From Stentor roeselii (lineage: Eukaryota > Ciliophora > Heterotrichea > Heterotrichida > Stentoridae), in the NCBI GenBank assembly GCA_006503475.1, contig RSEH01000290.1:1-56180 (forward strand): 56,180 nucleotides of DNA. The letters are read 5' to 3'. The notes under the pieces are model-generated. The model was not told the DNA's origin and did no database searches. It saw nothing but the letters and a program-made list of their open reading frames with translations. Made by a program: the position numbers and the translations under genes. Positions 1 to 56,180 of this stretch are shown here, piece after piece. Position 1 is the stretch's first letter. Each line of letters starts with the position of its first letter.

Positions 1-767
1 ACCTGCCACTCCCAGTACATGTAGTCGACGAAGCAATGATGAAACCAGAAAATAGGATCAAAAGCAGCAGTGGGGACGCTGCCCATCCACCCTCCGACAC
101 CATCATGGACAGCAGCGTGAGGGTTGTCCAGACCTAAATTACCATTAGCGAATTCTTTATAATCCGATATTTTTAAAGCAGTCTTCAAGTCACTTACAAT
201 CTGCTTTGAAAGGTATAAAACAAGATTTTCTGACTCTCTGTAAGTCTCCATAGTTCGCGTTTGAGAATATACTTTTAAAGTGTCAATCACTTCGATGGTT
301 CTAAACGAATACAGAGGGTTTTTTGTTGTAGTTCCATCAACTTTTTTGAATTCTGGCTCGGAGAATAATGAAGGGTATCCTGACTTTCGGCTGCTCACGC
401 TTGCTTCGTTCCAAAATGGCAGCATCACTGTCGGGTCATGGGCTTTCAAAGATTTTTCGAAGAGGTACATGTAGGCGCGATGCCAAGCTGGAAATTCTTC
501 CGAACCATGAGGACAGAAAATCTTATTTTCGTACCCTTTTGGAACCTTTGATCTTTGTGCTTTGAATACTTTTGATGATGAAAAACCGTGGTAAGAGGCC
601 AGGTAGAAGTAAGAAGCGTCTCCTAAATCTGATGGAGTTTCTTGGATTCTATGAAAAGCGTTTACTAATCGCTCTAGACGGGTTATTTGACGAGTTTCGA
701 CTGGTTTTTCAAGTTCTGCGTTATGCTCTGCGATCAGGGTCTCAATATCAGGACGTTCAATGGCCAT
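1..767 (-). CDS. Tyrosinase / polyphenol oxidase-like copper protein (3' end cut by the window)
   Basis: The frame is open from the ATG at 765-767 to base 1 (255 codons). The product is closely similar to the complete tyrosinase at 32936-34270 and starts MAIERPDIETL like it. Both copper sites are present. CuA has histidines in YHGFSS, CPHGSEEF and PAWHRAY. CuB has HAAVH and WFHHCF. Tyrosinases are type-3 copper enzymes that oxidise phenols with O2; the substrate here is unknown. The start is supported by the TATAATAATGG context shared with the paralogue. The C-terminal third lies outside the window, so intactness there cannot be judged. Confidence 0.85.
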   Translation of the reverse strand, partial: MAIERPDIETLIAEHNAELEKPVETRQITRLERLVNAFHRIQETPSDLGDASYFYLASYHGFSSSKVFKAQRSKVPKGYENKIFCPHGSEEFPAWHRAYMYLFEKSLKAHDPTVMLPFWNEASVSSRKSGYPSLFSEPEFKKVDGTTTKNPLYSFRTIEVIDTLKVYSQTRTMETYRESENLVLYLSKQIVSDLKTALKISDYKEFANGNLGLDNPHAAVHDGVGGWMGSVPTAAFDPIFWFHHCFVDYMYWEWQ

Positions 768-849
768 TATTATAAGATGGTTAGTAGGTTCTAGAATGCC
801 AATTAAATGGCTGAGTAACTTTTAGTTATACTTTGATTATTTTTGATAG

Positions 850-1046
850 TTTAGATGATGATAACTGTGGATTGAGGATAGGTAAAAGTAAGAAGTGCTT
901 CCTAAGACTGATGGAGTTTCTTGGATTCTATGGAAAGCGTTTATTAAACGCTCTAGAAGGGTTATTTGCCGAGTTTCGACTGGCTATCTGAGTTCTTTGG
1001 AGTGCTCTGCGATCAGGGTCTCTATATGAGGACATTCAATGGCCAT
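850..1046 (-). pseudogene. Relic of a tyrosinase 5' end (copy A)
   Basis: The stretch begins with the conserved ATGGCCATTGAA at 1046 and follows the first ~65 codons of the neighbouring tyrosinase. It has an in-frame TAG at codon 21 and further indels, and similarity ends near 850. A matching relic sits at 34350-34550 in the other arm, so this fragment was formed before the duplication. Confidence 0.8.
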
Positions 1047-1639
1047 TATTATTAGATGTTTGGAAATTTCTAGAATGTTGATTATATGGCTGACTTATTT
1101 TTAGTTATGTTTGATTATTTTCGGTAGTTTATGTAGTCGACTGGTTAGTTAATTTTTGGATATTCATCTTATAGCAAAGACCTTCATTAGAATTTTATAA
1201 AATCAAAGCTTAATCTAATTAGTTTTTATACAAGATAATTAAATGGCAATATGGAATCACTGAAGTCTTATTTTTCAATACTAAGGTAAATAAATTTCGT
1301 TTTTCATGGGTTGAATCAGTTTGGCTCTTAAGACTTGCTGTTGTTTCAATAGCTTGTACCTTTACTAAAAAAGTTGGATGAGAAAAGAAAATCCTCTGCA
1401 ACCTAATCTTCAACTCCATGCCTTTAAATAGGCTCAAATTTGTTTCCAAAGTTTAGTTTGCAAATTTGATATCCTTCTATGAATGATTAGAGTTCTTTTA
1501 TAAATATCAAGAAGATTTATGAAATTTTAAGTGTTTATAGTATCCATATCTGGCATAAGCTATTGAATATATAAAACCCAAGAATTCAAATACTTTTTAC
1601 TAAAACTATATCCTTCTAATACACCAACTTCAGATCAGA
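1047..1639. other. Non-coding spacer shared by both duplication arms
   Basis: AT-rich sequence matching about 34551-35110. The 76-codon frame on the minus strand here (1219-1449) is not kept open in the other copy and has no recognisable product. I see no gene. Confidence 0.6.
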
Positions 1640-2395
1640 ACCCATAATTCGATGAATCACTCTTCATCCAGGTTCCATATTTTCAGTAAGCGCCACTTCC
1701 ACTACTCACCATAAAACTAACCTTAAACCTAATCCTTTACTCTTCACTCTGAGGAGCATCCTTAAACCTAAAAGAGACCTTGACATCACAATTCACAAAT
1801 TCTTAGCTAAACCTAAAGAAAATTTGAGTCCCAACAGGAATATTTCCAAAAACAACACCCGAATTGACTTCAACTCGAAAAACCCTCCAAAGTCAGCGAA
1901 CTTGATCCCACTGATGAAAAAATTTTCTTAGACCTTCAGTTTTTTCCTCTTTCGACCTTCCATGTTATTGAAAAAATTAGATAGACTATTTCTTGAGTAT
2001 TGTCCCAAGGCTTGTAAATCGATTGGCTCATAAGTAAATCCGAACTGATCTAGTCCTGCGATGTCTTCTATGGTTTAGTATGAGGTTGATGATGGCTTCT
2101 GGAAGGGAACTAGCTGAAGATGGATTATTGAGTATTTGATAAGATGTTTGATTATTCAACTTTTGACACTGCCAAAAGAGTTTTCGATAAAAACAATCAT
2201 GAAACCAGAATATTGGGTCTAAGGCTGAAAGCTCCACTGATACCATCCATCCTCCGATGGATCTGTTGATATTGTTATGGGGTTTTCAACTGACAGGGGA
2301 TTTGTATTGCTTTTATATGAGAAGAGCTCATAGATTGTTTGTTTAAAAGCACTTTTTAAGTCACTCAGAAGTTGCCGTGATGTATAGCTCACCAA
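1640..2395 (-). pseudogene. Relic of a tyrosinase 3' part (copy A)
   Basis: Minus-strand fragments still read as tyrosinase. LDPIFWFHDCFYRKLFWQ (around 2150-2230) corresponds to the CuB segment FDPIFWFHHCFIDYMYWHWQ. Downstream pieces match the C-terminal domain. Stops and frameshifts break the frame, the second CuB histidine pair is damaged (FHD), and no 5' part remains. The same relic is at 35115-35870. Confidence 0.75.
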
Positions 2396-2845
2396 TAATT
2401 AACAGAAACTAATAGGACTGTGGCAAAAACTATCACTTTTTTTTTACCCTTCAAAATAATTATAACTTTCATCCAACTTCACTCTATAATTTAAATCAAT
2501 ATCTCTCTTGTCAACAACTATTCAATAACCCTTAAGTAAATTTTCATAATACTCAACCAATGACTTCTTTTCAAGCATCATCAGAATATCTTCATAATAA
2601 AAGCAAGGGTCCAAACAAACAACTTCAATCAAATAAAAGAAAATTACATTTAAATTATCATTTTCCTTGCTCTTAGAGCTGCAACAAGTACAGATAAGAA
2701 TGGCATTTTCTTGAAATAAATTAATTTATCCAAAATCAGCTTTTAATTCCTCAAAAAATATTTTAACCATTGGCAGATTTACACTTCTAACAGCGATCAA
2801 AGCACATTTTCTCCAGTTTCTTCTATTTTTCTTAAAATAATGGTT
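2396..2845 (-). pseudogene. Dead copy of the ankyrin-type gene at 35902-36924
   Basis: The stretch aligns base by base with the C-terminal half of the intact gene at 35902-36360, including the segment around the ACFNYEEV-like codons. It carries many substitutions, lost frame and stops. Similarity ends around 2845, so the 5' half is missing or unrecognisable. Confidence 0.75.
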
Positions 2846-3817
2846 TTATTTAAACTATTAGTTCAATTTTAAACTGAAAGCTCTTCTTAATATTAAAAAG
2901 TTTACCTCTTCAATTTCAAGATAATTTTTAAACAAGAAATATTCAAATATTTCTATAAATTAAACTGAAAATAAGAATAACTTCGAGACATACCAATAAT
3001 TTTATTCTTACCTTATAAAAAAAGTTTAACTTTAGTATATAAAAATTATTTCAACAAATCTGATAAAATTTAACTATCTTTAAATTATTAAATTAAATCA
3101 ACTTTAAAGATTAAAATTTTGTTCAAAAGTTTGTCTTCAGTCTTGAATCTTTATCCATTTAATGTAAAGTCAACTTCATCAGTTTGTTATTTCTTTAGGC
3201 CATTTAAATTCAGTTTTTTGATAAAAAATATTAATGGTTTTGTTAGATCTTGTCTTAAATCAACTCAAATATTCAAACTCTTCACATAATCATATCTTGA
3301 GATTATTCATTCAATACTGTATCTCAAGCCCAGGACTGATTAGAAATTTTTTATGAATTTAAGTTTTATAAGTGATGCCTTATCTAGAATGCTGATAAAC
3401 ATTATATCATTTCATTTACCTCTGTATTAATCTCTAGGTTTTAACTGATAAGCTTATTTGATGAATATTTATTCTTCCTAGCTTTATTATCTTAAATGAT
3501 TCACAACTTTTATTAAAAAGAAACTTATTTGAATGAATCCTAGATCTACATCAAATTTAAGAGTTATTACAGGTTAATTTATTTAAAAATAATCACTTGT
3601 ATGAATTTCAGAATTGAAATTTATCTAATATTAAGTTGTACACAGAATAAACTCAACTGTTGGTAAGTAATCTGGCCTTATTTACTTTATAATAGTAAGA
3701 TTCCTTAGATACTCAAATTCAAAGATTATTCAAATGCGCACAAGAATATGTTCTTTAAGATATTAAAAAATTAGATAATTAATCCTTTCATATAGATTCT
3801 TTCTAAATATCATATTA
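2846..3817. other. AT-rich spacer
   Basis: About 1 kb of very AT-rich sequence with no open frame of note on either strand. I see no RNA gene or repeat structure in it. Confidence 0.6.
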
Positions 3818-4075
3818 TTATCTATTCGTTTTGAGCAACCCATAAATCCAGTTCTGAAACATGCTACTATAAGCCGCCAACACATTTTCGGGTATTTCTT
3901 CTGCTTTTTTAATATCTTCCCTAAATTCGATGTTTTGAGTTTTGCATTTGCTGATCTTTGATAAAATTAACTTCTGCTCTTGCACTGAATTTTCCAGATC
4001 TTGCAGTAGCTTGATATGCATGATCCCTGCAAACGCGATGCCGAGAGCGTATTGAAATCTTATTCTTAAGGCCAT
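3818..4075 (-). CDS. Small hypothetical protein with hydrophobic N-terminus
   Basis: 85 codons. Residues ~9-25 (YALGIAFAGIMHIKLL) are hydrophobic and may be a membrane anchor or a targeting segment; the rest is charged and helical. I do not recognise the family. The start has the TATAATAAATGG context typical of other genes here, and base composition is visibly less AT-rich than the flanks, both of which favour a real gene. It is isolated by about 330 bp from the next gene. Confidence 0.5.
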   Translation of the reverse strand: MALRIRFQYALGIAFAGIMHIKLLQDLENSVQEQKLILSKISKCKTQNIEFREDIKKAEEIPENVLAAYSSMFQNWIYGLLKTNR

Positions 4076-4405
4076 TTATTATAACAAAGGTGTAAAGCAG
4101 TGTATATTTCTTACAAATATTCTAAATGAAATTTACGAAGTTTAGGTCTTTTTCTGTTTATCTATAAAAGATAGTATCTTAAAAATATCTTAAAAAACCT
4201 TCTTGAGATTTAGTTTATCATTTTATTACTAATTCAATAAAGCAGTGTTAATCAAGATCTTTTTCAGCATTTATATAAACCTTGACTCAATAACTATAAA
4301 TATTCCCCCTTTCGAAAATTATCAAAAATTCTAACATTATTTAATAATTCACGTAATTTCTATCGAAAATCTTCTCTAATCCAGCCGCATTATTTAACCT
4401 TAACT
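4076..4405. other. AT-rich spacer
   Basis: 330 bp between the small gene and the 3' end of the acyl-CoA synthetase-like gene. I see nothing recognisable in it. Confidence 0.5.
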
Positions 4406-6262
4406 CTAACCCCCAATCAAATCTTTATATTTTTCTCTTAAAGCATATCTTTTCAATTTCATAGTAGCAGTAACAAGTTCATCACTTTTCCAAGGTTCCT
4501 TCTCAACAAAGACTTTTTTAACTCTAACACGAGGATCAATTCCAGCTCTTTCTGCCAATCCCTCCAAATCAATTCTAATCCTTTCACCAACCCCCTCAAC
4601 CCCCTCAATCCCTTCAATCCCATCAAAAATCCTCTCACAAGGCACAACAACAGCTAAAAGTTCTCCAAAGCAATTACAATGAATAAAAATCTGTTTAACA
4701 AGTAAGCTGCATCTAAAAATAGCTTCAAGTTTCCCAATCGCAACAAGACTTCCATTGACAAAAACAAGCTGATCACATTTCTCAACGAATTCGAAGGCAT
4801 TTCCTTTTTGCCTGACATAAAAAATATCTCCAGTCCTGAACCATCCTCGATCATCAGAAACTTGTTGACCATCAAAATAGTTCTGACAAACAATTTCACC
4901 TCTCAAGCAAAGTTCTCCAACAGGTCCATCAAAAAGACTTCCAAGATTAGGGACAATCCGAAGCCTTGCCTCTAAAGAGCTCATCGGGCCTCCTTGGTGG
5001 CCTAAGACGGTGTCATTCGGTAAAGAAGCGATATTGCAAGTATTGGCTTCAACGACTCCATAGCCTTCAATGACATGACACGAAAAAAACACCTTCATAT
5101 ACTGCAAGACGAGAGGAAAAATGCAGTAAGACCCTGTAACGATTTGTCTCAATTTTCCTCCAAGACTATCTCGGATTTTTTTGAATACAAAAGAGTCAAA
5201 AAACTTGTGACTGACTTGCCCAGTTGATTCAAGTGTCTGAAGCTTCGACTTCAAAGCCCGAAAGGCAAGAGAACGACGAAGACCTGTGAGTTTATTGAAT
5301 TCTGACATGACGTTTTTGTAGATCTCTTCAAGCATCTCTGGTAATAAAATAATTATCGTGGGTTTTACTGTTACTAGTTCTTTGCTCAGTGATGAGATGT
5401 CACTAGAGCTGAGGATTATTCTGGTCATTGTTTTGCTTATCGCGTATAAACAAAATCGCTCCATGGGGATTGAAAGAGGAATGTAAGAAAAATAAGTGTC
5501 GTCTGGACCCCAGTCGTAGCCGTTGTTTACTGTTCCGATTATGCTGCACATTAAATTACTTTGAGTTACTTTTAATATCTTCATGTTTCCTCCTGTTCCA
5601 CTTGTAAACGCCAGGGTGAAGATAGATTCACTTTGAGGGAACTTCACACAGACCTCGATATTTTTCAATAGTTTTACTTGAGTCACTTTAAAGTTCTCGA
5701 TATTCAATTTTTTCTCAGATGCTGAAAGTCTTCCGAAAACAAGAAGATTTTCTAAATGAGGTAAAAGTCCTTTTTTTTTACTTTTAACGAAAATCAGGCT
5801 TTTTTCTGAGTGACAAACAAGAAACTTCAGTGATATTTCATTCATCATGGAAAAAGTCTCAGCCAGTCCTCGATGATCATGAAGGCCGACGGTGGTAATC
5901 GACAAGGACATGCAGGCTAATTCAAATAAAATCCATTTCGGAGAACTTTTACTAAGAATTCCAACAAGACACATCCCAGGACTATTCCTTTTCAAGTCAA
6001 GATCAGAAAGAAACCTGATATATTCATGAACACGAATTCGAGACTCTTCAAATGTCCAGATTTTCAGTCCTTTCTTTGAAAGATGCCCTAAAAAGGGCCG
6101 ACTGGGGAACTTATAAGAAATCTGCAGAAAAAGCTCGAGATAAGTCGCGCATTCATTTGCAAAGTGCATTATTTTGTTTTGGTATATCGGCGAAAACCCT
6201 GGCTCTTCACTGTTTTTCACAGATATGCTGTAGACCAGGTCTTGCGACTTGGAATTTCCCAT
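4406..6262 (-). CDS. Long-chain acyl-CoA synthetase-like AMP-binding protein
   Basis: 618 aa, the usual size of the ACSL/bubblegum group of the adenylate-forming family, which activates fatty acids to acyl-CoA. Visible core motifs are the P-loop TLAFTSGTGGNMK, the A5-like YGVVEA, GWFRTGDI, and a C-terminal TATMKLKR holding the likely catalytic lysine. The usual DR-x-K hinge motif reads EKCDQLV, so the hinge arginine appears lost and activity or specificity may differ. The protein begins MGNSKSQ, a good N-myristoylation signal, suggesting membrane attachment. The start codon is only 31 nt from that of the divergent MORN gene at 6294, so the two share a promoter region. Confidence 0.8.
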   Translation of the reverse strand: MGNSKSQDLVYSISVKNSEEPGFSPIYQNKIMHFANECATYLELFLQISYKFPSRPFLGHLSKKGLKIWTFEESRIRVHEYIRFLSDLDLKRNSPGMCLVGILSKSSPKWILFELACMSLSITTVGLHDHRGLAETFSMMNEISLKFLVCHSEKSLIFVKSKKKGLLPHLENLLVFGRLSASEKKLNIENFKVTQVKLLKNIEVCVKFPQSESIFTLAFTSGTGGNMKILKVTQSNLMCSIIGTVNNGYDWGPDDTYFSYIPLSIPMERFCLYAISKTMTRIILSSSDISSLSKELVTVKPTIIILLPEMLEEIYKNVMSEFNKLTGLRRSLAFRALKSKLQTLESTGQVSHKFFDSFVFKKIRDSLGGKLRQIVTGSYCIFPLVLQYMKVFFSCHVIEGYGVVEANTCNIASLPNDTVLGHQGGPMSSLEARLRIVPNLGSLFDGPVGELCLRGEIVCQNYFDGQQVSDDRGWFRTGDIFYVRQKGNAFEFVEKCDQLVFVNGSLVAIGKLEAIFRCSLLVKQIFIHCNCFGELLAVVVPCERIFDGIEGIEGVEGVGERIRIDLEGLAERAGIDPRVRVKKVFVEKEPWKSDELVTATMKLKRYALREKYKDLIGG

Positions 6263-6293
6263 ACTTGAAGGATTATTATCTGTTTATTAATTC
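6263..6293. promoter_or_regulatory. 31-nt divergent intergenic region
   Basis: This is all the DNA between the start codons of the acyl-CoA synthetase-like gene (minus) and the MORN gene (plus). It is AT-rich with TTATTAAT and TAATAATC stretches. If both genes are transcribed, core promoters must lie here or inside the coding regions. Confidence 0.45.
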
Positions 6294-7196
6294 ATGGGAA
6301 TCGTGATATCTTCCTGTTGTGAAGCGACTATTAAACAGGATCCAGAAATTGATTCTAAAAGTGATTTTTCCTGTCAACTAATGAAAAAATTGAATTCTGA
6401 AGTGACTAACTCTGTGGTGCAAGGAAAACTTGCCCAGATTGCGAAGGTTGAAAGTATTTTAGATCCTTTTGAGTTTGATTCTAGTGAATTGGAAGATAAT
6501 GTTAAAACTTTTGAATCGCCTGAAGGGTGGACGTATATTGGGCAGGTGAATGAAGAAGGTGTTAAGGAAGGAAAAGGGATTTTTATTTGGGAAGATGGTA
6601 GTAAGTATGTTGGGTATTGGAAAAATAACCTGGCACATGGTAGAGGAAGGCTTATTCATATTGAGGGAGACATCTACGAAGGTGACTGGAAAGAAGACAA
6701 AGCCCACGGCCACGGAAAGTACCGATATCAAGACGGTTCAATCTACGACGGCCAATGGGAAAACGACCTTCACCACGGTCAAGGCCGTCAAGTCTGGTCA
6801 GACGGTAGTCAATTTTGCGGTGGTTTCCTCGAAGGTCTAAAAACCGGATACGGCGAATTCATCTGGTCAGATGGTTCCTGTTACAAAGGTCACTTTCTCT
6901 TCGACAAATTCGACGGCTTCGGAATCTACATCTGGGACGACTTGCGAGTTTACGAAGGCCAATGGAAAGAAGGTAAAATGCACGGTCAAGGAAAATACTC
7001 CTGGCCCGACGGGCGTGTTTTTCTCGGAACTTATCAAAATGACCTAAAATCCGGTCCTGGAATTTTAACCTGCAAAGACGGGAAAAAATTCGAAGGGACC
7101 TGGGTGGAAGGAAAACGTTCTGGAAAAGGATTCAACATCGAACCAGACGGGAGCAGAACTGAAGGCTTCTGGCAAGACGATGAACAAGTTGAGTGA
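6294..7196 (+). CDS. MORN-repeat protein with acylation signal
   Basis: 300 aa. The N-terminus MGIVISSCC has Gly2 and Ser6 for N-myristoylation and two cysteines for palmitoylation. From about residue 78 there are some nine MORN repeats of 23 residues (pattern Y-x-G-x-W-x2-G/D-x2-H-G-x-G) to near the C-terminus, e.g. YEGDWKEDKAHGHGKYRYQD. MORN arrays bind membranes or act as cortical scaffolds. A paralogue with the same array lies at 9470-10498. Codon use switches sharply near 6663 from G/T-ending to A/C-ending. The start is the ATG shared with the divergent 31-nt region. Confidence 0.85.
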   Translation: MGIVISSCCEATIKQDPEIDSKSDFSCQLMKKLNSEVTNSVVQGKLAQIAKVESILDPFEFDSSELEDNVKTFESPEGWTYIGQVNEEGVKEGKGIFIWEDGSKYVGYWKNNLAHGRGRLIHIEGDIYEGDWKEDKAHGHGKYRYQDGSIYDGQWENDLHHGQGRQVWSDGSQFCGGFLEGLKTGYGEFIWSDGSCYKGHFLFDKFDGFGIYIWDDLRVYEGQWKEGKMHGQGKYSWPDGRVFLGTYQNDLKSGPGILTCKDGKKFEGTWVEGKRSGKGFNIEPDGSRTEGFWQDDEQVE

Positions 7197-7222
7197 TTAC
7201 TTCAATTAATAACATATAAACA

Positions 7223-7612
7223 TCAGTCAAACCACCCGAGTTTGTCCTTCATCTCTAAATAATCCTCGTCTTCATCGCTTGGGTTCCCATGCGACTTGGT
7301 CCTGTCATGTAAGACTGGCTTGAATGAAAGTATCTTCGGAGCCCACCTCGAGTAATGAACGTGTCTTCCGTCAAGTTTTGATAGTTTTAAGTGCTTTGGG
7401 GCGATTTGAGGAAGTTTTGTAGGATTTGAACTGTGAGGAAGTGAAGTACTTGTTATTGAGTCATTTTTTGACTTTGAAAATATCGGCTTTCGTGATATTG
7501 ATACAAAAATCGTCTCTTTTAAAGAGACTAGTCGTGGAGGAGACTTTTTACTTGTGTGGTGAGGGTTGAGGTAGAGCGGTGGACTCAGGGTTAACTTGTG
7601 AATTGTTTCCAT
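7223..7612 (-). CDS. Hypothetical protein, 129 aa
   Basis: Basic protein rich in Ser, Pro and Lys with no domain I recognise. It has a short hydrophobic opening (METIHKLTLSPPLYLN) and an acidic tail (DEDEDYLEMKDKLGWFD). The ATG is preceded by AACAATAAATGG, the common start context here. It is tail-to-tail with the MORN gene (26 nt between stops) and 34 nt downstream of the stop of the 603-aa gene. Confidence 0.6.
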   Translation of the reverse strand: METIHKLTLSPPLYLNPHHTSKKSPPRLVSLKETIFVSISRKPIFSKSKNDSITSTSLPHSSNPTKLPQIAPKHLKLSKLDGRHVHYSRWAPKILSFKPVLHDRTKSHGNPSDEDEDYLEMKDKLGWFD

Positions 7613-7646
7613 TTATTGTTATTTAAGAATTGCAGTTATTGTTTAG

Positions 7647-9458
7647 CTAGCAAGGAGTGTTGAATGGGTTCAGGATTATTTTGTTCTTCGCTCGGAGGTG
7701 TTGCAAAAGAGTCATTTTTTTGGATTTTAAAGAATTGTAACGAAATTTCAAGAAACTGCTTTTTAGACTTAATGATTTTTCGATGTTTTCCTTGTCGTCT
7801 ATGGTGAAAAGGGATTTTTCTTCGAAGGTGTTGATTAAGAGATCTTGGTTGTTTTTCTTTTTTATTAGAAGATCTTCTATTGAAGAGTTTATTGTTTCTA
7901 CTTCCACCTCAACATCTCGAACGCTTTCTTTAAGTCTTTTCAGTCCTTGCTCATGATGCATGTCAAGAATTTTCAGTTGTTCCTGATAAAACTTCTTTAT
8001 TTCCTCCTCTGAACAATAAGGGGTGTTTATTGGAACTCGTTGTTCAAAAGAGACAATTTCTTCTTTTGGCACTTCTTTTATCACCATCTTCTGAAGAACT
8101 TTCATGAAAAATCTTGAAGGCAAAGAATTTCCGAATTGTTCTAAAAATTTCAACTGGTCAATTCGAAGGTTTTCAAGCTTTTCAAAAATCATGGACTTAA
8201 ATGAAGATTCTAGTTGATTTGTAGGAATTTCTTTTAAATTTTGAAGTTTTGACTCAAGGGCTGGACTTTTGAACAACTCGGTTAAAGTTTTTTGTTTTTT
8301 TATGTGAATTGAAACCTTTCGTTTGAATGCGTCGAACTTTTTTTTAGCGGAAAAAGTGAATTTGGTGATGAAGGTAAAGAGGGAGTTTAGAAGGTTTTTA
8401 TAGTTTGGCTCGATACGGTCGTAGATGGGTTTTAAGGAGTTTTGGTAGTTTTTGAGGATTTTTTGGTTTTGGCTCATTTGCTCGATGTGGCTGAATAGAC
8501 TGTAAATTTTTTCTGATTGCATTAACTTCTTGGCAATCACAGTTTTCGGATGATAATCAAAATCAGTAAGTTTAGTTAGATTTTCTGAAAATTTGTTATA
8601 CTTATTATGAGTTTTCATCAAGACGAAATCAATTTCTCCTTCAATTTTACAAAGTTCTTCTACCAAAGATTTCTTCAAACTACTAATTTCATTGAAATCA
8701 CATCGAATCCTAATCAAGCAATTTTCATTGAATTCCAAATCTTTTTTCATTTCGTTTATACAAATTCTGATAGATTCAGGATACCTTTGTCCAATATTTT
8801 TGAAATCTTCTTGAATCTGCACCAGAGTTCGAAGTAAAAGGCCATCAGAGCTTTGATTCTTTAATTTATCAATCATGTTTTTACCTTCACGTTGAGCGAT
8901 GTTGAACTGATCCCTAAGAATATCAAAGGCATTTCCTAAAGAATTCAAGTAATTTTCACTCATGTTGAACAACGATTTGACTATTCTTTTACGGTTTTTC
9001 ATAAATTCGATATTTTTAAGGATATTCTCTTTCATTGTGTAAAAATCCATGTATATAACTCTAGAGTTTTCCGTGATTTCAAATAAAATCTCTTCATTTG
9101 TTTTAATAACATCTTTCTCATCATTTCCAGAAATCAAGTTACTCACATCAAATCTGTACAAATATTCATAACCTTCAGGGTAAACATTAAATTCACTGAT
9201 TTCAAACTGATCCAACAAGACATCAGTGATAATACAATTTCTTTGAAATAAAATCAACACCTTCTTATCAACTTCCTGAATATAGTCTTGAATTCTCTTC
9301 CCATTTTCACAAACCTCTCCTTTCAAAGTAACCAAAAACAAATTTTCTTTCGAAAGCTGTAAAATATGTCCTAAATTAGAAAGAGTTTCTTCAACATAGT
9401 CTTCAGTGCGGAATTCCATAAGTTTATCACAAGAGTTAGCGAAGATAATATCGACCAT
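7647..9458 (-). CDS. Coiled-coil protein with ubiquitin-like N-terminus, possibly ATG11/FIP200-like
   Basis: 603 aa. Residues ~1-80 look like a ubiquitin-like fold, with hydrophobic alternation and the stretch LFLVTLKGEVCENGKRIQDY followed by VDKKVLILFQR, as at the start of FIP200/ATG11 autophagy scaffolds. The rest is long, charged and helical with predicted coiled coil, and ends near NKIILNPFN. ATG11/FIP200 proteins assemble the ATG1/ULK kinase complex; the assignment rests on architecture and this short similarity. The protein is shorter than animal FIP200 and no C-terminal claw domain is evident. The gene starts 11 nt after the stop of the MORN gene at 9470. Confidence 0.5.
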   Translation of the reverse strand: MVDIIFANSCDKLMEFRTEDYVEETLSNLGHILQLSKENLFLVTLKGEVCENGKRIQDYIQEVDKKVLILFQRNCIITDVLLDQFEISEFNVYPEGYEYLYRFDVSNLISGNDEKDVIKTNEEILFEITENSRVIYMDFYTMKENILKNIEFMKNRKRIVKSLFNMSENYLNSLGNAFDILRDQFNIAQREGKNMIDKLKNQSSDGLLLRTLVQIQEDFKNIGQRYPESIRICINEMKKDLEFNENCLIRIRCDFNEISSLKKSLVEELCKIEGEIDFVLMKTHNKYNKFSENLTKLTDFDYHPKTVIAKKLMQSEKIYSLFSHIEQMSQNQKILKNYQNSLKPIYDRIEPNYKNLLNSLFTFITKFTFSAKKKFDAFKRKVSIHIKKQKTLTELFKSPALESKLQNLKEIPTNQLESSFKSMIFEKLENLRIDQLKFLEQFGNSLPSRFFMKVLQKMVIKEVPKEEIVSFEQRVPINTPYCSEEEIKKFYQEQLKILDMHHEQGLKRLKESVRDVEVEVETINSSIEDLLIKKKNNQDLLINTFEEKSLFTIDDKENIEKSLSLKSSFLKFRYNSLKSKKMTLLQHLRAKNKIILNPFNTPC

Positions 9459-9469
9459 TAATAATTACA

Positions 9470-10498
9470 TTAGTCTTTATTTTGATCAAGCATCCTGACT
9501 TTTCTGCCTTCATTCCACTCAGCAACAACTCTATCAAGTCCCTGAATAATGACTCCTACTCCATGTTGCTTTCCATTTTTCCATCCTCCTTCATAGACCC
9601 TTCCATCAGGCCAAGTATAAACTCCATGTCCATGCTTTTTATCATCAAAGTACTCACCTTCGTATTTCCTTCCATCCTTCCAAGTATAAACTCCAAAGCC
9701 ATGCATTTTTCCTTCTTTCCACTCACCGTTGAATTCACGTCCATCAGGCCACTTATAGCTTCCTTTTCCATGAATTTTATTATTTTTCCACATGCCTGAA
9801 TAACAAGAGCCGTCTTTCCAGATATAAGTCCCATTACCTGCTTTTTTACCTTCTCTATAAAATCCTTCATATTTGCTTTTATCAATCCAAGTTTCTCTTC
9901 CAAAGCCGTCTTGCATGTCGTTTTTCCAGTCGCCTTCGTACATTGCTCCGTTCATTTGACGATAGACTCCCTTTCCATGTGCTTTGTCGTCTTTCCAGTC
10001 ACCTTCGTAAATATCTCCATCAACGTGGATGAACTTTCCTCGGCCGTTTGCTTTATTAGTCCTCCATTGTCCTTCATAGCTGGCGCCATCAGGCCACTTC
10101 TGGATGCCGAAGCCGTCACGTTGGTCGCCTCGCCATTGACCTGTGTAGACTGCTCCATTTTTTAACACTTGACTTGGACGTTCTTCTCTATCATTATTCT
10201 CTTTCGTTAAAATGATCTTTGAAGAGTTTTGATTTTTTTGTGAATGATTTGTTATTTTTTTTGAGAATTTTTCATGAAAGGTGTCTTTTTGCTTTTTTGA
10301 TCGAAGTTTATACCCTCTCCAGCAAGACTGTATTTTAATGATCTGGTTATTATAACTCGAAAGTAACTCAGGGTTGCAAATAGAAATATCAGTTGGCAGG
10401 TCTTGCTTAGTTGAAAATCTTGGAGAATTAAGTTCAACTTGTGACTGCAGGTCAGAAGAAGTTTGAGTGCAAGAGCATCCTTGACAATAGGCTCCCAT
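9470..10498 (-). CDS. MORN-repeat protein with IQ motif and acylation signal
   Basis: 342 aa. The N-terminus MGAYCQGCSC offers Gly2 for myristoylation and several cysteines for palmitoylation. An IQ motif (IIKIQSCWRGYKLRSK, residues ~53-68) predicts calmodulin binding. About nine MORN repeats run from residue ~113 to the end (e.g. YEGDWKDDKAHGKGVY). The array is closely related to that at 6294. The combination suggests a calcium-responsive cortical or membrane scaffold. The upstream sequence TATATATATGGG overlaps the start. It lies directly downstream of the PKG gene on the same strand (45 nt). Confidence 0.85.
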   Translation of the reverse strand: MGAYCQGCSCTQTSSDLQSQVELNSPRFSTKQDLPTDISICNPELLSSYNNQIIKIQSCWRGYKLRSKKQKDTFHEKFSKKITNHSQKNQNSSKIILTKENNDREERPSQVLKNGAVYTGQWRGDQRDGFGIQKWPDGASYEGQWRTNKANGRGKFIHVDGDIYEGDWKDDKAHGKGVYRQMNGAMYEGDWKNDMQDGFGRETWIDKSKYEGFYREGKKAGNGTYIWKDGSCYSGMWKNNKIHGKGSYKWPDGREFNGEWKEGKMHGFGVYTWKDGRKYEGEYFDDKKHGHGVYTWPDGRVYEGGWKNGKQHGVGVIIQGLDRVVAEWNEGRKVRMLDQNKD

Positions 10499-10543
10499 AT
10501 ATATAAAATTTGAATATCTTATGAATAATTTGCTACATGTTAA

Positions 10544-13201
10544 TTAAAACTCATGGTCCCAACTAAGTGGGTCAGATTCAATCTCTTGTCCATTACGATC
10601 AGAGTTTGTCCTTCTATGATCATTGGCGACTTTAAGAACTTTTTCAATATCATGTGCGAATGATAAGATTTCAGGTCGATGAGGAGCCTCAGCTGTTCTG
10701 TCCCAAATGGCTTCCCAGTCAAGGCCTTGAAACCAGGGATGTTTTTTTAAGTTTTCGACACCGCCGCCTACTCTCATTGCTGGATTTTTACTGAGAAATT
10801 GTTCAATCATTTGTTTAGCATTTTCAGTGATTTCAGCGTAATCCGGGTAAAAAAGTTTCCCTTGAAGGATTTTTTCATAAATATTGTAATTATCACATTC
10901 GTTTTCTCCAAAAGGGACCCCTCCACACATGAACTCATACAAAATAATCCCGATGCTCCAATAGTCGACACTTATTCCATACCCTTTTCCTAAAATCACC
11001 TCAGGTGCCATATAATGAGGAGTGCCTATCATGGTGAAAGTCCTTCCTTGAACTATCTTCGCAGTTCCAAAATCAATAAGCTTTGGGTATCCTTCCTCAT
11101 CAATCATTACATTTTCAGGCTTTAAGTCACGATAAACAATATCTCTTTCATGAAGATGTTCAAAAATTAACAACAAGCAAGCAGTGTAAAACAACGAGTC
11201 TTCATTTGAAAGAAGGCCGATTTTTCTGATAACATCAAAAAGGTCTTGTCCTCTGACGTATTCAGTAAGAAAATAAACTCTTTTAGTATCTTTAAAGGTT
11301 TTTACCAGTTTTAAGATAAAGCTGTGATCAAGTTGCATTAAAATTTTTCTCTCTAAGATTAAACTTTGTTGTATTTTTTTGTTGTCTATTTTGCAACGGT
11401 CGATTGATTTCAATGCGTAAAGGTTACGCTTTTGTTTATGTGCACAGAGGTACACGTTGCCGAACATTCCTAGTCCTAACTTTTTTATCACTGCCAGGTC
11501 TTCAAAGGTGATTGCGTCGTCTTGTAGTTCAATTCGAGATGCAAGTCTCATGCGGATTTTTTCATCGATGATTAGAAAAAAAACTGACTTTGAAAGAACC
11601 CAGCATTCGACTTGATTTTCTGCTTTTACTGTCGCCGTTCTGAAATCATTGAACAAAATCGATCTTTCTCCGAAATAATCAAGTTTATTTATCTGCCGAA
11701 TTAAAACATCGTCTTTAATAATGTCTACTTTTCCTGACTTTACGATAAAAAAACAGTCTCCTGAGGAACCTTGTTTAAAAATACATTCTCCAGGTTGAAA
11801 AACTGCAACACTTAAAGATTTTATAAGAGCTGAAAGTTTTTCTGTGGAAAGTCCTCGTAAAAATGAGATCTTTTTAAAAACTTTCAAAATTTCTGAATCT
11901 GAAGTTAATTGGTCGAGGTTTCCCCCGATGGCGGCGTTGAAACTTTGAATATTTATGCAAGCGATGTCGCATTGTTCAATAGATCTGTACTCTGGGAAGA
12001 CTGATGACTCTTGTTTAATGAAATCTTCTTCTTCTAGTATAGAAAAGTTTTCTCTCAAATCACCTTCTGCTGATTTAAGACTTCCTTTAAGAACAATGAA
12101 AAGAAGGTCTTTTTTACAGGTTCCTTGATGAATTACTTTAGTGTTCGAAGGGTAACTGTGAATTGTTAACGCTTCGATGATCGCTTCAACTTTATCTTCA
12201 GTAAGACTGCTGATAATCTTTGACTTGCGCATCACCATCCACAAGACATTTTTATAAATAACCTGCGACAAGTTTCCACCAAGTGCTTGTATGAGGTCTT
12301 CTCCAGAAATCACCAAACATTGCGTATCATCGACAGCAGTCACCGTCGCACTTCGTTTTTGTTTAAACAAAAACGAAAATTCTCCAAAATACTCTCCGAC
12401 ATCTAAATATCGAAAAGCTTTTCCACTTATCGAACACTCAACTTTTCCATCAAGAATAACAAAAAAAAGCTCTCCAGATTCCCCTTCTTTTACAATTTTC
12501 TGCCCTTCAGAATAAGCAACAGTAGAAGCAAGTTCTAAAAGCATTCCTCTCTGAACATGACTAATTCCCTGAAAAGTTCGAGCCTGGTCTAAAAACTTTT
12601 TATTTCTTTCAAAATATTCTTCTTTGATCTTCTGTAAAGCGTTTCTAAAAGCGAGGTTATCAAGTCCCCAAAATGAAGAATTTTCTAAAGTCCTAACAGT
12701 GGCAGTTCTGGGTTTATCAGTTAAAAGTGCCATCTCTCCAAAGCAGTCTCCTTGTTGAAGGACATTGACTTGTGTTTCATTGACGAGTACTTCACAAGCT
12801 CCTGACGCGATGATAAAAAAATGCTTTCCTGGTTTGTCCTGCTCGACAATCGTCTGTTGGGGTCCAAGTGATAAAAATTTCATGGCTTCAATGACTTGGT
12901 CTTGTTGGTCTTTACTTAAATTTTTGAATATGAAGTGGTTGTTTAAACTGCTATTGATTAAAAAATAGTCTGAGTCTGTTTTTACCTGAAACTCGCCCAG
13001 GTCAGCCTCTTGATCAACTGGTTCTTTTTCACGGTTGTCAACGACTGGAGCCTTGTTTTTAAATGACTTTCGCAGAACTGGAAGAGAAGGACGATTTGAA
13101 CAGTTTTCACTTGACTTGTCTAGAAGTTGATCTAGTTTTAAAGGAATTGTGTTGTCGTAATCTTCGATTTGGGGAAGGTCTTTAATGCAACATACTCCCA
13201 T
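10544..13201 (-). CDS. cGMP-dependent protein kinase (PKG), four cNMP-binding domains
   Basis: 885 aa. The N-terminus MGVCCIKD predicts myristoylation plus palmitoylation. Four cNMP-binding domains fill residues ~85-570. The first, second and fourth have phosphate-binding cassettes (FGEMALLTDKPRTATV, FGEFSFLFKQKRSATV, FGERSILFNDFRTATV). The third has lost the FGE...R core. The Thr after Arg in the first and fourth is the residue linked to cGMP preference in PKG. The kinase domain (~575-830) is complete: GLGMFGNVY, ALKSI, YRDLKPEN, DFG, MAPEVI, and an AGC tail including HPWFQGLDW. The four-site layout is the protist (ciliate/apicomplexan) PKG form. The start lies 71 nt from the divergent gene at 13273. 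Confidence 0.93.
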   Translation of the reverse strand: MGVCCIKDLPQIEDYDNTIPLKLDQLLDKSSENCSNRPSLPVLRKSFKNKAPVVDNREKEPVDQEADLGEFQVKTDSDYFLINSSLNNHFIFKNLSKDQQDQVIEAMKFLSLGPQQTIVEQDKPGKHFFIIASGACEVLVNETQVNVLQQGDCFGEMALLTDKPRTATVRTLENSSFWGLDNLAFRNALQKIKEEYFERNKKFLDQARTFQGISHVQRGMLLELASTVAYSEGQKIVKEGESGELFFVILDGKVECSISGKAFRYLDVGEYFGEFSFLFKQKRSATVTAVDDTQCLVISGEDLIQALGGNLSQVIYKNVLWMVMRKSKIISSLTEDKVEAIIEALTIHSYPSNTKVIHQGTCKKDLLFIVLKGSLKSAEGDLRENFSILEEEDFIKQESSVFPEYRSIEQCDIACINIQSFNAAIGGNLDQLTSDSEILKVFKKISFLRGLSTEKLSALIKSLSVAVFQPGECIFKQGSSGDCFFIVKSGKVDIIKDDVLIRQINKLDYFGERSILFNDFRTATVKAENQVECWVLSKSVFFLIIDEKIRMRLASRIELQDDAITFEDLAVIKKLGLGMFGNVYLCAHKQKRNLYALKSIDRCKIDNKKIQQSLILERKILMQLDHSFILKLVKTFKDTKRVYFLTEYVRGQDLFDVIRKIGLLSNEDSLFYTACLLLIFEHLHERDIVYRDLKPENVMIDEEGYPKLIDFGTAKIVQGRTFTMIGTPHYMAPEVILGKGYGISVDYWSIGIILYEFMCGGVPFGENECDNYNIYEKILQGKLFYPDYAEITENAKQMIEQFLSKNPAMRVGGGVENLKKHPWFQGLDWEAIWDRTAEAPHRPEILSFAHDIEKVLKVANDHRRTNSDRNGQEIESDPLSWDHEF

Positions 13202-13272
13202 TTATTACTATTGAATGAATAACGACTTCTGTTTTATTTAATATTTTCTTATAATTCCCCCGGTTATTTTAA

Positions 13273-14133
13273 ATGCCTAAAGACAGAACTTTAGCCTATC
13301 GTATGCGAAACAGCTCGAAAAAAAAATCATTGACTGTAAATGAAGAACTGCCTCCACCGAGTGATGTTCAGAAAACACCTTTGAAGCTTTCTATCAAGGA
13401 AAAAAATAATCAAAAAAGCATCTTGCCTGCCCGGGTTTACTCAAGACCTACTTTTAAAATTGATGCGAAACTCAACTTGGAAAACTTTGCAGAAAATGAA
13501 AAAATGCTTGCTTTGATCAAGTTTATCGTCAATGTTCACAGTCAAAAAGCTGCTGGTTACTTTGCGAATGACCAGGTGGGATTTGAGTGTATTAAGAAAT
13601 TTCATTCACTTATTTTGGAAAAAGTGGAGAAAGTGAATCAGGAGTACTTTGAAGAGAAAACTAAGAAAATGATAAGAAATCAAGAGTTGAATAAACAAAA
13701 AAAAAAGGATTTCAAAGTTGTTTTTGATTCTTTGTCTGCTGTGCCTAGATATGTTTTTGAAAATTACAAGAAAATTAAAGAAGAAGCGATTTTTAAAGGG
13801 ATGAAGTCTTTGGAACTCAGGTATTTTTTATTTAGAGTGCTTGAAATGGTCAAGTCTCCTGAAGTCTTCAGTCAAAATACCCAGGAACCTTTGCAAGTAA
13901 CGCTTCCTCTTGATAAGGAATTTGAGGCATTGGTTAACACCCTGGAAAAAAAGGTAAAAAATAGGCAGAAAGCTGATAAAATTAGCACCTTGGTTGAGTA
14001 TAGCAAACAAGCCTTTGAGTTGATTGAGAAAAAAAAAAAGTTAAGGGCTTCTGAGGCTTTAGAGTCTTTCGGAGTTTTCAACTTGATGTTTTCAGAAGAC
14101 CCTCTGCAAGGTTTACGGTCTTTATCTTTATAG
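13273..14133 (+). CDS. Hypothetical basic helical protein, 286 aa
   Basis: No recognised domain. It has a basic, Ser-rich N-terminus (PKDRTLAYRMRNSSKKKSL) and then a charged helical body with possible coiled coil around residues 115-150 and 235-270. It ends only 8 nt before the ATG of the LRR gene. The two frames differ such that neither a 15-nt nor a 16-nt intron would join them, so they are read as separate genes. Divergent from PKG. Confidence 0.65.
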   Translation: MPKDRTLAYRMRNSSKKKSLTVNEELPPPSDVQKTPLKLSIKEKNNQKSILPARVYSRPTFKIDAKLNLENFAENEKMLALIKFIVNVHSQKAAGYFANDQVGFECIKKFHSLILEKVEKVNQEYFEEKTKKMIRNQELNKQKKKDFKVVFDSLSAVPRYVFENYKKIKEEAIFKGMKSLELRYFLFRVLEMVKSPEVFSQNTQEPLQVTLPLDKEFEALVNTLEKKVKNRQKADKISTLVEYSKQAFELIEKKKKLRASEALESFGVFNLMFSEDPLQGLRSLSL

Positions 14134-14141
14134 TCATATAA

Positions 14142-15335
14142 ATGGAGTCGTTTCTGGATAAACTGAAAGGTCCTGAGTATCTCAACACAGATAATGAAGG
14201 TGTAATGGGCAGACTTGACTGGCTAAACCACTTAAGCCTGATCTACAACCTAACTCTCGGAATTCCTTCCCTAATTCCAAGTTGTCTTCCCTTGAAAACC
14301 GAAGCCTTTCTCAACACTTTAATAGAAAACTTTACCCGTTTACCTCTTCGTCCATACCGAGAATACGAAAAGCAATCCACAATAAAATCCATCACTTTTA
14401 AAGAAATTTTCTTTATATTCGAGCACGACTTCGGAAAAACGTTGACCTGGGACCAGATCATGGAAAAACTAATGAACTTCGAAGTACCAAGCAAAGGACA
14501 CAAGCGAGGAGGAAGCGAATCTCCAGGAAGTCTCGATTTAAACGAGCTGGTCTTCATAAGTAAAAAAATCAGCAGTTCTTCAGTTGACTACGACAATGAA
14601 GCCGAGCATCGATCTCAGCGCCTTGGCGACCTTCGCATTCCTCATACGCCTCCAGCTTTCGAGAGTCTTTCCTTCATCACAGGGAACTTCACCCCCAGTC
14701 CTCGTGGAAGTCAGGATCTCACTACTTTTACAAGAGCCTCTTTAAGAGTACCTGACTTCGGCGATGGGCTCTTGTCAGCTTCGATGATGAAAAATGAGAC
14801 AAAGTTAAGCCTTTCTTGCAAGAAAATTTCAATTTTAACACAAAAGTTACCTTCAGGTTTGATTGAGTTGAACTTGAGTCATAATCATATTGAAAGGATT
14901 CCAAATTTAGAGGATTTGGAAAAGTTGGAATTTTTAAATTTGAACTGGAATTTCGTGTCTAGTTTTAATGGCGCTCGAAGGGTGAAAAGCTTGAAAGAAC
15001 TTTACCTTGCTCATAATAGAATTGTTGAGGTTGAATCTGTTGCTTTTTGTGAAAGTGTTGTTGTTTTGGACTTGGCTTATAATAAAATTCAAGGATTTTT
15101 GGGGATTAATGGACTTGCTTCTGCGAAGAACTTGAGGGCTTTGGATCTTGAAGGAAATTCAGTTTGTCATTTGAATGGATTTAAAGAAAAAATCACGGCT
15201 TTGATGCCCCAGGTTTATGAGTTTGGAAGGGTTGGAATATTGAAGTTTACACGGTATCCACAGTATTTGACGAAGGGCAAGAAGAAGGAACTCAAAAAAT
15301 CGAATAGCTTGAAAAGTAAGAAACATGGAAAGTAG
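14142..15335 (+). CDS. Leucine-rich repeat protein (SDS22/LRRC-type)
   Basis: 397 aa. Residues ~1-215 form a conserved-looking N-terminal region without a known domain. Residues ~225-360 carry LRRs of the SDS22-like type (LIELNLSHNHIERIPNLEDL, LEFLNLNWNFV, LKELYLAHNRIVEV, LDLAYNKIQGF, LRALDLEGNSV), followed by a basic tail. Such proteins are often ciliary or cytoskeletal adaptors. The ATG is in TCATATAAATGG, 8 nt after the previous stop. Third codon positions change near 14790 from A/C-rich to G/T-rich. Confidence 0.8.
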   Translation: MESFLDKLKGPEYLNTDNEGVMGRLDWLNHLSLIYNLTLGIPSLIPSCLPLKTEAFLNTLIENFTRLPLRPYREYEKQSTIKSITFKEIFFIFEHDFGKTLTWDQIMEKLMNFEVPSKGHKRGGSESPGSLDLNELVFISKKISSSSVDYDNEAEHRSQRLGDLRIPHTPPAFESLSFITGNFTPSPRGSQDLTTFTRASLRVPDFGDGLLSASMMKNETKLSLSCKKISILTQKLPSGLIELNLSHNHIERIPNLEDLEKLEFLNLNWNFVSSFNGARRVKSLKELYLAHNRIVEVESVAFCESVVVLDLAYNKIQGFLGINGLASAKNLRALDLEGNSVCHLNGFKEKITALMPQVYEFGRVGILKFTRYPQYLTKGKKKELKKSNSLKSKKHGK

Positions 15336-17585
15336 AGAAATTATCGGAGATTATTCTAAGTTAGTAAGTTTAGAATGAAATTTGATTTGGATTAGAAATT
15401 AGGGAATTAGAGATTTTGAAGGATTTTATGAAGATTTTATGAAGAGAATTTATTGATTTAGATGATTTGTTGAAGGGTGTTTTTTAGAGTTTTAGACCTG
15501 ATTTCATAGAATTTTCGAGAAAGAACTTGATTTTCGATTAAGGATCATGATAGGATTTCCTTGAAACACTACACAGGCATCTCTCTTAGTTAATAATACA
15601 TAGAAAACCTTCATGAACAAACTCTTCCTCAAATAAATTTATGTATTCATAGTCAATTTATCCTTGAGCCGCTTGCCTCTCAAACATCAGTCTTTCTTTA
15701 CCAAAAGGTTCAAAGTCTTTCTTCACAAAAGTTTCGGAGACTTTTCCTTACTAAATGATTCAGAGTCTTTAATGTTTTAAGAGATCATTGCTATCTTATG
15801 TTCATGAAATGAATTTTTCTCAGATGCGAATGCTTGATTATCCTTAAACAATGATTAATTGATTTCAAGTCTGCAAGATTCTTTATTTCTATGTTTTGAG
15901 TTTTCCTGTAAAGAATACAAGTATTTGATGAAAAGTTCTTTAAGATAATCCTTATCTTCCTAATTAAATTTCGATATCAAAGAATAAAGAACTAATTGAA
16001 GGTTTATTATATAATATTGATAGCAAGGAAGTTATCGCATGAAAAAAATGATCTTTGATAGGAAGTCAAAGGTAGAAGAGATACTAGTCAAATTTAGACT
16101 TATTGAAGATTTTAAATGCTTTTTACTAGAAATCAAATCTAATTAAATTAGCTTAAACTTACAAATTATTGAACAGAGTAATATTTTTAAGTTTAAAATA
16201 GAGAAAAAGAAGGATTTCAGATAAAATTGTAATAAAGTATTCAAAATGGATTTCATTTGGGATTTTTTATTTTATAATTGATGGAAATCTTAAATATCAT
16301 AACTCTTTACAAATAAATTATAACATTAGATAAGTTACTATACAATAAGATGTATTTGATCATTATTTTCGAAGTTATTACTCAATTATTTATTTTCAAG
16401 ATAATATAACGAAAATTTTTCAAACTTAAAATATCCAAATTCATCTTTTTAATCAACTTTTAAGTTGTCTTTGCAATTTTTAGAAGTCTGGCTTTGCATC
16501 ACCATTAAAATTTAATTTAATCCTTCATCCTTATTTAAAATTTAATATCCCTGCAAATTTCCGTTAAAAATTCTTTGGCCAATTTTTCACCTTAAAATTT
16601 AAGATATTCTACAAATTTCTTCTTAAAGGTAAAGTATTAAAAAGCCAAAAAATGTGTATATCTTTTCTATGATTGAAAAGATATGCAGTGAGACAGGACT
16701 TAAAATTAAAAAGGCCTTGATAAAATGTATCCTGAGCATAGAAGTAAATTATCAGTGTTCTTAAGATAGTTTTTAAATTCTATCCTCACCTAGATTATTA
16801 GCAATTTTTTTGTAAGGGAAGCATTATTTATGATTTTTTAATCATTATAAAGATTTTTATTAATTGTATAAAATTTTAAGTATATTTAGCGTTTGAGTTT
16901 GAGTTCTTAGAGCTTTTAGAATTTCATGGTTAATCAAGTTTGATATTTAATGACAATAATGACATTTTATAATAAAATAGCTCTTAATTGATATGAAATT
17001 TCTTAAGTTTTTACAGATTACTAACGAATTAAGAATATGTTGATGTCTGCTACTAGTTTGCGAATCTTTTCAATATGAGAGACGAAAATGTTAAAAAATG
17101 TTTAAAAAATGTTTTGGTGAATTTTTAAAGAATACCAAAGTTTCAGTAAAAAGATGAATATTAAGATAAACTAATTAAGGTTCTAAGTGTTTTTTACTGT
17201 AGTTCTGCTCTTCGATAGAAGATCAATAAATTTAATTGACTTTTATTAATCTATTAAAAGATTCTTTTTACAATAAAGATGAATTAGAAAACATTAGTAA
17301 GTTATTTTAGTATGATTGAAAATTCATTCAAGTAATCCAAAAAGTAATTTTATGATATTTTAAGCACTTAATAATATCTCATCTGACACTTTAGTAATCA
17401 ACCCTTATCATTTATATATTTTCACCTATTCTCTAAATCCCTTCACTTCTAAATCAAATTTTTAGTTAAATACTCTTCTGTATAAATAAATCCATCAAAT
17501 CTCCAAAGAACTGTAAATTCATTCAATATCCTCTCACATTTACAGAAAATCCATTTTCAAAAACAATATCTAATTAATTGCAACA
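15336..17585. other. AT-rich spacer, 2.2 kb
   Basis: No open frame above background on either strand and no recognisable RNA gene. Around 15670-15770 a loose motif containing AGTCTTT recurs about every 30 nt, too degenerate to call a repeat array. The last 60 nt is the presumed promoter of the WD40 gene. Confidence 0.6.
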
Positions 17586-19913
17586 ATGACCAGCACTAGT
17601 TTTTCAAGAATCTCTCTAAACATAATCGAGATTATCATAGAATTCCTTCCAAGACGTGAATTGTTCGAATTTCACCTGACCTGTAAGCGAATATTCAAGA
17701 AATACTTGGAAATCCTTAACTTTAAATGTTTCAGTAGAGAGCAGGTGCAAGATCCTTTGAATGAATTGATGAATTCATCACCTTCAATGAAGAGCTTGCT
17801 TAATATTGTGAAACTAACGAAAAATCATATAGTTTTATCGAAATTAGCTTCATTGAGCATGTCAATTTTGGTGAAATCTGGCTACAACTTTGATGGGGAG
17901 GACCTGAGTCACACTATTTTAAAAAACACTGACCTTTCATCGGGATTGTTTCAGTATATGGACTTTTCTTATAGTAATCTGGATAATTGTGACTTTTCTC
18001 GCGCTTTTATCTCGAATTGTAATTTTTTTCAAGCTTCATTGAAAAATTCGCAATTCGGTGTAAAGACTGTCACAGGCCATCTGCACACAATAACCTGCTT
18101 AGCCCTCTCAGAAGACACAAACCTTCTCGTCTCCGGAGGTTACGACAGACTGCTAAAGCTCTGGGAGCTTCCTTCATTTAAACTACTAAAAACCCTTCAA
18201 ACCTCTCACAACGGTGCAATATCAGCTTTATGCCTATCCTGCGACGGTGGTCTTCTAATCTCAGCAGAGCAAGACATCCGTCTCTGGGACCTTAACGACG
18301 GTGAAACGAAGTACCTAAAAGGCCACAGCAAGAAAGTGACAGGTCTAACAATGAGCCGAGGAAATGGTTTTTTCGCATCTTGCGGGTTAGACGGCCTTGC
18401 AAAGATCTGGAATACTCAAGACGGTAAAGTAAAAAAAGTCATCGACCTGACATTTCCAGTCCTTTCGATGATGATGGCCCCTGATGGAAAAATTTGTGCT
18501 GCAGGGCTTAAGACTGGAGAAGTTGTTTTATTTGATAACAAGTGCAAAGAGATTAACAGGGAAAATTACTTAAATGCTGTTCGGTGTGTTTTTTTTGATC
18601 TTAAATTTGTAGTCGCGGGGTTGGACTCTGGAGTGGTTTCTTTGAGGGATAAGAAAAATTGCTTTATTAGGGATTATGTTGGACATAGTGATGTTGTCAC
18701 TTGTGTTAAAATTGTGGATAAGTCGATTTTTTCAGCTGGCGGAGAAAATGACTGCTCTATTAGAAAATGGGATATTTTTGTTGGGACTTGTTTAGATGTG
18801 ATTGTTGGACATACTTCGGGAATTAATAGCTTTGTTGTATGTGGAACTCTTTGTATATCTGCTGGAAAGGATAAGATTATAAGGGTTAATGAAATTAGAA
18901 GGCAGGAATTACCTGCTGACTGGGTAGAATGCTTGCTTATCATGGATGACCATTCAGTTGCCATAGGTTCATCACGTTCAGGTGTAAGGATCTGGCAACA
19001 AGTCGATTCACCTGAAAACAAAGGAAAAATCGGTCGAGCCCTGCTCGCCAAGACTCATCCGATTCCTAGTCGAGTCATGAGCTTGGCAAGTCTGGAGATG
19101 ACTTTAGCTGCTGGCTGCTGGGATATGAACATCTACATTTTTCAAGATGTTCTTTGTAATACTCTTGTTGGACATTGTGATGCGGTTCTTTCTTTGCAGT
19201 TTCAAGATGATTGCTTGTTTTCTGGAGGCGCTGATGGCACTATTAAGATATGGCTTTGGGAAGAAAGTTTATGTATTAATACTTTGAATATTGAAGCTGG
19301 GTATGTGCATAGGATTGTAGGAAACTCAAGATTTGCTGTGGCTGCTACGGGTTGTTCATTGACACGACTAGTAGTCTGGGACCTTTCACTAGACTCCACA
19401 ATCTTCTTCGCAGTTCAAAGAGGAAGAGTAAAAGCAATAGTCCTAAGCGAAGACTACTTCATAACCGGAGGTTCAGAAACCCCAGCAGTAGAAGTCTGGA
19501 ATCTAACAGGTACCCTTCTCCAAAAGTTCACGAGACACTCCAAGCCAATAACCGACCTATTACTTCTAAACGACGAAGTCCTATCATCTTCAGAGGACAA
19601 ATGGATTTACCTATGGGCATGGAAGACAGACACAATCCTATTCAAATCCTTTGGTTTCACAGCAAGTGTTTTTCATTTAACTCCAAAAGAAAAAATCCTA
19701 GCCTGCGAAAACAAAGGAAATTCAATCCAACTTTACGATTTTAAAGGAAATTCAACCCAACTCTACGATTTTCAAGACTCTTTAAACCAAGTGACTCTTC
19801 TTTTCAGAACACTTTCGCAGTTCGAATGTAGAAACTCATCCTTTCGCAGAAGTCTTTCACTTGACATCTCAACTCTTGAAGATCTCGAGAACTACATCAA
19901 TTATATCAAATAA
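17586..19913 (+). CDS. F-box, pentapeptide-repeat and WD40 protein
   Basis: 775 aa. An F-box sits at residues ~10-45 (LNIIEIIIEFLPRRELFEF). Pentapeptide-like repeats follow at ~105-155 (DLSHTILKNTDLSSGLFQYM, A/N-x-L/F pattern). At least ten WD40-type blades run from ~160 to ~715 (e.g. GHLHTITCLALS, KLWELP, GHSKKVTGLTMS, KIWNT, IKIWLW). F-box/WD40 proteins are usually substrate receptors of SCF ubiquitin ligases; the pentapeptide insert is unusual. A 20-residue segment near the end (GNSIQLYDFKGNSTQLYDF) is an internal duplication. Codon ending switches several times along the gene. It is convergent with the next gene, 11 nt between stops. Confidence 0.8.
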   Translation: MTSTSFSRISLNIIEIIIEFLPRRELFEFHLTCKRIFKKYLEILNFKCFSREQVQDPLNELMNSSPSMKSLLNIVKLTKNHIVLSKLASLSMSILVKSGYNFDGEDLSHTILKNTDLSSGLFQYMDFSYSNLDNCDFSRAFISNCNFFQASLKNSQFGVKTVTGHLHTITCLALSEDTNLLVSGGYDRLLKLWELPSFKLLKTLQTSHNGAISALCLSCDGGLLISAEQDIRLWDLNDGETKYLKGHSKKVTGLTMSRGNGFFASCGLDGLAKIWNTQDGKVKKVIDLTFPVLSMMMAPDGKICAAGLKTGEVVLFDNKCKEINRENYLNAVRCVFFDLKFVVAGLDSGVVSLRDKKNCFIRDYVGHSDVVTCVKIVDKSIFSAGGENDCSIRKWDIFVGTCLDVIVGHTSGINSFVVCGTLCISAGKDKIIRVNEIRRQELPADWVECLLIMDDHSVAIGSSRSGVRIWQQVDSPENKGKIGRALLAKTHPIPSRVMSLASLEMTLAAGCWDMNIYIFQDVLCNTLVGHCDAVLSLQFQDDCLFSGGADGTIKIWLWEESLCINTLNIEAGYVHRIVGNSRFAVAATGCSLTRLVVWDLSLDSTIFFAVQRGRVKAIVLSEDYFITGGSETPAVEVWNLTGTLLQKFTRHSKPITDLLLLNDEVLSSSEDKWIYLWAWKTDTILFKSFGFTASVFHLTPKEKILACENKGNSIQLYDFKGNSTQLYDFQDSLNQVTLLFRTLSQFECRNSSFRRSLSLDISTLEDLENYINYIK

Positions 19914-19924
19914 ACCTTATTAAA

Positions 19925-21634
19925 TTAGTTTTCCAGCGAAAAATAAAAAGAACTTTCAAGCTCGTTTAAAAAACTCGCCTCGATCGTGTATTTCCCCAGA
20001 ACTGAAGCCACTTCTCTAGCAACGAGAGGAGCTTTGTAGTGGCTTAGAGTAGCTTCTAAAGACTCGCCAATAACCTTTCCTTGGCTTAAAAAGAGAAGCG
20101 CAAGGCAGGACTGAATAATTCCTTGCCAACCTTTCGTAATAAACTGATCCCAAATCAACCCTAAAGCCGAATTTTCCCCATTTTCATCATTTTCAACAAA
20201 GTAACAAGTAAAGACCGACGCGATCCAAGGCGCGATGATGTAGTCCAGGCTGATGTCAACATCTTTGAAATGTTGGTAAAGGTAAGGATGCCGTAGTTTT
20301 AACACTTTCTGCACTTGGAAGATTCCCAGTCGAAGGCGGATAAGTCCTGGCTTCCAGATCTCGACGAGATAATAAGGCGGAAAAGCTGTTGAGTATAAAA
20401 TTTCAAATGATTTTTGAGGGTCTTTTACTACTGAAAATAAGTAATTCGCGATTTTTCCTAACTCGTCGAAACAAGTCGTGATGTTAAAACTTTCACAAAG
20501 GTCCATGCAAATCTGTTGAATCGCCTTTGGATGTGTGCAAAGTTTTGATAGAAGGCCTGGGTAGTTCCTAAAGGACTCTAATGATGTACGGATCACTGGA
20601 ACTGAAAATAAAGGTTTTGTGAACTCAGTGAAAAAACGGTTCCAGCTGAATGAACGAGGAATTAATGAGTGACTTGCAAGGACCTTCCAGTTTTTCTGGT
20701 CTTTTAGGAAAATGTTGAAGAAGGAAAGGAATCTTTTGTTTACTCTGCATATTTCGAATAGCTCTTCGAAGTGCAAGTAACGAAAAATCAACACCCAGAT
20801 GATTACTGAGAACTTTTCAATTTTAAGACCTGGAGAAAGGGTCTTGAAGTGGTCTTTGAAACATTGGAGAGATTCTTTTAACAAATCAACTTCTTCTGAT
20901 TTTCTTGAAAGAATTCTCATCAGCTGGTTTTGATTTTTATTCAGTAAAACTTTCTCACTTTCCAAGTTTTCGACTTGAAATCGTATTTCTTCAATTTTCT
21001 CTTGAAACAGCAAAAGTTCCACCTGCGTGATGATCTCCTCAACAGTTTTTTTTAAAATAAAATCCTCGAAATCTTGAGTTTTCTGTTCAAGAAATCTGAG
21101 TTTTTTCGCTTGTTTTTCACGATTTTCATTTAAAGTAGAGATTTTCGCTGAAGTTTCTTGGTTCCTGATGATAAAATCACAGAAAAATTTCAATTTTTCT
21201 TCACTTTCATACCCAGTGAGAACTTTCAACAGACAAGTAAGGCCACTGGTCCATCGATATCTGTGGTCTTTTGTGCAAAAGGCTAAAAGATACTGTTTTC
21301 CCTTTGCTTTCAGCTTCACAGGGTACACGTTGTCCTCTTCTTTCTGCACCTGGATGATAAAGGACTGGCTAATTTCTTTGATTTCTCGAGTTGGTATAAT
21401 TTTTGGTTTGTTTTTAATGAAAATCTTTAGGTTTTCGTAGTCTTCACCAAAAACCACTGAAGCAGGGACTTTTTTACCTGAAGATGAGAAAAGAATGACA
21501 GGGACTTCGTGTCTCAAGAAAGAAAGACAGTGAAAGTCAGGGTTTTTCAAGTCGTTCGCGAAAAGATGCTCTTCAAGACTTAAGTCAGTCACAGTCCTAT
21601 TAGTAAGAGTCAGTTCATGTGCAGTGTTTTCCAT
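19925..21634 (-). CDS. PH-like, coiled-coil, F-box and degenerate TBC domain protein
   Basis: 569 aa. Residues ~40-135 resemble a PH domain (ends YRWTSGLTCLLKVL). ~150-260 is coiled coil. ~270-320 is an F-box (VIIWVLIFRYLHFEELFEI). ~345-545 reads as a TBC Rab-GAP fold (LRHPYLYQHFKDVDISLDYI, IWDQFITKGWQGIIQSCLAL). The Arg finger motif I-x2-D-x2-R appears as ICMDLCE, and the Gln finger motif YCQ-G seems replaced (CFDELGK), so GAP catalysis is probably absent; that alignment is by eye. A scaffold or adaptor role is inferred. Only 4 nt separate its ATG from the stop of the upstream gene. Confidence 0.65.
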   Translation of the reverse strand: MENTAHELTLTNRTVTDLSLEEHLFANDLKNPDFHCLSFLRHEVPVILFSSSGKKVPASVVFGEDYENLKIFIKNKPKIIPTREIKEISQSFIIQVQKEEDNVYPVKLKAKGKQYLLAFCTKDHRYRWTSGLTCLLKVLTGYESEEKLKFFCDFIIRNQETSAKISTLNENREKQAKKLRFLEQKTQDFEDFILKKTVEEIITQVELLLFQEKIEEIRFQVENLESEKVLLNKNQNQLMRILSRKSEEVDLLKESLQCFKDHFKTLSPGLKIEKFSVIIWVLIFRYLHFEELFEICRVNKRFLSFFNIFLKDQKNWKVLASHSLIPRSFSWNRFFTEFTKPLFSVPVIRTSLESFRNYPGLLSKLCTHPKAIQQICMDLCESFNITTCFDELGKIANYLFSVVKDPQKSFEILYSTAFPPYYLVEIWKPGLIRLRLGIFQVQKVLKLRHPYLYQHFKDVDISLDYIIAPWIASVFTCYFVENDENGENSALGLIWDQFITKGWQGIIQSCLALLFLSQGKVIGESLEATLSHYKAPLVAREVASVLGKYTIEASFLNELESSFYFSLEN

Positions 21635-21638
21635 TTAA

Positions 21639-23840
21639 CTAAAGTATTGAAAGTTTAAACTCAGGTTCTGTGACGTTTTTATTGATTGCAGTCACCTGAG
21701 ACGGTAGCCAGGCGATATCCTTCTGCTTATTTTTTTCTATTTCTTCACAAAGTCCAGTCATCGCTTCAGCCTTCGCATTACTTTTCAGCGAAAGTCGAAT
21801 ATTTTCATCATCACCTTCAAACATCGCCAGATAATTATCAAGTGAAGGCAGGTCCATAGTGACTTGATTTTCATTATCAGAGTCACTTTCACTAAGTGTA
21901 TCAGCCAAATGACTTCCTTTCATTTTTTCCGGAACTTTCGGGTTCTGAAAAGTTCCTCTGGGCCTCCATTTACTTGCCAAGCTATACCCACAAGGAAAAA
22001 AGAACCCAGGGTGTTCTTCATACTGATTTCTTAGAACCTCAGCAGGTGTTAAAAGGTTTTCAGCAGAAGTTTCAGTCACAGCAGTTAAAGTCAGAAAACA
22101 TCTTAAACTTGGATGAGGCCTGACAAGACTCACTGGGTCCACCGCTGCTGGCTTTGAAGAGTTACCCGGTTGTGAAAAGACTGGATCGTCTCTGAAGTCT
22201 CCCTTGTCCTGACAAACGGCGTACTCTTCTTCAGCACCAGGGCGGTACTCACGGTCTTTTTCTACTGGCATGTAGTGACTCACAGGCACACTGGGCATAT
22301 CCGGGTAACCTGACAGTAAAAAATCCTGGTTCTCTATAAAGGCCATTGAAAAATAACTGTCAAAGTTACTAAGTGGCTGAATCTCTAAATTTTTTTTAAA
22401 CTCGTCTAAAGTATCTGAAAATTGCTCTGAAAATGTACTTTGTAACAGGTTTGATGAGAAATCGAAACTGAAAGATATGAAATCTTGCTTGCCTACTCCG
22501 ATTAGATCTGCTTGTTTCCAGTCTAAAGCTACCAGGTTCTTCACGTCTGCTCGGGACTTGACGGAGTACTTTGAAAATAAAGATTTTATCTTTGAGAGGC
22601 GCTTTCCTGCCCTTTGACGTGTGATTATTGTACTTGCTGCTCGGACGAAACGGTTTAATGGAAGTTGGCGCAAGGAAAACTCGTCGTTTTGATAAGCGTT
22701 CCAACTTGGTGGGACTTCTGGAGCGAATTCAAGTGCGACGATGCTTTTATCTGCGTCGATTTCTACTGAGTTTCTGTTTAAATCAGAATTTCTCATGTCT
22801 TTTAACCTGTTTTTTTCCTTTTCTTCTCGATTTTTAAAGACATTTTCAATGAAATCTTCAGAAGGATGCGGGTTTCCAAGACTCACGTAAATTTTAAACT
22901 CTTTTTCTCTGTCGTATTCTTCTAGTTTTCGATACTCAGTGTTGAACTGCTGTTCATAGATAACCCTATCAATAGTTTTCGGCGCCAGAAGATTTTGGGT
23001 GTTTTTTGTGACAGTTTTAGTAAATTTCGAGAGTTCTGGAAGTCTTTTACTTGCAAATTTTTCCTTAGAAGACGTTAACAGATTTTTCGTAGGGTCTTGT
23101 GGTGCAGGAGATGAATGAACAGCTGAGGCAATAATGCGAGATTTGATAGGTTTATAGTCAAACTCACTAAGAATAAACAAAAACTCACAAGCAGCAGTAC
23201 TTGCAGACCTAGGGTTAAAAGTGATTTCCAATTTTTGACTTCCACGTCCAGGGACTTCGCCAGTGACAGGTCCAATCAAGATATCAGGATGACTCTCCAA
23301 GATTTTCAATTCATACTCAAAAGTAACAGGAACAGTTGAAACCAGTTCAATCGACCTGCAGAGCTGTTGACCCACTTCAGTCCTCCCCAAGTCAATCAGT
23401 CCAGGCAAGTACCTCTGGCTCGAGTTCATCACTGGATAAGCGTGGATCGGCACGTTGATATTCCCTGCTGGTGTTAAAATCCTTAAACAATCATAGTAAT
23501 ACCGCCATTCCGGAGGCGTGAAGGAAATTATCAAAACTTCTGACATTCCAGGGGCCATCTGGCCCTTTTTGTTATAATGCGCTTTGAAGTAAGGAGTCGA
23601 AGTAGGAAGAATTGCAAGTCTTTGAGGACTGTTAGAGACGTTCTTTAAACTCACTTTTAAGTTTTGAGTCATTTTCACTTCGAAGCCCGCAAAGGTCACC
23701 ACTTGAGGTTTGGCTTCGAAAATTGAGTTTAGTCCTAAAGAGTCGCATTTGACTGTTTAAGTTTTACCTGAGTCTAACTTGTTGACTAGCTTTGTTGTCT
23801 CTAGTTCGATGAGTTGGTCTGGAATGACTAGGGTTTCCAT
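21639..23840 (-). CDS. CFAP221 (PCDP1)-like ciliary protein, one 15-nt intron
   Basis: The long frame lacks an ATG, but removing the 15-nt intron at 23753-23767 joins it to an upstream exon beginning METLVIPDQLIELET, giving 728 aa. The N-terminal half has an MSP/ASH-type immunoglobulin fold (FAGFEVKMTQNLKVSLKNVS, GSQKLEITFNPRSASTAACE). The order and segments such as FNTEYRKLEEYDREKEFKIY resemble CFAP221/FAP221, the calmodulin-binding component of the C1d projection of the central apparatus of motile cilia. The C-terminus is low in recognisable motifs. The ATG lies 12 nt after the stop of the upstream coiled-coil gene. Confidence 0.7.
23753..23767 (-). other. 15-nt intron in the CFAP221-like gene
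   Basis: On the minus strand it reads GTAAAACTTAAACAG. It removes the in-frame TAA and joins LDS to CDSLGLN, letting the 2-kb frame gain a proper ATG. It has GTA at the 5' end, AG at the 3' end and an A at position 10, like the other 15-nt introns in this window. Confidence 0.9.
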
Positions 23841-23852
23841 ATTCGACAGTTA

Positions 23853-25952
23853 TTAATTAGATAAATTTCTGATTATCGAGTTCAAGTTGTTCTTGAAAAA
23901 TGAATTGTTTCCACATGATAGGGCTCGTGATGCAAGGATTTCTATTAGGCCTTGGGTTTTAAACATTGAGGATAGGACCTCGTTGGATGAAAGCTTTTGG
24001 AGAAAGACTGTCAGGCTTTCTTCTGTGTCGCTTATCGAATTTAACTTTTGACCTTCCATTATGGCTTTTTTGCAGGCTTCTGCGATTTTGAATACTAGAA
24101 GATCGTTGCTGCATTGAATGGATACTTGGGGTAAGTGATCTACTGTTAGGCTTAGAAGAACTTCACATGCTACACTGCTGGTCTCGTCTGGAGAGTCCAG
24201 GAGACAAACTAGGACTTGGATGAACCTGTCCAGGTCTTCAGGAAAGTCTTGAGAAAGATGATCCTTAATATAAAACAGTGCTTTAAGCAATTTTTTCTGA
24301 GAAACTGTCAAAAGAACCAATAAAAATGCACTTGTCAATGCAGTCTTTCGAGTAGACTTATTACTAAGCCACTTGACAAGATAAAAAGAAGCAGTTCTAT
24401 GCACCGAAAGATTACAAAAAAGTGGAAAAATCGGTTTTCGTGAATGTTTTTTCTGTAGCGAGGCCATTTTTTGCTTCCAAACGGCAGTACAAGGTTCAAA
24501 CTGTAGATTGTTGGGATTAAACTGACTATCATTCCTAGGAACATCTTCACTCCAAGCATAAACCAACAGATTCCACAAGAACTGAAGAATTTCTTGCTGA
24601 TCATCCTTATTCTTATGCTTGTGTACAAACGGAAGAGCCTCAACAAGCGGCGGTACAAGTTTATTAAAAGCTGGAAAAAAGACTTCTCCAACTGACAGCT
24701 CCTCTTCTAAAACACTGACTCGATGCGAAACCGACTTAGGACTGCCAGGCGCGTGAATGACTGGCAAGGTAAGTTTACAGCACTTCACAATAACAGCTAA
24801 AAGCCCTACAAACATGCCCGGGTCATGAACAATGACAGGTTTTTTCTCAGGTTCTTCTTTAATCACCTCGATTTTTTCAGGTTCTTGTTTTTTACTTGAA
24901 TTGTTTAAACTTTGCTCGAGCATTGAACTTCGCGCCTTGAGTCTGGCGATTTCTTCAGAAAGTTTTGAAATTGTTGACTTGTCTGCTTTGCTTTCGAGTT
25001 CGAGAATGGAAAGTTTGGTCTTTAGGACTTCGTTTGACTTTTCTAGACTAGATATTCGCGCTTTTAACTTGGAAGAGTTCTCGGTTACAGAACTTTTTAC
25101 TGAAAGGTCTGAACGTGTTAGGGTCTGCTGCTTGGTCCTTGCAAGCTTTAGCATGTCGTTTACGTTGCGCTCGAGACCTTGCAGGCGCTTTAATTGGGTA
25201 TTGATGTCTTTCATTATCTTTTCTTTTGCTAGGGCTGCCATTTTTTCTAGCTTGTCTTTGAACTCTGTCATTGCTTTGTTTTCCATCTTTAGGAGACGAG
25301 TCTCGCGAGTTGACATCAGCGACTCTCGCCTGTCCAGTTCAGACTTACGTGACTCAAGTATAGCCTGAGCTTCTGTAAGTTCTCTAATAATCTGTTCATG
25401 AATCTCCGCTTTCGACTCTTTAAAAGACTCATCAATTTCTCTCGATATATTTTCAATAAGCTCCTCCAGGTCCTGATCACGAGTAGAAATTTCCAAAGCA
25501 TTGATAGAAATATACTTATTTTTCTTATCAACACAAAGCAGTCCCGCAAGTTTTTCACGTATTTCAAAAGAGTTAAGAAGACTAGGGTACTCAAATTCCA
25601 GAAATCCAAGAAATTCTGAAGTCGGAATTTTTGAAGACCTTGGAAAGTACTGTTTAAGAAATGACTGAACAGAAGGGTTTGAAATAATTTCTCCCCAATG
25701 CAATTCTGAAGTATTTCTAACATCTTTCATATCAGTCAAGATCTTTTCATGCTTCTGTTGCAAGACTCTACTTGGCGGTCTTAAAGAAGCTTCGAAGGGT
25801 TGGGTGAGGTCAGAAGGTTTGAGCGATTTTGCCTCTGAGAAGTTGAAAGGATTGATGCCTTTATCAAATTTACTGCTTAGTTCTTTATATCTCGCTTCGA
25901 TTTCGTCTGGGTCGTCCCAAGTGATGTGCTTTTGCCAGCGACTTTCTTCCAT
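23853..25952 (-). CDS. Coiled-coil protein with LisH-like N-terminus and helical C-terminal domain
   Basis: 699 aa. Residues ~80-150 suggest a LisH/FOP-like helical dimerisation region (SVQSFLKQYFPRSSKIPTSE). ~165-385 is a long coiled coil. From ~400 the protein becomes leucine-rich and helical, as in armadillo-like folds (e.g. FFPAFNKLVPPLVEALPFVH). The layout is typical of centrosomal or ciliary proteins; the family is not identified. Its neighbours (CFAP221-like and B-box/LRR genes) are in the same compact minus-strand run, with gaps of 12 and 6 nt. Confidence 0.65.
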   Translation of the reverse strand: MEESRWQKHITWDDPDEIEARYKELSSKFDKGINPFNFSEAKSLKPSDLTQPFEASLRPPSRVLQQKHEKILTDMKDVRNTSELHWGEIISNPSVQSFLKQYFPRSSKIPTSEFLGFLEFEYPSLLNSFEIREKLAGLLCVDKKNKYISINALEISTRDQDLEELIENISREIDESFKESKAEIHEQIIRELTEAQAILESRKSELDRRESLMSTRETRLLKMENKAMTEFKDKLEKMAALAKEKIMKDINTQLKRLQGLERNVNDMLKLARTKQQTLTRSDLSVKSSVTENSSKLKARISSLEKSNEVLKTKLSILELESKADKSTISKLSEEIARLKARSSMLEQSLNNSSKKQEPEKIEVIKEEPEKKPVIVHDPGMFVGLLAVIVKCCKLTLPVIHAPGSPKSVSHRVSVLEEELSVGEVFFPAFNKLVPPLVEALPFVHKHKNKDDQQEILQFLWNLLVYAWSEDVPRNDSQFNPNNLQFEPCTAVWKQKMASLQKKHSRKPIFPLFCNLSVHRTASFYLVKWLSNKSTRKTALTSAFLLVLLTVSQKKLLKALFYIKDHLSQDFPEDLDRFIQVLVCLLDSPDETSSVACEVLLSLTVDHLPQVSIQCSNDLLVFKIAEACKKAIMEGQKLNSISDTEESLTVFLQKLSSNEVLSSMFKTQGLIEILASRALSCGNNSFFKNNLNSIIRNLSN

Positions 25953-25958
25953 AATTAT

Positions 25959-27251
25959 CTAAATATCGAGTTTGCATTCTTTTCTTATTATCACCTGGAT
26001 GGTTCGCTTGTCCTCGTTGCCGAACTTGTTGTTTTCTAGCTTTAGAACCTCGATGTTCTGCATTCTGCCTAAAAAACCTTTAAAAAAACGGAAACTGGAC
26101 TCGTCGAAGTTGTTGTTTCGAAGTTTTAATGTTTTTAAATGGACTAGCTTGTAAAGAACCATTGATAAGTAACGAGCTCCTTCTGAACCGAAGTTGTTTT
26201 GGTCTAGGTCGATCTCTTGAAGGGACTTGTGGTTTTCTAGCATTAGTTGTAAGTGACGGGCTCCTGTTGCGCCTAAGGAGTTCTTGGCTAGGCTTAATAT
26301 TGTTAGGTGGCTGAAGGTGTCTAGAACTGGGGTTAGGACTTCGATACCGTGACCGCGCAAGTCATTATCTGACAAATCAAGTTTTTCCACCAGTTTAAAA
26401 GGCATGAGTGACTCAGCCAAGAGCTCACAACTCTCATTGGGTATTTTATTACTGGAAAGTTTCAAATCACGTACCTGTGTGAAAAACGACGTAATTTTTT
26501 TTAAATGAGGAATACTATTTGCATCTATTTTCGACCTGTTGAGATTAATTTTTCGTACCGTGTAATGTTTTTCATTAAAAATCTTCTGATAAAGTTTCTG
26601 TAACTTGACAGGAATAACCGACGAGTGACTTTCAAAATAAGCTTTCAAATCATCAATCAACGGATTCGTAGTCCAGTTAATTTTGAACTCTAAAATCTTA
26701 TCCTGCGAGATTTCAACTTGCTTTAAACTTCCTTCCAAATTGATAATCGAGGCTCCAGCTTCATTTTTTTTAACTTTTTCAATAACCGAGTGCCCAACAG
26801 GAATTTTTCCAACGACATCAATTTCCTCAATAGTTTTTTCAAGCATTTCTTCTTTTTCCCTACAGCTTTCAACGATCTTTCCAGTGATTTTTTTCGATTC
26901 TTCAATGATAGTCTTTATCATGTTTTTCTGTTGATTATGAACACAACTTTGAGTTTCAAGTCGAAATCTCTGAAGTTTTATCAGTTCTCTTTCAAGGAAT
27001 TCTTTAAGTATCAGTTTTCTGTTGACTTCTAATTCAAGAGCAGTAGGTTCTTTAACCCCTTCCTTTGGTTTTTCAGTGTCAGACCCTGCGAACGAAACCG
27101 ATTTTTTCACTTCTTTTTTTTCTTCCAGATGAGCAGCTTCATGTTTTCCTTTCTTTTTCGAGTGCACTGCGAAGTCTTTATCACAGTAGTTCTTTTTGTT
27201 ACATTTACACTTGACAGTAGCAGCCGAGTGGCAAGTCGCGCATTTGTGCAT
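25959..27251 (-). CDS. B-box-like zinc-binding and leucine-rich (RNI-type) repeat protein
   Basis: 430 aa. Residues 1-42 have a B-box-like Cys/His pattern (HKCATCHSAATVKCKCNKKN, then YCDKDFAVHSKKKGKHEAAH). ~65-215 is basic and partly coiled coil. ~225-425 has ribonuclease-inhibitor-type LRRs (LRDLKLSSNKIPNESCELLA, EKLDLSDNDLRGHGIEVL, LQEIDLDQNNFGSEGARYLS, LKTLKLRNNNFDESSFRFF). No RING is seen, so a ligase role is not implied; a scaffold is more likely. Only 6 nt separate its stop from the ATG of the following gene. Confidence 0.75.
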   Translation of the reverse strand: MHKCATCHSAATVKCKCNKKNYCDKDFAVHSKKKGKHEAAHLEEKKEVKKSVSFAGSDTEKPKEGVKEPTALELEVNRKLILKEFLERELIKLQRFRLETQSCVHNQQKNMIKTIIEESKKITGKIVESCREKEEMLEKTIEEIDVVGKIPVGHSVIEKVKKNEAGASIINLEGSLKQVEISQDKILEFKINWTTNPLIDDLKAYFESHSSVIPVKLQKLYQKIFNEKHYTVRKINLNRSKIDANSIPHLKKITSFFTQVRDLKLSSNKIPNESCELLAESLMPFKLVEKLDLSDNDLRGHGIEVLTPVLDTFSHLTILSLAKNSLGATGARHLQLMLENHKSLQEIDLDQNNFGSEGARYLSMVLYKLVHLKTLKLRNNNFDESSFRFFKGFLGRMQNIEVLKLENNKFGNEDKRTIQVIIRKECKLDI

Positions 27252-27274
27252 AGTTAAGTAAAAATTATTTATAT

Positions 27275-29995
27275 TTACTTTGCTGAAAACTTCGTTTCGA
27301 AAGTATTCGTAACAGGCGTTAAAATATTCAAACTCGGTGAAAAGGCTCTGGAAGTGATCAGCTCGATGTTGCTTTTAACTCTTTTCGACTTTAACGGCGA
27401 TTCGATCTGTTCAGGTTCCAGGTCCAGGCCGAGAAACCTTTTAAAAACAGCAGCTTCTCGAATGAAACTGACTTGAGCAAGTTGAATCAAATAATTTTCA
27501 AATAACTTTCTTCGATCTTCCATCGTTCTTAACTTTTCCTGCACGGCAAGCAACTCAGGCATGTCGAAATTGGGAAAGGTCTGAGAAAGACTTGAGTGAA
27601 GGTAACAAAACATTTTGTATTTCCGAGCAACTGTCAAGGCTTTCCCGTTGTGAGTCACTGAAACTTGATACTCGGTGAATGGCTTCGAGTCTGTTTCTTT
27701 TATTGAAGCTTTTTGAATTGAGACTATTAAAGGACTTGAGTCTTTTTGATTTCCTTCACAGTTGGAGAAGTGAGAGTTGAAACTAGAGATTGATTGAAAT
27801 TTTGTGCATTTGCGGCATTGAAGAGCTGAACAATTTTTTATCATTTTTGTGGATTTTTTCGCTTTTGATAGTTTTTGCTCGAGTTTTTTGCAGTTTTCTT
27901 CGGATTTCTCAAGAGCGAATGAAAGGTGACGAGTGGTTTCATAGGCTTTGTCGATGTGTTGAGGAGTTTCAGAGGATTTTGAGTTTAAAGCTAGCATTAG
28001 AGCTTCTTGGATGGCTTTATTGTCCTCGATGTGGGCTTTTAAACTGTCGATTTGGCTTTTAAGTAAAGTTTTTTCAGCTGGCCAGTCCTGCCGGTCTTCT
28101 CGTCTTTCGGTGCTGTCGACGCTGAAATGTTTTACTTTTCTTTCTTGTTTCTTAGAAAGTTCTTCAACCCTTTCCTTCAAGTCCCTGATTTCATTGTTTT
28201 TGAACTCAAGCTCTTGCTTCATCAGAAGGTTCTCCCGTTGCAGGTCAGCTACTAACTTCGAGTTGTTATTTTCACTTTCCCTGCTTTTTTCACTGATTTT
28301 TTCAAGTCTTTTTTTAAGTTCGTTTATTTTTTCGCATGATTTCTGTTTTAAGTCTTTTACTTTTTCCTCGAAAACTTCCTCGTTTTTCTTCTTTTGTCGA
28401 GAAAGTTCCTCGTTTTTCGCGATTAAAATCGCGTTGTTTCCTTTAAAAGTAGTTAAATCTTTCTCGACTTCGTCATTTCGTGCCTTTAGGTAGTCTTTTT
28501 CAGCTTCGAACTCTTCTCGTTTACGTGCGAGTTGATCTTGTTGCATTTCCAGCTGCGCAGTTAATTTACGAAGACTGTTCTGCATTAAAGTCTCGTTGTT
28601 TTTCGCGATTCGCTCAGTGACAGCCGTTTGAATCATGAGAAACTCTTTGAAAACTCGTTCTCTTGCCTTAGGAGGAAGACAAGATTCTAATTTTTTCAAG
28701 AACTCATCAGCAGAAATCTTAAATTCATGAAAATTCGTAATTTTTCCTTCCCTAAGAAATTCTTGCAATTCACTATTCCATTCTTGCAGAGCTTTTAAGG
28801 CCTTTTCTTCATGATTTCTAAGATTTTTAGCCTGAAATAACACCTTCCTTTCCTTAAGTTTACCCTGAAGAGCTTCTAAATGACTCTGAAGGTTATCCCC
28901 AAGTGCCTTACTCTTGAAATTTTCAACAGCCAATTCAAAAATCTCTTTAAATTTCGCTTTAAAAGTCTTTTCATCAAGAGGTAACTGAAGCCCTTTAGCG
29001 ACTTTCTCAGCAAGTGCAACAGATTCATCAGCGAACTTTGCACATTCCGCATTACAAACCGAACTCCAAGCGCCTTCAATATTAGGAACAGCTCCAGAGT
29101 TAATAGCAGCAAGATAAGTTTCAGCAAGTTGAGCAAGCATCTCTCCATTAAGACAGGTTTTATTAAGTGTTTTGACTTTGACCTTTCTAAAAATATGTCT
29201 TCTTAACTTTCCTGCAAGTTCTAAGAACTCAGGACGGAAGACATTGTCTTCTGCGTCATCAAGTCTTTGTAAAGCTTTTTCACTTTCAGTTGGACGGATT
29301 AGTGCGAAACAGTCCCGGTCCTTGAAAAAACTCGTTAAAAGTCTTCGAATTCGATTTTTTGCTTCGACTGAGTCGCTGACTCCTTTACTCGGCGCCAAAG
29401 AGTTCTCGAGGTAGTCTCTTGTTGAAATAGAAGAGCCTTGGTTGTCAACAAGTCTCAGAGCGAAGTCTCTTAAGACCCAGAGGAAGGAAGGGAAGTACTC
29501 AGAGATGTCTTCTAAGGAAGTAGACCCGGACTTTGCCTGGATTTGTTTGGAAAGGTTGACAATAAGGGAAAGGTTTGAAAGGGCATTCTCGTCAATGCTT
29601 CCTACGCTGTTGTAAATGAAGTAAGAACTTAAAAGCAAGGCTAAAAGGAAGATTCGGGTGTCGTGGTTCGCGTCTTCGTCGAACGCGCCTAGTCCTTCTG
29701 AGTCAATTACGAGCACTGTCACTTTTTCACCGTCTTGAAGGATTTCTACACCTTCTGACCAGATCCACAGACCTTTTGTGCATGGGTTGATTGTTGGACC
29801 TACCCCGAAACCTTTTTTTCCTTTGTAGTCTAAAATTATTCGATTCAGCAGAAATGACTTGCCTGTTCTGTACTTGCCTACAACGGCAATCACTGCTATC
29901 TTGCCTGTGATAGTCTTTAAAAATTGTATGGATTCTTCTGTTATCATGAAAGAACCTTTTTCAAACACGACCAAGGGAATTGCTTTAGATTCCAT
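27275..29995 (-). CDS. Guanylate-binding protein (GBP) with coiled coil, zinc motif and C-terminal PX domain
   Basis: 906 aa. The GTPase domain (~1-290) has the GBP signatures G1 GKYRTGKSFLLNR, the CTKGLWIW switch, G3 DSEGLGAFDEDANHD and the GBP-type RD motif (LWVLRDFALRL). A GBP-like helical domain and a long coiled coil follow (~290-720). A Cys/His cluster (CRKCTKFQSISSFNSHFSNC, ~735-755) then precedes a PX domain (~765-870: FTEYQVSVTH, ARKYKMFCYLHSSLSQTFP, KLRTMEDRRKLFENYL), a phosphoinositide-binding module. GBPs are dynamin-like GTPases acting at membranes; animal GBPs reach membranes by prenylation, and PX could serve here instead (inference). First in a tight minus-strand gene run. Confidence 0.88.
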   Translation of the reverse strand: MESKAIPLVVFEKGSFMITEESIQFLKTITGKIAVIAVVGKYRTGKSFLLNRIILDYKGKKGFGVGPTINPCTKGLWIWSEGVEILQDGEKVTVLVIDSEGLGAFDEDANHDTRIFLLALLLSSYFIYNSVGSIDENALSNLSLIVNLSKQIQAKSGSTSLEDISEYFPSFLWVLRDFALRLVDNQGSSISTRDYLENSLAPSKGVSDSVEAKNRIRRLLTSFFKDRDCFALIRPTESEKALQRLDDAEDNVFRPEFLELAGKLRRHIFRKVKVKTLNKTCLNGEMLAQLAETYLAAINSGAVPNIEGAWSSVCNAECAKFADESVALAEKVAKGLQLPLDEKTFKAKFKEIFELAVENFKSKALGDNLQSHLEALQGKLKERKVLFQAKNLRNHEEKALKALQEWNSELQEFLREGKITNFHEFKISADEFLKKLESCLPPKARERVFKEFLMIQTAVTERIAKNNETLMQNSLRKLTAQLEMQQDQLARKREEFEAEKDYLKARNDEVEKDLTTFKGNNAILIAKNEELSRQKKKNEEVFEEKVKDLKQKSCEKINELKKRLEKISEKSRESENNNSKLVADLQRENLLMKQELEFKNNEIRDLKERVEELSKKQERKVKHFSVDSTERREDRQDWPAEKTLLKSQIDSLKAHIEDNKAIQEALMLALNSKSSETPQHIDKAYETTRHLSFALEKSEENCKKLEQKLSKAKKSTKMIKNCSALQCRKCTKFQSISSFNSHFSNCEGNQKDSSPLIVSIQKASIKETDSKPFTEYQVSVTHNGKALTVARKYKMFCYLHSSLSQTFPNFDMPELLAVQEKLRTMEDRRKLFENYLIQLAQVSFIREAAVFKRFLGLDLEPEQIESPLKSKRVKSNIELITSRAFSPSLNILTPVTNTFETKFSAK

Positions 29996-30104
29996 TTAAA
30001 TATTCCCGGAATTTTTTTGAATGATAGAAATAATTAAGTGGTTTTTAGAGGAAATTATTTAAGAAAAGTAGAGGTTTTGATAAGAGGATTTTTTAGGTTT
30101 TTTA

Positions 30105-30494
30105 TTATAGCTCACCTGTTATGAGACTGGAAAGTCCTCCGGTTATTGAGAAGAAGAAATCGCTGAGGAAAGTTAGGATCAGGCTTAATCCGAAGCGCTT
30201 GAATACCAGCCAGGCGCAGGTGGCGAGGTAAAAGTAAAAACAAGCGTAGAAAATCAGGTCTTGGTACTCCAAACGGGTTTTTAGTTCTCGTAGGAATGAA
30301 CGTGACTTGATTACTTGGCTCCCGAAGTTTGAGTAGGCTGTGTCTATTTTTCGGATAGTTTTACTTGTTGAGTCTGGTTAGAGCATACCGAGAGAAACGG
30401 ATATTGTCTTCATACTTGTGAACTCTTCGTGGAGGATCTTGTGAGTTTCCATCAGTTTACTGATACCTGCCTTGTTGATGTCTGATTTGTCCAT
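30105..30494 (-). CDS. Sec20/BNIP1-type SNARE, one 15-nt intron
   Basis: Removing the 15-nt intron at 30374-30388 gives a 124-aa protein from the ATG at 30492-30494 to a TAA at 30105. The central part (SVSLDSTSKTIRKIDTAYSN, then FGSQVIKSRSFLRELKTR) matches the Sec20 SNARE motif. It is followed by two hydrophobic stretches, LIFYACFYFYLATCAWLVF and a second near the C-terminus. Sec20 is the Qb SNARE of retrograde Golgi-to-ER transport. The protein is short: the usual long N-terminal domain is missing. The gene escapes simple ORF finding because of the intron. Confidence 0.8.
30374..30388 (-). other. 15-nt intron in the Sec20-like gene
   Basis: On the minus strand it reads GTATGCTCTAACCAG, with GT...AG ends and a good CTAAC branch site. 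It splits the Asp codon in VSLDSTSK (phase 1) and removes an in-frame TAA. Confidence 0.92.
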
Positions 30495-30738
30495 TATATT
30501 ATAAACAGGATTATTGAAAGGATCATTAAAGATTTAAAATTTGTTTTTGTATTGTAGAATGACCTGAAAATCGTTATTTTAATTATCTGATACTATTAAA
30601 AACTTCTCAACATCAAGATAAACTTTGACTCAATATTTCGATTCTCCTAATCCCATTATTAATCCATTTTATTACAATAACAAGACAATCACGCTTTTTT
30701 CTCAAAAGAAGTTAAAAAACTGACTTTTAAGATTCTAA

Positions 30739-31131
30739 TTAAACACTTTCATTAATACTTTGACTGCGACTTCTTACCAGCAAAGCAGTTTCAATAATGC
30801 TAAACTTTCTCGGTCTATTGGTAGTTCTGACAAGGTTTTCATAGTCTTTCTGCAAGTTTTCAAGCTTGTTTTTCAGTTTTTCTATTTCTTTAGACTGCAA
30901 AAAGCAATGTTTTTTAAGTACAGAGATGAGGTAATTATCTTCTTCCTTCTCCAAGATGAGTTCTCTGATTGCATTAGAACTCTCAAGAACGCTTGGAGAT
31001 AATGAAATAGGAGGTGGAATGTCACTCGCATCCATCGGCCGCATCTCTGGACTTGAGTCGAAGGGTCGCTTTGATTTCTCTAGAAAAGATGCATGGGAAT
31101 ATGCTCTTTCCTTTGGTCTTGGAATCTCCAT
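30739..31131 (-). CDS. Hypothetical protein with short coiled coil, 130 aa
   Basis: Not recognised. It has a Pro/Ser-rich N-terminal half, a coiled-coil helix at residues ~55-105 (KKHCFLQSKEIEKLKNKLEN) and a Ser/Arg-rich tail (LLVRSRSQSINESV). The ATG is in ACTAATGG. Composition and length support a real gene. Confidence 0.55.
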   Translation of the reverse strand: MEIPRPKERAYSHASFLEKSKRPFDSSPEMRPMDASDIPPPISLSPSVLESSNAIRELILEKEEDNYLISVLKKHCFLQSKEIEKLKNKLENLQKDYENLVRTTNRPRKFSIIETALLVRSRSQSINESV

Positions 31132-31872
31132 TAGTAAATAATTTCGGGATTTGAAGGATTTTTGATTAAGTGAGAAGAGTTTTAAGAAGGATTTTATTAT
31201 TTTAGAGATTAAGATGTTGGAGGTTGGGATTTGGTAGGATTTTTTTTTTTTTGAGATGGTGGAAGTGGAATGGAATGTGATAACTGGTTAAAGAAAGTAG
31301 ATAATAGAAGGGAAGGTAGGAAATGATTATAAAATTTTAAGTTTATTGATAGTTAAGGGATAATTTATTTTGGTATAATTCATTATATTTGATATAGAGA
31401 TTTTATATTAGTGTTCAAGAACATCAAACAACAGAGAAATTTCGTAAATAATTCAATAATTATAGAGGATGATCATAATCTTTTCAAAATCTCATCTAAA
31501 TCTAACTCAGAAAGTTTTTATTATAAACAATTAATTTTCCATACTTAAAAATGCAATCTGATCTGAGACAATATACTCAAAGTAAGCAAAGGTATAAAAG
31601 AAGCCTAAATTGCCCCAAAAGAAAAAAAGATGCTCTTTAAAAGTAAGAAAACATGCAAACTTTATCACACTTATAACAAAAAGCAGGATTATCTAAAATT
31701 TTAAAAGATGTGTAATATAATGGAAGAAACGTCAATATTTTTATTTTCCTGGTAACAATTGTAATTGTCCAAGGTTTAAAATCTTATATGAGATTAAAAC
31801 CATTATACATGCTTATAAGTAACCAAAAATTTACTATATTTAATTATCTTTTGAAAAACAAAATGCTATGAG
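31132..31872. other. AT-rich spacer
   Basis: No open frame of note. A poly-pyrimidine/purine tract lies near 31230-31250. I see no RNA gene. Confidence 0.5.
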
Positions 31873-32178
31873 ATGGATTATGCAAAGGGCTACAAAGTTC
31901 TACCAGATGACTTGAATTTGTTCAAACTCTGGCTACTTGCTACCGAGTTAGATAGACAGAGATCTGGGCAGTTCAATTAGATATGTACTGGTTTTACACG
32001 TCATTATTCCTTTCTTGCCTTTTGGTGTCTAACTTTAAACTTCATTACAGAGGTTTTCAGTCTTAATAACACGCTTATTATCGGCTCTTCTATTGTCGCT
32101 CTTTGTTGTCTTGCTTATTTGATAGGTAACAATTTTACATCATCGCTGTTTATATTTGCATCGTTGCTGCTGGCTTGA
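31873..32178 (+). pseudogene. Possible remnant of a multi-pass membrane protein
   Basis: A frame of 102 codons from ATG 31873 to TGA 32176-32178, broken by one TAG at 31978-31980. After the break it reads two strongly hydrophobic stretches (e.g. NTLIIGSSIVALCCLAYLIG, then SSLFIFASLLLA) spaced like adjacent transmembrane helices of RND/Patched-type transporters. No 15- or 16-nt GT...AG intron would remove the TAG. Composition is less AT-rich than the flanks. Assignment to a family is a guess. Confidence 0.3.
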
Positions 32179-32190
32179 GTGTGCTTAAGC

Positions 32191-32481
32191 TCGTCATTGT
32201 GAATATATTGGTGTTATGTGAATGACTTGAAATTTATTATTATGGGGTTTTGAGTCCTTCTTATTCTTTTCTAGTCTTTGTATTGTATTGTCTCTGGATT
32301 CACTTTGAATAGCTTTGCCTGAAAATGGGAAAAGACAATCATGGATTATGTGGATGATCATTTCTTTGATTAGTTTTTTGTCTTTTTTGCTTCTTGTGGA
32401 TTTGAGAAAATTGATTGATGTCAGAAGAGATAATGAAGAATAATCTTTATTTTTTAGTCCTGATGAATGATTTAGTAATTT
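32191..32481 (-). CDS. Doubtful small hypothetical ORF
   Basis: A minus-strand frame of up to ~97 codons (MSKLLNHSSGLKNKDYSSLS...). It is basic, with no recognisable domain and no close start-context match. It lies between a gene remnant and AT-rich spacer and could itself be a relic. Coordinates are approximate to a few bases. Confidence 0.2.
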
Positions 32482-32490
32482 AGACATCAA

Positions 32491-32935
32491 GATTTTTTTG
32501 ATTGAAAGTTATTCTTATGGCCACTTTAAATAACTTTCGGAATAAATAATCATTACTTAGATTATTCGTATTTTCTTTAGATATTTCAGAACTATAACGT
32601 TTCATAGATTATTTATACAAGTATTCACTTTTTCAATAAAATAAAAACTAACAAATCAATATTTCATTACAATAAAAACTAGGTTTTAAAATATTTATTC
32701 TGTATTAAAAAAATAGTTCCTACTTTCAAAGATATGAGTCACTCTTATAATTTGTATGAATATTTATTCCTTGACACTTAATTTCTTTCTTTATATTAAA
32801 TGGCTATTGATCCCAAATATAATTTCAGACTACTGAGCCTGCTACAAAATTTTCACTTTCTCAGAATTTTAAGAACCATCAACTAATTGAAACATAAGCA
32901 ATCATCCTACAAACTAATAAAACTAACTATCTGGC
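32491..32935. other. AT-rich spacer
   Basis: Nothing recognisable between the doubtful ORF and the 3' end of the tyrosinase gene. Confidence 0.5.
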
Positions 32936-34270
32936 TTAATATTCTAATTGCAACGATGTTCCAAAGACACGGTGTATTGTTCTCAGTCCAACTTCCAAGT
33001 CTTCAGTGAACTCCAAGACATTTTTCTCCCTCATCAAAATCCTGACTTTAAACTGAATTCTTTCCTCTTCACTCTGAGGAATATCTTTCAAACGGAAAGA
33101 AACTTCCGTGTACGGGTTCAAATCGCAGTTTTCACATCCTTCTGCAAACCTAAAAACACTTTTAACCCCAAGTGGAACCTCACCAGACGGTACCCTAGCA
33201 GTGGCTTCAATCAGAAAAGAACCTCCAAAATCAGCGAATTTAATAGCACTAATAAGAAGAGATTTCTTAGACCCTTCCGATTTATGAACCTTTGCTCTTC
33301 CAAGACTTCTAAACAACGAGCTTCGATTAGCTCTTGTATCTTGTCCTAGAATTTTTAAATCAAAAGGAGGATAAGTATATCCGAAATTCTCAATATTTGC
33401 AAATTCTTCAATAGTAAAATACTTTCCAGTTGAAGAGTTTACAAAAGGAACAAGTTGCAAATGGTTCCTTGAAAAGTTGATACTTTTTGTTTGGTTGTTG
33501 ATTACCTGCCAGTGCCAGTACATGTAGTCGATGAAGCAGTGATGAAACCAGAAGATAGGATCAAAAGCAGAAGAAGGGACCTGGCCCATCCACCCTCCGA
33601 TATAACCATGAACAGCACCGTGAGGGCTGTCGAGGCCTGACCTACCAGCGAAGCTTTCAAAGCTCGTTAATTTAAAAACAGCCTTCATGTCACTAACAAA
33701 ATTACCTGAAAGGTAATCAACAAGTTCATCTGATTTTCTGTAAGTATTCTTGGTATCAATTAGATCCATTTTCCATAGAGTGTCGATTTCTTCTGGGGAT
33801 TCAAAGTAAAATAGAGGGTTTTCTATAAGTTCATTATTAACCTTTTTGAATTTCGGATTGGAGAATAATGAAGGGTATCCTGACTTCCGGCTGCTCTCGC
33901 TTAACTCGTTCCAATATGGCAGCATCACTGTCGGGTCATGGGATTTCAAAGCTTTTTCGAAGAGGTAAATGTAGGCGCGGTGCCAACCTGGAAATTCTGG
34001 CGAGCCGTGAGGACAGAAAGGCTTATTACGGTACCTAAATGGAACATCTGATCTTTGGGCTCTGAATACTTTTGATGATGAAAAACCGTGGTAAGAGGCT
34101 AGGTAGAAGTAAGAAAGGTCTGCTAAGTCTGATGGAGTTTTTTGGATTCTAGTGAAAGCGTTTATTAAACGCTCTAGACGGGTTATTTGCCGAGATTCGA
34201 CTACCTCTTTTTTGAGTTCTTCTTCGTGCTCTGCGATCAGGGTCTCTATATCAGGACGTTCGATGGCCAT
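32936..34270 (-). CDS. Tyrosinase / polyphenol oxidase-like copper protein, complete
   Basis: 444 aa. CuA histidines are H61 (YHGFSS), H88 (CPHGSPEF) and H97 (PGWHRAY). CuB histidines are H217 and H221 (HGAVH) and H244 (WFHH). All six ligands of a type-3 copper centre are present. Residues ~300-444 form a beta-rich C-terminal domain like that of polyphenol oxidases (FGGSFLIEATARVPSGEV). No signal peptide is visible. The enzyme would oxidise phenols with O2; a role in pigment chemistry is possible in a pigmented heterotrich but is only inference. The start context TATAATAATGG matches the paralogue at 767. Damaged relatives lie immediately upstream. Confidence 0.9.
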   Translation of the reverse strand: MAIERPDIETLIAEHEEELKKEVVESRQITRLERLINAFTRIQKTPSDLADLSYFYLASYHGFSSSKVFRAQRSDVPFRYRNKPFCPHGSPEFPGWHRAYIYLFEKALKSHDPTVMLPYWNELSESSRKSGYPSLFSNPKFKKVNNELIENPLFYFESPEEIDTLWKMDLIDTKNTYRKSDELVDYLSGNFVSDMKAVFKLTSFESFAGRSGLDSPHGAVHGYIGGWMGQVPSSAFDPIFWFHHCFIDYMYWHWQVINNQTKSINFSRNHLQLVPFVNSSTGKYFTIEEFANIENFGYTYPPFDLKILGQDTRANRSSLFRSLGRAKVHKSEGSKKSLLISAIKFADFGGSFLIEATARVPSGEVPLGVKSVFRFAEGCENCDLNPYTEVSFRLKDIPQSEEERIQFKVRILMREKNVLEFTEDLEVGLRTIHRVFGTSLQLEY

Positions 34271-34349
34271 TATTATATGGTGATTAGTGGGTTCTAGAAT
34301 GCCAATGAAATGGCTGACTTACTTTTAGTTATGTTTTGATTATTTTGGA

Positions 34350-34550
34350 TAGTTTGGATGATGAATAGCTGTGGATTGAGGATAGGTTGAAGTAAAAAGT
34401 GCTTCCTAAGTCTGATAGAATTTATCGGACTTTACGGAAACCGGTTAATAAAGGCTCTTGACGGGTTTTTTGTAGGGTTTCGATTGTATTTTCGAGTTCT
34501 TTGGGGTACTTTGTGATCAGAGCCTATATATCAGGACGGTCAGTGGCCAT
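34350..34550 (-). pseudogene. Relic of a tyrosinase 5' end (copy B)
   Basis: The counterpart of 850-1046. It starts with ATGGCCACTGAC at 34550 and drifts from the tyrosinase N-terminal coding sequence, with indels and stops (for example the TAA and TCA changes around 34430-34460). Not functional. Confidence 0.75.
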
Positions 34551-35114
34551 TATTATTCGATGGAATGCTGATGAAATGGCTGACTTACTTTAGTAATGCT
34601 TTGGTTAATTTGGATAGTTTATTTAGGCGACTGGTTATTAGTTCTTTGATTTTTGGATAGTCATCTAATAGCAAGGACTTTCATTAGGATTTATATAATT
34701 TAAGCTTATCTAATTATTTTTAAACAAGATGATTAAATGGGAATATGGAAGAACTAAAGTCTTATACCTTCATTATTAAGGTCAATAATTTTTGTTGTTC
34801 GTGGGCTGAATCAGTATGGCTGTTAAGAAGTGATGTTACTTTAATAGATTCTACCTTGAATAAATAAATTTGGATGGAAAAAGAAAATCCTTTGCAACCT
34901 ATGGTCAACTCCATGCCTTTAAATGTACTTAAATTTGTTCCTAAGGTTTAGTTTGCAAATTTACTATCAATCTATGAATTTAGAGTTTTTTATTAAAATC
35001 AAGATGATTTAATGAATTTTTATTTGTTTATAGTATCCATTTCTGGCATAAGCTATTGAATATATAAAGACCCAAAAATTCAATTACTTTTCACTTGAAC
35101 TATCTTCTTCAATA
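34551..35114. other. Non-coding spacer shared by both duplication arms
   Basis: AT-rich. It matches 1047-1640 in the other arm (for example the shared stretch around a GGCTGAATCAGTATGGCT-like sequence). No gene seen. Confidence 0.55.
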
Positions 35115-35870
35115 AAATAACTTCAGACCAGAACCCATAATTCGATGAATAACTCTTGATTCAGGTTCCATATTTTCACTAAACACTTCTTCCACTACTC
35201 ACCATAAAAGTAGCCTTAAACCTAATCCTTAACTCTTCACTCTAAAGGAACATCCTTAAGCCAAAAAGAGACCTTGACATCACAATTCACACATTCTTAG
35301 CTAAACCTAAAGACACTCTTAGTCCCACTAGGAATATTTTCAAAGCAACACCCGAATTGACTTCATCTCGAAAAGACCCTCCAAAGTCAGCGAACCTGAT
35401 GCCACTGATGAAAGAATTTTTTAGACCTTCAGTTTTTTCCACTTTCGACCTTCCCGTGTTATTGAAAAAATTAGATAGACTATTTTTTGAGTCTTGTCCC
35501 AAGGCTTGTAAATCGATTGGCGCATAAGTAAATCAGAACTGATCTAGTCCTGAGATGTATTTGATGGTTTAATATGAAGTTGATGATGGCTTTTGGAAGG
35601 GAACTAGCTGAAGATGAATTCTTGAGTATTTGATTAAAGATGTTTGATTGTTCAACTTTTGACACTAACAAAAGAGTTTTCGATAAACAGTGATGAAACT
35701 AGAATATTGGGTCGAAGGCTTAAAGCTTCATTGATCCCATCCAGCCTGTGATGTATCAGTTGATATAGTTATGGGGGTTTTAAAATGAGAGGGGACTTGT
35801 ATTGCTGTTATATGAGAAGAGTTCATAGGTTGTTTGTTTAAAAGTACTTTTTACGTCACTCAAATACTTT
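35115..35870 (-). pseudogene. Relic of a tyrosinase 3' part (copy B)
   Basis: The counterpart of 1640-2395. It keeps a readable segment of the C-terminal domain (KNSFISGIRFADFGGSFRDE, compare SAIKFADFGGSFLIEA in the intact gene) and traces of the CuB region, but the frame is broken in several places and no start remains. Confidence 0.75.
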
Positions 35871-35901
35871 AATATTATACTACATAAAAATATCATTTAA
35901 A

Positions 35902-36924
35902 CTAATGCCCAGAAATTTCTTCAGAGCAGAAACTAATAGAACTGGGGCAAAAACTATCACTTTCTTTATACCCTTCAAAATAATTATGACTTTCATGGAA
36001 CTTCACTCTATAATTCAAATCAATTTCTCTCTTATCAACAACAATTCCATACTCCTTAAGTAAATTTTCATAATACTGAACCAATGACTTCTTTTCAAGC
36101 ATCATAAGAACCTCTTCATAATTAAAGCAAGGGTCCAAGCAAACAACTTCAATCAAGTAAAAGAAAATTCCATCAAAATCATCATTTTCTTTGCTCTTCG
36201 AACTGCAACAAGCGCAGATAAGAATAGCATTCTCTTGGAATAAATTAAGTTGTCCAAAATCAGCTTTTAATTCCTCAAAAAGATATTTAACCATTGGCAG
36301 ATTTCCACTTCTAACAGCGATCAAAGCACAGTTTTCCCCAGTTTCTTCATTAATTTCTTTAAAATCCAAACTAAAGTGAGGATATTTCATGTTAAAGGCA
36401 ACTAAATGACTGAAAACTGGAAGATTTCCTTTAAAACAAGCGACTTGAATAGGTGTGAACGATGTTTTGTTGTGTTTGACTTTCTCATTACCTTCAGTTT
36501 GATCAGCTTCGAAGGTCGTTTCAGGAACGAAGGATTCTTTCATGATGTGCTGATAGTAAAAAGGAAGGTAAAACTTCAAAAGACTGAAATAATTTTTATC
36601 ACATAAGATGCTTAAAGGGTTTAAATTTAACTCATCAAAAATCTTTTGCATGTCTGAAAAGGAAGCTTTGCATTCTTTTATCAGAATTTTAACACATTTC
36701 AAGGAACCTGAAAGGAAAGCATAGGTTACAATACTAATGCTTTGAGACCTTATTGTGATTAATTTCAATTTAACCAATTCTGTCAATGATTGTTTTCGGA
36801 TTTTCGATAGATTTGAAAGGTTTTGCTTTAATTTTGTGGCCGATTCTGCTTTGATTGATTGAATTAGCTCTTGTAATACCAACTGCTCGTTTGAATGACT
36901 ATTACTGCATGCATGGCAACCCAT
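35902..36924 (-). CDS. Ankyrin-repeat protein with acylation signal
   Basis: 340 aa from the ATG at 36922-36924, in a TGATAATAATGGG context. An in-frame GTG lies 15 nt upstream but there is no earlier ATG. The N-terminus MGCHACSN suggests myristoylation and palmitoylation. Ankyrin-like units are visible: SLKCVKILIKECKASF (~75-90), TPIQVACFKGNLPVFSHLV (~155-175), NCALIAVRSGNLPMVKYLFE (~190-215) and ENAILICACC (~225). Function unknown; such proteins are usually adaptors. It is the intact partner of the dead copy at 2396-2845. Confidence 0.75.
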   Translation of the reverse strand: MGCHACSNSHSNEQLVLQELIQSIKAESATKLKQNLSNLSKIRKQSLTELVKLKLITIRSQSISIVTYAFLSGSLKCVKILIKECKASFSDMQKIFDELNLNPLSILCDKNYFSLLKFYLPFYYQHIMKESFVPETTFEADQTEGNEKVKHNKTSFTPIQVACFKGNLPVFSHLVAFNMKYPHFSLDFKEINEETGENCALIAVRSGNLPMVKYLFEELKADFGQLNLFQENAILICACCSSKSKENDDFDGIFFYLIEVVCLDPCFNYEEVLMMLEKKSLVQYYENLLKEYGIVVDKREIDLNYRVKFHESHNYFEGYKESDSFCPSSISFCSEEISGH

Positions 36925-37001
36925 TATTATCACTAACACCCTGCAATACCCATAAAATTACCTAATTCCAAATCTCCAATTAATCTTAATCCTTAAATCA
37001 A

Positions 37002-37784
37002 TCAAATCTTAAACCACTTTCCTTCATTTTCAGCAAGAACTCCAGCTTGCCTCAAATGATTCAAATACAAATTCGTGTTTCCAAGGGCAGGAGTTACAAG
37101 TCTCTGATCAATTTCCCCATAAACCCTTTTCATGATCTCAATAGCAGTCATACGACAATCCAAAACTTGTAAAATCTGATTTTCCCTGTCTTTTCGATGC
37201 ATTAAATCAGCTTGAATCTTCCCAGCAGGTACCTTCGGCTGTCCATGAGGTGTATAAAGCACTTCCGGTTGAAACCCTTTCAATTTTTCCATGCTTTTCA
37301 AGTACTCAGAGTAGTTACTAAGCAGAGTAGATCCAGTGCCAAGTACAATATCTCCAGTGAAAATCGCTTTTTCCTGTGGAAACCAGAAACTGATATGATC
37401 ATCGCAATGTCCAGGAGTTTGAATGACTTGCAAGTAAAAATTTTCGAATTCGATGACGTCACCTTCTTGGATATGCTGGTATTCAGGACCGTCAGTACTT
37501 GTTTTGTATTTAAAGACAGGCACTGAACCGAACCTTCTCAAAACATCAGCGATGCCTCCTGTGTGGTCTCGGTGATGATGAGTGATCAACACACATTGAA
37601 GCTCTTCTGCTACTTGAGCCAAGTCCTCAATGTACCCTTCGATGCCTTCTCCAGTATCAATCAAAATCTTTTTCCTTCCTTCGCCTATCACATAGGTGTT
37701 CGTTCCATTCAAGGTGTACCTGAATGCATCTTACGGCGAAGGGTTTCTTCCAAGAACTGTTGTCACATATTGAGAAAGCTTCAT
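37002..37784 (-). CDS. Metallo-beta-lactamase fold hydrolase, LACTB2-like, one 15-nt intron
   Basis: With the 15-nt intron at 37720-37734 removed, the ATG at 37782-37784 opens a 255-aa protein, MKLSQYVTTVLGRNPSPYTL continuing NGTNTYVIG. The start matches LACTB2 proteins, which open with ...VLG-x-NPGPMTLQGTNTY. Metal motifs are complete: THHHRDHTGG, TPGHCDDH, FTGDIVLG and TPHG. The C-terminal winged-helix-like part fits LACTB2, a (mitochondrial in animals) single-strand RNA endonuclease. Its ATG is 8 nt from the stop of the upstream Cys-rich gene. Confidence 0.88.
37720..37734 (-). other. 15-nt intron in the LACTB2-like gene
   Basis: On the minus strand it reads GTAAGATGCATTCAG. It removes an in-frame TAA and restores the conserved start NPSPYTLNGTNTY. 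It has GTAAG, terminal CAG and an A at position 10. Confidence 0.93.
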
Positions 37785-37792
37785 ATTCTATT

Positions 37793-38836
37793 CTAAATCA
37801 TTAGGTAAAAAGTCAGCATCAGTGACAGTTGCTTGGAAAATCCGACAACTTGGTAAAAAATCGACTTCACACAACTTGGAGACTTGTAAAGCTGAGGAAA
37901 GTTGTAATAGTCGTAGTAAGATTTCAACATTTTAACGTAAAAGTAACTTTGGACACTGATGTCGAAACAAGCTAGTTCAAACCTTCTTTCTGTGTTACAA
38001 AGATTTAAGTATCCTAGACTGATAAATCTTTTCCACCATTTCCGGAACTCGACGGCGACTGAGTCGCCGTCATGAGGAAAGCAGTACAATTTCCCTTCTT
38101 CATTCATTCCACAGTCACATGAAGAGGTTTTAGTGTATTTGTTCTCGTTGTGGTATGTTTGGCCTATGCATTGGGAAGAATTGGAACATATCGGGTTAGT
38201 TGATATTGACTTGAAGGCAGGAATGCATGTACCTTGTTTGGACTTTGAGTCGTAGTGACAGGAAGACTCGGAACAAAATAAAGAAGACATGTCTCCGTTG
38301 TTGCAGTCGGAGACTGAGGAACCTGATGGGAGAGAGTAGTAGGCTGTGCACTTCTGGTTGTTGCAACCTAAGGATGGAATGCAATCGTAGTCGGATTCGC
38401 AGGGTGATCCTGAGTGTAATAAGGTTGTGCATTTACCTGATTTGCATCTTAGACCTGGGTTGCACTCTAAGTTACTTTCACAATTTTCATTCAAGATAAG
38501 CCCAAAGCAAATTGATCCTAAACAGTACCCAAATTCACATTCAGAATTATCCGAGCAAGGTTCTCCAGGATAAGATCTTCTTAAAGATTCTTGCGTAATT
38601 GAAGAGCAAGAAGAATTCACTTGCATATTAGAAGTATCACAGAAGGGTCTTACCAAAGGACAAGTCGACAAGACATAAGTTTTATTTGAAGTGAAAGGCT
38701 GTAAACAATACTCTTCATAACTCCTGCATTGATACTTCCAGCAGTTCTGAGCCTGAACTGCTTCAACTTTTCTCCTCAATGTGAAAGATCCAATCACAAA
38801 TCCAAGAAGTACCAAAAAAACCTGCAAATTTTTCAT
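37793..38836 (-). CDS. Secreted cysteine-rich protein
   Basis: 347 aa. It opens with a signal peptide (MKNLQVFLVLLGFVIGSFTL) followed by a Cys-rich region with Dickkopf/EB-like spacing: SNLECNPGLRCKSGKCT, ESDYDCIPSLGCNNQKCT and DNSECEFGYCLGSICFG are three related modules at residues ~95-165. A Ser/Cys stretch and a less Cys-rich C-terminal third follow. Such proteins are common as ciliate secreted or surface proteins; function unknown. Neighbouring genes are 8 and 31 nt away. Confidence 0.75.
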   Translation of the reverse strand: MKNLQVFLVLLGFVIGSFTLRRKVEAVQAQNCWKYQCRSYEEYCLQPFTSNKTYVLSTCPLVRPFCDTSNMQVNSSCSSITQESLRRSYPGEPCSDNSECEFGYCLGSICFGLILNENCESNLECNPGLRCKSGKCTTLLHSGSPCESDYDCIPSLGCNNQKCTAYYSLPSGSSVSDCNNGDMSSLFCSESSCHYDSKSKQGTCIPAFKSISTNPICSNSSQCIGQTYHNENKYTKTSSCDCGMNEEGKLYCFPHDGDSVAVEFRKWWKRFISLGYLNLCNTERRFELACFDISVQSYFYVKMLKSYYDYYNFPQLYKSPSCVKSIFYQVVGFSKQLSLMLTFYLMI

Positions 38837-38867
38837 GTTTATAAACCTCTACCTTTATAAATAACTC

Positions 38868-39056
38868 TTAAAACCCATTTTCCAGTTGTTTTTTTGTTCC
38901 ACTTTTCCATAAAATCTCGAAATTCATCTGAGGAACTCGCGGTTCTTCTCTCGGAGGACTGAGCTCAAAGCCCTTCTTTTCTTCTACATACTCCGAGTAC
39001 CTGAGCATATCATTCACAGTCATGATCGTGACTTTATTTTGCCTTGAAGATCTCAT
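38868..39056 (-). CDS. Small hypothetical protein, 62 aa
   Basis: It fills exactly the space between the kinesin stop (14 nt away) and the secreted-protein start (31 nt away), on the same strand. Its ATG has a TTATAAAGATATG context. Not recognised; basic start, then acidic/proline stretch (FELSPPREEPRVPQMNFEIL). Size and position favour a real small gene over chance. Confidence 0.5.
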   Translation of the reverse strand: MRSSRQNKVTIMTVNDMLRYSEYVEEKKGFELSPPREEPRVPQMNFEILWKSGTKKQLENGF

Positions 39057-39070
39057 ATCTTTATAAATAT

Positions 39071-40798
39071 CTAGTTTTTCTCATTTTTAATTTTAAACAA
39101 ATGTTGCATCAAATCTTTTTCCCTTTTTTGTAGAAACTCGATTCTCTTTTGCAACTGGTTGTTCATCATTTTAATCTGAATCACGTCTCCAGTTTCTGAG
39201 ACCGGTCTTGAAAGATCAGATTTTCGAGAGTTTACTTTTTCTTGTTCTAACTTGTAAACCTGCCTTTTCAAGTCGTTATTTTCATTAAGTAACTGAATAA
39301 TTCTTACATTCGAGATTTTCACAGAATCAGGATTTTCACTATTTTGAGAAAGACCAGCGAAGACATGTTCCAAGTTGTTAAGTTTTTCCAGCATCATCGA
39401 ATATTCCAACTGTGCATTTTGAGTTTGTTTTTCTAGATGTTCCCTGCTAAGCCGTAGCTGAAGACTCTCAGCTTTAAGAAGTTCAATTTCACGAGTTTGA
39501 GCTTCGGCCACAGCTGTTGAACTGCTTTCATGAGGAGGGTTGGAAAGTGGAGGAAGTTTACTGTTGTTGCTTTTCGCTGATAGTGAACGGCTTTGGGACA
39601 TATCAAGACCTGATATTTTTGAAAGTTGATTTTTTAAGTACTCGTTTTCGAGCTTGAGAAGTTGAATTTCTCTTTTTACGTTGAAGATGATTTGTTCTTT
39701 GTTGTCTACTTGGATTATTGGCTTGTTTTTTATGTTCATTGCACGTGTCGCGTAGTTTAAGGTGCTCATTGTTTCTTCTGAGTAGGCCGCTGCTGGGGAG
39801 ATGTTTGCTATCATCAGGGCTTTTGAGGTACCTCCTAAGGAGTCCATCAGTAGTTTGGTCAGTTTTGAGTCTCTGTAAGGAATATGCGACTTGGACTTCT
39901 TTTTATCCCCTAAGGCGGAAATCACTGAGCCGAGGGTGAAGAGACTTTTGTTGATATTTCCTGTTTCTTTTATCATAACACCCTGGGATTTACTTTCTTT
40001 TAGTCTTTCACTGCCAGCCAGATCAACGAAAGTGACTTTTCCGTATTTTTTAAAAGAATGGCCGTCTTCTCCTTTTTCTTCACTAATCGCATGTATTAAC
40101 AATAAGCTGTGTGATCTAGAAGAGTCTTTATTCAACTCATGACTACTTGTTTTCCTATTTCTGATACCTTCATGAAGGATCATTATCAAGTCATCTATAT
40201 TAGTACAGTCAATAACCATCATATTCTCAACGTAAAAGCCAGTCTTCACATTCCACCTGCAGTGTAAAACTCCAGAAGAAGGATTAAGAAGGTCTTTAAG
40301 TTGTTCATTATAAATTTCAAGAAAAGCAGCTTTAACATAATATTGTTCAGGCCTTCTTGTCATATTTTGCCACAAGTAACTTATTGACCTGGGTATTATC
40401 CCGTCAGTTTCATTCGAGACATAGTCCTGTTTTCCTAAGTTTTCCTCAACCCCTGCCATCGTGTAAGTCTTTCCACTGCCAGTCTGCCCATAAGCAAAGA
40501 CACATGCCGAATATCCTTCTAAAACTGAATCAAGCAAAACATGGACTCCAGAATCATTAAACATCTGACCTTGGGAGTGTTTTTCTCCCATTACTTGATG
40601 AAAGCGGTAGTTCTTACTGCCTGTCTTAAGTTCTATTTGCAAGTTCTGGGGATTTACAACGTTTACACAAGAAGACTCTCCAGATTCGATTTCTCTTTCG
40701 TTTAATGGTCGAGATCTGACACAAACACGAACACTTTCCCCGATTTCTAACTCGTTTTGAACGGATGCTTGAGACCTGGGAGTGTTTTTTCGATGCAT
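39071..40798 (-). CDS. Kinesin, N-terminal motor, KIF12-like
   Basis: 575 aa. The motor domain (~20-345) has P-loop AYGQTGSGKTYTMAG, switch I NKDSSRSHS and switch II VDLAGSERL, plus HIPYRDSKLTKLLMDSLGG. The segment LHCRWNVKTGFYVENM resembles KIF12 (VRWN-x-TRGFYVE), so a kinesin-12/KIF12-type motor is likely. A neck and short coiled-coil tail follow (~360-575); no extra domain. It is divergent from the FAM135-like gene with 19 nt between start codons. Confidence 0.88.
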   Translation of the reverse strand: MHRKNTPRSQASVQNELEIGESVRVCVRSRPLNEREIESGESSCVNVVNPQNLQIELKTGSKNYRFHQVMGEKHSQGQMFNDSGVHVLLDSVLEGYSACVFAYGQTGSGKTYTMAGVEENLGKQDYVSNETDGIIPRSISYLWQNMTRRPEQYYVKAAFLEIYNEQLKDLLNPSSGVLHCRWNVKTGFYVENMMVIDCTNIDDLIMILHEGIRNRKTSSHELNKDSSRSHSLLLIHAISEEKGEDGHSFKKYGKVTFVDLAGSERLKESKSQGVMIKETGNINKSLFTLGSVISALGDKKKSKSHIPYRDSKLTKLLMDSLGGTSKALMIANISPAAAYSEETMSTLNYATRAMNIKNKPIIQVDNKEQIIFNVKREIQLLKLENEYLKNQLSKISGLDMSQSRSLSAKSNNSKLPPLSNPPHESSSTAVAEAQTREIELLKAESLQLRLSREHLEKQTQNAQLEYSMMLEKLNNLEHVFAGLSQNSENPDSVKISNVRIIQLLNENNDLKRQVYKLEQEKVNSRKSDLSRPVSETGDVIQIKMMNNQLQKRIEFLQKREKDLMQHLFKIKNEKN

Positions 40799-40817
40799 AT
40801 TTTAGGAATTAATAAGA
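40799..40817. promoter_or_regulatory. 19-nt divergent intergenic region
   Basis: This is the whole interval between the start codons of the kinesin (minus) and FAM135-like (plus) genes. It contains an ATTTTAGGAATTAATAAGA-like AT-rich sequence. Both promoters must use this or the flanking coding DNA. Confidence 0.45.
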
Positions 40818-42794
40818 ATGTCTTTGAAATTCGTGGGAGACTTGATTGTTCGGCTTGACTCTTTTAGGAATATTGACTTGCATCGGAAGGGGTTTTATTA
40901 TTACGAGTTGAGTTTGTTTCATGAGCAGGATGGTGAGACGGTCTATTCGTCGCCTTATAATTACTATGTGCATGGACCTGAACAGCCAAAGCACATCAAC
41001 GGCTCACCTGGCATGATTCACGACCAGGTCTTCAAATCAAAAACCTTCTTCGTTCGTTACTGCGACGACGACGTAGACCTAGACGAGATAATAGTTTTTC
41101 GCTTTGAACTAAGAGCCGAGCTTTTAAATTACCCATCACTAATGGTGAAAGTTCGTCTAATGATGTGCGAGCCAAGCGACATTCTAGACTCAAGCACAGA
41201 GTTCAAAGAAGAGACATCAGGTCTCGTTCACATAAACTTCTACTCTCAAGGACTTCATCAATTCGTCCCAGTGACTTTTGACCGTCTTCACATGTGCGTC
41301 CTTAACTCGACGGTGCACGTGATTCCTCTCGATTTCAAATTCAGACCAGAAGGCTCCAGTTTTTTAAAAGACTCAAGACCTGAATTCAAACTCGTCGAAC
41401 TACTCTCAAAATGCATGTTCCAAGGAAAAGTCCTCAACGAAGAGACTAAAAGATTCGCTGTTGATAGTTATTTGAAGTCTGCTTGGAATAGCGTTCATAA
41501 AATCAACTCGTTTTTACAGCAGTGGAAAGGAAATGTGCTTCCTGTTAAAGGGATTGAAGAAATTTCTGATGAATTACCGGAAGATATCGCCTCGGCGATT
41601 ATGCAGCAGGTTCAGTATTATGCTGCGATTTTGAACTCGGCGGAATTGGAACTTATTCAAATACTTCAAAAGAATGGCTCGAAAATAGCGAGATCTTTGA
41701 TGCATAGTTATAACTCTTTGGTCAGGGATCGATGGGGTGAATCGATTTTTAGCACTTTTACACAAAATAAACAGTTTATGACCACTTGTGAAGATGAGTT
41801 AGGACCTTCTCATCATCGGATTGCGAAGAAGATTAGGAAATCGGAGTATTATAAAACGGTTTCACCCTTGCCTGTGACGGTCACCTCGATTTTTCCTAGG
41901 CCTAAGGTGCATCCGATTATTTTTGTTGATGTTTCTTCGAAGTTGGAAGGGAGGAAAAGTGATTTTGAAGTGACCTGGTTGAACTACTTGCCACACAACA
42001 CAGACTATCATCTAATCGTCTTCGTTCATGGTTTCCAGGCGAATTCTTTAGACCTTCGATGCATAAGCAACCAAGTATCCCTAATAAAGTCGAATACAAT
42101 GCTTTTATGCTCAACTCGTAACGAACTTAAAACAGACGGGGACATAGAAAAAATGGGAAAAAGACTAGCAAGAGAAGTTTTCGAATACTTAGACGACTGG
42201 GAAAATTCCGTCGTGCCCAGCAAGATATCTTTCATCGGTCATTCCTTAGGAGGCCTAATAATCCGTGCGGCATTGCCACTATTAGAAAGAATTTCCGATA
42301 AATTGAATTTTTACATGACTTTTTCCACTCCTCACCTGGGGTACATCTACAACTCCTCAGCATTGGTCGATGCCGGGATGTGGTTTATAAAGAAATTCAA
42401 GAAAAGCCTCGCAATGAAACAACTGACAATGACAGACTCTTCCAATCTAAAAGAAACTTTAATTTACCGTCTAAGTCAAAGAAGAGGTTTAGAATGGTTC
42501 AAACATTTAGCATTTGTTTCTTCTTATCAAGACGAATACGCTCCTTTCGAAAGTGCAAGAGTTCAAGTAGGACTCTCAGCAGAAACAAGTAAAAAAGGCG
42601 GAATAATGAAAGAAATGGCAGAAAACCTTTTAAGTCAAGTGACAGCTGATGAGATCTTTCGAATCGACGTGGACTACAAGATAGAAAAAGCAGTTTTCGA
42701 TAAGCTGATCGGCCGAGCAGCGCACATCGAAATGCTGGAAAACGAGAGCATGATCCGAATGATCCTTTATTGTTGCGCTCGGTTCTTTGAGTGA
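40818..42794 (+). CDS. FAM135-like protein with DUF676 serine lipase domain
   Basis: 658 aa. The N-terminal ~130 residues match the FAM135 opening region (VGDLIVRLDSFRNIDLHRKG, GFYYYELSLF, VFKSKTFFVRYCDDDVDLDE). The C-terminal part (~385-655) is an alpha/beta-hydrolase of the DUF676 family. It shows FVHGFQANSLDLR, the nucleophile elbow FIGHSLGGLIIR, SSYQDEYAPFESARVQ with a likely acidic residue, and AAHIEMLEN with a likely catalytic His. It is about half the length of vertebrate FAM135 and lacks the long middle. Codon endings flip near 40985, 41460 and 41990. It is convergent with the next gene (9 nt). Confidence 0.85.
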   Translation: MSLKFVGDLIVRLDSFRNIDLHRKGFYYYELSLFHEQDGETVYSSPYNYYVHGPEQPKHINGSPGMIHDQVFKSKTFFVRYCDDDVDLDEIIVFRFELRAELLNYPSLMVKVRLMMCEPSDILDSSTEFKEETSGLVHINFYSQGLHQFVPVTFDRLHMCVLNSTVHVIPLDFKFRPEGSSFLKDSRPEFKLVELLSKCMFQGKVLNEETKRFAVDSYLKSAWNSVHKINSFLQQWKGNVLPVKGIEEISDELPEDIASAIMQQVQYYAAILNSAELELIQILQKNGSKIARSLMHSYNSLVRDRWGESIFSTFTQNKQFMTTCEDELGPSHHRIAKKIRKSEYYKTVSPLPVTVTSIFPRPKVHPIIFVDVSSKLEGRKSDFEVTWLNYLPHNTDYHLIVFVHGFQANSLDLRCISNQVSLIKSNTMLLCSTRNELKTDGDIEKMGKRLAREVFEYLDDWENSVVPSKISFIGHSLGGLIIRAALPLLERISDKLNFYMTFSTPHLGYIYNSSALVDAGMWFIKKFKKSLAMKQLTMTDSSNLKETLIYRLSQRRGLEWFKHLAFVSSYQDEYAPFESARVQVGLSAETSKKGGIMKEMAENLLSQVTADEIFRIDVDYKIEKAVFDKLIGRAAHIEMLENESMIRMILYCCARFFE

Positions 42795-42803
42795 AAAATT
42801 ATT

Positions 42804-44027
42804 TTAACCATTAGAGTTCATTCTTTGGTTCTTCGCAATGAAAATTCGCTTTGAACGTCGATTTTGACTTAGACTTGTTGAAGGTAGTCGGTCGTTTTCA
42901 GGGGAAATCGAGTTTCTAGCGAAACTCGCGGATTTACTGTGAGATGAAAATTTGTTGTCGTTCATTTTCATTGTGAGACTTGTGACTAGTTTTTCAGAAG
43001 CTTTGAGAATCTCGCCTCGAATTTTGTTCTTTTTTTCAGCTGAGTCTAAATTTCTGATCATTGTTTTTAAACTTTCTTGCTGAAGAATAGAGACCTGGCT
43101 TAAGTCGTTCAATAGAGAATCGAAGTATTTTTTCATCATGATTTCTTTCACCTCGAAATTTTCGATTAAAGGGAAAAAGTCGAATTTGCTGACTTTTTCG
43201 TCGAGTTTTGAAGAAATTAAGTTGACCTTGTTGAAAAGGATTGAAAAGTCTTTTGACATGTTTTTATGAGAAATTTTTGAGCAAGAGTCACTTTTCGCCT
43301 TTAAGTGAATTGTGGTTTGGTCTTTTTTGAATGACTCTAAATCACTGACTCGCTGGTCTAGGTCTTCAACGAGTTTATCTACTTCTTTGGCGGTAAAGTA
43401 AGAATTCAGTTGTTTAGTCCAGAACCGAATGTCTTCTTTTGAACTTTTTTCAAGTAAAATCTCGTCCATCCTCGCGATCACCCCTTCGAAGTCCTTCACT
43501 TGTCGCTGAGCCGCTTGAATCGCTTTTAAATTTTCCTCGATTTTCGGTTCGAGGTCAGCTTTTACCACAAAAATATCTTCAAAAGACGGTTTTGAACTGA
43601 TTTTTTCGTTAAACTCGCTGATTTCTTTTGACCAGGGCTTTGAAGCTAAAAAAGTCGAAACTTCTAAAATTTTCCTGGAAAAATTTTCAGTGTCGCTTGA
43701 ACTTTTTTTTTTAACTACCTCGATTCGATGCTCGAGACCTAAGGATTTCTCTTCGAGGTCTTTAAGCTTTTCTTGCATTCCTAAAAAACGCTTGTCGAGT
43801 AGGTTTAAAACTTCTTCTTTTGACTTTGAAACTTGTGTTAAAATAAATTGAGTTGTTCCGATGTTGGAAAGTAAGAACTTGAATAGGTTTTTAGGGAATA
43901 AGGAATTCGGGATTTTTGAGATTATTTCGAAGAATTCTTGAAGTTCTGGACGGTTTTTGTCTTTTATGTTCATTTTGGAGGCGAACTCGTCGGAAAGATG
44001 GTAGATTAGGTCATCGTCGAGATCCAT
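42804..44027 (-). CDS. Coiled-coil protein, 407 aa
   Basis: Not assigned to a family. Acidic N-terminus (MDLDDDLIYHLSDEF), then mainly coiled coil from ~70 to ~345 and a basic, Ser-rich tail (FARNSISPENDRLPS, RRSKRIFIAKNQ). The start context is TCATAAATGG. It resembles ciliary/basal-body coiled-coil proteins in style only. Confidence 0.6.
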   Translation of the reverse strand: MDLDDDLIYHLSDEFASKMNIKDKNRPELQEFFEIISKIPNSLFPKNLFKFLLSNIGTTQFILTQVSKSKEEVLNLLDKRFLGMQEKLKDLEEKSLGLEHRIEVVKKKSSSDTENFSRKILEVSTFLASKPWSKEISEFNEKISSKPSFEDIFVVKADLEPKIEENLKAIQAAQRQVKDFEGVIARMDEILLEKSSKEDIRFWTKQLNSYFTAKEVDKLVEDLDQRVSDLESFKKDQTTIHLKAKSDSCSKISHKNMSKDFSILFNKVNLISSKLDEKVSKFDFFPLIENFEVKEIMMKKYFDSLLNDLSQVSILQQESLKTMIRNLDSAEKKNKIRGEILKASEKLVTSLTMKMNDNKFSSHSKSASFARNSISPENDRLPSTSLSQNRRSKRIFIAKNQRMNSNG

Positions 44028-44388
44028 TTATGAAAGGTGATAAGGAATTTCTTGGATGGTTTATTGGATTTAAGGTGATAGTTTGGAAATAAAGTATTTT
44101 AGGGAAAATTTGAATTTATGAAGAGCATCTTTTAAGAAATGGTTTTAATTTTGAAGGTTTTGAGTAGAAAAATAAGAAATTGAAGGATTTTGGATTGTTT
44201 TCCTGTTAAAACAAGAAAATTTCAATAAGGATCATATTTATAAATATTAATCATCAAATGCCACTCAAATATAAATGGTACATATTTCTCAATTGTCTAA
44301 TATTCTTAATACCTAACTCCCTAAACATTTATTTTGGGAAAAATTCTTGGTTAGTTTAAATTTCTACCACTATATTTTTCTAGAAGAT
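44028..44388. other. AT-rich divergent intergenic region
   Basis: 361 bp between divergent genes. No open frame or RNA gene seen. Confidence 0.5.
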
Positions 44389-44781
44389 ATGAGAGTAGCT
44401 CAGCAGACTTATTTGAAAAACAGAGGGCATTGGACCCAGGAAGAACACGAAAAATTCTTGCAGGCTCTTGAACTGTATGGCCGGGACTGGAAGAAGATTG
44501 TTCAGCATGTCGGATCTCGAACCAGCAATCAAGTTCGTTCACATGCTCAGAAATATTTTTTAAAGCTGGAAAAACGTCAAAATCTTTCAAGTGAAAATCA
44601 AAGCAGCCTTTCAAATCGTTTTGAAATGTTTATGAAAGCAATGAGCTGCAACCTGTTTTTCAGATCTTTTTTAGATATGCAAATGACAACAGGCCTACGA
44701 AATTCTAATCAGAGGACAGAAAAAGTGATTATAATAAGAGATGAAGTCGCACAAGAAGTAAATGACGAGATTAAGAGTTAA
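44389..44781 (+). CDS. Single-MYB, SHAQKYF-type transcription factor
   Basis: 130 aa from the ATG at 44389. An upstream in-frame TTG is not taken as the start. The MYB domain at residues ~10-65 reads [20 protein letters not shown] and ends with the SHAQKYF signature ([13 protein letters not shown]). This 1R-MYB class binds DNA in plants and many protists. The C-terminus is short and has no known domain. Confidence 0.88.
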
Positions 44782-44885
44782 ACTAGTTAAATCTATGAAT
44801 GAATCAGTAAAAAAACTTTAAATCCTCAGCTTTCTCAAGATATTCGAAGATATTGCTTTCTTTAAGCCATTAATTATTCTAAAGT

Positions 44886-46100
44886 CTAGTTATTAAAGAA
44901 CAAGACTGTCACCGCAAGGTCTTGATCAGGAAAAGACCTTTCTTGAAGTCGAGACTCTGCAATCTTTACCATGTTTTCACAGCACTTGTCTGTTCTTTTG
45001 TTTGACCATCCTTCTATAGTCAGCTCAACTGCTTCTTGAGGAGAAAGCAGTTCCCAAAATGCTGAGTTGGCCATAATAATAAATTTGTCTTCTGGCTTTA
45101 GCCTGAACTTTTTTACTTCTGCCTTGCTTGTTATACCGATGGGCTTTCCACCAATATCTCCAATAGCCCTAGTCATTAAAAATTTCGGTTTTTTCGACCC
45201 TCCAAGGTCGAATTTTTCAACTAATCCTCTCTCCGTTAAAACTTCCTGAATTTTCCCTCCAAATTCCTGAATTCTTTCTCTTTCATGAATATTTTTCAAG
45301 TTATGGGTTCGATTCAATATTTTCGAAGTCCATTTTTCCCTATATTTGGCAAGAACAGCCTGACAAGACCCAACATTAGAGACAAAGCAAGTATCCCCAA
45401 AGACCAAAATGCAAAGAAGAGAGCATCCAGTGAACGAAAGGTTAAATTCCGAGTTTTTAACAGCACAAAGTAAAAATTCATCAAAATTAGCAAAAGACGA
45501 AAGAATCAATTCAAGGTCAACATGAATATGTTGCTCGAACAAAGAAAGAAGAGAAATTTTTAAGTAGTTGATGAGTTTTGTACTATCTGGTCCATGTGAG
45601 TCGCAAAGGCAGAACAAATATTCTCCTTTGATGTTATGGAAGTTCGCCTTGATGAGGACTGATGTGTTGTGTCCTTGTGAGACCGCATTGTGAATCTTGT
45701 ACCCTGCTCGGCTCACACAGTTGGGAATCGTGTAAAGTGGCTTCAGGATTATTTTTTTTGGAGTTTCTTGAAAAGGCTCTTGTTCTAGGTGATGGGCTTG
45801 TGAACCTCGAGGTGAAAGTGAAAAAGAATTTACTGGACTTGATGGAATACTTAAAGTTGATAGTAATGATTGAAGACGAGACTTGTATTCAGTTTTTGGA
45901 AGAGTTTTTAATGATACCAGCTGCTGATGGAAATTTGATTTTGCGAGACTGGACTCGGAATTGCTTGAGTTTATTATGTTTATCATTCCGGCTGAATCTC
46001 GTTGTGTTCTTATTTTTGGGGAATTGCTTTGGTTTGCATTTGAGAATTTTTCGCTGTCGGTTCTTGGGTTTCTCATGCTTTTGAAGCGAGATTGGTTCAT
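44886..46100 (-). CDS. PP2C-like protein, probable pseudophosphatase
   Basis: 404 aa with an N-terminal Ser-rich linker (~1-125) and a PP2C (PPM) fold at ~130-400. Family landmarks remain: LFCLCDSHG (normally DGHG), FVSNVGSCQAVL (normally NVGDSR), FLMTRAIGDIGGKPI, and an NSAFWELLS segment where the family has SDG-x-WD. The metal-binding Asp of SDG is replaced by Ser and the Gly after the first Asp by Ser, while the last Asp (DQDLAV) remains. Phosphatase activity is therefore doubtful, and a regulatory pseudophosphatase role is inferred. It is divergent from TAF5 over 365 bp. Confidence 0.8.
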   Translation of the reverse strand: MNQSRFKSMRNPRTDSEKFSNANQSNSPKIRTQRDSAGMINIINSSNSESSLAKSNFHQQLVSLKTLPKTEYKSRLQSLLSTLSIPSSPVNSFSLSPRGSQAHHLEQEPFQETPKKIILKPLYTIPNCVSRAGYKIHNAVSQGHNTSVLIKANFHNIKGEYLFCLCDSHGPDSTKLINYLKISLLSLFEQHIHVDLELILSSFANFDEFLLCAVKNSEFNLSFTGCSLLCILVFGDTCFVSNVGSCQAVLAKYREKWTSKILNRTHNLKNIHERERIQEFGGKIQEVLTERGLVEKFDLGGSKKPKFLMTRAIGDIGGKPIGITSKAEVKKFRLKPEDKFIIMANSAFWELLSPQEAVELTIEGWSNKRTDKCCENMVKIAESRLQERSFPDQDLAVTVLFFNN

Positions 46101-46465
46101 TTTATTGGATACTGGGTAAAACGATCGAATTAAGGATTATATCAGGAAAGTCTTCGGTTTTTGTGATTAGGAATATTTTAATTTGAATTTTTCTTGGGAG
46201 GTGTTTGAAGGAGATTTCGGTTACTGTTGAATTTGAAAAGATTTAATTTTTATTTTTTTATAAGTTTGAGTTTTAAATTGACTTAATAGTTACCTGAAAG
46301 TTATTTAATTACTAATCAAATACTTTATACTTAAAACACAAGTTAGATCATAATATTAACTTTTACTAGGAAAATGAAAATTATCCTTAAGAAAACAAAT
46401 CTCTTCAATATCTCCACATCTCCAAAAATAACAATAAAACTTTTCCTCTATTCCCAAGTTAATAA
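46101..46465. other. AT-rich divergent intergenic region
   Basis: 365 bp between the PP2C-like and TAF5 start codons. It presumably contains both promoters; no gene seen. Confidence 0.5.
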
Positions 46466-48106
46466 ATGGAAGCGGAAAAAGTGATTTACTCTTACATCCG
46501 ATCAAGAGGTTTAAAAAACACCGACATGGCTTTAAAACTCGAGTTGAAAAGTTCATTCAAATACGAGCTAAGCCCTTCACTTTTCCTAGAGCACTGTGAA
46601 GAGTCCTTCACAACAATAATCCAAGGACTTTCCGACCCATCAATAGCTGATTCATTTTACAGTTCTTTCGAAAAGTATTTAATTTGGGCGAGTTCTTCTT
46701 TAGAGCTATACAAACAAGACCTTCTGAAGTTTTCAAGTCCTTTATTCATTTACATGTACTTGAAGCTGATCGAAAAGGGTTGCGTGAACTTGGCCTATTC
46801 ATTTTTTTCATCATTTAGTCAGATCTTGTCAAGTTACGACCATTCGCTTCTTTCAAGTGTGAGAACTCCAAACGATCTCCATTCAGAACAAGTGAAAAAA
46901 ACTTATTTTCTGAAAGTCGACAACACCCAGGTGAGATATTTGATCAGCATTAGAAGAAGTGCCTTGTTGCTCTTCATGGGGTTCATTGAAGAGCAGAAAC
47001 TTTCATGTATTTTGATGATTCTTAATCAGTTCATTGATATTACTTTAACACAGGAGTCAAATAAAGATGTGCCTGTTGTTTTGCATGATAGTGAAAATTA
47101 TAGAAACAAGACGTTTTTGCCTTTGACTGTCATGCAGGAAGAGGATAAAAGAAGAGAAATTAAAGTTCCTTTGCCTTATGTGAGCTCGGCTTACTTGAGT
47201 GATAAGACAGGTGAGCAAGAAAATATGATCAGTCTTTTTAATAAGAAGCCGTTCATTGTTTGTCACAAGATTTCGTCGTCGTCGACATTTTCATGCAGTA
47301 CTATTGATATTAGTGAAGATGGAGGATTGATTTGTGCAGGGTTTGAAGATTCTTTATTGAGACTTTGGAATCTTCAGGCAGGAACTAATGGGTATAACTG
47401 TCTTATTGGACATAACGGGGCAGTTATCAGTGTTTCTATATCACCTGAGAAGCTTTACATTGCTTCTAGCGCAGATGACAATGAGATCAGACTCTGGTCG
47501 TTGTTGAGTTTTTCATGTGTTTCTGTTTATTCCTTTCACCTCGCTCCAATCTGGGTGGTCAAGTACAGTCCTACCGGCCATTACTTCTCAAGTGCAGCAG
47601 CTGACGGTAGTGTTTGTCTCTGGTCAATTGAATACACGAATCCTTTAAAACTATTTGTAGGCCACGTTTTAGATGTTCTTTCTGTCAGCTTTCATCCCAG
47701 AGGCACATATTTAGCCAGTGGCAGCAAAGATAAGACTCTTCGTGTTTGGGACACTTCCACTGGAGACTGTGTCAGAATCTTTTGTTTGCATTCAGCACCT
47801 GTTTCCGCTGTTTGTTTTTCTAGAAATGGAAGGAATTTATACTCAGCTGATGAAGAAGGAGCTGTTTTCGCTGTTGATGTCAATGAAAAAGAAATCATTT
47901 GGAAGAAAAATGCGCAGGATGCTGTTGCTGCTATTGTAGTCAGTCAGGATAACTTTGTTATTGCTTGTGTTATGGAAAATTCTGCTGTGCTTTTGATTGA
48001 CTCTGCTGGAGAAACTATCAAGGTTTGTAGGGTGAAGAAACTTAATCTGTTTACTGGAGTTTTTACTGTTAGGAACTTGTTATCTGTCGCTGGAAGCTTT
48101 TATTGA
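46466..48106 (+). CDS. TAF5: TAF5-like TFIID/SAGA subunit with WD40 repeats
   Basis: 546 aa. Residues ~1-30 form a LisH-like helix (VIYSYIRSRGLKNTDMALKL), and ~45-195 the helical TAF5 NTD2 dimerisation domain (FYSSFEKYLIWASSSLELYK...). After a linker, WD40 blades run from ~275 to the end (GHNGAVISVSISPEKLYIAS, FHLAPIWVVKYSPTGHYFSS, GHVLDVLSVSFHPRGTYLAS, GSKDKTLRVWDTSTGD). The order NTD2 + WD40 defines TAF5, a core scaffold of TFIID and SAGA. The start context is TTAATAAATGG. Confidence 0.88.
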   Translation: MEAEKVIYSYIRSRGLKNTDMALKLELKSSFKYELSPSLFLEHCEESFTTIIQGLSDPSIADSFYSSFEKYLIWASSSLELYKQDLLKFSSPLFIYMYLKLIEKGCVNLAYSFFSSFSQILSSYDHSLLSSVRTPNDLHSEQVKKTYFLKVDNTQVRYLISIRRSALLLFMGFIEEQKLSCILMILNQFIDITLTQESNKDVPVVLHDSENYRNKTFLPLTVMQEEDKRREIKVPLPYVSSAYLSDKTGEQENMISLFNKKPFIVCHKISSSSTFSCSTIDISEDGGLICAGFEDSLLRLWNLQAGTNGYNCLIGHNGAVISVSISPEKLYIASSADDNEIRLWSLLSFSCVSVYSFHLAPIWVVKYSPTGHYFSSAAADGSVCLWSIEYTNPLKLFVGHVLDVLSVSFHPRGTYLASGSKDKTLRVWDTSTGDCVRIFCLHSAPVSAVCFSRNGRNLYSADEEGAVFAVDVNEKEIIWKKNAQDAVAAIVVSQDNFVIACVMENSAVLLIDSAGETIKVCRVKKLNLFTGVFTVRNLLSVAGSFY

Positions 48107-49042
48107 TAAGTAGAAATCTTTTTTAGGAATTGTGGTGATTAGTTAAAGATTAAGATATTTTTTTTTGAATTTAAGTTTCGATGGTTTTGATAAGTAAGTA
48201 AAAAATATTATTAACTAGTATAAAAAATAGATGCATAATAAAATAAATAGTAAAGATTTGGTGGTTTCTTTATTGAATTAATAATTTCCATTTAACTTCA
48301 TGGATTTATATTCTGTTTTACGAAAAATAGTAAAAGACTTATGATTGAAAGACATTCAATAGATTTATTAAGTTTTTCCTAATGCCGTATGCTTATTCAC
48401 TCCATATCTGAGTCTTTTCATAAAAAACTATCAATTTGAATTTATTTGATTGAAAGGTTATCTTTATCCTTAATCATAAGTTTTATTTTCCTCAGTAGTT
48501 CAGTTACATAGACTCAAAGAAAAAATTTCATGAGAAGAGCTTTTACAAGCAAAGGTTGTAAAATGAGTTATGATAATTCCCAAATCAAAAAACTTTTACT
48601 AATCATTTTTACTACATTTTCCTGTAATTGAACTCAAAATTTGACTCTTAAGAAAAAATTCAGTAAAATTCCAAATTATAATTGTTCGAACTCGATTTGG
48701 GATTGGAAGTAATGTCTACAATCAAAATGTTATTTTGAAATAAAATCAGATCATTAGTAAAGATTTTACTAATAAACCTCTCTATGCACTTGACTGAATA
48801 GTTAAAACCTTCTTCTGGAATCAAGAATTTTTTCTTTTTTGTGATAGAATATCCGAAATCTTAGAATCTTCTCATCACAGTCGATGCCAGGATGTTACAA
48901 CCTGGTTCAATATATCGAATTCACTAATAATATCGGTTGAATAAAAGGCTCCTTAAGATATATAAAAGAAGTTAAATGTACTAATCAACTTTAGAATCAT
49001 GCCGTCATATAATCTAAAAAAGCAATAAACTATCTATCTAAT
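48107..49042. other. AT-rich spacer
   Basis: 936 bp between the TAF5 and GTPase 3' ends. No open frame or structured RNA recognised. Confidence 0.55.
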
Positions 49043-51094
49043 CTATTTAAATCTCAACTCTCCATCAAAATATCTAGAATTAGCAACGACACAAATAGCA
49101 TTGATTAATAAATTCCCAGTAACCAAAGCAGCTCCTAGAATACCTGACAATCCAGTAGTTGTCGTTACAGCAGTATTTGATATTCCTCCCAACATAAGTG
49201 TCCTACCAATATTCGCAATCCCAATTCCTGAAGCTACGACACCGCCAACAGAAATTCCCTGACCAGCATTTAATGTAAAAGATTTAAAATCATTAGGTTT
49301 TGAGCCTCCTTGATTATAAAGAACATTTGAACTTTTATTATATATCAAAATATCACCGGTTATTTGATGTTGATATAAAATTTCCTTATTATTGCAATAG
49401 AAATAATCAAAAACACTGAAAAATTTTAGAAGTTTTTCAGGAGAAATGTTTTGATTTAGAATTTGTGTTAGAGACTTTATCAAATTTTTGTTTTTCACTG
49501 AAATTTCTTCTGGTTCGAGGGTCAAATATGAGCAGCAAAACTCTTTAAAGGGTGCTAGAATTTCTAATGGGAATGTTTGACCTGCTCTTGCAAAATCAAT
49601 ACAATCACTTATAAGTTTCAAGTACCTTTCTATTAAAATTGAAACTATTGTAAGAAGATCACTTTCTTCTGATGGATTTTGAGAAAATGATCTTAAGTAG
49701 TGATTGTCCATAACCAATTGAAAAATCGTAGGAAGTTTCATCAAAATAAATTCTAAATTTCTTCTCTTCTCATCATCATTCAGATCAGGTTTTTTACATA
49801 TTTTCAAATAATCTTCAAAATTTTCGCAACCCTTAACACTAATAAACTTTTCCGAAATATTGTTTTTCGTTCTCATGCATTCATTAATAAATAATTTAAA
49901 TCTTATATCAACAACATAAATTTTCACTGGAAACCTTGAATCAAATTCAAGTTGTTGAGAACAATCATTAATGTAAACAATCAAATCTAAGAACTTGTTA
50001 TTATGTGAAAGCTTTTCAGTAAGAAATCCATTAACACAAATACTTTCCAAACGGAAAAAATTCCAATTAAAGTTAAAATTATCTGCACAAGGATTAGGAA
50101 AAGTCAATTTTTGTGATGGAAAATATTTGAACAAAACTAAAGCCTTTGAATTATAAATTTTTTTTATGGATGATGAGAATTTACATGTTGAATTTTCTTT
50201 TATTTCAATTGAGATGATGGATTTGTCTGTAGGTGGTAAAATAATGATTATCGGAGAGTCAAATAAAAGATCTTCGTCTTCCAGAACTATATTTGAGTCT
50301 ATGCATAAAATTTCATTTGATTTCAACCAGTTTTTTATATTTTCTTCTTTTGAAGTAAATTTGATTGATTCGATTGCATAATTTTCTCTTAATAAATTAA
50401 GTTTTATATAAACTCTTGAGTAAAGTGTTTCCAAAAAGCGATCAACTCTTAAAGGTTGCTTCATATTTAAAGTCTTTTCAAATTTCTGTTTAAATTCCGT
50501 TTGAAATGTGAATCTTGAGTCTTTTAAACAAGGTTCTTGAAATGAGTGAAGTGAAAGCTTCTTGGATTTAATCGATTCGATGATGAAATTTTCAGTATTT
50601 TCAAAAAAATCAGAAAAACACTCATTTAACTCAGCGAATTTATATTCATCTGTCTTGCTGATGACAACTTGAATACCTGACAAATCATCTTCATTCAAAG
50701 AAAAAGTTTCAATTATTTCATCAGTGATATTTTTTAATAGAATGCCATCTCCAACCTCGAAATAAGAATATTCAATCAAAATGATGATCCTGATAAAAGA
50801 TGAGGTTTCTAGTTGGTTAATTAGCTCAAGTAAGGTCCTCAGGTTTCCTTTTTCTCCTTCGGTGTCGCCGAAACCTGGAAAATCACAGAATTTTCCTATT
50901 TTTGTTGCGAATTTTGTTTGGGATTCGCAATGGTTACCGATTTCTTGACCTGAAGAACAGCCTTCAGCAGTGATTTCAAATTTGAACAAAGACTGGGTAA
51001 TGGTAAGTCTTGAACTTGATAAGACATGGCAAAATGTTGTTTTACCTGATTTGGTTGGGCCGATGACGATATTAAGACAATTACTTTGATCCAT
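49043..51094 (-). CDS. Large P-loop GTPase with glycine-rich hydrophobic C-terminus
   Basis: 683 aa from the ATG at 51092-51094 (context CTAATAATGG); the frame is open upstream but without another ATG. G1 is IGPTKSGKTTF (residues 11-21), G3 is DFPGFGDTEGE (from Asp71), and G4 is ISKTDEYK (~145). The middle is unassigned. The last ~75 residues are glycine-rich and hydrophobic (ISVGGVVASGIGIANIGRTL, LSGILGAALVTGNLLINAI), suggesting membrane insertion. The layout recalls AIG1/IRG-like GTPases, but the family is not certain. Confidence 0.7.
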   Translation of the reverse strand: MDQSNCLNIVIGPTKSGKTTFCHVLSSSRLTITQSLFKFEITAEGCSSGQEIGNHCESQTKFATKIGKFCDFPGFGDTEGEKGNLRTLLELINQLETSSFIRIIILIEYSYFEVGDGILLKNITDEIIETFSLNEDDLSGIQVVISKTDEYKFAELNECFSDFFENTENFIIESIKSKKLSLHSFQEPCLKDSRFTFQTEFKQKFEKTLNMKQPLRVDRFLETLYSRVYIKLNLLRENYAIESIKFTSKEENIKNWLKSNEILCIDSNIVLEDEDLLFDSPIIIILPPTDKSIISIEIKENSTCKFSSSIKKIYNSKALVLFKYFPSQKLTFPNPCADNFNFNWNFFRLESICVNGFLTEKLSHNNKFLDLIVYINDCSQQLEFDSRFPVKIYVVDIRFKLFINECMRTKNNISEKFISVKGCENFEDYLKICKKPDLNDDEKRRNLEFILMKLPTIFQLVMDNHYLRSFSQNPSEESDLLTIVSILIERYLKLISDCIDFARAGQTFPLEILAPFKEFCCSYLTLEPEEISVKNKNLIKSLTQILNQNISPEKLLKFFSVFDYFYCNNKEILYQHQITGDILIYNKSSNVLYNQGGSKPNDFKSFTLNAGQGISVGGVVASGIGIANIGRTLMLGGISNTAVTTTTGLSGILGAALVTGNLLINAICVVANSRYFDGELRFK

Positions 51095-51760
51095 TATTAG
51101 ATATAGGGTATAATATGAAGCGATAATCACTTGATTTTATTTAAGGTATGAAAATTAGATGAGGAGAGAAAAGTTCGAATATTTCATTACTTATAGATTA
51201 AAAAAATTATTAATCACTAACTTATACTTTTTTGGCTTTGATGAAGATCTTAATATAATAAAGATATAAAAAGTTAATAAACATTCATCATCAATAAACC
51301 AAAGGATAATTGAGTTTTTTAACTAAAACTTAAATGATAATGAATCTATTTTTTATTAGACGAAAATTTAAAGTATAATGAATCAATTTTTCTTATTTGG
51401 TACTAAGTATTAGTTGAACATGAGAAATGAATACGGGAAACCATAAAATCAAAAATTTTAAAGTCTCAAAGTTTCTGATAAAGTTTCGATGATCGCCTTA
51501 TTTAATGGAATATCTTAATACTAGTGAGCAACCTCATACAAAGTAGTATCTAATGAAATATCTGATTTTTTTTTATATTTTTCAATCTCAACGGGTATCG
51601 ATTGAGTTTAAAAAAGTTTTGAGTACTTTTTGATATCCTTTACTTTGAAAAATTACTTTTCTAAAGAATTTGCTATTTATTTCTTTTATCTGATCTATAT
51701 TTATCTTTTTATGCACATGAATTTTCAAAATATTAATTAAACTAATCTATTACTTATGAT
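51095..51760. other. AT-rich spacer
   Basis: 666 bp upstream of the GTPase gene and beyond the TAG at 51761-51763. No gene recognised. Confidence 0.5.
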
Positions 51761-52320
51761 CTAATATCCCCAGTCTTTGAAGATGCATTCTGGGTACTTG
51801 TCCTTCCATTGTCTTGCATACTGCCCATTATTATAGTCCCAATCATAATTGCCATGTATCTCGAGTTTCTTTGTACTCATATTCAAAATGAACACTACTA
51901 TGTAATGCTACAGTCTCTGTTACTCATACCTAGCTAGAAAGTACAACCTTCTGATTAGTTCTACATTCAAAATTACTTGTACCTTCGTAGTGATTACTAC
52001 CTGCTGATTATCTCTACGATCTTGATTACTCATACCTCACTATAATGTACCTTCTGCTTAGTTCTACTCTCTTTTTTACTAGTACCTGGGTTAGTATTAC
52101 TGTTTTCTGCTTAGCTCTACTTTCTTTTTACTCTTACCTGGGGTTAGTATTACTGGCTTCTATATTCGTTACAGCCTGCTGGTTATTTGATACCTACTAG
52201 TTAGTAACTACTAACTTGAATAATTGATACCTCAATGTATGATACGTTCTGTTGTCCAAATACCTGACTGTTTAGCACCTCTCTTGTTATTACCCACTTC
52301 GTTTAAAATACCATCTCTGA
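51761..52320 (-). other. Probable intron-rich 3' continuation of the B-box gene: tandem coding-like array
   Basis: Downstream of the TGA at 52321 the minus strand holds open segments that read like related beta-rich units. Examples are VILTQVLVKKRVELSRR (inside 52030-52116) and VVITTKVQVILNVELIRR (inside 51924-52013), then a terminal segment 51761-51907 ending in DKYPECIFKDWGY and TAG. They are separated by 15/16-nt GT...AG elements such as 52014-52029 (GTAATCAAGATCGTAG) and 51908-51923 (GTAACAGAGACTGTAG). The DNA has a ~53/106-nt tandem period. Composition is clearly less AT-rich than the flanks. The exact joins do not all keep frame in my reading, so this is either a spliced 3' end or a decaying one. 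Confidence 0.5.
52297..52311 (-). other. Candidate 15-nt intron beyond the stop of the B-box gene
   Basis: On the minus strand it reads GTATTTTAAACGAAG. Together with 52317-52331 it removes the next in-frame stop and opens a further 31 codons (52204-52296, WVITREVLNSQVFGQQNVSY...). It would leave a 5-nt exon between the two introns, which is unusual. Confidence 0.4.
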
Positions 52321-52331
52321 TCATCTTTTAC
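52317..52331 (-). other. Candidate 15-nt intron spanning the stop codon of the B-box gene
   Basis: On the minus strand it reads GTAAAAGATGATCAG and contains the TGA that otherwise ends the frame at 52321. An overlapping alternative is the 16-nt GTAAGTGATAATTCAG just before it, which would give a different ending (VKDDQRWYFKRSG then TAA). Which is used cannot be decided from sequence alone. Confidence 0.45.
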
Positions 52332-53886
52332 CTGAATTATCACTTACAATCTGCTGAACCATACCTAAATAATCTTCACAATAAAAAACATATAGACCAT
52401 CGTTTGACATTTTTATTTCCTTACAGTAAGATCTTGTCAAGTTTAATTCAGTCCATGCCTTGAACTGATTAAATTTTTCATCTAGGGTCATAGCTTCAAA
52501 CTCTGAACAAAAAGTACCTAAATTTTTTCTTTCTGCTTGCAATTTTTTAATCCTTTCTTCCTCTTCTTTTTGCTTTCTTTCATTTTCATCTTTTTGCTTT
52601 CTTTCATTTTCATCTTTTTGCTTTCTTTCATTTTCTTCCTTTATCCTTAGATCTTCTTCCTCCTGTTTCCGCCTAATTTCCTCCTCATTTTCTCTTTGAA
52701 TTCTAAGATCTTCATCCTTTTTGAACTGTTTATAACCTTCAATCTCTCTCCTAACATTACTCTTAAATTCTTGATCAAATCGATTAATCTGTCCCTGATA
52801 CTCCTGAGTAAGTCCTTGAACCTGATCTCTAATCCTATCACAAAACAAGTTAAAACTTTCATTCAATCCATCAATCCTCGCTCCACACAAAACCCTTAAT
52901 TCCTCTCCTCTCTTAAAAGCATTTTCCCCAATACTTTTCGCAGTAGTTTCCACAACCTGATTGATTTCAACGATTCTCTGATCAACAATAACAGAAATCT
53001 GATTAAACTGAAAATCAATTAAATTTTGAGTATTTTCAATGAAATCCTTCATTTTTCTATCCTGAGCTCGATTTGATTCCTGCTGAGCCACAAGTCCATG
53101 AGCAGTGCTGTTATACTTGCTATTGACTTCTTCAATTGCATTATTCTGAATCTCAGTCATCTGTTCAAGAACCAAGACCCTATCCTGCAAAAGGTCAGTC
53201 CTGTCATTCAAGCAAAACCTTTTCTCTCGTTCCTGAGTCTCCAAGTCTTGCACCCTAAGAACATTTAGAAAGTTCTGCTCAATTTGAACCGTCGAGTTTT
53301 CCACCTTGGCAAGTCGCGTGTGAATCTCTTCTCGACTTTCCCTGTCCTGCTGAGACTGGCTTCTGACCTCTTCCAACAAATCGTTGCTTTTCTTCAAGTG
53401 GCCCATGATGTTCTTGATGTCTTCACTGAAAAGAGAGAAGTCGACTGAGGCACTGTCGTTTGAGAAGTGGTCGTCAATGAGTTTCTTGAAGTCTTCTGAA
53501 CTTTTGAACTTTAGCTTCAGGTCGCCCAGGTCTTTGAAGGACTCTTGGGGAAGGGAGTCGGCTTGGGAAAGGTTTGAAGACATCTCGATCAGCTTGTCTT
53601 GACGCTCGGTCAGGTCGGATGTGATTTCGCAGAGCTTTTTGCAGATCTCTTCGAACATCTCTTTGCCTGTTAGCATCACTTTGCTCATTGTTGATGAAAG
53701 ATTCTTCATTTCTTTTGCGAGAAGAGATGGAGTGTTTTCGAGAGTTAGAAGAGCCCGGATTGAGTGAACTCCTGGAATTCCAAGGTGCTTTTCGAGGTGG
53801 AACTCGCAGTATTTTAGATTGCGGTCGCAGGAACAGCTGTTTTTTGGACTGCCTGGGCAGTCACCGTAAGAACATCTTTCATCCAT
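52321..53886 (-). CDS. B-box-like zinc-binding coiled-coil protein (3' end uncertain)
   Basis: 521 aa as an unspliced frame. Residues 1-45 carry a B-box-like Cys/His set (RCSYGDCPGSPKNSCSCDRN, YCEFHLEKHLGIPGVH). ~55-440 is almost all coiled coil, with a tandem ERKQKDEN repeat at ~425-450. The C-terminal ~60 residues (YCKEIKMSNDGLYVFYCEDY) begin a beta-rich domain that looks cut off at the TGA. Short-intron candidates there suggest the gene continues to 51761. Start context is CTAATAAATGG. Codon endings flip near 53330. Confidence 0.7.
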   Translation of the reverse strand: MDERCSYGDCPGSPKNSCSCDRNLKYCEFHLEKHLGIPGVHSIRALLTLENTPSLLAKEMKNLSSTMSKVMLTGKEMFEEICKKLCEITSDLTERQDKLIEMSSNLSQADSLPQESFKDLGDLKLKFKSSEDFKKLIDDHFSNDSASVDFSLFSEDIKNIMGHLKKSNDLLEEVRSQSQQDRESREEIHTRLAKVENSTVQIEQNFLNVLRVQDLETQEREKRFCLNDRTDLLQDRVLVLEQMTEIQNNAIEEVNSKYNSTAHGLVAQQESNRAQDRKMKDFIENTQNLIDFQFNQISVIVDQRIVEINQVVETTAKSIGENAFKRGEELRVLCGARIDGLNESFNLFCDRIRDQVQGLTQEYQGQINRFDQEFKSNVRREIEGYKQFKKDEDLRIQRENEEEIRRKQEEEDLRIKEENERKQKDENERKQKDENERKQKEEEERIKKLQAERKNLGTFCSEFEAMTLDEKFNQFKAWTELNLTRSYCKEIKMSNDGLYVFYCEDYLGMVQQIVSDNSGKR

Positions 53887-56180
53887 TTATTAGAATGATT
53901 GAAAAGGATGGATTTGGGTTGAGGTTTGGTTAAAATGTTTATTGGAAGGTTTTGTGAATCTTGGGTATTCTAAGTGTCTATGTTTTTTAGGATTAGAAAT
54001 GGCAGATTTTATAAAATCTTGATGAAAAAGGATAGATTTTTTTAAAACTTATGAGATAATTATATCAGAAGTGATTTGAATTTACTTTCTTTCTGATTAT
54101 TTAAGTGCATCACAGACATCACATAGATAATCAGATTCTGCTTTTCAAATAAAATAACTATGGAGGTAGTATCCTGACAAGCACAAGAACATTTCAAATT
54201 TATATCACAAACTTATTCAGTTCACGATCTTCATAGCTTCCAGAAATAAGCAAATTCACTTTCAAATTTTGCCATTAAGAATCGATACACTTCAAATACT
54301 AGAAACAAAATTCTTAACAAATCGTAAAATTAGATGATGGAAAAGATTTTACTTCACACTTTAATCAAGAGGTTGGTTTTTACAAAGGTAAAAACAGGTA
54401 AGTAAGCTTGGTATATTTTCAATGAATATAGAAAATATCAGAACTGAAACTTGTTAAAAGATGTTGAATTACAAATTTCTCATCCTGAAACAGGGTAAAT
54501 TGCAGAATTGGTTATTGCCCTTAATATCCAAGGGTTCAAGTTTCGCTAATAGTTAAATTTTTGAAAATCCGATTAAAAATATTAAGAGTTAACTAGACTT
54601 ATATAAATATATTATTTTATTGACTAAGGTTTAATGAAAGAGCCTAATTTTTGAATATCTTAGTTGCTACTGATATAATGTAAATTTAGATTGAATAAAG
54701 CGCAGAAATTATTATTTTCAGTTCATATGAGTTCAATCAGTATCGTGGAAGTAACTCAAAATTTGTGATACATCATATGAAAACACTTTTCTTAAATACT
54801 AAATACATCAAAGTTTTGTAGAGTATCTTTTATTATTAAAATAAGCATTTTATTAGACCAAGATTCAGGGTTAATATATATTTTGTTTAGAGTTGAGGTA
54901 GAAATACCTTATCTTTCTATCCAGCGCATATCCTAACATCCTGCAATATTCGCGCGTCCAATCTCAAATCAATATTCGCCCATAATAATCAATCTTACCA
55001 CTAAAACAATAATAGCAAGAAGCAGAGTTATAGTATTTCATAATCAGTTTATGCAAGGCTAACACTGGCCATTACGATTATCAAAAATTTGATCCTCAAG
55101 TTGCTCAAGCCAAACTCCTAAAGTCTCTGTGATAAAATGAGATGACCTTTAATCGTCTTTCGATATCAAAGACTTAGCCATGAGACAGTTGCAGAACAAA
55201 AGAATGAATGAAATGGGTTATGGTAAGCGCCGAAGTTTTCATTAAACATACAGTCGTCATTTAAATAATCTGCTTCCATAAAAAGTGTTAAGCTTGACTT
55301 GCGAAGTTTGGAGTGAACATTCAAAGGTATTTCAGAAAATACATCATAACGAAAGGTAACTCAATAATAATTGTATTTAGGTCAAGTGTTTTGCTTCTCT
55401 ATTTTCAAATGATTTATAAATCTTTAAATAGGTATGTGACTCTTCGGACTTCCAGGAAAATTTTCTTATTAGGGCTAAGTATTGGTTTTTTAAGCTTTGA
55501 GATTGGATTGATTATTTTGAACTTAAACAAATTGAGATGTATGTGAAAAAAATTTTTTAGGTAAAATCATTTTTTGTGTTGTTTTTTTTATTTTATTTAT
55601 GATTTTAAGCATTTTTTCAGTTCTTTATTTTTAGAAGTACTTTTTTCACACGGAAAAATATTTTCGCAAACATATGGACTCTTTTCTGCTTTTCACAAAT
55701 AATGTAATTTATTGAGCGATTCTGTTATAAATTTTTTTTTTTTATTTATAAGCCCATTATATAAGAAGCGATTTAGACTTCATAGAATACACCTTGAATT
55801 TTTTGGTTAACAATTAGGGAACCATGTTTAAAACTGGTACGTTTTGCTTCTAATCAGCGAATATTTCTTAGATTAAAATAGTATTCAAATAGATTTAAAG
55901 AATCATTAAGGATTTATTGAGTGAAGAATGGGTTGGCTTGGGTTCATCATTTTTAATCTAAATATAACAATTTTAAAGCCTACTTAGCTGATAAGTTTGG
56001 ATTGTACGTTGAAAGAAGGGATTATGAATTTAATGATAAAATAAAAAAAAATCAAATCTAAGTCAAGATTGAAACCTTTAATATCTCATCAGCATTAAAA
56101 CTAGGATAATAGAATAAAAATATGATTTATAGATGATATTTTTGAGCAGTAGATTATTGAAAAAATGTGAGTAGTAGTTT
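53887..56180. other. AT-rich terminal spacer
   Basis: About 2.3 kb with no convincing gene. A hydrophobic plus-strand frame at 55313-55546 lacks an ATG near its start and has spacer-like composition. 54940-55000 is locally richer in CG (GCGAATATT twice on the minus strand) and may be a decayed gene start. No RNA gene recognised. Confidence 0.55.

Follow-up and report, generated by a model that had tools for sequence, protein, structure and literature searches.

The window analysed here is a stretch of 56,180 nucleotides of Stentor roeselii DNA (GenBank assembly GCA_006503475.1, contig RSEH01000290.1, here C219), which is a whole contig in a genome of 44.4 Mb and 522 contigs. Its minus strand carries a plain open frame of 521 codons that ends in TGA at 52321, with an array of tiny intron-like elements on its 3' side. 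The preliminary description took 52321 for the end of the gene; in the best model, the apparent stop codon at 52323-52321 would fall inside the fourth of 27 predicted introns and the gene would extend to 51761. Once these introns are removed, the predicted protein has 572 residues (1507 + 75 + 137 exon nucleotides). Other repeats in the window are a 24-nt coding repeat inside the long exon (52565-52642, about KQKDENER, 3.2 copies, 96% match) and a 279-nt tandem duplication at 601-1131 (83% match). The features of the gene are given in Table 1.

Table 1. Features of the re-modelled gene, with introns as predicted by the frame-aware parse (A10 and A11, A at position 10 or 11 of the intron)
Feature	Positions	Strand	Length (nt)	Remarks
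Whole gene, re-modelled	51761..53886	-		ATG at 53886, stop TAG 51763-51761
Long first exon	52380..53886	-	1507	Cys/His-rich N-terminus, long charged stretch, SNDGLYVFY; phase 1 end (..TAT T)
Intron array	51898..52379	-	482	407 nt in 27 predicted introns, 75 nt in micro-exons
Intron 1	52365..52379	-	15	GTG, A10
Intron 2	52351..52364	-	14	directly follows intron 1; weak, expected A missing
Intron 3	52332..52347	-	16	A11
Intron 4	52315..52331	-	17	weak; contains apparent stop 52323-52321
Intron 5	52297..52311	-	15	A10
Intron 6	52279..52293	-	15	A10; 15-nt gap here in close paralog
Intron 7	52264..52278	-	15	GTG, A10
Intron 8	52249..52263	-	15	weak, A at 11
Intron 9	52231..52245	-	15	A10
Intron 10	52215..52230	-	16	weak, A at 10 not 11
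Intron 11	52197..52211	-	15	TACTAAC, A10
Intron 12	52179..52193	-	15	A10
Intron 13	52157..52172	-	16	weak, no A at 11
Intron 14	52138..52153	-	16	TACTAAC; A at 10 not 11
Intron 15	52124..52137	-	14	
Intron 16	52107..52120	-	14	
Intron 17	52086..52100	-	15	TACTAAC, A10
Intron 18	52071..52085	-	15	A10, back to back with intron 17
Intron 19	52054..52067	-	14	17 nt if next NAG used
Intron 20	52036..52050	-	15	A10
Intron 21	52021..52035	-	15	A10, back to back with intron 20
Intron 22	52004..52017	-	14	or 17 nt
Intron 23	51983..51997	-	15	A10
18-nt exon	51965..51982	-	18	aligns to 15-nt intron plus codon of close paralog; AG lost, open in frame
Intron 24	51948..51964	-	17	or 14 nt + AAG
Intron 25	51930..51944	-	15	A10
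Intron 26	51915..51929	-	15	A10, back to back with intron 25
Intron 27	51898..51911	-	14	or 17 nt
Last exon	51761..51897	-	137	..VFILNMSTKKLEIHGNYDWDYNNGQYARQWKDKYPECIFKDWGY, stop TAG; exon type at 83 genomic places (E<=10)

Fifteen of the predicted introns are 15 nt long, four are 16 nt, six are 14 nt and two are 17 nt, and the exon pieces between them measure 0, 3, 6 or 18 nt. Thirteen of the 27 introns are fully canonical. The choice between 14 and 17 nt is uncertain, and the frame is preserved either way; a 15-nt form of intron 4 ending at 52317 would leave two extra nucleotides. The piece at 51965-51982 looks like an intron of the close paralog that is becoming coding sequence after loss of its AG. 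None of 20 composition shuffles of the array yields any open parse when the frame is taken into account. A parse that ignores the frame fails to open the gene and leaves four gaps that are not multiples of three; the window model depends on the frame-aware parse.

Much of what the preliminary description had noticed at the array is borne out. It had pointed to dense GT..AG elements of 15 or 16 nt, and the minus strand of 51896-52380 (485 nt) does hold 15 GTA..A..AG elements of these lengths, against a mean of 0.8 and a maximum of five in 2000 shuffles; there are none on the plus strand of the array, 21 in the other 55.7 kb of the minus strand and 18 on the whole plus strand. The tandem period that it reported is recovered by TRF as a 53-nt unit at 52052-52155 (2.0 copies, 88% match) and a 103-nt unit at 51946-52139 (1.9 copies, 75%). 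The period of about 53 nt arises because the units at 52153-52101 and 52050-51998 each consist of three tiny introns and 9 exon nucleotides, or three codons, while the intervening unit of 50 nt (52100-52051) has three introns and two codons (6 exon nucleotides). Single-base indels are absorbed by intron length, as had been proposed: 52153-52124 parses as 16 + 14 nt and the corresponding part of the next unit, 52100-52071, as 15 + 15 nt. The extent given at first, 51761..52331, needs correction at one edge, since an array is present there but begins in the model at 52379, 48 nt ahead of that edge. The 'beta-strand-like' peptides that had been taken for coding units are mostly intron sequence read through.

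The last exon, which ends at 51761 in the IFKDWGY-TAG recognized earlier as a plausible C-terminus, belongs to a large family. A protein search of the genome with this exon finds 83 places at E<=10 and 63 at E<0.001, the window counted in, and a DNA search with the tail gives a closest relative in the same genome that is 74% identical across the full 571 nt. The tails of 66 of the 83 places were analysed. As far as these have been read, GT..AG elements of about 15 nt run between ..SNDGKYxF and ..VWNLETK, mostly 3 or 0 nt apart, and dozens of related genes in the genome appear to share the layout of a tiny-intron array. Family places tend to lie near contig ends: 43 of the 64 scored are within 10 kb of an end (25 expected), and on contigs over 80 kb the figure is 20 of 38 (5 expected). 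Duplication is visible in one gene (L044), where four identical ATGATT exons alternate with three copies of the same 15-nt intron. With about 50 introns across 1.1 kb, another gene (L047, on G000:C30) has the largest parse in the family; three of its introns are identical (GTAAAATTTATAGAG), with TTG before each. The identical adjoining units in both genes would fit recent growth of the arrays. One copy of the last exon (L085) has an in-frame stop and is a probable pseudogene of the family.

An upstream exon from which the frame-aware parse can start is present in 56 genes and missing in ten of the 66 tails. The parse opens 47 of these 56 anchored genes through the array, compared with 22 of 1120 composition shuffles, while nine cannot be parsed. 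Unspliced, none of the 56 is open, and the median number of in-frame stops is ten. The 47 parsed genes hold a predicted 730 introns (424 of 15 nt, 166 of 16, 119 of 14 and 21 of 17), or 5-50 per gene, so that 590 are 15 or 16 nt long; this total is an estimate, because at least nine genes have a doubtful intron in or beside the last exon (L010, L046, L049, L053, L055, L063, L074, L079 and L084). The exon pieces number 683, with 161 of 0 nt, 374 of 3 nt and 77 of 6 nt, and 640 of them are multiples of three; the other 43 are probably due to missed introns or decay. When the frame is ignored and introns of 14 and 17 nt are also permitted, 62 tails have a run of introns; in 14 of these the parse reopens at least 40 codons upstream of the array (223-417 codons in L046, L051, L057, L061, L068 and L079), and in the other 48, the window gene included, it fails.

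The frame rule also emerges where no frame is assumed. A scan of the last 1100 nt of the 66 tails for chained GTA..A(10 or 11)..AG elements, 15 or 16 nt only, finds 470 elements compared with about 83 in shuffled tails. Among the gaps of up to 12 nt between them, 172 of 174 are multiples of three (63 of 0 nt, 94 of 3, 10 of 6 and 5 of 9), and 99 of 101 when redundant intron pairs are removed, while each shuffled set yields about 1.5 pairs, spread evenly across the three phases. The rule still holds for 31 of 32 gaps after 16-nt introns, although the length of the DNA unit there is not divisible by three. This argues that the frame would be preserved only after splicing. Moving the required A off position 10 or 11 lowers the yield from 470 to 201-344 elements. 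Since the gaps of these shifted sets are still multiples of three (32/32, 42/43, 116/118 and 53/55), the rule alone cannot place the branch A.

Across the whole genome, the pattern 15-3-15 (intron, gap, intron) has 280 matches and its reversed-pattern control 14, and 15-4-15 has 1 and 8. For 16-nt introns, 16-3-16 has 53 matches (control 18) and 16-2-16 has 6 (control 59), an excess that counts against ordinary codon periodicity, which would favour the 18-nt unit. Among 100 of the 280 15-3-15 matches listed, 32 lie in regular arrays on contigs C8, C127 and C227. These regular arrays, mostly of 33-nt period, are found at C227:817-1370, C127:30-227 and 229938-230135, and C8:151494-151592, those of C127 sitting at both ends of the contig; either plain coding repeats or additional intron arrays could account for them.

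In 58 paralog-pair alignments, which are not mutually independent and cover 243 introns of 15 nt, mismatch scored in the copy without the motif requirement is 0-2% at positions 1-3, 10, 14 and 15 and 10-26% at all others. The GTA donor, the AG acceptor and the A at position 10 are nearly invariant. The gap rule, the genome-wide patterns and this conservation all favour the earlier suggestion that tiny introns were multiplied by repeat growth. In 66 aligned 3-nt exons there are 12, 16 and 23 mismatches by position (18, 24 and 35%), with no wobble pattern for phase-1 codons and no reduction below the free intron positions. Since these exons are no less variable than free intron positions, most loop codons are without visible purifying selection. 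The first micro-exon, unlike most loop codons, appears to be constrained: the split codon at the first junction, formed by T and this micro-exon, is Tyr in 43 of the 47 genes.

Fifteen chosen spliced peptides align as one domain, in which invariant Phe, Tyr, Trp, Cys and Trp surround a loop of variable length; the predicted loop region is YYYVELIAGSKKNKKDPGSTSNFECYLVFILN in the window gene and YYYVEHIAGFAGNTDLGNQGYLVYILN in the close paralog. No accepted Pfam family is found for six spliced peptides. A sub-threshold match of one of the six to a nitrate-reductase N-terminus (E 0.00088) is taken as chance. A test of the domain for WD40 gives one sub-threshold Pfam PD40 match (E 0.1) among the six, and a PDB profile search has weak matches to a homeobox (E 0.086), RACK (0.14) and WDR5 entries (about 0.2-0.8), so that the identification as WD-like is weak. 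The gene had been called a B-box gene at first. Its N-terminus is indeed Cys/His-rich, yet the Pfam B-box profile matches neither the 521-aa frame nor three N-termini at E<=10; one of the three N-termini has sub-threshold Pfam matches to Mob1 and a WRKY19 zinc finger (E 0.028).

In the window and the family loci analysed, GTA..AG elements joining open frames have no excess at 15 nt (14 at 14 nt, 12 at 15 nt and 11 at 24 nt). Among 14 candidates of 15 or 16 nt, four are likely single introns outside arrays, all of 15 nt with A10; three are in family genes (L056, L078 and L084) and one is on the other strand (L080). Another candidate, L067, also joins long frames but was set aside, as it has no A at 10. 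In the genome at large, 102 of 122 scored kinesin domains (167 candidates) have no internal stop, and the in-frame stops of the remaining 20 are always TAA or TAG and never TGA, which is consistent with 15-nt introns read through. Since kinesin domains are mostly uninterrupted, the genome is intron-poor and the intron density of the arrays is exceptional. Besides the frame ending at 52321, four window genes of at least 180 codons have TGA stops, and reading past these adds 0, 2, 19 and 21 codons. The standard genetic code and the tiny introns both fit Stentor.

Schistosome micro-exon genes (MEGs) appear to be the nearest known architecture. In these, tandem short exons of 6-36 nt, multiples of three in length and lying between ordinary introns, build a variable protein. 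The tandem exons predicted here are likewise multiples of three (172 of 174 gaps, 640 of 683 pieces), but they are mostly 0, 3 or 6 nt long and their introns are of about 15 nt. The zero-length exons of recursive splicing and the stwintrons of fungi, as described, share with the arrays an AG directly followed by GT (63 of the 174 gaps are 0 nt), an arrangement that would require adjacent introns to be removed stepwise; these systems subdivide one long intron or nest two, while here tens of minimal introns alternate with triplets.

Splicing can include exons no longer than one codon, as the 3-bp micro-exon of Drosophila homothorax (PMC7392893) and the single-nucleotide exon of Arabidopsis (PMC4674806) demonstrate; as far as the abstracts say, these occur singly, whereas here they form arrays. 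The introns of Stentor coeruleus, like those of the arrays, are GT..AG introns of 15 or 16 nt with the branch A at 10 or 11 (PMC9505925), and the 14- and 17-nt lengths predicted in the window are absent from section 2.1 of that intron description. According to the same source, most intron-bearing genes of S. coeruleus have a single intron, introns lie preferentially towards the 5' end and any gene with more than eight is called uncertain, unlike the parsed genes here, in which 5-50 introns are packed at the 3' end, most of them separated by one or two codons of exon or by no exon at all. Blepharisma is another heterotrich ciliate with tiny introns (15/16 bp) and a compact somatic genome, but it is given as reading UGA as Trp (PMC9942806), unlike the window, where four genes end in TGA. 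In the titles and abstract openings of the open-access literature searched, a set that does not extend to the 2017 Stentor genome paper, no description of such arrays was found.

With high probability, the region forms the 3' end of the coding part of a multi-copy gene, with introns of about 15 nt that are spliced singly, codons that join as a variable loop and arrays that have grown by tandem duplication. The introns would be spliceosomal (GTA..A at 10 or 11..AG), either directly adjoining or mostly one or two codons apart. Each would be removed individually, and the leftover codons would join in frame to form the loop between two stretches that are conserved in the C-terminal domain (..SNDGKYxFxY - loop - LxVWNLETK..). 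Splicing seemingly needs the intron alone, with its fixed length of about 15 nt, GTA, branch A near the end and AG, which would allow neighbours to be separated by three bases or by none. Adjoining introns, including those back to back, would presumably be removed one after another. The sequence itself shows the anatomy of the arrays, the frame rule, the conserved splice signals and joined Tyr codon, and the repeated units, and splicing is inferred from it. Units of intron plus codon would duplicate in tandem, each duplication adding one or a few residues without a frame shift, while 15/16-nt length changes stay confined to introns. Since the frame would stay intact each time codons are added in this way, the arrays can grow.

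The regular arrays on C8, C127 and C227 can be read as codons, and an 18-nt unit (15 + 3) is a multiple of three, both of which would suit a plain coding repeat, unspliced, in which GTA and AG merely fall within codons and translation continues through every unit. This is hardly credible for the family, given that none of the 56 anchored genes is open unspliced, with a median of ten in-frame stops, and that genome-wide 19-nt units (16-3-16) and 18-nt units (16-2-16) stand at 53 to 6. The plain ORF call, which stops at 52321, agrees with a gene that ends there and an array that is 3' untranslated sequence, and an array that leaves as one long intron would also preserve the frame. Neither offers a reason for multiple-of-three gaps in 172 of 174 cases or for the Tyr codon joined at the first junction in 43 of 47 genes, and with the downstream exon type at 63 places (E<0.001) both are very improbable. 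The decaying tail that had been raised early on, a pseudogene end with leftover splice sites, is just as improbable. It could account for the window intron without AG (51965-51982), the stop in the last exon of L085, the nine of 56 genes that do not parse and the 3-nt exons without visible constraint, but paralogs hardly differ at the splice positions although adjacent positions drift, and the spliced frame is open in 47 of the 56 genes. Ciliates also excise short DNA segments (PMC9942806), and the units might be removed in this IES-like way from DNA in nuclear development rather than from RNA. This we hold to be extremely improbable, since GTA, branch A and AG are signals of the spliceosome and follow the rule published for Stentor introns, and there is also a U1 snRNA gene.

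Individual splicing of tiny introns could also be combined with deliberate isoforms, in which competing sites (14/17 nt, 15/16 nt, NAG-NAG) let one gene make many loops. Overlapping GT and AG options, NAG-NAG acceptors included, are dense in the window array and the 14/17-nt choice preserves the frame; such regulated choice is nonetheless unlikely, though well short of negligible. A strict 15/16-nt length limit would forbid exon skipping. A further possibility, more open but still rather doubtful, is that the spliceosome builds the loop codon by codon, with fixed 15/16-nt introns and essentially no exon needed, and that duplication acts as a frame-safe engine for diversifying a binding loop in a large family near contig ends. 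Such a family with a variable loop fits variation that is useful as well as variation that is merely tolerated, and any benefit of it would be a matter of inference from sequence.

If the genes are spliced as modelled, they contain tens of introns in a few hundred bases, with either three exon nucleotides or none between neighbours. A plain ORF call truncates the window gene at 52321, and its relatives would suffer likewise. Intron recognition would then be possible with essentially no exon, fixed by the length of the intron, and the arrays would be a natural system in which to study how one spliceosome completes its work before another can assemble. They would also be an unusually direct record of the multiplication of introns through tandem duplication.
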